Below are positions 1 to 32,327 of a DNA stretch of 32,327 bases, piece after piece. The notes under the pieces are model-generated. The model was not told where the DNA came from, did not search any database, and saw nothing but the letters and a program-made list of their open reading frames with translations. A program made the position numbers and the translations under genes. Numbering within the stretch: position 1 is the stretch's first letter; every line of letters starts with the position of its first letter. Source of the stretch: a virus; IMG/VR virus record IMGVR_UViG_3300003323_000322, positions 1 through 32,327 of that record; one strand, 5' to 3'.

Positions 1-299
1 CGGAGTTCGTCCAGCCTCGCTCGGTGCCGTGGCATCGCATGTATTTCGGTATCTGTCGCGAGATCGGGAAGAACCAGGACCCGACTCGCGACGAGGCTAG
101 CATCGACAGTGAGCTACGGGTTCGGGCTGGCCACTTCGATGTGATCTGGGTAGACGGCCATGAATGCCGAGTGCCTAAACGAATCGCTTTCGCCCGGCTG
201 ACTGCGGACGAATGGGCTGAGCTGTGGCCGTCGCTCGACCTCGCGATTCGTGAGCACTTCGGCGAAGAGTATCTCGGCGAGCAGAGGATGGCGGGATGA
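1..299 (+). CDS. DUF1367-like phage protein, 5' end cut by window edge
   Basis: The reading frame is open to the left edge, so the true start lies outside the window; a GTG at 24 is only the first internal start. The visible part has the pattern R-S-x-P-W-H-R-M-Y-F near its N-terminus and later GHFDVIWVDG and PKRIAFARL, which match my memory of the DUF1367 family of lambdoid phages (aromatic/His block, then G-(F/Y)-D-x-x-V and P-K-S-I-A-F). The function of that family is not established; its members lie in nin-like regions beside recombination genes. Its stop overlaps the next start (ATGA at 296-299), so the two are probably co-translated. Confidence 0.6.
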   Translation, partial: EFVQPRSVPWHRMYFGICREIGKNQDPTRDEASIDSELRVRAGHFDVIWVDGHECRVPKRIAFARLTADEWAELWPSLDLAIREHFGEEYLGEQRMAG

Positions 300-658
300 T
301 CTTCGAAAGCCAGAAGCTGCGCGACGCGCCCAAGGGGAAGCCCTGCGTCCGCTGCGCCTCGCGGCCGCACACAACGGTTGGTGCGCACTACACAGGCATG
401 CGTCGTGGCTCCTATGGGGGCGGGCTGGGCCAGAAAGTCTGGGACTTCTGCATGGCTGACCTATGCGACATGTGTCACGAGTGGATGGATCGGCTATCCC
501 GCGACAAGTCCCGCGCCATCGAGCACAGCGAGGAGTTTCAGCACCTGATTCTTCTCACGCTCATGCGTCGGTTCGATGAGGGCGTGATCGTCGTGAAAGG
601 TCAGCGCGACCCACGCCCGGTCCGCATCCCGAAAATCTTCCGTAGGCCGCTCGCATGA
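296..658 (+). CDS. YbcO/DUF1364-like putative nuclease
   Basis: This 120-residue protein has C17-V-R-C20, then T-V-G-A-H31-Y-T-G, a glycine-rich G-x-G-x-K block and D-L-C57-D-M-C60-H61, followed by H-S-E-E-F-x-H-L-I-L-L-T-L. That order (Cys pair, A-H-x-x-G, C-x2-C-H, late His/Arg helix) is the pattern of the YbcO/DUF1364 family, small HNH/His-Me-finger-like nucleases of lambdoid nin regions thought to act on recombination intermediates. The assignment rests on motif recall, not an alignment. The start has AGAGGA about 8 bases upstream and overlaps the previous stop. The gene supports the idea that the left block corresponds to a nin region. Confidence 0.6.
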   Translation: MIFESQKLRDAPKGKPCVRCASRPHTTVGAHYTGMRRGSYGGGLGQKVWDFCMADLCDMCHEWMDRLSRDKSRAIEHSEEFQHLILLTLMRRFDEGVIVVKGQRDPRPVRIPKIFRRPLA

Positions 659-702
659 ATGCCTACATGTCCGAAGCTCTTGTTGCACCTACTGGAGAAT
701 AA
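655..702 (+). CDS. Possible 15-residue leader-like ORF
   Basis: An ATG at 655 overlaps the preceding stop as ATGA and is followed by 15 codons ending MSEALVAPTGE and a TAA at 700-702, three bases before the next gene. The Shine-Dalgarno of the next gene (GGAGA at 694-698) lies inside it. It may act only to keep ribosomes moving to the next start. No family is recognised, and chance is a serious alternative. Confidence 0.2.
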   Translation: MNAYMSEALVAPTGE

Positions 703-704
703 CG

Positions 705-1289
705 ATGCCAACCGGATACACAGCGCCAATTAAGGACGGAATCAGCTTCCGGGACTATGCGCTGAACTGCGCGCGTGCGTTCGGAGCGCTCGTCACCATG
801 CGCGACGAGCCAAGCGATGCTCCAATCCCCGAGAAGTTTGAGCCATCCAACTGGCACGCGGAACAGCTTCAGATTGCCTCGGATCGGCTCGCCCAACTCC
901 GCCTGATGAGTCCAGCCGAGTGTGAGGCGGCTGCTGTGGCGGACTACAACGCGGCGATGGAGGAACGCGCCAAGCGCATGCGTGAAAACGACGAGCTGCG
1001 AGCTAAATACGAAGCGATGCTCGCGCAGGTAGTCGCGTGGCAGGCCCCGACGCGCGACCACGTCGAGTACAAGGCTTTCATGGAGAAACAGCTTCGGGAG
1101 AGCATCGACTGGGACTGTCAGCTACTCGGAGACGTGCCAGAACAATCAACTGGCGCCCAGTGGCTTGAGCTTCAGATCAGCAAATCGGAGTGGGCGGTGA
1201 ACTACCACACGCAGCATGACGCGGACGAGCGCAAACGTGTCGATGGCCGCAACGCGTGGATCAAGGCCTTGCGCGACTCGCTCCCATGA
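705..1289 (+). CDS. Conserved phage protein, MPTGYTAPIKDGISF type, coiled coil
   Basis: A 194-residue soluble protein with a strong ribosome site (GGAGA seven bases before ATG). It opens with MPTGYTAPIKDGISFRDYA and then C-A-R-A-F-G-A-L-V-T-M-R-D, a sequence I recall as a frequently annotated hypothetical in proteobacterial phages and prophages. The middle (about residues 65-115) is charged and Ala/Glu/Arg-rich, predicted helical and possibly coiled coil; the C-terminal third is W- and D-rich. No signal peptide or membrane segment is seen. Function is unknown. It lies just upstream of csrA, and its stop is 69 bases before that gene's ATG. Confidence 0.8.
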   Translation: MPTGYTAPIKDGISFRDYALNCARAFGALVTMRDEPSDAPIPEKFEPSNWHAEQLQIASDRLAQLRLMSPAECEAAAVADYNAAMEERAKRMRENDELRAKYEAMLAQVVAWQAPTRDHVEYKAFMEKQLRESIDWDCQLLGDVPEQSTGAQWLELQISKSEWAVNYHTQHDADERKRVDGRNAWIKALRDSLP

Positions 1290-1293
1290 CCGC

Positions 1294-1322
1294 TTGTTAC
1301 TGGCCGCGGATGTACGAAAATA
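1294..1322 (+). promoter_or_regulatory. Possible sigma70-type promoter for csrA
   Basis: TTGTTA (1294-1299) and AAAATA (1317-1322) are separated by exactly 17 bases in the otherwise GC-rich gap between the 194-residue gene and csrA. The match to TTGACA/TATAAT is partial, so this is only a candidate; csrA could equally be read through from upstream. Confidence 0.3.
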
Positions 1323-1364
1323 GATTCTCGACCCTGACGAATAACTACAGCAAGAGGAATGCCC

Positions 1365-1562
1365 TTGTTAATACTCACTCGAAAAATTGGCGAGACGATC
1401 GACATCACGCTCGAGGACGGCCGCCGTATCGAGGTTGCTTTCTTGGGGGTCAAGGGGAATCAGAGCCGCGTAGGGATAACTGCGCCGAAGACGGTTGTCG
1501 TTGACAGGTCGGAGATCACCCAAAGAAAGAGCAATGAGCGGGACGGTAACGGCAATGTTTAA
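1365..1562 (+). CDS. csrA: CsrA/RsmA-family translational regulator
   Basis: The product reads [14 protein letters not shown], then [19 protein letters not shown] and [11 protein letters not shown], a clear CsrA match across the whole family. CsrA dimers bind GGA motifs in mRNA leaders and block or alter translation. The RNA-contacting residues of E. coli CsrA (L4, R6 and the Arg of V-H-R-E-E-I) are kept as L4, R6 and R48; the usual His before that Arg is Asp. The beta1-beta2 loop is about four residues longer than in E. coli. I chose the TTG at 1365 because it gives the canonical M-L-I-L-T-R start and sits six bases after AGAGGA; an ATG at 1359 abuts that site and would add two residues. Family assignment is firm; targets are unknown. 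Confidence 0.92.
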
Positions 1563-1722
1563 TAAGCCGCCCGAGCTCTGCGGCCACAGCTCCTACTCGC
1601 AATGCACGCCAGAGTGCGAAGAGAAGGCGCGCAAGTTCGATGAGTGGGTTACTGCGCGATTGCCATGGTGGCAGCGCACCTATCTGCGGCTCATTAGGAG
1701 ATGGCGGAAATGGCTGAGGTGA
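1534..1722 (+). CDS. Small basic protein of unknown function
   Basis: A 62-residue protein with an N-terminal Cys-bearing stretch ([20 protein letters not shown]) and a strongly basic, Trp-rich C-terminus ([18 protein letters not shown]), which could form an amphipathic, membrane- or nucleic-acid-binding helix. The start is uncertain: ATG 1534 overlaps the csrA end by 29 bases, and ATG 1555 overlaps it by 8; neither has a strong ribosome site. Three or four cysteines near the N-terminus could bind metal. No family recognised. Confidence 0.6.
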
Positions 1723-1919
1723 ACAGCACCGAGGATGACCTCGTAGAGCTGGCCCTGCGTGCCGCAGATAAAGCACGGGTCGAGGGAAAGTCCTACAGCT
1801 ACTACTGGCACACCCAAGTTCTGGCCAACGAGGTTCGAGCGCTTCGGGACGAAATCGCGCGCTGCGAAGGCGGCTCGGCGGGAACGCTTATCGCAACTGA
1901 CGCCGGAGACCTCGCGTGA
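1710..1919 (+). CDS. Small acidic/helical phage protein
   Basis: About 69 residues ([20 protein letters not shown]...), helical and charged, with no membrane segment or known motif. AGGAG at 1696-1700 abuts an ATG at 1701 but is nine bases from ATG 1710, so the latter is the better start. It overlaps the previous gene's end by 13 bases and its own stop overlaps the next GTG start (GTGA at 1916-1919). Function unknown. Confidence 0.6.
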   Translation: MAEVNSTEDDLVELALRAADKARVEGKSYSYYWHTQVLANEVRALRDEIARCEGGSAGTLIATDAGDLA

Positions 1920-2248
1920 GTAACCAGTCCACTGACCTTGTGAGGCTTCTGCGCTTTCAGGTGCTCAACGAGCAGAACGGCGCCATCTCTGGCGAGCCAG
2001 ATGCGATTCGCCTTTGTGGCGCGGCTGCCGACGAGATCGAGCAGCTCAGGCAGGACCTCGCCATCCAGACGGTGAACGCCAAAACGGTGATCGACCTGCA
2101 GGCGGAGGTCGAGCGGCTGCGCGCAGACGTAGCCCGCCATCTTGCCATCTGCACCAGCTTGGCTACGGAAAACGAGCAGCTTCTCGCCCAGAAGATCGAC
2201 TCCAAGCTGCGCACTGCTGTCGATGTGCCACCGGAGGTTTCGAAGTGA
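1916..2248 (+). CDS. Coiled-coil phage protein of unknown function
   Basis: A 110-residue protein starting at GTG inside a GTGA overlap. The region IRLCGAAADEIEQLRQDL followed by VIDLQAEVERLRADVARHL and ATENEQLL is a long heptad-type coiled coil (about residues 35-95). The pattern D-A-I-x-L-C-x-A-A-D-E-I-E-x-L-R is common in small phage early proteins of unknown role. Its last codons contain GGAGG (2233-2237), which serves as the ribosome site for the next gene. Confidence 0.7.
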   Translation: MSNQSTDLVRLLRFQVLNEQNGAISGEPDAIRLCGAAADEIEQLRQDLAIQTVNAKTVIDLQAEVERLRADVARHLAICTSLATENEQLLAQKIDSKLRTAVDVPPEVSK

Positions 2249-2463
2249 ACTTCTTCCGCGACCTTACCTTGATCGAATGGATGATCGTCGGGGCGATCAT
2301 CGGCATTCTCGCGATCCTAGTCATAGGTGCGCCCGCTAGGAAGGCCGAGAAAGACGCCTTCATGTCTGACTGCGCGCGAGACCACAAGCCGTACGAATGC
2401 CAGGCGCTCTGGAAACAGATGCATCCGGACCCTGTTGTGGTCTACGCCCCATTTAATCGCTGA
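2245..2463 (+). CDS. Single-pass membrane protein
   Basis: GTG at 2245 overlaps the previous stop (GTGA) with GGAGG seven bases upstream. The 72-residue product has a short N-terminal amphipathic part (NFFRDLTLIEW), one strong membrane segment (MIVGAIIGILAILVIGA, about residues 13-29) and a polar tail with two cysteines (SDCARDHKPYECQALWKQM) resembling small C-x8-C secreted or periplasmic domains. A longer frame that starts at 2014 is only upstream read-through of the same frame. Function unknown. Confidence 0.65.
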   Translation: MNFFRDLTLIEWMIVGAIIGILAILVIGAPARKAEKDAFMSDCARDHKPYECQALWKQMHPDPVVVYAPFNR

Positions 2464-2490
2464 CCCAAGGAAATAATCGCTGACCCAAGG
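2454..2490 (+). repeat. Tandem 17-bp direct repeat, period 20
   Basis: TAATCGCTGACCCAAGG occurs at 2454-2470 and again at 2474-2490, separated by AAA. The first copy spans the stop codon of the upstream gene (TGA 2461-2463). The second ends in AAGG immediately before a GTG and 12 bases before an ATG, so it may be a duplicated ribosome site or operator. Confidence 0.75.
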
Positions 2491-2502
2491 TGAGCGCGTC
2501 GC

Positions 2503-2706
2503 ATGGCCGCATTCTACGAACCAGAAACCGACTGTCCGCTTCATCCGTGGTACGTCACGAATACTCGACCAACGGGGTGCCCAAATCTATGCCGTTACCC
2601 AATCTCCGGCGGCGCGCCTGCCGAAACTCGACAGAGACCCAAGGTGCGCCGACCTTGGGCGCGAGAAAGTACCTGCCGCCCACCGCGCCGGCTAGAGATG
2701 AAGTGA
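2503..2706 (+). CDS. Small Cys/Trp-containing protein, possibly frameshifted
   Basis: The first half (MAAFYEPETDCPLHPWYVTN, then TRPTGCPNLCRY) looks like genuine protein, with three cysteines. The C-terminal third in this frame is Arg/Pro-rich and looks like out-of-frame translation. The overlapping frame, open from GTG 2490 to TGA 2729, has the more natural ending (GAPTLGARKYLPPT...VSEPAESK) and makes a GTGA overlap with the next gene. Either two genes overlap or a single gene shifts frame near 2585-2640. The ribosome site for 2503 is weak (AAGG 12 bases away). Confidence 0.45.
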   Translation: MAAFYEPETDCPLHPWYVTNTRPTGCPNLCRYPISGGAPAETRQRPKVRRPWARESTCRPPRRLEMK

Positions 2707-2725
2707 GCGAGCCAGCGGAGTCAAA

Positions 2726-2905
2726 GTGAGAGCATTCATCATCACATCATTCTGCCTATCGGTCTTTGGACTGCTAATCCGGCTAGGCAACCTTTCATGG
2801 AGCGATTACCCGCGAGAGGTTCGCAATTCACGAGGTGAAGACGCTCTCTACGTGCTCCTCTCGATAGCTTGGTGCTCATGGGGCGCTTGGCTGCTTTGGT
2901 CATAG
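2726..2905 (+). CDS. Small two-segment membrane protein
   Basis: GTG 2726 with GGAG five bases upstream encodes 59 residues: an N-terminal hydrophobic segment (AFIITSFCLSVFGLLIRL), a polar middle (SWSDYPREVRNSRGED) and a second hydrophobic, Trp-rich segment (LYVLLSIAWCSWGAWLLW) running to the stop. Two membrane passes with a short loop are likely. Size and topology resemble small holins or superinfection-exclusion proteins, but nothing identifies either role. Confidence 0.6.
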   Translation: MRAFIITSFCLSVFGLLIRLGNLSWSDYPREVRNSRGEDALYVLLSIAWCSWGAWLLWS

Positions 2906-2918
2906 AGGGGAATCTCAC

Positions 2919-3050
2919 ATGAACGAACGTAACGACGATCTCGCCGACTGGCTGGCCTGTCAGCCCCTGGACCTCGGGCAGTACGACGTGTGGCAGCTCG
3001 AGGCGAACGAACCAGCGGCCGTCTCCGGTGGGTCTGAGGAAGCAAAGTGA
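2919..3050 (+). CDS. 43-residue acidic protein
   Basis: ATG 2919 follows a purine-rich AGAGGGGAA with good spacing and encodes an acidic peptide beginning MNERNDDLADWLACQPLDL and ending SGGSEEAK. Its stop overlaps the next GTG (GTGA at 3047-3050). No family recognised. The clean spacing on both sides supports a real gene. Confidence 0.55.
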   Translation: MNERNDDLADWLACQPLDLGQYDVWQLEANEPAAVSGGSEEAK

Positions 3051-3247
3051 AAGCTGTAGTCCAAGTGCAAATGTTCACCCTGCCGAACTTCATGCGCATT
3101 GAAGGGATGGCGGATGCGGGGCTCGATGTCGGCTCGCTCTTCCCGACAGATGCCGACGCTGTCGAGTTCTGGGAGAGCTGCCTTCCGAAATGGCTTGAGC
3201 ACGTTGCGAAGCGCCGAGCCGCTCTCAATGGAGATCAAAAGCCGTGA
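3047..3247 (+). CDS. Small phage protein of unknown function
   Basis: A 66-residue product from GTG 3047, with GAGGA six bases upstream inside the preceding gene. Sequence features: KAVVQVQMFTLPNFMRIEGM (probable beta-hairpin) and a helical second half (DADAVEFWESCLPKWLEHVA). No metal or membrane motif. It belongs to the translationally coupled chain 2726-3940. Confidence 0.6.
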   Translation: MKAVVQVQMFTLPNFMRIEGMADAGLDVGSLFPTDADAVEFWESCLPKWLEHVAKRRAALNGDQKP

Positions 3248-3471
3248 GCCTGCAGTACGAATTCATCTGCACGATCCACGATTTCAAGTTCGGCTTCGAC
3301 ACGCCGCCCGAGCGATATCCGCCGGCCGGCCTGCGATGCCCTGCATGCGCTCGCGACCTCATCGATAGGCAGGCAGAGGTCATCGACCAACTGACCAGAC
3401 ATCGCAGCATGCTTCTGGATGCCATCGACCTGAAGCGACTGACAGTCAGCGCAACTTCGGAGGCGAAGTGA
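3244..3471 (+). CDS. Small protein with CPAC motif
   Basis: GTG 3244 overlaps the previous stop; GGAGA lies nine bases upstream. The 75-residue product has C-T-I-H-D-F near its N-terminus, then L-R-C-P-A-C-A-R-D-L, suggesting a single metal site made by C9, H12 and the CPAC pair, followed by a helical tail (AEVIDQLTRHRSMLLDAIDL). It could be a compact zinc-binding protein. Function unknown. Confidence 0.6.
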   Translation: MSLQYEFICTIHDFKFGFDTPPERYPPAGLRCPACARDLIDRQAEVIDQLTRHRSMLLDAIDLKRLTVSATSEAK

Positions 3472-3740
3472 TCTACCGTGCCAAGCTGAAACAGCGTCGA
3501 CGTATCCAGCGCGAGATCCCACGTGAGCGGCAAGGTTGGTGGGCAGACGTTTGCCCTGGCAAGACGCTCATCCTGCGAGACGCGACGGCAGCCGACCTCG
3601 CACGATGCATTCTGAACGAGGGCGCGAGCCGCGATCCTGCGGACTATCTCTGCGAAACCTTTGAGGGCGGTTGTCTGGTGTCGCGGATCGCTGTTGCCAG
3701 ACTTACTCCAACCGTGACGCTGCCTCAGGATTCGAAATGA
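3468..3740 (+). CDS. Small phage protein of unknown function
   Basis: A 90-residue protein from GTG 3468 (GGAGG four bases upstream, within the previous gene). The N-terminus is very basic (IYRAKLKQRRRIQREIPRER); then come a mixed alpha/beta part and three cysteines spread out (VCPGK, ARCILN, GGCLVS). There is no recognisable domain. The stop overlaps the next ATG (ATGA at 3737-3740). Confidence 0.6.
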   Translation: MIYRAKLKQRRRIQREIPRERQGWWADVCPGKTLILRDATAADLARCILNEGASRDPADYLCETFEGGCLVSRIAVARLTPTVTLPQDSK

Positions 3741-3940
3741 GTACCACAAGCGACGCCGTTTCACGCGGATGGAATACCCGCCGGAAGAAGTACGGGTCTG
3801 CTGGTCGCGCCCAGGTAAGCAGGCCGAGCGACAAAATCACTGATGCCCAGTACTTCGAGAAGCTGAAGGCACTGTGCACAATTGAGCCGAACGGCTGCTG
3901 GATGTATCAGGGCTTTCGGTTCAAGCCACCTCGTCACTAA
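3737..3940 (+). CDS. Truncated HNH-endonuclease-like protein
   Basis: Sixty-seven residues from ATG 3737 (AGGA six bases upstream). The C-terminal part reads FEKLKALCTIEPNGCWMYQGFRF and then stops after PPRH. Phage HNH homing endonucleases commonly begin with L-x-x-x-x-x-x-x-G-C-W-x-(W/Y)-x-G before the His-Asn-His core; here the frame ends just after that lead-in and no HNH core follows in any forward frame I could find. I infer a remnant, or a domain kept for another use. The N-terminus (SRGWNTRRKKYGSAGR) is basic. Confidence 0.5.
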   Translation: MSTTSDAVSRGWNTRRKKYGSAGRAQVSRPSDKITDAQYFEKLKALCTIEPNGCWMYQGFRFKPPRH

Positions 3941-4029
3941 TGCGCGAGAGACTGCGCCGGGCTCGCGAGCGAAAGAAAGCGAGGCTAGCAGCCTCGTCTC
4001 AATCCCCCACGGGAGATGAACGTGGTTGA
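3940..4029 (+). CDS. Possible 29-residue basic peptide
   Basis: ATG 3940 shares one base with the previous TAA and encodes 29 residues, Arg/Lys-rich at the N-terminus (MRERLRRARERKKARLAAS). It could be a nucleic-acid-binding peptide or a leftover of the truncated endonuclease gene. Length and composition make chance a real possibility. Confidence 0.25.
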   Translation: MRERLRRARERKKARLAASSQSPTGDERG

Positions 4030-4216
4030 GGACAACTGGCCGCCGCGCTTCACTATGACCGCCGAGGGCGCGGCCCGAATGATCCTGTTGAATTACGAGG
4101 CCGAACGAAACGAGGCGAAAACCGTGCTTGCTATCACCTGCCTCGTCAACGAGGCATACCAGCAGGGCCTGAGAGCTGCTCAACCACAGAGACCGGACGA
4201 TGGCCCGCACGGCTGA
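4016..4216 (+). CDS. Small helical phage protein
   Basis: Up to 66 residues. GGGAG directly abuts ATG 4016 but is six bases from a GTG at 4022, which may be the true start. The sequence is mostly helix (TAEGAARMILLNYEAERNEA then KTVLAITCLVNEAYQQGL) with a Pro/Asp-rich end. No motif identified. It overlaps the next gene by 17 bases. Confidence 0.55.
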   Translation: MNVVEDNWPPRFTMTAEGAARMILLNYEAERNEAKTVLAITCLVNEAYQQGLRAAQPQRPDDGPHG

Positions 4217-4403
4217 GATGTTCGTCAAGCCACGCCGCCCGCGCCGCGTGCTGATGCACTGGACCGATGCAGGCCAAGGCATGACGCACTTCGTCTGCCG
4301 CTGTGGATATTCGGCTTGGCTGGCCGCGACTGACCGGGAAATGAAGCGCGGCGTACCATGCCCGAAGTGCAATCAAGATCAACCAAGAGAAAAGCATGAA
4401 TAG
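4200..4403 (+). CDS. Zinc-ribbon mini-protein
   Basis: A 67-residue basic protein with F-V-C-R-C-G-Y-S-A-W and then V-P-C-P-K-C-N near the end: two Cys pairs about 17 residues apart, the geometry of a zinc ribbon. The N-terminal half (KPRRPRRVLMHW) is basic. It may bind nucleic acid or a protein partner. First of a run of cysteine-rich genes reaching 6411. Function unknown. Confidence 0.65.
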   Translation: MARTAEMFVKPRRPRRVLMHWTDAGQGMTHFVCRCGYSAWLAATDREMKRGVPCPKCNQDQPREKHE

Positions 4404-4659
4404 AGTGACGGGGGACGAAGTGAAGGCCGCGATGATCGCCGGAAATATCACGCAGGTAGATCATCACGACTGCGGTATATGCGGTTACATGACGAGGTAC
4501 TGGCGCCAAGGCGAACAACTCTACTTCGATCGTGGATGCGATTGCCAATGGGGCGGCTCGGAACCAAGATCGTGGGACGATGCTGCAAACTGGATCAACA
4601 TGCAGAGCAAGCCGGAGTCGAACGAGAAGCTGCGGAAGGCTTTCGGGCTCACGTCCTAA
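4396..4659 (+). CDS. Cys-rich phage protein (DCGICG...GCDC type)
   Basis: An 87-residue protein with AAGAGA upstream. It carries H-H-D-C-G-I-C-G-Y-M-T-R-Y and then Y-F-D-R-G-C-D-C-x-W, a likely four-Cys metal site, followed by EPRSWDDAANWINMQ, a block I recall in conserved phage proteins of unknown role. It overlaps the previous gene by 8 bases. No membrane segment. Confidence 0.7.
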   Translation: MNRVTGDEVKAAMIAGNITQVDHHDCGICGYMTRYWRQGEQLYFDRGCDCQWGGSEPRSWDDAANWINMQSKPESNEKLRKAFGLTS

Positions 4660-4673
4660 CTCAGATTGACCTC

Positions 4674-4934
4674 ATGACTATCTGTCCACACACGCGTCAT
4701 CAGTGCCACTGCCAGCCAGATGAAGGCGTGTTCTGTCCGTACGGAATCGACGTCCACGACCCTGCCGGCATGGTTTCGTATCTGCGAGAGCGTGCCCGGG
4801 CCAACCGCGAACTTGCGTCGGTACCGGTGGACAAATGGCCGCGATTCCCAGATGTGGCGAGACATGTGGCGCTACGACTGGATCAGGCGGCAGACATGCT
4901 TGAGCGCCTTGCGGGCGAACCGGAGAAACGTTGA
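4674..4934 (+). CDS. Small Cys/His-rich protein
   Basis: ATG 4674 gives 86 residues starting MTICPHTRHQCHCQPDEGVF with C-x-H-x5-C-x-C and a further Cys, a plausible metal site, then a helical second half (VARHVALRLDQAADMLERLA). The same frame is open to 4479, but that upstream part is antisense-like shadow of the neighbouring gene. The ribosome site is weak. Its TGA shares a base with the next ATG (TGATG). Confidence 0.6.
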   Translation: MTICPHTRHQCHCQPDEGVFCPYGIDVHDPAGMVSYLRERARANRELASVPVDKWPRFPDVARHVALRLDQAADMLERLAGEPEKR

Positions 4935-5710
4935 TGACAAACGAGCAGAGCTGTCGGGGCGCATTGGAGCGAATCCTCGCGTTCGTGACGGACGATGAAC
5001 GCATGACTCATTGGGATAGCTGGCGCGCGTACATCGCGAACGGCGGAAAAGCGTCTCTGCCGCGTGACGGATTCGAGTCATTACTTGACTGGATCGCTGA
5101 AGAAGCACGCGAGGCGTTAGGCACTGACGAACCGAGAGCGAATCCAGGAGACGATATCTTGGACGAGCTTGAGGCGCGCGGTGACAACCTATCCAGGCGT
5201 GCGGCTCGATATATCCGGTGCAAGCTCGCGATGCTCGGAGAGCATCCCGACCGACAGGCAGAACCGAGAGCGTCTCAGCCTGGTTTTTGGGTCTGCGCGG
5301 GATGCAAGGGCGACAACTTCCCTACCGACTCAACGTGCGCCCACTGCGGTGGGAGCCGGCAGGCCGCGCCTCGCTCGTATCCCGCAATCCACTCTCTAGG
5401 CGGGTGGCGCTGTAGCTGCGAGCAATGGAACGACTTCTCCAACGACGTCTGCAAGACGTGCGGGCGACCACGTGTGAACCGGCCGTTCGAGCAGACCTTG
5501 CCCGCGCCAGGCAAAGCGGCTTCGGTGGAAGGTTATGCCGCGATCGAAATGCCGGACGGCTTCAAGGCCGAAGCGAGGGCGGCGACTCAAATCGAAGCTG
5601 GGACGCTGCTCCTCGAACAGCTCAAAACACACTATGGACGTGAGTTCCGACTGACCGATAGTGACGGCACAGTGATTTGCACCACTGAGAACCGGGGAGC
5701 AAAGCCGTGA
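4934..5710 (+). CDS. Protein with two RanBP2-type zinc fingers
   Basis: The longest early gene besides integrase (258 residues). ATG 4934 has GGAGA seven bases upstream. Residues 1-65 are helical (ERILAFVTDDERMTHWDSW, then GFESLLDWIAEEAREAL). Residues 119-138 fit W-x-C-x2-C-x3-N-x6-C-x2-C exactly (W119, C121, C124, N128, C135, C138), the RanBP2-type finger; a second copy at 158-176 has W158, C160, C162, N166, C173, C176 with one residue less in the first Cys pair. The C-terminal 70 residues form a mixed alpha/beta tail. In eukaryotes such fingers bind single-stranded RNA or ubiquitin; the phage role is unknown. The finger assignment comes from the visible pattern. Confidence 0.8.
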   Translation: MTNEQSCRGALERILAFVTDDERMTHWDSWRAYIANGGKASLPRDGFESLLDWIAEEAREALGTDEPRANPGDDILDELEARGDNLSRRAARYIRCKLAMLGEHPDRQAEPRASQPGFWVCAGCKGDNFPTDSTCAHCGGSRQAAPRSYPAIHSLGGWRCSCEQWNDFSNDVCKTCGRPRVNRPFEQTLPAPGKAASVEGYAAIEMPDGFKAEARAATQIEAGTLLLEQLKTHYGREFRLTDSDGTVICTTENRGAKP

Positions 5711-5940
5711 AGACTCCAAACTGGAACATCCTCGCTGGCGTGCTGGCCAAGTTTCGCGTCGAAACTCTTTCGTTCAGCACCTACAGCAGCTTCGAAGGGC
5801 GCATGTACGCGGACCATCATTTCGAGCGCGATGGCGTCTTGAGAGACGGAGCCATTTCTCGTTGCGGCCATGTGTATCGGAAGCCGGGATTGATTGCCTG
5901 CGTCCTGCGCCTCCTGAACCGGGGAGATAAGCATGGCTGA
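5707..5940 (+). CDS. Small phage protein of unknown function
   Basis: GTG 5707 (GGGGAG eight bases upstream, GTGA overlap) encodes 77 residues. The middle reads SSFEGRMYADHHFERDGVLR with a pair of histidines, and a single Cys-His (RCGHVY) follows; the end is basic. No domain recognised. Confidence 0.55.
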   Translation: MKTPNWNILAGVLAKFRVETLSFSTYSSFEGRMYADHHFERDGVLRDGAISRCGHVYRKPGLIACVLRLLNRGDKHG

Positions 5941-6235
5941 TCCGTATCTGCAGGATCGTTTGGAGAATCAGAGGCCCTCTCGCGTTGGTACCGACCCGCG
6001 TCCGCTGGATGATTTCGTTGGCGACGACTGCTACACCTCGGACGAGGACTTGGACGGCTGTCTGTTCACGCCAGATCCGACGAAAGAAGATCCGGAGGAC
6101 CAGTTTCACTACCTGCGCCGCTGCTCGGCATGTCAGCAGACCACCTGGTCTCTCCACTGCCCGCATGACGGGCACCAGAATTCCTGCGGTCACTGCGGAA
6201 CGCGGTTACCTCAGAGTCGAGGAGAAGCTCGGTGA
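5933..6235 (+). CDS. Zinc-binding mini-protein
   Basis: One hundred residues, with GGGGAG seven bases before ATG 5933. The N-terminal half is acidic (DDFVGDDCYTSDEDLDGC). The C-terminal half has C-S-A-C, H-C-P-H and S-C-G-H-C-G, enough Cys/His for one or two zinc sites in zinc-ribbon style. It overlaps both neighbours by 8 and 4 bases. Function unknown; part of the cysteine-rich cluster. Confidence 0.65.
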   Translation: MADPYLQDRLENQRPSRVGTDPRPLDDFVGDDCYTSDEDLDGCLFTPDPTKEDPEDQFHYLRRCSACQQTTWSLHCPHDGHQNSCGHCGTRLPQSRGEAR

Positions 6236-6411
6236 GCTACGTTGATGAGTGCCCTGACTGCGCTGGTGCTGGCTGGAAATGCGAGCGCTGCGGTGGCACG
6301 GGCAAAGTCGATAAACCAGACCCGTGCTTCTGCGACTGTCATGGCAGTCCTGATGGGCCATGTCGAGAGGTGCCAGACTGCGAACTGTGCTCACCTCCTA
6401 GCGGAACTTAA
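6232..6411 (+). CDS. DnaJ-type Cys-rich mini-protein
   Basis: GTG 6232, in a GTGA overlap, encodes 59 residues with ten cysteines: D-E-C-P-D-C-A-G-A-G-W-K-C-E-R-C-G-G-T-G, then C-F-C-D-C-H and C-R-E-V-P-D-C-E-L-C. The pair C-x2-C-x-G-x-G is the repeat unit of the DnaJ zinc-finger domain, here as a free-standing mini-protein with about two units plus a further Cys-rich cluster. Such modules can bind unfolded protein or nucleic acid; the role here is unknown. Confidence 0.65.
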   Translation: MSYVDECPDCAGAGWKCERCGGTGKVDKPDPCFCDCHGSPDGPCREVPDCELCSPPSGT

Positions 6412-6414
6412 CGT

Positions 6415-6633
6415 ATGAGCGACCTGCTTTCCGAAAACGAGATCGTGGAGCTGACTGGCAAAACCAAGCACTCCGCGCAGGCTCGTGAGCTCGCAAAACT
6501 AGGCATCCGTTGCCGGCCACGGAGCAACGGCACACTGATCGTCGCTCGCGAGCATCGTGACGCGGTGTTGGGATTGCGTAAGACTGTGCGCCACATCGAG
6601 CAGGCTGGACCGAACTTCGCCGCTCTGGATTGA
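6415..6633 (+). CDS. DUF4224-like protein, candidate excisionase
   Basis: A 72-residue protein starting MSDLLSENEIVELTGKTKHS and continuing QARELAKLGI then R-S-N-G-T-L-I-V. This is the DUF4224 pattern (S-x-x-E-I-x-E-L-T-G-x-x-x-x-x-x-Q-x-x-x-L-x-x-x-G-I), a small winged-helix-like DNA-binding family usually found directly upstream of a tyrosine integrase. By position it is a candidate recombination directionality factor. It ends three bases before the integrase start. Confidence 0.7.
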   Translation: MSDLLSENEIVELTGKTKHSAQARELAKLGIRCRPRSNGTLIVAREHRDAVLGLRKTVRHIEQAGPNFAALD

Positions 6634-6636
6634 GAT

Positions 6637-7644
6637 ATGGGCAGAAGAAGAACAAAGAACCCCGGTCTCCCGAAATACGTCCGCCGATCGTCAGCATCGT
6701 TCTACTACGAGAATCCAGTCACTCGCGAGTGCGTCACCTTGGCGCCAATAAATGATTGGCCAGGGATGCTTACCGCGCTCGCCCGCATCCTTCAGGCGAA
6801 CGCGCCGACGAACACACTCGAGAACCTGTGGGCAAAGTATCAGGTGGACGAGCTTCCTACACTTGCGAAGAAGACCCAACAGACCCGCCCGCAGCAGATG
6901 AAGAGACCCCTCGCTGTCTTCGGCAAGATGAGCCCTGAGGCTATCGAGCCACATCACGCATGGACCTATTGGAAGAAGCGCGGCGAGACCGAACAGGCGA
7001 AGAAGGAGATTCGCGCCATGTCAGCCCTGATCACCTACGCGCGGAAGGTTGGAGCTCGGAAAGCGGATAATCCTTGGTTCAAACTCGGGCTGGAGGTGAA
7101 AAACCAGAAGCCCAGACCGTACGTTACGGATGAAATGTTCTATGCCGTGCGTGACATCGCCCCACCGATGCTTGGGTATGCGATGGACCTCGCGTGGTGC
7201 GCCGGGCTCGACGGCGCAACGATCCGCCGCTTGGAGAGGCGGCACATCACGGAAACTGGCCTGGTATTCGAACGCGGCAAGACCGGCAAGCTGCAGCAGA
7301 TCGACGGGCCGGACCTCGTGGAAATTCTGCGCGCCGCGCTTCGCCTGCCGCCACAGCTACGGCGTTTCATTATCTGCGCTCGTGGGGGCAAGCCCTACAC
7401 CGCGGACGGCTTCCAGAGCGCTTGGCAGGACGCTATAGCGAAGGCAATCAGGCTGGGAAGACTTGATAAGTCCCAGCGCTATGGACTGCACGATCTGCGT
7501 GGCAAGGCTGGCAGCGAGGCTGCGAGCGACGAGCAGGCGAAGAACCTGCTCGGACACTCAGACGTGAAGGTGACCCGCGAACACTATCGACGTTTGCCCC
7601 AGCGTGCGGAGGCGCTGAAGATCCTCGGGCGGGACCGGAAATGA
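6637..7644 (+). CDS. int: Phage tyrosine integrase with divergent box I
   Basis: A 335-residue tyrosine recombinase that would recombine attP with a host tRNA-Arg gene. The N-terminal 65 residues form an arm-binding-like region, residues about 60-155 the core-binding SAM-like domain, and 160-320 the catalytic domain. Visible catalytic residues are K215 (RGKTGK), H285 and R288 (LHDLR), H307 (LLGHSD) and Y317 (REHYRR). The first catalytic arginine, normally in T-G-x-R, is Asp here (CAGLDGATIRRL, D192); R197 or R198 a few residues on might substitute. It is followed by the attP core about 120 bases downstream, the usual arrangement. The integrase call is firm; activity is uncertain because of box I. 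Confidence 0.93.
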   Translation: MGRRRTKNPGLPKYVRRSSASFYYENPVTRECVTLAPINDWPGMLTALARILQANAPTNTLENLWAKYQVDELPTLAKKTQQTRPQQMKRPLAVFGKMSPEAIEPHHAWTYWKKRGETEQAKKEIRAMSALITYARKVGARKADNPWFKLGLEVKNQKPRPYVTDEMFYAVRDIAPPMLGYAMDLAWCAGLDGATIRRLERRHITETGLVFERGKTGKLQQIDGPDLVEILRAALRLPPQLRRFIICARGGKPYTADGFQSAWQDAIAKAIRLGRLDKSQRYGLHDLRGKAGSEAASDEQAKNLLGHSDVKVTREHYRRLPQRAEALKILGRDRK

Positions 7645-7991
7645 CGTCTGTAATTTCCGAGCGACATCTAGAATCACCGATGGATTCCATCGTTTCCGAA
7701 AGTGTTTTTTACAGATCGATCACGCTTGATTCTTCAGTAGCTACGCGGCCTTGGGCGATTCCGAAAGGCCGCCTCCTAAGCGGTAGGTCACAGGTTCAAC
7801 TCCTGTCGGGGGCGCCAAAATCTCACCGGCCAATCTGTAAAAGCGCAGCAAAATCTGTAATTCCGCGGGTCATCGGCCGCCACGGCTCGCGTTACATCGT
7901 AGAGATACGCGTGCGCGGAAAGCCGACCCTGCGCTACCTGACAGGGGAGCAACTGCGTGGCTTTGGTGTTAGTGCGCCTTCAGAACCGTGA
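7641..7991 (+). CDS. Frame running through attP; C-terminal part looks like protein
   Basis: An ATG overlaps the integrase stop (ATGA at 7641-7644) and opens a 116-residue frame that runs through the tRNA-derived core. The first two thirds look non-coding, but the last 45 residues (VIGRHGSRYIVEIRVRGKPT, then LRYLTGEQLRGFG) look like a small basic beta-rich protein. There is no ATG, GTG or TTG start downstream of the core in this frame, so the C-terminal segment needs the upstream start. On integration the frame would be split at the tRNA. A relic is equally possible. Confidence 0.35.
   Translation: MTSVISERHLESPMDSIVSESVFYRSITLDSSVATRPWAIPKGRLLSGRSQVQLLSGAPKSHRPICKSAAKSVIPRVIGRHGSRYIVEIRVRGKPTLRYLTGEQLRGFGVSAPSEP
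7745..7772. repeat. 8-bp perfect inverted repeat at the left edge of the attP core
   Basis: GCGGCCTT (7745-7752) and AAGGCCGC (7765-7772) are perfect complements separated by 12 bases. The right arm is also the 5' strand of the tRNA anticodon stem, so this hairpin and the anticodon stem are mutually exclusive. It may mark a core-type site or simply pair by chance. Confidence 0.5.
7768..7817 (+). other. attP: attP core: 3' half of tRNA-Arg(CCU)
   Basis: The segment folds as a tRNA 3' half: anticodon stem GCCGC/GCGGT around loop CTCCTAA (anticodon CCT), five-base variable loop AGGTC, T stem ACAGG/CCTGT with loop TTCAACT, 3' acceptor strand CGGGGGC, discriminator G and encoded CCA. No D arm or matching 5' acceptor strand (GCCCCCG) precedes it, so it is not a complete tRNA. 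Phages that integrate in tRNA genes carry such a piece to restore the gene. With integrase on one side and lysis genes on the other, this reads as attP rather than attL or attR. Confidence 0.85.
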
Positions 7992-8065
7992 CGTACATCG
8001 CAGCAATGTCTCTCACACCAGCGATGACATGACGGGCCTACAAGCGTAGGCTTGGTCTACTGGAA

Positions 8066-8096
8066 TCAAGAAAAATTAACCAGCCCGAGAACGGGC
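8066..8096 (-). terminator. Weak candidate terminator for the late transcript
   Basis: On the minus strand GCCCG-TTCT-CGGGC (8096 to 8083) is followed after a few bases by ATTTTTC (8076 to 8070). It lies downstream of Rz, where the leftward late transcript should end. The stem is only five pairs and the T run is displaced. A second short hairpin (CCTAC/GTAGG) lies near 8037-8050. Confidence 0.3.
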
Positions 8097-8108
8097 AAGG
8101 ACTAGAAG

Positions 8109-8363
8109 ATGGAAAATTCATCCTTATCGGTCGATCGAGATATTCGGGCGGCACAGTACGCTGCGCAGCGAGGCAAGCACGGTGTAGGCGAATTTGTCGG
8201 CGTCTTTTCTTCTTTTGAAGACGCTCAGGCAAACGCCGAAAAGGTGCATAAAGCAATGCAACACCCTTGGCGACCTACAATCATTAGGATGGCTGCTATT
8301 TACAGTGCGGGGCTTTGTGGACTGCTCTTGGTCGCATATCTTTTCGCAAGGTTTGCAATCTAA
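8109..8363 (+). CDS. Small membrane-anchored protein between attP and lysis genes
   Basis: An 84-residue protein: a soluble N-terminal part (ISO-like order: RDIRAAQYAAQRGKHGVGEF, then VFSSFEDAQANAEKVHKAM) followed by one C-terminal membrane segment (IYSAGLCGLLLVAYLFARFAI, about residues 64-84), a tail-anchored layout. It faces the late operon, ending one base before the end of Rz. Position beside attP and orientation opposite to the late genes are typical of lysogenic-conversion genes; no function is recognised. An AAGGA six bases or so upstream gives an acceptable ribosome site. Confidence 0.6.
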   Translation: MENSSLSVDRDIRAAQYAAQRGKHGVGEFVGVFSSFEDAQANAEKVHKAMQHPWRPTIIRMAAIYSAGLCGLLLVAYLFARFAI

Positions 8364-8858
8364 TTATTGAAGTGCAAGTTGATCTCGCACCCATCCTTGC
8401 AAGATAGTTAATTTGGCGGCGTCAGACTCGCACCGTCTAGCCAGGCTCGTAAGATCAGATCCAACTCGTTCAGCGAGTTCTGGGATTCTGCTGGGGTCAT
8501 CAGACTTATCGGCGGCTCCGCCATTTTCGGGCATCGGGCAACGACGGGCGGCGGTGAGCTGGCGCACGAGGCCAACGTTAGTGCGCTGAGCAGCGTCAGC
8601 GCGGAGGGTAAGAGATGCGACCTGTTCGGCATGTTCAGCCTCCCACTTGGCAGAAAGAGTCCTGCTCTGAGCTTCCTGCATATCAGCACGCGCTTCTGCC
8701 TTCACATATTCGACCTTTGCGGCATCGAAAAGTGGCTTCCAGTGCGCCTCCGAAGCCGCGCGGCCAGATTCGTATCCTGTGTGGTGTAGATACCAGCCTG
8801 CTGCGACGATGAGCAGTGCGCCTGCGATATACGGCCAGAAACGCAGCAGGAATGTCAT
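8364..8858 (-). CDS. Rz: Rz-like inner-membrane spanin
   Basis: A 164-residue protein with an N-terminal signal-anchor (FWPYIAGALLIVAAGWYLHH, about residues 7-26) and a long charged, Ala/Glu-rich coiled coil (about 35-110), the layout of phage i-spanins. Spanins link inner and outer membranes and fuse them in the last step of Gram-negative lysis. A lipoprotein frame (Rz1) lies inside it at 8408-8632, which is decisive for the call. Its start overlaps the holin-like gene by four bases. Confidence 0.85.
   Translation of the reverse strand: MTFLLRFWPYIAGALLIVAAGWYLHHTGYESGRAASEAHWKPLFDAAKVEYVKAEARADMQEAQSRTLSAKWEAEHAEQVASLTLRADAAQRTNVGLVRQLTAARRCPMPENGGAADKSDDPSRIPELAERVGSDLTSLARRCESDAAKLTILQGWVRDQLALQ
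8408..8632 (-). CDS. Rz1: Rz1-like outer-membrane spanin lipoprotein, embedded in Rz
   Basis: In another frame of Rz, ATG 8632 starts a 74-residue protein MPNRSHLLPSALTLLSALTL followed by the lipobox L-A-S-C23, so it is exported and lipidated at C23. The mature part begins SSPPPVV, proline-rich as in other Rz1 proteins, and is otherwise short and helical. A same-frame ATG 57 bases upstream would spoil the signal peptide, so 8632 is preferred. It would pair with Rz in the periplasm. Confidence 0.82.
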   Translation of the reverse strand: MPNRSHLLPSALTLLSALTLASCASSPPPVVARCPKMAEPPISLMTPAESQNSLNELDLILRAWLDGASLTPPN

Positions 8859-9079
8859 GCGGGCCTTGGGTCAACAGATGTGCGCTGCCTGCTGAACCAG
8901 TACCCCATTACCTGCACTACGCTTGCCGTGAGCACGCCGAGCAATGTCATCATGGCGTCTTTCCAGTCCACGGGGACTTTTACTCGGCCATCGATGAAGG
9001 CATACAGGACCCAGAAGTAGCCGGTGATGAACACCGTCGATAGCAGGATCTGCGCGTACGCAGTCTCGCGGTGTGTCAC
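8855..9079 (-). CDS. Holin-like two-pass membrane protein
   Basis: Seventy-four residues with two membrane segments (ILLSTVFITGYFWVLYAFI, about 11-29, and AMMTLLGVLTASVVQVMGYW, about 42-61), a short charged loop (DGRVKVPVDWKD) and a charged C-terminus (FSRQRTSVDPRP). Size, topology and position directly after the endolysin and before Rz/Rz1 match a class II-type holin. Several other small membrane proteins lie upstream, so which one makes the lethal hole is not certain. Confidence 0.65.
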   Translation of the reverse strand: MTHRETAYAQILLSTVFITGYFWVLYAFIDGRVKVPVDWKDAMMTLLGVLTASVVQVMGYWFSRQRTSVDPRPA

Positions 9080-9498
9080 TTCGACAGCTCCGCATACCTC
9101 GGATGCTGGAGATGCGGATACTCGCGCATCTTCGTCCAGCGGCTGGCGCTCTCAAGTCCGGCATCTTCTCCGGCCTTGATGACCTTCTGCCATAGCACGA
9201 GGTCATCGCCTGCCGTTCCCCAAACTGGCTTGCCGTACCGTAGCGGGACGACATCGATGGCAAGAGACGCTGGCAAGCCATTCAGCATAAAGTTATGAGC
9301 GCTCTGCCCTGCCTTGGCGTTCGTGACGATCGCTCCTGGCTTGGTTCGTCCCTGTGCGTATAGATCGTCTTGCTCTTGGGGGCTGCGCCATGTGCATGTG
9401 ATCAGCACATCAACGCCTGCCATCATGCAGTTGTGCTGGAAGTCCTGGACTAGTGGTTGCAGAAGCGGATGGCAGTCTGTGATCTTTCTGGAACTCAT
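9076..9498 (-). CDS. Endolysin, M15 (VanY/T5-like) L-alanyl-D-glutamate peptidase
   Basis: A 140-residue enzyme that would cut the stem peptide of peptidoglycan. Zinc-site motifs are visible: S-A-H-N-F-M-x4-P-x-S-L-A-I-D (His and Asp ligands) and R-E-Y-P-H (third ligand His, with Glu three residues earlier in the place of the catalytic acid). The leading CTWRSPQEQDDLYAQGR block (arginine and Q-x2-L-Y-x-Q-G) is typical of the family. There is no signal peptide, so release needs a holin. About the same length as T5 endolysin (137). It overlaps genes on both sides by four bases. Confidence 0.88.
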   Translation of the reverse strand: MSSRKITDCHPLLQPLVQDFQHNCMMAGVDVLITCTWRSPQEQDDLYAQGRTKPGAIVTNAKAGQSAHNFMLNGLPASLAIDVVPLRYGKPVWGTAGDDLVLWQKVIKAGEDAGLESASRWTKMREYPHLQHPRYAELSK

Positions 9499-9725
9499 CG
9501 CTCTGACTCTTTCCTGCGCTCGAGCATTGCGACTCTCATATCGATCTCGGTGATGCGGTTTGCAGACTTGTGCACGGACCCACGCAAGCCAGTTTCATGA
9601 GTGCCGATTTCCTGCTCGAGACGATCGACCCGAGATTCGGTGCGTGATACACGGCCATGAACACCGGCATAGCCCCCCGCCGCTGCCGCCAGTAACGACA
9701 GAAGCGGGATAAGCCAGTCAGGCAT
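9495..9725 (-). CDS. Small membrane protein with coiled coil, lysis cassette
   Basis: Seventy-six residues: one N-terminal hydrophobic segment (WLIPLLSLLAAAAGGYAGV, about 4-22), then a heptad coiled coil (RVSRTESRVDRLEQEIG and later VAMLERRKESER). This resembles small phage proteins annotated as holin-associated or antiholin. Its ATG shares a base with the upstream TAA. Role inferred from position only. Confidence 0.6.
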   Translation of the reverse strand: MPDWLIPLLSLLAAAAGGYAGVHGRVSRTESRVDRLEQEIGTHETGLRGSVHKSANRITEIDMRVAMLERRKESER

Positions 9726-9901
9726 TACGGTTTCCGCAAACGCTTACGAACAATGCGAGCTACACGCCATGCATCGAGGAAGGAGCAACCAGCCGGTGAG
9801 CGATCCTTGATCGCATGGAGCTTCGTGCACTCTTCAGGCGTGAATTGGCCGGACTCGATGATCCGCTGAATAATGATTACGCCACCGCCGCCGCCACTCA
9901 T
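9725..9901 (-). CDS. 58-residue protein in the lysis cassette
   Basis: ATG 9901 overlaps the upstream stop (ATGA) and TAA overlaps the downstream ATG by one base, so it fits exactly between its neighbours. The sequence starts MSGGGGGVIIIQRIIESGQF, continues FTPEECTKLHAIKDRSPAGC and ends in a basic helix (RVARIVRKRLRKP). It is soluble by appearance. No family recognised. Confidence 0.6.
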   Translation of the reverse strand: MSGGGGGVIIIQRIIESGQFTPEECTKLHAIKDRSPAGCSFLDAWRVARIVRKRLRKP

Positions 9902-10179
9902 TTCTGATGCTCCCGTTTCCAGGCTTCATAGCCTTTATCGATGATTCCGGATTTCATGAGCTTTCCGTCGACCTCTAGAACGTAATACTGAAGCATTCGA
10001 GACTCGCGCTCGCTGATCTGCCCGAGGATTAGCGCAAGGATCGCAACTCCCAACGCGATACCACAAATGATCGAACAGACGAGCAGATGTGGAACGAGTC
10101 TGTTGGTTTCAACCTGAACAACACTTGCGCTATGGGGTGCGGTACTGGTCTGTACCGAGTTCTCGTTGTGCGTATTCAT
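9898..10179 (-). CDS. Small membrane protein, lysis cassette
   Basis: A 93-residue protein with a polar N-terminus, one strong membrane segment (LLVCSIICGIALGVAILALIL, about 32-52) and a C-terminal polar region (YYVLEVDGKLMKSGIIDKGY). Single-pass, probably N-in. It overlaps both neighbours by four bases and could be a holin regulator or an accessory membrane protein. No family recognised. Confidence 0.6.
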   Translation of the reverse strand: MNTHNENSVQTSTAPHSASVVQVETNRLVPHLLVCSIICGIALGVAILALILGQISERESRMLQYYVLEVDGKLMKSGIIDKGYEAWKREHQK

Positions 10180-10532
10180 TGACGTCTCGTCAGGGTCTGA
10201 ACGGACTCAGCGAGTCGGTCTATCTGGTTTTGCATGCGCGCGGCCTGCGCGGCCTGTGCGGCCTGGTTCGCTTCGATCGCTGATACTTTCCCGTATAGCC
10301 CGATGCCACCTACAACCGAGACGACGATCAGCGCGGAGCTAAGCCCTAGAAGCCACTTCAACAGCGATCGTTCGCCGCCACCGCCCTCGGTGTAATTCCC
10401 GCCCCCGGCGCTTTCTGTCTTCATACGAATGATGTTGATGAGCATGCGACGCTCGTCGGCCATCGGGTCGTAGTCCAGAGGACCGCGATCGTCCCCGTGC
10501 ATCGCAGCCATCACTTCCTCATTCGTTGACAT
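10176..10532 (-). CDS. Small membrane protein with C-terminal coiled coil
   Basis: A 118-residue protein with GGAGACGGA just before ATG 10532. The acidic N-terminus (DDRGPLDYDPMADERRMLIN) is followed by a Gly-rich linker, a membrane segment (WLLGLSSALIVVSVVGGIGLY, about 60-80) and an Ala/Gln coiled coil (SAIEANQAAQAAQAARMQNQ). This is the first gene after the tailspike. The membrane-plus-coil layout echoes the 9495-9725 product. Role unknown; possibly part of lysis timing. Confidence 0.6.
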   Translation of the reverse strand: MSTNEEVMAAMHGDDRGPLDYDPMADERRMLINIIRMKTESAGGGNYTEGGGGERSLLKWLLGLSSALIVVSVVGGIGLYGKVSAIEANQAAQAAQAARMQNQIDRLAESVQTLTRRQ

Positions 10533-10553
10533 TCCGTCTCCGCCGTACGCTCA

Positions 10554-12584
10554 TCACGTCGTCAGGAACGAGAAACACAGCCCTGCGCCAGTCACAGCAC
10601 CAGTGGCCGTGACTGCGCCCGTTGTTGCTACCGTCAAACCGCGCGCTGTCGCGCCATCATTGATCGGCACGGATAGGTCACCAACGGTCGGCCGATACCC
10701 TGCGGGCAGTGTGAATATCGTCCCGCTGGTTCCGGAAATGCTTCCAACGACGAACACTTGGTTACCCACCTTCTTGTATTTCGTCGTGGCGTACGAACTG
10801 CCGAATGCGTTAGTCCAGCCGGACCCATATGAGACGGCATGCCAACCATCCGTCTCGAACGGCCATTCGTTTCCTGCTCCGCCGTCGCTGTATATGCTGA
10901 CGAGCGTGTTGTGTGCGAATGAAACAATCCTGTTCGAGTCTGCGCCGGTACGCAGCGATATCCCGCGCACCTTTGGGGTGGTTACATCATCAACGACTGT
11001 CGCATAAATGGTGTTTCCGTCCCCGTAGCAGTCTATTGCGAAATAATCACCAGCCGATCCACCTCGACCGTCTAGCTCGCTCTGCACGTACCACGTGCCG
11101 TAGTTTCCATAGATGAGCACCGAGCCTGATGCACACTCGCGCGTTACCACGTGATAGGTGTTTGAGCGCGCGTCGTCGGAAGAACTTGCTGCTGCTACTT
11201 CGTAGACTCCGACCCCAGTGATTCCTTGCACGACACACTTCAGTCGTGTGGCACGGCACTTTGTGCCCGTGGAGACACCCGCAGCCGTGCAGCCGCCGCG
11301 CACTACGTATGTGAGATCGTTGTTGTTCTGCTCGTTGGCCGACTGCGCGCCATATACGTGACCAATGACCACCGCATCCTGGGCGACGAGCCGCCCGCTA
11401 ATGCCGAAACAGTTATCGAGAATGCGCGTGCCGTACTTGCATGCCTCTGACACCACGTCGCAGGTGAAATATTTGCTCGAATTGACGTCAAAGCCAGGCG
11501 GCGGCGCGAGAGTGGCGTAGCCGCAGTTCTTTACGTAACACCTGATGTGTCCATAATTCGAGTTGATGAAGAGCGCTACTCCGCCTCGCCAGCAGTTTTC
11601 CCCATCTACATCGATGTCGTAATTAGAAAACTTGGTGAGCGCAACACCCCAGTCCGTCAGATCAGTCTCGGGATCGGTACGCAGGGATCGTTGGCCGTCA
11701 ACCGTGAACCCCTGTAGAACCAAACCACTATAGGCGGTGGCAGAATTTCCGTTACACAGCGCGCCGCAATCAATGACGCTCGAGTGCGTGAGTTTTGCGG
11801 TCGTCGCCGTCCCATTTGACTGGGATTCATTGAGCTGCTGGCAGGTAAACTGTGTCTGGCTAAGAATCGACAGAACGATATAGCCATAGTTGAATGAGGT
11901 GGTCGCGCACTGCTCGATGCGGATCGCTTTACCGACCCAGATGTTATGTGCCCTGGCCGTCGTGACGGTGACGACGTTAGATGTTCGGGATAGCGCCGTG
12001 ATGTCGATGGAGGTCAGTGGAATCAAAATGCGCGTGCGCTTCTTCCCCGCCCCGCGCATGACGTAGTTATCCCGGTGCACTTCGACGGCCGCATACCAGT
12101 CGCCGTCAGGGACATACACGTCGTGCCCTGTCTTGCCTGCCAGATAGAAGGCATAGGAATCATCGCTGCTGCCTGTCGCGCCGTACCGCCTCACGTCCCC
12201 CGGCGGATACGCATAGTTGACCGGCGTCACCCCGGCGGAGATCTCGGCAGGAGTACGTTGCAGGGAGTCGAGCGTGGTCGCGATGTCGCTCGAACTAAAT
12301 TGCTTGCGCGCAACGCCTGAAATATCGTCCAGTAAGCTGCCTGTGGCGCTGTAGACGACAACCCGATAATCGCTGCTTGCCTCTGTGTTCAGCCAGATGA
12401 CGGGCCAGTATCCGTCGTCATCTGCAATCACCGGCTGATCGTGAGGGGTTGTGAGGGCCTGGTCTTGGTAGACGGTCTGAAGTACTTCCGTGCCTGTTTG
12501 ATAGAAGTACGCCTTCGCGCCAGCATATGGGCGGCCGGCTACATTGATCTTTACCTGGCGGGGCAGGACAAATTGGACGGCCAA
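10554..12584 (-). CDS. Tailspike / tail fibre with beta-helix
   Basis: A 676-residue receptor-binding protein. The N-terminal 95 residues (FVLPRQVKINVAGRPYAGAK, YQDQALTTPHDQPV) look like the head-binding module of podoviral spikes; residues about 130-540 carry the repeated short beta strands and G-x-N-x turns of a right-handed beta-helix, the usual fold of polysaccharide-degrading spikes; the last 90 residues (GWTNAFGSSYATTKYKKVGN, TLPAGYRP) are a common C-terminal fibre domain. The start is TTG, chosen because AAGGAG lies six bases upstream. It lies downstream of a terminator, so it may have its own promoter. Catalytic residues cannot be assigned by eye. Confidence 0.85.
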   Translation of the reverse strand: MAVQFVLPRQVKINVAGRPYAGAKAYFYQTGTEVLQTVYQDQALTTPHDQPVIADDDGYWPVIWLNTEASSDYRVVVYSATGSLLDDISGVARKQFSSSDIATTLDSLQRTPAEISAGVTPVNYAYPPGDVRRYGATGSSDDSYAFYLAGKTGHDVYVPDGDWYAAVEVHRDNYVMRGAGKKRTRILIPLTSIDITALSRTSNVVTVTTARAHNIWVGKAIRIEQCATTSFNYGYIVLSILSQTQFTCQQLNESQSNGTATTAKLTHSSVIDCGALCNGNSATAYSGLVLQGFTVDGQRSLRTDPETDLTDWGVALTKFSNYDIDVDGENCWRGGVALFINSNYGHIRCYVKNCGYATLAPPPGFDVNSSKYFTCDVVSEACKYGTRILDNCFGISGRLVAQDAVVIGHVYGAQSANEQNNNDLTYVVRGGCTAAGVSTGTKCRATRLKCVVQGITGVGVYEVAAASSSDDARSNTYHVVTRECASGSVLIYGNYGTWYVQSELDGRGGSAGDYFAIDCYGDGNTIYATVVDDVTTPKVRGISLRTGADSNRIVSFAHNTLVSIYSDGGAGNEWPFETDGWHAVSYGSGWTNAFGSSYATTKYKKVGNQVFVVGSISGTSGTIFTLPAGYRPTVGDLSVPINDGATARGLTVATTGAVTATGAVTGAGLCFSFLTT

Positions 12585-12623
12585 CTGTGGCTCCTTAATG
12601 GATGGCGACGTAAACTCGCCGGC

Positions 12624-12764
12624 ATGCCGACAATAAAAAACCGCCCAAAGGCGGTGTCTGATGAGTCCTCACCATCTGAGGACTGGAAGTTCATTCTGTT
12701 TGGGATTGGCTTTTGGCTTATCCCTGTCGTCGTCGTCGGGCTATTTCTGGCTGCTCTCTTTTAG
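12624..12764 (+). CDS. Possible 46-residue hydrophobic protein, plus strand
   Basis: ATG 12624 opens a short frame with a charged N-terminus (PTIKNRPKAVSDESSPSEDW) and a strong membrane segment at the end (FILFGIGFWLIPVVVVGLFLAALF). It lies against the late operon, overlaps the 3' end of the ejection protein gene by 24 bases and spans the minus-strand terminator. No good ribosome site is seen; a GTG at 12654 would give a shorter form. The hydrophobic tail is more regular than chance would suggest. Confidence 0.35.
   Translation: MPTIKNRPKAVSDESSPSEDWKFILFGIGFWLIPVVVVGLFLAALF
12632..12655 (-). terminator. Intrinsic terminator between ejection genes and tailspike
   Basis: On the minus strand ACCGCC-TTTG-GGCGGT forms a six-pair stem with a four-base loop, followed at once by TTTTTATT. 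It is a textbook rho-independent terminator, placed after the 901-residue ejection gene and before the tailspike ribosome site. Confidence 0.82.
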
Positions 12765-15446
12765 CAACCGCGCGAACTCCTTTTCGTCGGCATTACCGTT
12801 CTGAGCGAGTTGTACTGCCAACGCCGGTAGCGCCTGCGGAGGAGCTTTCGTTGTGGTTGCTAGCCACTTCACAAACGGCGGATGCGTCATAAGGCGCGCC
12901 ATGAGGTTGGCACCTGCCACCCCGCCAGCAATGCTCCCGGCAACACCAACGTTGCCGGTTGCCAAGCTCGTTGCGAACGACACAACAGTAGCCGTCTGGG
13001 TGGTTGCCTGGCCTGTTCCTGAAGGGTTCTGGAAGACCTTGGACCCATCACGAAGATTCGATGCGACTTTAGCGATTTGGTCCATGTTTCCGCGGAATTG
13101 AGGGCCATACCGGTCGAACAAAACGGCTTTTGCCTGCGGAGACATCGAGTTCCAATTGGTCAGAAACGTCTCGGTCGAAAACTTCTCGCCAAGGTCATTC
13201 TGTCGACCAGGAGTTGCACGGCCAAGTCGTCTGAGAACGGTTGCCGAAACGGTTTTCTGTGCTTCCGGAGGAAGCGACTGCATCACGGCACGAAGCGTGG
13301 TGGCGCCCTCCTTTGTGCCTGATGTAGCCGCCGTGAACACCGCCTCGGGACCGCCATTTTTCTCTACGACATGATCGATCGTCTCAAGCCTTCGCATGCC
13401 GGCACGGGTGTAGTTATTGGCTCGATTCCACGCTGCAGAAGCCTCTGGCCCCGCATCATCTGCGGCGCCCTTGAGATCCTCTGTGAGCGCTCCGTATAGC
13501 GCTTTCCATTTGCTTCGAGGGACGTCGCTCATGATCGAGCCATCCGCCATTTCGTTGCCTACAAGCGTGCGCAGCTTCTTTACTGCCTCGTAGGGAAGCT
13601 TACCTTTCGCTGCCTCCACCGCCGCCTGCAGATCGTCGAGAGTTGACTGCAGGGCCTGGACCTCGCTTTGACGGGCCTGCGCAATGCCGATTGCGTCGTT
13701 CTTTGCGGCGGCACCTTCTGCGGCACGTTCTGCATTCGCAGAATATCTTCCGGGGAATCTTGGTTGTCCCGGAACAGGAGTCCAACTATTGGCGAGTTCG
13801 TTTTGCTGTTTTTCGAATGCGGAGAAGTGCTGCACCTCTGCAGTTGCCGCGTTCCTCGAGGCTCGAAGTGCTTCAAGCTTCGCGATAGCGCTGTTCAGCG
13901 ACTCCTGTGCAGATGTGGGATTGTCGAGATCCTTCTGGAGCGCATCTTCTATACCCCGCATCTTTGCGTTCTGAAAGAACTTCGAGGTGTTAGGAGCTCC
14001 TGGTATGGATGCATTCAGCGCCTTCAACGCTGACGTTGTATTTTGAACATCAACGCCGGAATCGGGCTGCACGTACTGATCCAGCTCGTCATAAAGCTGT
14101 GATTGCTTTGCCTTGAAGTTCTCGACAAAGCCGCCTTCGCCACGAACCCCACGCTCAATGGCTCTGCCAGCCTGCTCGGCGCTCGCCTTTGGAGATAACT
14201 GGTTCGCTTGACGCTCTATTCCTGTGCCTAGATTGGCAGCCTGTTCCTCGGCTCTTCGCGCCATCACTCCAGCACTTCCTGGTGTACGCGACATCAGAGA
14301 CTCGGCCGACTGCATCCGTCGGTTCTGCGTCGCTTGGCCCACCGATGGCGTATCCCCCGCATCTTCGAATGCCTGGATGTTCTCCGCGACCTTCTGGCGC
14401 CCTTCCTCTCCGCCCCGGAACGATCGCTTTACGCCTTCGGCGAGAACCGCTCGAGTTGCATTCGCTGCCGCGCCACCCGCCATGCCCGCTAGTATTTGTC
14501 CGGCAGGCCCGACACCAGCCTCTGCAGCGCCCTGAGAGGACAGTGATCCCGCCACGTTAGATACCAGCGACGGAACCATCGGCACGCCGGTAGAAGGACC
14601 GAGCATCGCCGATGCCGCACCTCGACCTCCAGCAGCCAAGTAGCGAGACGCCGTATCGTCCGGGCGTGGGATCGCTGCGCCGGACCCCATCAGTTTGCGG
14701 AAGTAGTCGCCAGATCCAATTATTCCGCTTCGATCTGAGTTCACTTCTAGAGTGTTCGGAACCGGCTTTCCCGTAGTCTCTGAATACAAGAATCCAGACA
14801 GCGCCTTTCCTAGATCGATGATGTTTTGCATCGTATCTATTGGTAATCCCGCAATGCCTGCGACGCCTTGATTGAAGCCAGCAGCGCCAGCGTTGGCACG
14901 ATCTAGTCCAGATACTGGTGGCCGTATCGATGCCTGAGCTACTTGCGGCTGATCTAGAGTGAAACCAGCAGGGAGGGGCGGTAATGCACCACCGCTGTCC
15001 TTGCTGGATTGTGCGTCTCTCTCATCCAGCACTATCTGCCCAGACGGCAGAACGAGCTGATCCTTCTCGTTCCAGCGCGGAGCTCCTGTGGTTGCCCACT
15101 GCGATTCAGCAGAAAATGACTTGTGGTACGGCGTCTTCCAATAGTCCGAATAGTGCAACTTGCCGTCGTTCGAATTCATCCCCGTCCGCGCGTGAGGATC
15201 TCCAGCCTTCAGGCCCTTATAAAAGCCGCGCATGTCGTAATCGGCCTGCGGAGATGGGTCGAACGGAACGTTGTTCTGCTTCACCCACTGCTGAAACTGC
15301 TGCTCATCACCGGGTGAAAGACGCGTTAGATAGCCTCCAGACGGGGCGGGCTTTGCATACGCCATGTTGCGTGAATGCACGCTATTGTTAGGCGCAGATT
15401 GATCGTCCAGCGTGAAGCCGGGAGGAAGGGGCGGAAGATCAGCCAC
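12741..15446 (-). CDS. Large internal virion / DNA ejection protein (gp16-position)
   Basis: A 901-residue protein, third of three genes where P22 has 7-20-16; P22 gp16 has 609 residues. Two copies of a proline motif, L-P-P-L-P-P-G-F-T-L-D (residues 4-14) and L-P-P-L-P-A-G-F-T-L-D (154-165), flank a conserved phage domain (FQQWVKQNNV, YDMRGFYKGL, DYWKTPYHKSF). Then follow a Gly/Ala-rich segment (about 185-345, hydrophobic stretches that may insert in membrane) and long helical coiled-coil segments (about 345-780). Ejection proteins leave the capsid first and help DNA cross the cell envelope. Role is inferred from order, size and composition. Confidence 0.72.
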   Translation of the reverse strand: MADLPPLPPGFTLDDQSAPNNSVHSRNMAYAKPAPSGGYLTRLSPGDEQQFQQWVKQNNVPFDPSPQADYDMRGFYKGLKAGDPHARTGMNSNDGKLHYSDYWKTPYHKSFSAESQWATTGAPRWNEKDQLVLPSGQIVLDERDAQSSKDSGGALPPLPAGFTLDQPQVAQASIRPPVSGLDRANAGAAGFNQGVAGIAGLPIDTMQNIIDLGKALSGFLYSETTGKPVPNTLEVNSDRSGIIGSGDYFRKLMGSGAAIPRPDDTASRYLAAGGRGAASAMLGPSTGVPMVPSLVSNVAGSLSSQGAAEAGVGPAGQILAGMAGGAAANATRAVLAEGVKRSFRGGEEGRQKVAENIQAFEDAGDTPSVGQATQNRRMQSAESLMSRTPGSAGVMARRAEEQAANLGTGIERQANQLSPKASAEQAGRAIERGVRGEGGFVENFKAKQSQLYDELDQYVQPDSGVDVQNTTSALKALNASIPGAPNTSKFFQNAKMRGIEDALQKDLDNPTSAQESLNSAIAKLEALRASRNAATAEVQHFSAFEKQQNELANSWTPVPGQPRFPGRYSANAERAAEGAAAKNDAIGIAQARQSEVQALQSTLDDLQAAVEAAKGKLPYEAVKKLRTLVGNEMADGSIMSDVPRSKWKALYGALTEDLKGAADDAGPEASAAWNRANNYTRAGMRRLETIDHVVEKNGGPEAVFTAATSGTKEGATTLRAVMQSLPPEAQKTVSATVLRRLGRATPGRQNDLGEKFSTETFLTNWNSMSPQAKAVLFDRYGPQFRGNMDQIAKVASNLRDGSKVFQNPSGTGQATTQTATVVSFATSLATGNVGVAGSIAGGVAGANLMARLMTHPPFVKWLATTTKAPPQALPALAVQLAQNGNADEKEFARLLKESSQK

Positions 15447-16683
15447 CGTAGGGGACCCACTGACCGTTTTGCAGAATCAGCTTTTGACCGTTCGGGCCTG
15501 TAGCCGTCGGCGCGCTCGGCGTCGAACCGCTCTGCGGATTGCTGGGCTTATCACCTGGGACCATGATGTTTCGAACCGCTTCGATTTCCTGCTTCCGGGC
15601 CTGCTCCTTCTGAGCTTTGACCCCTGGACTGTCTCCCGGCTGCGGAAAGAACTGTTTTCGAGTGGATTCGACTTCTTCCGGGGTCGCCGTAGCACCTGAC
15701 TTCAGATACAGAAGGTTTGCCGACCAGCGCAAAGCTGCCGACTCGTACTTGCGAAAATCTTCCGACTGAAACGGCTTCGTGAGCTCACTTGCGCCGAGCA
15801 TACGATTCTTGATGCTTGAAGTGTCGGAAGAACTAGCGCGTTCCAGATCATTGATCTGCTGCTCAGCATTCTTCATGCTGCTGAAGAGAACGGCGTTCTT
15901 TTTGTCGCCTTCCGTGAGCGGCTTTGGCGGCTGGCGCGATGGATCTGCGGGGCCGCCAGCGATAGGGGACATCGATCCATCGGGGTTCCAGCGATAGCCA
16001 CTTGGCAGATTGATCTGCTGAGCGCCGGCTTGCTTCATCTGCGTCTGGAACTGCTGGAAGCTGCCCTTATAGCCTTGCGACCTCGCGTATTCGTATTCCT
16101 GAACAGAATTCGGCGCTTCATTCTGCTTTGGAGCGGTGAATGCCGCGCGATAGCTTCCATCTGGACTACGGGTCGCAAGTGACCCTCCAGCAGCCACCTC
16201 GATGGGCTTCTCCGGCGGCACGAACTGCGCAACCTGCGACAGCCGCTGCTGGAGTTCCGCATCTGGGAGTTGCTGAAGTTCCGCAATACCCTTGCCGTGA
16301 TCTGCGCCAATGGCCGTGAACGCAGGCCCAAACGTCGTAGACACTTCAGGGGACGCAAGGAAGGCTTTGCGCTGAGCAGGGTCCTGGATTGACAGGGCTT
16401 TCTGGGCAAGACCTGCAAGCTGCGTCAGGGCCTGCTGCTTGTCCATCTGCTGCTGGTTTTGGTAGCTCGACAACGCTGCACCGGTCTGCACATCTCCTGC
16501 GCGAATATAGTCCTCAGGGGATGCCTGCGGGTTTTGTGAGAGCGCATTCAACCGCTGTGAGCGCTCGAGCTGCTGGTCGCGCAAGATGTTCTGCTGCTGA
16601 TTGACGCGCTCCTGTTGGGCGGCGTCCCTACCAGCCATGTAATCCGCGAAAAGGTTCAGCGGTCGTACGTAGGGGCGTGCCAT
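15439..16683 (-). CDS. DNA ejection protein (gp20-position)
   Basis: A 414-residue, Gln-rich, mostly helical protein beginning MARPYVRPLNLFADYMAGRD, with N-terminal coiled coil (QQERVNQQQNILRDQQLERS). The middle has INLPSGYRWNPDGSMSPIAG, a block I recall in many phage structural proteins of this class, and the end is Pro/Ser-rich. It sits between gp7- and gp16-position genes, is close to P22 gp20 (471 residues) in length, and overlaps both. Likely packaged in the virion and ejected with DNA. Confidence 0.72.
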   Translation of the reverse strand: MARPYVRPLNLFADYMAGRDAAQQERVNQQQNILRDQQLERSQRLNALSQNPQASPEDYIRAGDVQTGAALSSYQNQQQMDKQQALTQLAGLAQKALSIQDPAQRKAFLASPEVSTTFGPAFTAIGADHGKGIAELQQLPDAELQQRLSQVAQFVPPEKPIEVAAGGSLATRSPDGSYRAAFTAPKQNEAPNSVQEYEYARSQGYKGSFQQFQTQMKQAGAQQINLPSGYRWNPDGSMSPIAGGPADPSRQPPKPLTEGDKKNAVLFSSMKNAEQQINDLERASSSDTSSIKNRMLGASELTKPFQSEDFRKYESAALRWSANLLYLKSGATATPEEVESTRKQFFPQPGDSPGVKAQKEQARKQEIEAVRNIMVPGDKPSNPQSGSTPSAPTATGPNGQKLILQNGQWVPYGG

Positions 16684-17801
16684 CAGACTCGCCTCACTGT
16701 TGGCTTGAAGTATCCGATTCCGCTTGGATCGGAGTTACGGTTGCCGAAGTAGTAACCGGCCCCCTGAGCAAGTCCTGAAAGCGCCCCGCCCCATGCATCA
16801 TACTGACCGGCAACTCCCGATGCCCGCGCGTCGCCCTGATTCTGGAGAGCGTTACTTACGCCTTGACCTGTGATGAGGCCCGCCTGGCCAGTCTGCGAAT
16901 TCGCTGTCTGACCGATGCCGGCCAATGCCGCTTGGCGGTTGAAGTAGTTGCCGAACTCCCCGGCTGCCAGATTCGAATTGAACTCGCTCAACGCCTTCAG
17001 CGCGTTGCCGGAGAATGCTCCACCACGAGCTGCGGCCGTGCGCTCGATGCCTTTGAGGCCCTCATCGCGACGGAAGGTGTAGTCCGGAGACTTGAAGAAG
17101 TTCGTGTAGTCGGGGCTTGTGAGCGCGTTCGTCGGGGATTGTTGCTGAGGTGTCTGCTGCCCCGTGGGCATCTTCGGTAGCCGTCCGATGAGCGAGGTAT
17201 ATCGCTGCTGCCACTCACCCTGATTTCCATCCGGGGCATAGGTCGCGCCGTACCAGGTGCCCGCAACGTCCTTGAGCTGGCTCTCATTGAAGATTGTGCC
17301 ATCAGGCAGGGCGAGCCTGCCGTCTGGGAGCTGCATCACCCCTGATTCAGCGGCGAACGCCTTGAGGTTTCGCTTCTCATCGCCGTGCGTGTTGCCGAAG
17401 AGATTACCGAGCAACCCGCCAGCAGGATCGAAGATCTTGCCCGCGCCTCCGAGTTTGGAAGTTACCGTCCACGGGTTCAGAGCCGCACCGGCTCCGCTGT
17501 TGAAGAATCCGTCCTCAGCTATGGGCTGCGGCTGGTATGGGGTCGCTCCAGACGTTGCGAGTGTGTTAGCAGACGGCGCAGGGCTGTAGCCGTAGATTGA
17601 ACCCAGCGCGTTGATGGCCTGTGAGCCTATCGCCCGATAAGGCGCCGTGTTCTGCTGAATGGTATCGAACTGGCGGCGCTGCTCGGCGATAGCCGCATCG
17701 CCGCCCTTCGCAGCTTTGTTCGCGGCGGACTTTGCTCCTTGTGCGCTGACGGCTCCGCCGAGGAGAGTTGCGCCGCCAACGATTACTGCGGTCCAACTCA
17801 C
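16683..17801 (-). CDS. DNA ejection protein (gp7-position)
   Basis: A 372-residue protein. The N-terminus is hydrophobic and Gly/Ala-rich (VIVGGATLLGGAVSAQGAKS), as in P22 gp7, followed by AIAEQRRQFDTIQQNTAPYR and AIGSQAINALGSIYG, a block widely seen in phage ejection proteins. The C-terminal half is Gly/Ala/Asn-rich (GAFSGNALKALSEFNSNLA, NYFNRQAALAGIGQTANSQ). Longer than P22 gp7 (229). First of the three ejection genes in transcription order. Confidence 0.75.
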   Translation of the reverse strand: MSWTAVIVGGATLLGGAVSAQGAKSAANKAAKGGDAAIAEQRRQFDTIQQNTAPYRAIGSQAINALGSIYGYSPAPSANTLATSGATPYQPQPIAEDGFFNSGAGAALNPWTVTSKLGGAGKIFDPAGGLLGNLFGNTHGDEKRNLKAFAAESGVMQLPDGRLALPDGTIFNESQLKDVAGTWYGATYAPDGNQGEWQQRYTSLIGRLPKMPTGQQTPQQQSPTNALTSPDYTNFFKSPDYTFRRDEGLKGIERTAAARGGAFSGNALKALSEFNSNLAAGEFGNYFNRQAALAGIGQTANSQTGQAGLITGQGVSNALQNQGDARASGVAGQYDAWGGALSGLAQGAGYYFGNRNSDPSGIGYFKPTVRRV

Positions 17802-18265
17802 GTTTTGTCCTCCAATACATTCAGGTCCACGTCCAGAGCGTCAAAGCTCGGCGCGATGAACTCGGCTTCGATCTTTTTCAAGTCGGTCTCATCCGTTGCG
17901 TGAAACGTGGTCCAGACGGTGTCTTCGTGCGCGTACCCGGCACGCTTGATTCCGGGAAATGACTCGACGATGCACGGGGCTTTCAGGCGCTTAACTCCGT
18001 GCTCCGTGAGCACGCTGATGTCGCCTTTGCTGATGACGGATAGATGCGCCTTGCGGTGGATCTTGCCGGTCAGAATTGCGCCTTTCGGGATGTGCAGCTC
18101 GCGGGCATACATGCCATCGCTGAAGTGATGTCGCACCTCGGGCTCGATCTGCGGCAATTCGCTTAATGCGGCTTCGAGGCGCAGAACCTTGTCGCGACTT
18201 ACGGCACCCACCGAGTCGAACGGGTTTCCTACATCGACTTCGTAGCTACGCAGCGTCACGTTCAT
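17798..18265 (-). CDS. Cupin-like phage protein (gp14-position)
   Basis: A 155-residue protein with EVRHHFSDGMYARELHIPKG, GAILTGKIHRKAHLSVISKG and later GYAHEDTVWTTFHAT: repeated His and Gly turns in beta-rich context, which suggest a small cupin barrel. It occupies the place of P22 gene 14 (about 172 residues, head-assembly/ejection related), but no similarity to gp14 is visible. Genes of this cupin-like type are common in the structural blocks of podoviruses; the role is unknown. Confidence 0.6.
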   Translation of the reverse strand: MNVTLRSYEVDVGNPFDSVGAVSRDKVLRLEAALSELPQIEPEVRHHFSDGMYARELHIPKGAILTGKIHRKAHLSVISKGDISVLTEHGVKRLKAPCIVESFPGIKRAGYAHEDTVWTTFHATDETDLKKIEAEFIAPSFDALDVDLNVLEDKT

Positions 18266-18891
18266 GGTTTTGTCGTGCCGAGATCAGTGATGACAATCGC
18301 CCCTGCATTGCTGATGGTGAGGCGCCAGTAATGCGGCGTTCCTTGTGTGTCTTTCAGAACAATTCCCTTGGTTGCCAGATCGATCACGACGTCATCCGTG
18401 ATGTCAGCGCCCTTGGTGACGCGACTTGATGAGTTAAGGCCCGCGTATCCGCTCGCTGCGTTCTTTTGAGATGATTGCTCGTAACGCGCATCGCCCTCGG
18501 TCTGCGTGAGGTAGACAGAGTGCGGATCTGATGCCGCGACATGAGCGGCCAGCGCTGTCGCTGCGGTGGCTTCTGCCGCCGCCTGAGCTGAATTCGCGGC
18601 GGTTGCGACTTCATAGTCGGTCGCAATGCTGGACGGAAGGTCTGCGACCGCAATCCCGTCGAACTGCAGCACTCCAGAACGCCGGATCAGTACCTGACGA
18701 TCCGCTGCTGACACGATGTCCGCCGGCGGGCCGACGGTTGCTGCGCTTCGGCCGATGACCGATGCAGGATCACGATCTGCGAAGGTGGCATCCGTGATAG
18801 TTCCGGGGTCCGGCGTGATGACAAGCGACGTGAAGTATTTCGCCCACTCAATGATGTCCTTCGGGACTGAGCGAAACGCTTTCAGTGGCAT
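18262..18891 (-). CDS. Tail fibre-like / tail needle-position protein
   Basis: A 209-residue protein; ATG 18891 is chosen because it shares a base with the upstream TGA (TGATG), and an ATG 39 bases earlier would lie inside that gene. It has an Ala-rich helical segment (ANSAQAAAEATAATALAAHV, about 115-140) that could trimerise, followed by A-S-D-P-H-S-V-Y-L-T, the short motif of many tail fibres, and a beta-rich C-terminus (YWRLTISNAGAIVITDLG). P22 has its trimeric tail needle (gp26, 233 residues) at this position, so a needle or fibre role is inferred. Confidence 0.6.
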   Translation of the reverse strand: MPLKAFRSVPKDIIEWAKYFTSLVITPDPGTITDATFADRDPASVIGRSAATVGPPADIVSAADRQVLIRRSGVLQFDGIAVADLPSSIATDYEVATAANSAQAAAEATAATALAAHVAASDPHSVYLTQTEGDARYEQSSQKNAASGYAGLNSSSRVTKGADITDDVVIDLATKGIVLKDTQGTPHYWRLTISNAGAIVITDLGTTKP

Positions 18892-20282
18892 CAGGCCGCC
18901 AATTCTTCGGCATCTGCCATGGTGTTCCACACCGTCAACGGCACTGGATCTGATATCCAGGCCCTGAGCACATTGTCAGGACCGGTACCGAGCGCATCCC
19001 AATGCACTTTCGTCTTGAATTTGCCCTGTGTTCCGAGCGATCGGGCCGCAACGGGTCGGAATGTTCCGTCCCTACCGCCGAGTTTCGAGCGCTCAAGCAT
19101 GATGCGCGGGACTGATCCCTGTCCTGATTCAAGGCCAACGCCTGTCTGGATGCCCATCTCCAAGCGGTGGATCTGCACGCCCTTGCCCTGCGCATAGAGC
19201 GACTGGTACGCCCATTCAGCGCGCAACGGTCCGCCCCATTCTGAGTACACGTTCGGGTCGAGAACTCCTATCTCTCCCGTAGATGCGCGCTGGACGAAAA
19301 TCTTTCCATAGCACTCCACGATCGAGCACACATCCCACGCTGATTCAGGATAGCTCTCTCGCTCATGCCACTCATCTGAGGTGCAGTCATACACCCACGT
19401 AGCATCTGCTGCGGGGAAGGTCACAACGACGCACAGATGGCCGTCTATGGTGTAAGGCGAGCAGCGCGCATCGGCAACCGTGCTGTACTTCTTCCACTCG
19501 CGCTCAACATGGTGCTGAGACACCTTCTGGGGTGTCGATCCCGTCAAGCGGCGGAAGGTAATGTCATTGGCAAGCCAGAACACACTGTTGTCCTGCTTGC
19601 ATATACCGTCCTTCGACGCGCCTCCGAGCTCTATGAAACCGTTGGGTACGCGCGTGAAGGGGAAACCAGAACCTGCTGATGTGTTCTCCCACAGCTCGCC
19701 AGACTTCTCGCCCACCAGAAGGGCCGCGCGGTGATCCACAGCTAGTGTGATGAGATTATCAGGAGCGCCTTCCGCTGTTGCGAAGTCAAGCGCATCAAAG
19801 TCAGTGAAGTCTGCAAGAGCCGAGCAGACGAACTGCCCTGTGCCCTCGTGAATGCCGATCAGGTAGTTGTCGAGGAAGTCTATCTTTCCGATTGGGGAAG
19901 GCACATCTGCATCGGAAACCGGTAGTAAGGCACTGTCGTATACGTACAATCTTCCGCCAGCACTGATTGCCAGTTGCGTGGCGTTATCCGTTGTGGATAT
20001 GACCCCAGTCCCGCCAATCGATCCAAGATCGGTGGTCACCGCGCTGGATGACACCTTGAACAGCCTCTGGCCAGACACGGCGTAAAGCTGTCCGGCCATC
20101 GCGTGCAGCCCCCGGCCTACTCCAGTGCCACATGCACAGAAGAAGCTGATACCAGGCGCACGCCGAAGAATGACAGGCCCTTTGGCCCCTTCCGGGGCTT
20201 TCTCGGCGTAGGTGTTGACGAGACGCGCGCTCGACACGCTGTCAATGCGGTACGAGTGCAACGGCAATGGAATGTCAGCCAT
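18891..20282 (-). CDS. P22 gp10-like packaged DNA stabilisation protein
   Basis: A 463-residue protein, close to P22 gp10 (472). It opens MADIPLPLHSYRIDSVSSAR with LVNTYAEKAPEG, typical of the family, and then has repeated beta-propeller-like strands (LHAMAGQLYAVSGQRLFKVS, FLDNYLIGIHEGTGQFVCSA). It would form the hub of the tail tube, joining gp4-like to needle and spike. Overlaps neighbours by 8 and 1 bases. Confidence 0.85.
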   Translation of the reverse strand: MADIPLPLHSYRIDSVSSARLVNTYAEKAPEGAKGPVILRRAPGISFFCACGTGVGRGLHAMAGQLYAVSGQRLFKVSSSAVTTDLGSIGGTGVISTTDNATQLAISAGGRLYVYDSALLPVSDADVPSPIGKIDFLDNYLIGIHEGTGQFVCSALADFTDFDALDFATAEGAPDNLITLAVDHRAALLVGEKSGELWENTSAGSGFPFTRVPNGFIELGGASKDGICKQDNSVFWLANDITFRRLTGSTPQKVSQHHVEREWKKYSTVADARCSPYTIDGHLCVVVTFPAADATWVYDCTSDEWHERESYPESAWDVCSIVECYGKIFVQRASTGEIGVLDPNVYSEWGGPLRAEWAYQSLYAQGKGVQIHRLEMGIQTGVGLESGQGSVPRIMLERSKLGGRDGTFRPVAARSLGTQGKFKTKVHWDALGTGPDNVLRAWISDPVPLTVWNTMADAEELAA

Positions 20283-20700
20283 TCCAGCCGTCGTATATGT
20301 TGAAACCAGGCGAGCTCTCGCCCTCGCCTACGGGCAGGTTCGGGAGCGTCGCTGGTCGCATGGTCGCTTTTACGCTGTCTCGCGTGAGACGCGCGTAGTA
20401 GCTGCTTCCCAGTGCCGACATCTCAGGACTTACGGCCTTCCCATAGCTCGGCGCAAGCGAGAACGCGAGGTAGTACGTGACCGCCAGTACCGAATCGTCC
20501 GGGATGGGGCAATCGGCTCCCAGCTCATCCATTGTCTGCGGGTAGTACTGGAGGTTGACCCCGTCAGCTTCCCAGTCCGCGAGCAACGCGTTGAGCTTCC
20601 TCAACGCGTACTCGGAGTGCTCTGGCTCCGCCGATTCGCCAACGCCCAACACGTTTATGAGCGTGAGGGCGTCGCGAATTAGCTCGGCTGTGGTTATCAC
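20275..20700 (-). CDS. P22 gp4-like tail accessory factor
   Basis: The gene starts at GTG 20700 (GTGA overlap with the upstream stop), giving 141 residues; P22 gp4 has 166. The sequence TAELIRDALTLINVLGVGES, HSEYALRKLNALLADWEADG and LAVTYYLAFSLAPSYGKAVS is typical of the gp4 fold, which binds the portal and closes the filled head. The same frame is open upstream to 21060, but that part is His/Asp/Cys-rich shadow translation. Confidence 0.85.
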   Translation of the reverse strand: MITTAELIRDALTLINVLGVGESAEPEHSEYALRKLNALLADWEADGVNLQYYPQTMDELGADCPIPDDSVLAVTYYLAFSLAPSYGKAVSPEMSALGSSYYARLTRDSVKATMRPATLPNLPVGEGESSPGFNIYDGWNG

Positions 20701-21182
20701 GAGGTCGCGAAGGGCGTCGCAATCGTGCCGCTGCCCGAGATCAAGCCCGTGATCTGCCACAGCGTGGTGGAGATCAGGGTGACTCGGTAGGCGTCGCCAA
20801 TCACACCACCCGTGGTCGTGCCATTGGACGAGATCGCCCGAATGGTCGTGCCGTTCGCTGTGGCCCCAAGCGTTGTTGCGGACGCTGCGATCATCATGTT
20901 GACGCCACCGACAAGGAACGTCGTGGCGGCATCCGTGATCACCTTCGCCGCATTGCTCGTGATCGTCACCGTGGTGGCGAAATCGAAATATGCGCCGATG
21001 TTGAGCGTCGCAGGAGCCGGAAGCGTGTACACAATGCCCGCCGCGCGATCGAACAGGCACAGCGCGCCCGATTCTCGCGAGAGCAGCGTGCGCGTCGCGC
21101 CCTGTCCCGAGATCACCTGACGCTGTGTGCCGGTCAGCAGCACGCCGTCATCGTCACCAAATGAAAGTCTCTGAAGAGGCAT
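20697..21182 (-). CDS. Hypothetical structural protein after the coat gene
   Basis: Start ATG 21182, with AAGGAGA eight bases upstream; a frame open to 21269 lacks a ribosome site and would overlap the coat gene. The 161-residue product is beta-rich, Thr/Ala/Gly-heavy (MPLQRLSFGDDDGVLLTGTQ, IGAYFDFATTVTITSNAAKV, GGVIGDAYRVTLISTTLWQI). It resembles small head-decoration or fibre proteins but no family is clear. It lies between coat and gp4-like, where P22 has no such gene. Confidence 0.65.
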   Translation of the reverse strand: MPLQRLSFGDDDGVLLTGTQRQVISGQGATRTLLSRESGALCLFDRAAGIVYTLPAPATLNIGAYFDFATTVTITSNAAKVITDAATTFLVGGVNMMIAASATTLGATANGTTIRAISSNGTTTGGVIGDAYRVTLISTTLWQITGLISGSGTIATPFATS

Positions 21183-21193
21183 GATGTTTCTCC

Positions 21194-22387
21194 TTAGCCG
21201 TCCGCGTGGATGCGGGTGGCCAACTGCGGACGGATCGCCGCATAGCCGTAGAGCACGTCCAGACGACACGGGAACGTACGATCCGCGATGCTGAAGTCGC
21301 GCACGATTGATACCGAGATGTCGTCCACCACTGCTCGGTATGCCTTATCGGTGCCCTCCGGCATCGGAAGGTCTGCCGTCGCGAAGGTGAAGGCGTCGCG
21401 ATAGAAGAGCATCGAGCTGTTGAGCAGCTCATTCGCACCCGCGCCAACCTTGACCACCGCACCGGATGCGGTCGGAGAGGCCGACACGTTCTGACGAGCG
21501 CCCGAGGTCACGATCGCCGGGCTGATCGCAAGCGAGGTCACGGAGGTTGAGGTCGTCGCCGTCACAACGAACGTCTTCAGATACCCCAAGTCGACCTTAG
21601 TCTCCGGATGCACGGCGTTGCAGCCGGCGAACGTCACGATGTCACCCTTATTGAACGTTGTGGTACCGCTCTGGATGGTGACCGTCGAGCCCGTCTGGCC
21701 GCCGCCGTTGACCGTATAACCGGTCGTCTTGGCTGCGGTGCCGGTCTGGTGATCGGTGAAAACCGTGTTTTCCCACCAGTCCGCACCCTGCGTGCGCCCG
21801 ATCTTGCCTTCGCGGTACTGCTCCGCGATGACTTCCTGCGCGTTGAACAAGCCCTTCACGTCTGTGATGAGCTTGGTGGCGTGGTTTGGCTTCAGAATTC
21901 CGGAGCGCTTCGTGAGAGGCGCGAGATTCTGCGTGAGCACCTCACGTGCAGTTGACGTGTGAGTGAACCCGAACGCCGCTGTATCGCCGTCGACGATGTT
22001 GTAGACCTGTTTGTACAGGCCTTGGAACACGTCCGCCTCGATGTTCGTCGCGAGCACCGACATCGCAGGATCGATGATGCGATCCGAGAAGTCGTCGAGC
22101 GACAGAGCGAGCTCTTCGGACGTGAAGTTGAGGTCAACGCCTTTGACGTTGTTGACCTGCAGATCGACCTTCTGCTCGGCCGTGCTCTGCGCCTGCATCG
22201 CCATGCCGGAACGAACGGTGTATTCGTTCGGGAGCCGAATACGCAGCGTGTCGCCGATCTTTGCGCCGGTCTTGGCGAACGAGTCGTCGTAACCGCGGTT
22301 CATCGCACCGATGAAGTTGCACTTCTGGTGCAACACCATCGCCGCCTTACGGGTGATCTGACTGATAGTCAGGAGTGAGTTAGCCAT
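21194..22387 (-). CDS. P22-type major capsid (coat) protein
   Basis: A 397-residue coat protein (P22 gp5: 430). N-terminus ANSLLTISQITRKAAMVLHQ, followed by GDTLRIRLPNEYTVRSGMAM, F-T-S-E-E-L-A-L-S-L-D-D-F and AMSVLATNIEADVFQGLYKQ, matches the P22 coat family. A beta-rich segment in the middle (TVNGGGQTGSTVTIQSGTTT and following) corresponds to the inserted telokin-like domain region. The end (LDVLYGYAAIRPQLATRIHA) is the conserved family ending. It follows the scaffold gene with an 8-base overlap. Confidence 0.92.
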   Translation of the reverse strand: MANSLLTISQITRKAAMVLHQKCNFIGAMNRGYDDSFAKTGAKIGDTLRIRLPNEYTVRSGMAMQAQSTAEQKVDLQVNNVKGVDLNFTSEELALSLDDFSDRIIDPAMSVLATNIEADVFQGLYKQVYNIVDGDTAAFGFTHTSTAREVLTQNLAPLTKRSGILKPNHATKLITDVKGLFNAQEVIAEQYREGKIGRTQGADWWENTVFTDHQTGTAAKTTGYTVNGGGQTGSTVTIQSGTTTFNKGDIVTFAGCNAVHPETKVDLGYLKTFVVTATTSTSVTSLAISPAIVTSGARQNVSASPTASGAVVKVGAGANELLNSSMLFYRDAFTFATADLPMPEGTDKAYRAVVDDISVSIVRDFSIADRTFPCRLDVLYGYAAIRPQLATRIHADG

Positions 22388-23210
22388 TTGCCTTTACCTT
22401 GCGTGCAATACGTTTGCGTTCCGCCTTGACCCACTCGTCGTCGCTCAACTTGTCGCTGTCTGGCGATGTCGTTGAGATGCGAACGGCTGTTTCTCCGCTC
22501 TCGAGCTGGGGGGGTGGTGGCGGTGCCTTGCTGACAGGCTTTGGCGCAGGTGCAGGGGCTGCTGGCTTTTCGAGCCTTGACTCGATTCGTCCAATCGCGC
22601 GTGCTGCTTCGAGATCGTCCATCTGGGCGATAGCGGAAGCCTCATCACGATTGGTTGCGAGGTAGTACAGGAGGTCTGGACCGACATCTGATGCCGCTGC
22701 AAGTCTTGCTACCGTATTTGTGATCGGCAGCGAGTCATCGCGGGTCAGGTCCATATAGTCCGCATGTTTTGATGCGAACTCGCGCTCTTTCTTGAGAAAC
22801 GTCTCGCGTCGTTGCTGCTCGGCTTTCTGCGCTTCTTCCTTGCGGAACTGCTCGCGTACTTCCCGGGCGGTTTCTGCCTTGACGTGCTCTACGAGCGCGG
22901 CCTGATATCTCTCTTCGTCGTACTCGAAATCGGACAGCTTGGGAGGCTTCTTTGGTGCTTCAGGTTCGGCGGCCTGCGGTGCAGGTGTTTGCCGTGTTGC
23001 CTGAGCGCGCCAATAGTCGCGATCCCGCTCTGCATCTCGTCTGAGCCGTGTCAGCTCACTGATGCGTGCCTCGGCCCCGGGCTTTCGCTTGGGGTCTTGG
23101 CTCTCGTCTGCATCGGTGACGGCGGGTGCTGCGTCCGCAGGGGCTTCAAGGACCTCGTCCTCTGAAGCATCAGCAATAGCGGGCTGTGAGCCCGGATCGG
23201 TCTCTGTCAT
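22380..23210 (-). CDS. Scaffolding protein
   Basis: A 276-residue hydrophilic protein immediately upstream of coat, the usual scaffold position (P22 gp8: 303 residues). It is acidic and Pro/Ala-rich at the start, highly charged and helical in the middle (RISELTRLRRDAERDRDYWR, AREVREQFRKEEAQKAEQQR), and ends in a short basic helix (DDEWVKAERKRIARKVKANG), as scaffolds whose C-terminus binds coat. Function inferred from position and composition. Confidence 0.8.
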   Translation of the reverse strand: MTETDPGSQPAIADASEDEVLEAPADAAPAVTDADESQDPKRKPGAEARISELTRLRRDAERDRDYWRAQATRQTPAPQAAEPEAPKKPPKLSDFEYDEERYQAALVEHVKAETAREVREQFRKEEAQKAEQQRRETFLKKEREFASKHADYMDLTRDDSLPITNTVARLAAASDVGPDLLYYLATNRDEASAIAQMDDLEAARAIGRIESRLEKPAAPAPAPKPVSKAPPPPPQLESGETAVRISTTSPDSDKLSDDEWVKAERKRIARKVKANG

Positions 23211-23258
23211 GTGCGCTTACGCGTGGGTGGCACCGGCTAACCGGCCGGAGTCGGAAAC

Positions 23259-23284
23259 GAAAAAGCCCGCGCGAGGCGGGCCTT
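23259..23284 (-). terminator. Intrinsic terminator between portal and scaffold
   Basis: GCCCGC (23265-23270) and GCGGGC (23276-23281) form a six-pair GC stem with a five-base loop; on the minus strand it is followed by TTTTTCG. It lies in the 168-base gap between the portal stop and the scaffold start. The rest of the gap shows no gene. Confidence 0.7.
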
Positions 23285-23378
23285 CAAATAGAATGTCGGT
23301 GCGCTAGACCTTCACTGGTCCCCGTCAAAAGGAGAAACCAGCGGCGCAGCCGAAGTCGGACAGGATGGATCGCAGGGT

Positions 23379-25712
23379 CTAGGCGCCATCCTGACGCGGC
23401 TTGCTGGCCTTCGCCTGCTTCATGTCCTGCTTATGAGCGGCCTGCATCTGGGCCATGCTCATCTGCGTAGCCTGCTTCTCGAGCCCGTGCTGCGCGTCCT
23501 TGGCGGTTTCCTGTACATCGCGCTGCTGGTTCGAAAGATCGTGCTCGGCGCTCATCACCGTCTCGCCGATATCGCGCGCCTGATGGCTCAACGCGTGCTC
23601 GGTCGCCTGATTCTGCAGATCCTGCTGGTGCGCTTGGTGCGCAAGCTGGTTCTCTGCGCCCTGATGGGCCAGTTTGATCTTGAGAATCGCGTTCTCGGTT
23701 TCCTTGGCGAGCAAGGCACGCTCGTTGTCGAGCTGCGCCTGCGCCATCTCAAGGTCCTTTTGCAGGCTCGCCAAGTGCGCTTCCTGCGTCTTGAGATTGG
23801 CCGAAGCAAGCTGAGCACCTGCCTTGTCCGACTGTGCCGATGCTTGCAGCTCCTTGAGTTCCTGTTCGGCGGCAGTGACGAGCTGGCCTTTCTGGTCGAC
23901 CATCTGCTGCATCTGCTTGACCTGGGCGAGCGCCGCCTGTACTTCCGGCGGTAATTGCTTGTCCTTCGTCAGCATCTGCTGAATTGGAGGCGGCAGGAGC
24001 GCTTGATAGCGTTCAGCAATCTGCTCGGCATAAGGCAAATCCATGGCTTTGAAGATGAGATCGCCGGCCGCCATCATGACGTTCGGATCGCGTGAGGCGA
24101 TTTCGCTGTAAGCCTCTGCCGCTTCCTGCCTCATCGTTGCGAAGCTCGGGCCCACCGTAACCGTCACGTCGTACTTGCCAGCCTTCAGGTCATTGATGGT
24201 GTTGCCATCAGGCCCAACCGCGTTGACCTTGGCGTAGTCCTCTGCCCCATCTGGGCCAAGAATGCGTACCGAGCGATCGGTATCGTAAATCTTAGGTACG
24301 AGGTCGATCAGGATCTCCCACGTACGGCGAATACCTTTCGCCATGTTGTCCATGTAGTTGAACGTGGCGATCTCACCCTGTCGCTGACGCGCGTTGATCG
24401 CCTTGCCGCTCGTCTCATTGCTCTGTGCGCCCAGAGATGCGTCATAGATGCCCGTAACCGCCTTGATGTCCTCCGAGGCGTGCTGCATCTCCTGAATGAG
24501 TGCGACGGGCACATCCGCGCTGCCCATGCGCTGGGGTGGCGCTCCACCCGTCTTCGGGTCAGGGTTGTAGAGCTGAAACGGCATGTTGGTGTTGTGGGCT
24601 ACCGTCCATGCGTCAACATGACCCTTGGCCTGATCTGGCGTCGCCCAGTATTTGGCCTGAGGAGCTAGCGCCACTGACTCGATCGCGTTGGTGCGTGAGT
24701 AGTCGTATGCCTTCTGTGCATCCTTACCGAAGCGCGTCAGGCCGAACCACAGCGTCTTGCCTTCGATGACGACCGACTCACCGTAGATCAGCACGAATGG
24801 GAACTCAGACCCAGCCCATTCAGTCGGCGGCTCGAGCAGCCGGTCTCCACCACCAACGATGCACATCATGATCTTGTGCGACTTGAGCTTGCGCTCTTTG
24901 ACGACCTGCTTACCCATCTTCAGGGCGCTTTGGGCATCGTCGCTGCCCGCCTCGACGGTCTCGCCTGAGTCCAGTAGCTGGAGCGTCTTGTCGACCGGCT
25001 CTTTCCACCAGTACTCGCAGACGCGCACCGTCTCATCGTCTTCCCAGTCGTCATCGTCGTCAAAGTCCACTTCGTCGAATGACACGGGCTCTACATCGGG
25101 CCAGCGTGACTCAAACTTGGATTTCGACATCTTGTCCGTGAGCACCCAGTCCATGGCGTCACGCTTCAGGATGTCCTGCGCGGCGTTGTCCGCGTACAGG
25201 CAGAAGGGGTTTCGTATCGGCTTCAGGCAGATCGACTGCGAGTCGACCGAGTCATCCTCGTACTCGGTGACCACGCGCCAGGCGCCCATGCCGCCACCGA
25301 CCTGATACTCGGCCGCCTGATCGATGATCGTGTCACCGTCGGACACGTTCCAGATGTTGCGGATCAGACCTTCGAATACATTCGCGGTGGGCTTGTCGCC
25401 ATCCTCAACCGCACGGACCTTGCCCTGCGGACGATTGGCGCGCATGTCGTTCACGACACGCTTGACCGTGATACGCAGCTTGTTGAATTCGTACATTGGC
25501 CGCAGCGCACCGCGTGCAGCCTTGACCCGCTCGTCCCAGTGCGATCCCGGGACATGCAGGAAGCGCAGGTCTTCCATCGCCTTCAGCCGGTTATCGCTGT
25601 CGGCGTCGAACATCGTTCGAGCGCGCTTGCGCACACGCACGATCAGCTCCTCCGCAGCCTTTTTTTCCGCCCGCGAGCGCTTAGGCGACGCCATAGCGAC
25701 GGAAGCCTGCAT
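23379..25712 (-). CDS. P22-type portal protein
   Basis: A 777-residue portal (P22: 725). Family signs: FDADSDNRLKAMEDLRFLHV, RPMYEFNKLRITVKRVVNDM, AEYQVGGGMGAWRVVTEYED, FGKDAQKAYDYSRTNAIESV and IYDASLGAQSNETSGKAINA. An acidic loop (VDFDDDDDWEDDETV, about 220-235) lies in the body. From about residue 590 the chain becomes Gln/Ala-rich helix to the end, the barrel region that extends into the head. The start could also be ATG 25691 (MASPKRSRAEK), which shortens the overlap with terminase from 32 to 11 bases; neither has a good ribosome site. Confidence 0.92.
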   Translation of the reverse strand: MQASVAMASPKRSRAEKKAAEELIVRVRKRARTMFDADSDNRLKAMEDLRFLHVPGSHWDERVKAARGALRPMYEFNKLRITVKRVVNDMRANRPQGKVRAVEDGDKPTANVFEGLIRNIWNVSDGDTIIDQAAEYQVGGGMGAWRVVTEYEDDSVDSQSICLKPIRNPFCLYADNAAQDILKRDAMDWVLTDKMSKSKFESRWPDVEPVSFDEVDFDDDDDWEDDETVRVCEYWWKEPVDKTLQLLDSGETVEAGSDDAQSALKMGKQVVKERKLKSHKIMMCIVGGGDRLLEPPTEWAGSEFPFVLIYGESVVIEGKTLWFGLTRFGKDAQKAYDYSRTNAIESVALAPQAKYWATPDQAKGHVDAWTVAHNTNMPFQLYNPDPKTGGAPPQRMGSADVPVALIQEMQHASEDIKAVTGIYDASLGAQSNETSGKAINARQRQGEIATFNYMDNMAKGIRRTWEILIDLVPKIYDTDRSVRILGPDGAEDYAKVNAVGPDGNTINDLKAGKYDVTVTVGPSFATMRQEAAEAYSEIASRDPNVMMAAGDLIFKAMDLPYAEQIAERYQALLPPPIQQMLTKDKQLPPEVQAALAQVKQMQQMVDQKGQLVTAAEQELKELQASAQSDKAGAQLASANLKTQEAHLASLQKDLEMAQAQLDNERALLAKETENAILKIKLAHQGAENQLAHQAHQQDLQNQATEHALSHQARDIGETVMSAEHDLSNQQRDVQETAKDAQHGLEKQATQMSMAQMQAAHKQDMKQAKASKPRQDGA

Positions 25713-26958
25713 AAGGGTCAGTGATCACCATGTCCTCATTCGTCAACTGGTCGGCAACGACGCCGAGGTATCGATAGCCATCTGCGCCGTGCGAGTTCTC
25801 ATCGTGTAGCGGCGCTCCAGGTTCGTTGGTCGTCTGATTGATTTGGCGCCTGTACCGGCCAAGCCGGTTGAACAGCAGCGACGCCTTGTCTTTGTCGAAA
25901 TAGGTACGCGGAAAGATCAGCCGGGCGGCGTTGATGCCTGCCTCGACACCGATCTCAGGAACGATCGACACCTTGCGCTCGAGCGCGATCAGTATTTCTT
26001 CAGCACTGCGGCCGGACTTGTAGTCCTTGGCGCGGGCGTCATGAGGCAACCAGTCGGTACCCCATCGATATGGCTTTGCTCGAAGGTCTGCGACGTAATC
26101 GGCAAGCGTTCGATGTGAGTCTTCGATGTATTCGATGAGCCGAAGCTCTGAGGACTGCTTCTGGACCAGCAGAATCGACATCTTGTCGTTCCAGCCGAGG
26201 TCCCAGATCGTGTGAACCCTGAGCAATGGGTCGTACGGGACATTACGTAGCCGGCCGGCTGACTTGGCCGCCAGGATCTCGCGGTGATAGATCGCGCCTT
26301 CTACGGCAGCTCTACACTTGCCTTCCCAGATGTTGTCGTAGTCGTCCTGGGTTCGAAGGCCGTTCTCGACCTGTCGCAGGAACTCCAGTCGCTCAACCTT
26401 CAACACATCAGGGAAAAACGGGTTGTCAGACCAGTTGATTTCGACAACCTTCGAATCCGCTCGCGGGTTGTCGATGAACCGAACGTAGGTCTCGTCGGTG
26501 TCGAGCTCGGGATTCAGGCTCACCCAGATCTCGGAGCCGTTCTTGCGAATGGTCGGGATCAGGATGTCCCAGGAACGTCTGGATACCTTCTGACCTTCCT
26601 CCACCCAGCAGCGATCAACGCCTTCGTAGGACTTCAGTGACTCACTGGTCTGATTGGACAGACCCGTGAAGATGAACTCAGTGCCGTTGTGACCCCGAAT
26701 CTCGTTCTGGAGCACGTCGTAGTCTGCGGAGAGACCCAGCGCCTCAATCTGATCCGATAGCAGCTTGTGAACGGAGTCCTTGATCGACTTCTGCACCTCT
26801 CGGGCACATAACACCCGAAGTGGACGAGAAGCGCCTTCCAGTAGCAGTGCTCGAGCGATGCCCCAGCTTTTCGCCCCGCCTCGTCCGCCATGGCACACCT
26901 TGTATCGGTAAGGGGCGAACAGGAAGCCCAGCTTTTCGGGAAACTCCCATTCGATCAT
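25681..26958 (-). CDS. terL: Terminase large subunit
   Basis: A 425-residue packaging motor and nuclease. Walker A is GGRGGAKS (residues 24-31), Walker B RCWVEEG (116-122, E120/E121), motif III SLNP (147-150). The nuclease domain shows IWDLGWND (D253), LPHDARAKD (D307) and HDENSHGADGYRY (D393), the three acidic positions of RNase H-like terminase nucleases; the last is typical of the PBSX/P22-type group. It starts in a four-base overlap with the small subunit gene and ends inside the portal start. Confidence 0.93.
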   Translation of the reverse strand: MIEWEFPEKLGFLFAPYRYKVCHGGRGGAKSWGIARALLLEGASRPLRVLCAREVQKSIKDSVHKLLSDQIEALGLSADYDVLQNEIRGHNGTEFIFTGLSNQTSESLKSYEGVDRCWVEEGQKVSRRSWDILIPTIRKNGSEIWVSLNPELDTDETYVRFIDNPRADSKVVEINWSDNPFFPDVLKVERLEFLRQVENGLRTQDDYDNIWEGKCRAAVEGAIYHREILAAKSAGRLRNVPYDPLLRVHTIWDLGWNDKMSILLVQKQSSELRLIEYIEDSHRTLADYVADLRAKPYRWGTDWLPHDARAKDYKSGRSAEEILIALERKVSIVPEIGVEAGINAARLIFPRTYFDKDKASLLFNRLGRYRRQINQTTNEPGAPLHDENSHGADGYRYLGVVADQLTNEDMVITDPYAGFRRYGVA

Positions 26959-27245
26959 TCAGGCCGGACGAGCTTGATGCGACCCTCGACCTTCAAGGGC
27001 GGGTCGTCATCCTCTCCACCAATGATTGCCTGTGCTGGCTTACCATCGAGGCGATTGCCGATTTCCGCGCGCGCGTCCTTGTCGCCGGCGAGTGCGTCGA
27101 TCACGACGCCTTCGGCGATCTTGTCGAGTGCTTCGCCCGCTCGAATCTTCCCGTCTTCGGACTCATACCGCGCCAGCGCCTTGTTCAGAGCGTCCTGCCA
27201 GCGCTTCGCCTTACGAGCGTTCTGATTACCAAGTGGCGCGGCCAC
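26955..27245 (-). CDS. terS: Terminase small subunit-like protein
   Basis: Ninety-six residues from GTG 27245 (GGAG ten bases upstream). It starts AAPLGNQNARKAKRWQDALN and continues IAEGVVIDALAGDKDARAEI with GNRLDGKPAQ, a pattern I recall in small phage proteins annotated as terminase small subunits next to TerL. It would recognise the packaging site on phage DNA. Position supports this. A hairpin surrounds its start (see the inverted repeat). Confidence 0.7.
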   Translation of the reverse strand: MAAPLGNQNARKAKRWQDALNKALARYESEDGKIRAGEALDKIAEGVVIDALAGDKDARAEIGNRLDGKPAQAIIGGEDDDPPLKVEGRIKLVRPE

Positions 27246-27287
27246 GTTGATTCAACTCCAATTTATTGATGCGCCAGTGAATCAACG
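27245..27287 (-). promoter_or_regulatory. 10-bp inverted repeat enclosing the terS ribosome site
   Basis: CGTTGATTCA (minus strand, 27287 to 27278) and TGAATCAACG (27254 to 27245) are perfect complements with a 23-base loop that holds the terS Shine-Dalgarno GGAG. The 5' arm contains the TGA of the upstream gene and the 3' arm ends on the first base of the terS GTG. In RNA it could hide or expose the start depending on upstream translation; as DNA it could be an operator. Confidence 0.6.
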
Positions 27288-27602
27288 GCTCTCGTACCCG
27301 CTGAGATTCTGGATCTGATAGCGCACTTCATCCGTCCATTGAGTCGATAGCCCAGAGTCGGCCTGCATGACGAAGGCGTGCTCCTGGTAGGCCACGCTGT
27401 CCCGGTAGATGGCGTTGCTCTCCGGGAGAATCGTCACATCCACGGAGGTGCCGGGAATGACGTCGGTCCAGTCCACGACCGTTCTGTTGTTCGTGATGTC
27501 ACGCAGACGGTAGCGGGCGGTCGTAGGTAACGCGGGCAGGCTCAGGGCGTTGAAGAAGCGTGTGCGGATGGTGCAAACGCTACCTTCGCGGATCGTGCGC
27601 AT
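27282..27602 (-). CDS. Small beta-rich protein, appendage module
   Basis: A 106-residue protein (MRTIREGSVCTIRTRFFNAL, YRLRDITNNRTVVDWTDVIP, HAFVMQADSGLSTQWTDEVR) whose alternating strands suggest an immunoglobulin-like sandwich, as in small virion decoration proteins. Its ATG shares a base with the stop of the gene upstream and its own stop lies in the terS hairpin. No family name is certain. Confidence 0.65.
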   Translation of the reverse strand: MRTIREGSVCTIRTRFFNALSLPALPTTARYRLRDITNNRTVVDWTDVIPGTSVDVTILPESNAIYRDSVAYQEHAFVMQADSGLSTQWTDEVRYQIQNLSGYESR

Positions 27603-27982
27603 TACGCTGCGGCGAATGTCTCAGTAGCGGTGAGCTGCCAGGACTGGCTGCTCGTCTTGGTCCCGAGGGACTCAACCTTACGCTGCCACATGACACCACT
27701 GGTGGATGCGTTGAAGGTGCCCCACTCCTGCCATGGGAAGTTTGCTTCGGATGTACCGAAGAGGGAGCGAAAGGTCACAGCTCCCGCGGAGCGCGTGGGA
27801 TAGGACGGCTCCATACCCTTGCGCAGCTTGTTGCTTGCGGCCTGAAGGTCGGTCTGTGAGGCAGAGAACGCGGTCGACGAATCCCCTACACCAAGGTAGG
27901 CGTTCGAGGCATTCAGGTAAGTGGGCGAATCGTTGATCGCACACTTGGCAATCTCGATTGCGCCGGCATTGGTCAAGGCCAT
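27602..27982 (-). CDS. Putative virion protein, appendage module
   Basis: A 126-residue protein beginning MALTNAGAIEIAKCAINDSP and NASNAYLGVGDSSTAFSASQ, with a middle PTRSAGAVTFRSLFGTSEAN and FPWQEWGTFNAS. This order (N-A-Y-I-G-V-G-D-S, then W-x-E-W-G-x-F-N-A) is one I recall in hypothetical structural proteins of phages of environmental proteobacteria. Probably part of a tail or capsid surface structure; role not known. Confidence 0.65.
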   Translation of the reverse strand: MALTNAGAIEIAKCAINDSPTYLNASNAYLGVGDSSTAFSASQTDLQAASNKLRKGMEPSYPTRSAGAVTFRSLFGTSEANFPWQEWGTFNASTSGVMWQRKVESLGTKTSSQSWQLTATETFAAA

Positions 27983-27988
27983 TTCCGA

Positions 27989-28252
27989 TTACTCCACGTG
28001 ATAGGGCACGCGTTCCCAACGGGATGGCTCTTTGCCATCCGCAGCCACGAGAAGAACGGTGCAATTTTTGGTCAGAAGGTAGTTCTGCAGGTCGCAGAGC
28101 CTGCGGTAATAGGCCATCGCGCTCTTGCGCAACTCGTCGATGTCATCGGACAGAAGCGGATCTTCCGGCTCGTGTAGAGCGCTCTCCCCGTCGAATCTGG
28201 CAAGGCATCGGAACTCGAGCCGGGTACGAATCGCTACTGCGTCATTGCTCAT
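27989..28252 (-). CDS. Small phage protein of unknown function
   Basis: Eighty-seven residues (IRTRLEFRCLARFDGESALH, then DDIDELRKSAMAYYRRLCDL and YLLTKNCTVLLVAADG). It is mixed alpha/beta and soluble. ATG 28252 overlaps the stop of the repeat protein by four bases. No domain recognised. Confidence 0.6.
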   Translation of the reverse strand: MSNDAVAIRTRLEFRCLARFDGESALHEPEDPLLSDDIDELRKSAMAYYRRLCDLQNYLLTKNCTVLLVAADGKEPSRWERVPYHVE

Positions 28253-29082
28253 AGAAAATCGAATCTCATGGAAGGGCCTTGTATCTCGAAGCGCATGGAC
28301 TCCACCGCACCGGACTGAGTCGGCGGTGTGACGCGGACCAATCCGCTTGATTCGGTCAGAGCGACCGACAGAACGTCCCCAACGGTGACTTCCAACGTGC
28401 CGGCGAATATCTGCACCTGAGCGGTGTCTGTAAGAGACACCGACAGCGTGTCGGTTACCGTCTTGTCTACTGTCAGAGTGCCGACCGCGCTCGTATCCGT
28501 AATGCTTACGGAGAGCGTATCGGTGACGCCCAACGAGACGCCTAGAGCGACGGACTCGGTCAGGGATACCGAAATGGTATCCGTGACATCAACCAGGACG
28601 ACTCCGGCTTTTAGTAGCGCCAGAGTCTCGCTTACCCCAACAGTCAGCGAATCAGCAACGCTGATGTTGTTGAAGAGCGCGCTGCTCTCAGTCAGCGATA
28701 CCCGTACGGTGTCGCTGGTGACGATTTCCTGCTCGCTGACCGGCTCTTCGATTATCTGGACAAGAAGCGAATCCGAGACATCGACAGCGAACGTTGTGAC
28801 AACCGACTTATCGCCGATCGCGACATAGGGGCGCGGACCTCCATAGAGACCGCGCTGTGTCAGGTAGCTGTCTACCTGAGTAGTCAATACCGCAGATGTA
28901 TCGCTCAGCGAGACGGACAGAGTGTCCGTGACACTGACGGCAATGCTCATCAGGAGCGATGAGCTGTCAGTAACAGATACCGAGAGGGTATCGGTGACCG
29001 TGCTAGCCTGCGCTAGTGGAGCAGGTGCCGGGCCAGGCCCTCCATAGAGGGCGAGAAAGGTATCTGCCCGGATGAATGCCAT
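28249..29082 (-). CDS. DTLSVS-repeat protein, putative fibre or adhesin
   Basis: A 277-residue protein made largely of degenerate repeats V-(T/S)-D-(T/S)-L-S-V-S-(L/V/I)-(T/S)-(D/E)-(T/S)-(S/A)-(A/S)-(L/V), about nine copies of a roughly 16-residue unit spaced 20-35 residues apart. Two LYGGP(G/R)P segments (near residues 12 and 85) divide it. Strong Val/Ser/Thr/Asp alternation suggests regular beta structure, such as a fibrous or beta-roll shaft. The end (SMRFEIQGPSMRFDF) is distinct. No signal peptide. A virion surface role is inferred from neighbours and composition. Confidence 0.7.
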   Translation of the reverse strand: MAFIRADTFLALYGGPGPAPAPLAQASTVTDTLSVSVTDSSSLLMSIAVSVTDTLSVSLSDTSAVLTTQVDSYLTQRGLYGGPRPYVAIGDKSVVTTFAVDVSDSLLVQIIEEPVSEQEIVTSDTVRVSLTESSALFNNISVADSLTVGVSETLALLKAGVVLVDVTDTISVSLTESVALGVSLGVTDTLSVSITDTSAVGTLTVDKTVTDTLSVSLTDTAQVQIFAGTLEVTVGDVLSVALTESSGLVRVTPPTQSGAVESMRFEIQGPSMRFDFL

Positions 29083-29093
29083 CTAGGCATCTC

Positions 29094-29741
29094 TCAGACG
29101 ATCACGAAGGTCGTGGCGTTCGCAGGCGCACTGGTTACCGTCGTGTAGGTGAAGCGACCACGGCCGCCATTGAGCGAATACGCGGTGATGCGGGCACGCT
29201 GCTTGTTAAGCGTGCCAGAGGTGAAGATGATGACCGCTCCCACCCAATGATCTGTCGCAGCGGTTGTGATGGAGCTTGTCTCTAGGACACTAGTCGTGGC
29301 GGTGAACGCGGTGTTGTCCACCGTGCCGGTTTCCATCGACCCAATGGCCGCGGCAAAGTAGTCGCGGGCTGTTGTGAGTCCAGCGATCTGATAGACGTTT
29401 GTGTTCAGTATTTCGGAGTTTGCGACGAACGAGTTGTAGATGTTCGCAGGCACGACCATCCATTCATCCCACACGGGTAGCGCGCCGGACTTGTTGATCA
29501 GGAGTTTCAACGGTCCGAGTGTCGCGGTGTCAGTCGTGTTCAGAGGAACGCCATAGACACCGCCGGTGTCGTGGGTGGCTGAGGTCGAGTCGTTTTTCTG
29601 CGCGCCTGCTCCGTTGTTCTTCCAAATGATCACATCGGCCTGCGCGATCGTGAGCGCAGTGGATGCCGTCGCGGCATCAGATGTGCTCAGGAACGGCCCC
29701 ACCTTCGGCGTGACGGCCGTACTCTGTTTCAGCAACTTCAT
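29094..29741 (-). CDS. Putative virion structural protein
   Basis: A 215-residue protein starting MKLLKQSTAVTPKVGPFLST, with AQADVIIWKNNGAGAQKNDS and later HWVGAVIIFTSGTLNKQRAR and ITAYSLNGGRGRFTYTTV. This is a Thr/Ala-rich, beta-dominated layout I recall from hypothetical structural proteins in phage genomes. AGGA lies seven bases before ATG. Role not known; probably on the virion surface given its neighbours. Confidence 0.65.
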   Translation of the reverse strand: MKLLKQSTAVTPKVGPFLSTSDAATASTALTIAQADVIIWKNNGAGAQKNDSTSATHDTGGVYGVPLNTTDTATLGPLKLLINKSGALPVWDEWMVVPANIYNSFVANSEILNTNVYQIAGLTTARDYFAAAIGSMETGTVDNTAFTATTSVLETSSITTAATDHWVGAVIIFTSGTLNKQRARITAYSLNGGRGRFTYTTVTSAPANATTFVIV

Positions 29742-29750
29742 GAGTAGTTC

Positions 29751-30434
29751 CTAGAGAAGACGGCGTCGGCGCCGATGTGCGGATGAGAGAACCGCGATGG
29801 ATGGACCGCCACCGGATGCCTGTTTGAAGGTGGCTGCGACCATCGCTGTATCGGTGTTGCCAGAGGAGTCAGTGAAGCTCGGCGAAAACGCCGCCGTGGA
29901 TGCCACGACGACTTTCGCAACACAGCTCGTCCAGTACGTGAGGCCATCCGTCTCGCTGCCGAGGATGGTCATGTTGGAACTTGCATATCCAGGCGTACTG
30001 CTTGCGGTTCCGAAGATCGTGACGATCACTTCATCGGCCTGTGAGAGCGTCGCCAGCGTCACGGTGAATGGGGACGTGCCTGACGTGCCCTTTGCGGTCT
30101 TATCAAAGCTAGCCGCCGCTGCCCCAGTGCATTCGATCAGATACGCCGTGCCGAATGCCGAGCCAGAAAAATTGACGGTTGCTGTATGCCCGGCGCCGCC
30201 CGCGCCGTTCTCGCATCGGTACAACGACTTGCTGTGCCCAGATCCAGCGCCTTGGGCGCTGTCTATCAGCGTGTAGGTGTTGCCCTTGTTGTCTGATACG
30301 GAAGAGATCGAAACGCCAGAGTCCTTCGAGATCGCCAGGACAAAGGTGCTGCCGGTCGTCGTTGTCCCACCGGCAGTCGTCACTGAACTGCCGCTCGTAG
30401 AGTTCTTTCCTACGAGCGACGCATTGATGGCCAT
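29751..30434 (-). CDS. Beta-sandwich surface-like protein with basic tail
   Basis: A 227-residue Ser/Thr/Gly-rich protein. The block ISSVSDNKGNTYTLIDSAQG, then SLYRCENGAGGAGHTATVNF and S-G-S-A, is typical of extracellular beta-sandwich domains found in bacterial and phage surface proteins. It ends abruptly in a run of arginines (SSAHRRRRRLL). No signal peptide is visible, which fits a virion protein assembled in the cytoplasm. Function unknown. Confidence 0.6.
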   Translation of the reverse strand: MAINASLVGKNSTSGSSVTTAGGTTTTGSTFVLAISKDSGVSISSVSDNKGNTYTLIDSAQGAGSGHSKSLYRCENGAGGAGHTATVNFSGSAFGTAYLIECTGAAAASFDKTAKGTSGTSPFTVTLATLSQADEVIVTIFGTASSTPGYASSNMTILGSETDGLTYWTSCVAKVVVASTAAFSPSFTDSSGNTDTAMVAATFKQASGGGPSIAVLSSAHRRRRRLL

Positions 30435-30435
30435 G

Positions 30436-32327
30436 TCAGGTGTTCACGATTCCGACGAGTTCGTTTCCGACGCCGATGTTTCGGCCCCCGCGCCCCAATG
30501 GAGTGGTCGTGCAGCGGTAGTCCCTGATCGATACGTTTGTGTAGGACGGCGTTGTGCTCGTCTGCGTGGAGTTGAGATCGGGCAGATTCACAACGTCTGC
30601 GTGAGTTGTGGCTCGCCACGTTGCCAGGGAGCTAAACGTAACGGTGCTGCCACCGTACTGAACTCGCCAGTTAGAGACCCCACGGACGTACAGGTTGTAG
30701 TCCGCATGCTGCAGGCGACTGAGATATGGCGAGGTCGGCGCGCCTCCAACGTATTGGCCGTCGCTTGCATCTTCGGAGATGTTGTTGAAGAAGCGGAACT
30801 GTGTAATCTGATAGGGCTGCACGAGACGGCCAGCCCCACGCGCGACGTTGCCGAACACATCGACGAGCGTTGACTGTCCGCTAGCTTCCTGCTTCGGCAT
30901 GTAAACGAGCGAGCGCTCTGGAAGCTGCCCAGATCCACTTGACTCGTATGCGTTGTAGCGCACGAGCCCGTATTGCATCGGCGGGGACCCGGCGCCCTGA
31001 TTCTGGTATGTGACCGCTGCGTCCTTGCACTTCTCGAAGAAGCAGTGGCTCACGTCCACAGAGTGCTGAGTCTGGGTCTGCGGAGCGTCCTTCTCGAATA
31101 CGCCAAACTGCAACGTGGAAAATCTGTTGTGCACGAAAGCGCAGTTCTGCGCCTTGAAAGCGTGCGCGCCTTCGTGACATCCGCTTGGAACGGAGTCGTA
31201 CGGGTTCGAGCTGCCCTGCTCCGTCGAGTAGATCTCGTGCAGGTAACAGTCCTGCACGATCATCCTATCTTGGAAATCGAAGCGAATGGCCGCGTTGTTG
31301 GAGCCGCTCGAACGATATTGGCCGACGTCGCATTTCCACACGACGTTGTCGACCGGGCCAAGCCCACCCGAATAATGGTTGTAGATGCCGCCATTGCGAC
31401 ATGTGAGCCCCACAAGCCATACCGCAGTCGGCGAGATACCCCAGCAGATGGCCTTTGTATCGGTATCGCTTACCGCAACCTGGTTGTCGAACACCGGCGC
31501 CGATGAATTGTCAGGATCGGACACGACGATCAGCGGCGAGCTCACCGTGCAGTCGTTCTCGAACTGGAACGCGCCGATGTAATCCCATCTCGAGCGCTTC
31601 TCGTAGAACGCTCCGCCGGAGTTCTGTACGTAGAGCACGCCTCCCGCGTTACCCATCTGGGATGCGGCGTAGTACGGCGAGCGCCACGGGTTTGCGGCAG
31701 AACCGTCGCCGCTGGTGTTGTTCGCAGAATCGATGCCCGGTCCCAGTGAACGCAGGTACTTAGCTCCCGCGACATGTCCAGAGCCCTGGAGCCACAGGTA
31801 GCAGTAGCGGTGATAAGCCGCAGTACCCGAGATCTGGACCCCGACCAAGCCAAACCCTGTCGGAACAGCGAGTACCGGTACAGAAACCCGCTTCCAACCG
31901 ATTTCGCCATCAACGAATGTGACCGTCTGGGAAACAGTCGTAAAGTGAGTACCGGCCAGCGTATTCGTGCTGGCGAACGTCGTTACCGTGACCGAAATCG
32001 AGCCTGATTCACCCAGAACGCGCTCGAAATACAGATCCGCCGTTCCGGTGCCATTCATGACACCGATGCGACCGCCGGTCTTGGTCGTCCCGTTGTGCCA
32101 ACCGACTGGAACGATGAATCCCGCGGCAGATCCCTTCGCCTGCCCGCTTACGGTGGACGACCACGTCAGGTCTGGATTGGTGCCGGTGCCAGCGCCAGTC
32201 GGTGTACGCGAAAGAACGACGGCATCTCGAGGGCTGAGCGTGATGCTCGTAACCGAAGAGCCGCTGTTGACACTCGGCGCCTGCGTACCGGTCAGCCGGT
32301 AGAACGTTCCGCCGAGACTGACCGCGG
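30436..32327 (-). CDS. Large tail protein: glycosidase-like end, Calx-beta-like domain, beta-helix (partial)
   Basis: The frame is open to the right edge, so the N-terminus is missing; 629 codons remain. The first visible residues (FYRLTGTQAPSVNSGSSVTS, then ITLSPRDAVVLSR) look like the C-terminal end of the GHL15-type hypothetical glycoside hydrolases (Y-R-x-x-G-T-Q-x-P-x-V-N-x-G). Next comes a Calx-beta-like domain (TADLYFERVLGESGSISVTV, FTTVSQTVTFVDGEIGWKRV), then about 350 residues of right-handed beta-helix (VQDCYLHEIY, KAQNCAFVHNRFSTLQFG, VDVSHCFFEKCKDAAVTY). It may be a fibre or spike that binds or cuts surface glycans. The first internal ATG (32058) is not the true start. Confidence 0.7.
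   Translation of the reverse strand, partial: AVSLGGTFYRLTGTQAPSVNSGSSVTSITLSPRDAVVLSRTPTGAGTGTNPDLTWSSTVSGQAKGSAAGFIVPVGWHNGTTKTGGRIGVMNGTGTADLYFERVLGESGSISVTVTTFASTNTLAGTHFTTVSQTVTFVDGEIGWKRVSVPVLAVPTGFGLVGVQISGTAAYHRYCYLWLQGSGHVAGAKYLRSLGPGIDSANNTSGDGSAANPWRSPYYAASQMGNAGGVLYVQNSGGAFYEKRSRWDYIGAFQFENDCTVSSPLIVVSDPDNSSAPVFDNQVAVSDTDTKAICWGISPTAVWLVGLTCRNGGIYNHYSGGLGPVDNVVWKCDVGQYRSSGSNNAAIRFDFQDRMIVQDCYLHEIYSTEQGSSNPYDSVPSGCHEGAHAFKAQNCAFVHNRFSTLQFGVFEKDAPQTQTQHSVDVSHCFFEKCKDAAVTYQNQGAGSPPMQYGLVRYNAYESSGSGQLPERSLVYMPKQEASGQSTLVDVFGNVARGAGRLVQPYQITQFRFFNNISEDASDGQYVGGAPTSPYLSRLQHADYNLYVRGVSNWRVQYGGSTVTFSSLATWRATTHADVVNLPDLNSTQTSTTPSYTNVSIRDYRCTTTPLGRGGRNIGVGNELVGIVNT

Follow-up and report, generated by a model that had tools for sequence, protein, structure and literature searches.

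The window analysed here, 32,327 bases long, is an IMG/VR virus record of the linear class, whose members are often fragments. Small plus-strand genes run from its left edge up to an excisionase (6415–6633 (+); phrog_1266, 1.4e-11) and a tyrosine-recombinase integrase (6637–7644 (+); phrog_1, 2.8e-24), and the minus strand carries a late block (8364–32058) of genes for lysis, tail, the head-closure protein Hc3, the major head protein, a P22-type portal and terminase. Near the left edge, an HNH/YbcO-like nuclease gene (296–658 (+), from a PHROG match) lies upstream of a pair formed by a phrog_8905 gene (705–1289 (+), likewise a PHROG match), whose protein has no known function, and, directly downstream of it, csrA (1365–1562 (+)), the subject of this analysis. 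A preliminary description had placed csrA in the early region of a phage; it sits in the non-structural, integrase-bearing block of a temperate phage. Two further proteins of the window deserve mention: a 259-aa product of the non-structural block (4931–5710 (+)), which weakly matches a RanBP-type zinc finger (2.5e-05, under the curated cut-off) and has a further cluster of cysteines, and a protein at 28249–29082 (−) that consists mostly of repeated VTDTLSVSLTDT-like units and is probably a repetitive virion or tail protein.

To the right of the integrase lies a 50-nt attP core (7769–7818 (+)) that matches the 3' part of a tRNA-Arg(CCT) gene exactly. Among the genomes searched, an exact 36-nt match to this core occurred in one only, the Proteobacteria MAG JANYBG01, which holds both an intact tRNA-Arg(CCT) and a second att-core copy on another contig (L026:1161-1236, L027:536-571), so that the integration site already appears occupied. 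The attP identity and the occupied-looking site together identify the phage as temperate, and by terminase its nearest annotated phages are a Manatee Spring podovirus and the F116/H66-like Hollowayvirus group (57–59%). The window is part of the genome of a P22/F116-like temperate phage whose integration site is tRNA-Arg(CCT); its host, placed from the attP match alone, is probably near JANYBG01. No integrated relative turned up when bacterial genomes were scanned with the portal.

The csrA gene codes for 65 amino acids at 1365–1559, with its stop codon ending at 1562. An in-frame ATG at 1359 touches the Shine–Dalgarno sequence AGAGGA (1353–1358 (+)) with zero spacing, the TTG at 1365 is spaced from it by 6 nt, and the csrA of a second phage, G007 (IMGVR_UViG_3300037692_000167), begins with GTG at the matching codon; TTG 1365 is therefore the better start, as originally assigned. 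A predicted weak hairpin (CAAG...CTTG) takes in both the Shine–Dalgarno sequence and the TTG start and is a suggestive candidate for a self-regulation site, with a folding score that is not significant against shuffles (z −1.58). The proposal that the leader holds a conserved GGA hairpin was rejected on that score, and because no matching hairpin was evident in G007 or in L043, the csrA of a third phage.

The product belongs to the CsrA family by its match to Pfam PF02599 (4e-15, 55.9 bits against a 27-bit cut-off, residues 4–56) and to phrog_9500, 'CsrA-like regulator' (4.9e-19). Matches to the NCBIfam csrA equivalogs (2e-16 and 1.1e-14) both fell under the curated cut-offs (NF002469, 59.7 against 73 bits; TIGR00202, 54.4 against 70.1 bits), leaving it outside the equivalog 'carbon storage regulator CsrA'. 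By sequence and alignment it retains the RNA-contact residues L4, R6 and R48 (E. coli R44), as well as R35 and the GNQxR core, and the MLILTR stretch of β1 is among its best-kept parts. Family identity and kept RNA contacts, both asserted in the preliminary description, are thereby confirmed from Pfam, PHROG, alignment and the structural model described below. Identity to the ordinary CsrA of JANYBG01, the putative host lineage, is 53%.

A six-frame search of the window for a second CsrA, including a structural-operon copy of the kind present in phages H66 and BcepMigl, found none. In those two phages, the structural operon includes a gene for a second CsrA-like protein of diverged sequence, directly before the major capsid gene in BcepMigl (gp50, L040:3980-4174) and between virion genes in H66 (gp49, L003:33112-33318), which also has an ordinary RsmM-type CsrA; the two may represent a capsid-linked CsrA lineage.

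Single-sequence structure prediction was poor (pLDDT 63) and was replaced by an AlphaFold2 model based on an alignment of 56 viral CsrAs (pLDDT 90.6), built as a monomer, as strands β1 and β5 are swapped in the CsrA dimer (PMC3791407). The model has the CsrA fold, with strands at 11–15, 21–30 and 33–39 and a C-terminal helix at 49–59, and its best Foldseek match was RsmA (2bti_A; TM 0.78 by query and 0.86 by target, rmsd 1.8), the remaining top ranks being filled by other CsrA/RsmA structures, with 52–55% identity in the structural alignments. The extra residues, 16–20, sit between the strands at 11–15 and 21–30 and form a four-residue insert in the β2–β3 turn, rather than lengthening the β1–β2 loop as first thought. 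Moderate growth of the β2–β3 loop is also seen in other viral and in some bacterial CsrAs. An RsmN-like rearrangement was considered for the insert and rejected, four residues being too short and the C-terminal helix being present. Among bacterial genomes, two CsrA paralogues (L227 and L228, in G459 and G428) are ~16 residues longer at this junction, with an RsmN/RsmF-like layout, and another genome (G527) carries nine CsrA-family genes, several of them mutually similar on different contigs.

Used by itself as a query, the CsrA protein retrieved no viral relative, and a two-sequence alignment retrieved G007 only; among plasmid CsrAs no closer relative was found (best <60% identity). In G007, csrA follows a phrog_8905 gene whose product is 66% identical to that of the window, the order being the same, with the two genes ~1.4 kb apart and an integrase-like ORF downstream. 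Its CsrA shares the DRS motif and NGNV tail of the window protein, has a turn that is longer still, and carries Phe in place of R6, suggesting that RNA binding may not be strictly kept in the group. The L043 protein is 66% identical to the window CsrA over 58 residues and has the same insert, and its gene lies in a phage segment, with a YqaJ recombinase gene ~1.7 kb upstream of it. Other phages also carry csrA in non-structural blocks near recombination functions: near RecT in phi297, beside an exonuclease in VvAW1, and in a block with exonucleases and a single-strand binding protein in H66. G005, the phage with the nearest portal protein (77%), lacks csrA over 42.9 kb, indicating that the gene is optional.

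Phage-borne CsrAs are already known (PMC7366521, PMC8450108, PMC11879866) and were surveyed in 2020 and 2021. The window protein shares its length, fold, MLILTR start, GNQxR core and equivalents of L4, R6 and R44 with E. coli CsrA, P. aeruginosa RsmA and P. protegens RsmE, and differs from all three in having Asp for H43, Lys for I51, four extra β2–β3 residues and an NGNV tail end. RsmM-type CsrAs of P. aeruginosa phages F116, H66 and phi297 (PMC7366521) likewise occupy the non-structural/recombination region of temperate phages, and the window has its structural module in common with H66 and F116-like phages (terminase 57%). The RsmM subfamily, however, comprises proteins of ~124 aa with a long C-terminal extension, an H–I pocket and a normal turn, and the window CsrA, with 65 aa and Asp at the H43 position, lies outside it at ~39–50% identity. 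RsmN/RsmF of P. aeruginosa (PMC3791407) has an insertion at the same β2–β3 junction, but one of 16 residues that forms a helix in a refolded dimer without a C-terminal helix, whereas the modelled window protein has only four extra residues there and keeps its helix. PTXU04_00028 of Escherichia phage PTXU04 (PMC11879866) is also a phage-borne CsrA relative; it differs in its 36% identity to E. coli CsrA over 44 residues, in adjoining a holin gene and in having His at the H43 position.

The window CsrA has D47 at the position of E. coli H43 and, eight residues on, K55 at that of I51. The preliminary description had noted the His-to-Asp change beside the key arginine; the change is real, but is no private oddity, as it recurs in viral CsrAs paired with Lys or Arg at position 55. 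In a first sample of 82 proteins, made up of the 80 viral CsrAs most like that of the window together with it and G007, Asp stood at the H43 position in 21, all of which had Lys or Arg at the I51 position, a combination seen in none of the H-type proteins; L4, R35 and R48 were invariant and R6 was kept in 81. Since this sample was picked by likeness to the window protein, a second was drawn without regard to His or Asp, using a viral DNA pattern that accepts either, is silent on the second site and demands the conserved core. Of its 73 distinct viral CsrAs, 62 were H-type, with no basic residue at the second site (59 Ile, 1 Val, 1 Thr, 1 Ala), and the other 11 D-type, nine of which had Lys or Arg at position 55 compared with 0/62 H-type proteins (Fisher 5.7e-10, on related and hence non-independent sequences). 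Asp was absent from all 111 proteobacterial CsrAs, taken from varied genomes in the phylum of the MAG, the one phylum covered, and from the MAG itself (11/73 against 0/111; Fisher 2.4e-5, again on related sequences). Within these samples, the D-K subtype was found in viral copies only, and in the combined viral set, including one host CsrA, the pair was present in 26 of 138 distinct sequences.

Could the D-K pair mark a single clade? The best trees, from 52 columns, need 9–15 changes, an AU test of one clade gave p 0.107, and significance was not reached in any test of independent origins; 52 columns are too few to settle the matter or to count origins, and we do not use the pair as such a mark. 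A D-type profile was also discarded as a specific detector, its top bacterial matches being ordinary H-type CsrAs. We found no description of a D-K subtype in the literature searched, which does not prove its absence from the literature.

Both positions fall where contacts are known. In RsmE, the looped-out base of the motif is held in a pocket made by Ile47, Ile51, Ala57 and Pro58, and Arg50 sits on the phosphate (PMC3791407); in the complex of CsrA with its protein antagonist CesT, CesT H151 and Y152 stack over CsrA H43, R44, I47, R50, I51 and E54, and Y152 hydrogen-bonds H43 and R44 (PMC5864733). The H43 and I51 sites therefore share one face that touches both RNA and a known antagonist. 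GGA itself is read largely through β5 backbone groups, hydrophobic β1 residues and R44, which the window CsrA keeps, and the economical reading would be that GGA binding is retained and the pocket changed. D47/K55 alters both the antagonist face and the pocket that receives base N of A(N)GGA when it is looped out, and so probably shifts RNA choice or provides escape from host control, instead of abolishing GGA binding. The altered target choice suggested in the preliminary description consequently stays plausible as regards Asp, now as half of a coupled swap at this pocket, but loses the support of the longer loop, which was misplaced and is of a moderate kind found elsewhere too. As a tentative extension, it is possible, if doubtful, that D-K-type CsrAs constitute a virus-evolved class in which Asp and Lys/Arg replace H43 and I51 at the looped-out-base pocket, such that the regulator would choose RNA differently or withstand host CsrA antagonists, with the window protein a member that has a longer turn.

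Most likely the window CsrA works as a regulator of translation whose targets would be GGA-containing mRNAs of the host and possibly of the phage. More specifically, we lean, by a modest degree, towards a functional CsrA/RsmA-type RNA-binding dimer through which the temperate phage would keep its host CsrA-high. The protein would be made together with the non-structural genes, and its dimer would bind A(N)GGA sites over ribosome-binding sites, repressing or stabilising chosen mRNAs. It would supplement the host's own CsrA or override it, holding the cell in a state of growth metabolism with reduced stationary-phase and defence gene output, cas mRNAs being among the candidate targets. A role for phage CsrAs, as originally proposed, has backing in the literature: knock-down of the CsrA homologue in PTXU04 gave smaller plaques (PMC11879866), and in Serratia RsmA represses three CRISPR-Cas systems, phage CsrAs, of which many were found in GenBank and IMG/VR, having been proposed as anti-defence factors (PMC8450108). 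It is from these two results that the CsrA-high proposal derives. In PTXU04, complementation was impossible, expression of the homologue and of several other genes being toxic or interfering with infection (PMC11879866). Counting against a functional CsrA are the sub-cut-off equivalog scores, the loss of R6 in G007, the absence of csrA from G005, and the distance of the PTXU04 protein and its different gene setting.

The main rival, which we regard as fairly unlikely, is that the window CsrA mainly controls the phage's own mRNAs, its own leader included, so as to time lysogeny or early and late translation, any host effects being a by-product. The placing of the csrA Shine–Dalgarno sequence and start within a predicted hairpin would suit such a role, as would a GGA in a predicted hairpin loop in 20/51 leaders of the window and the separate CsrA-like proteins among the virion genes of H66 and before the capsid gene of BcepMigl; leader GGA is, however, expected from Shine–Dalgarno sequences anyway, and the csrA hairpin is neither significant against shuffles nor matched in G007 or L043. 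An improbable alternative has the protein modify the host Csr system with no target choice of its own, by forming mixed dimers with host CsrA or soaking up Csr-type small RNAs. The dimer swaps β1 and β5 (PMC3791407), β1 is well kept here and there is a canonical CsrA in the putative host lineage, but the two proteins are just 53% identical, the β2–β3 turn is longer, and that lineage is named from attP alone.

We give equally little credence to csrA being a passenger that has drifted since its capture from a host and has lost RNA binding. The low equivalog scores, the missing R6 in G007 and the lack of the gene in the close structural relative G005 all fit such decay, whereas the ORF is intact behind a good ribosome-binding site, L4, R6, R35, R48 and the GNQxR core are kept, the D47/K55 change is coupled and not random, and orthologues occur in three phages. 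The host-directed regulator remains our preferred reading.

Phage-borne CsrA as such is known; what appears new, against the papers searched, is the D-K subtype, with two pocket residues changed together. Phage CsrAs are common, with at least 572 confirmed matches in one IMG/VR scan, and yet, as the preliminary description held, almost unstudied, even if they have been surveyed and one, in PTXU04, has been tested. The coupled swap at the RNA pocket offers a concrete handle for distinguishing retuned RNA choice from shielding against host antagonists, and, if either proves true, it would constitute a defined route by which phages seize control of translation in the host, perhaps with CRISPR-Cas repression as one part.
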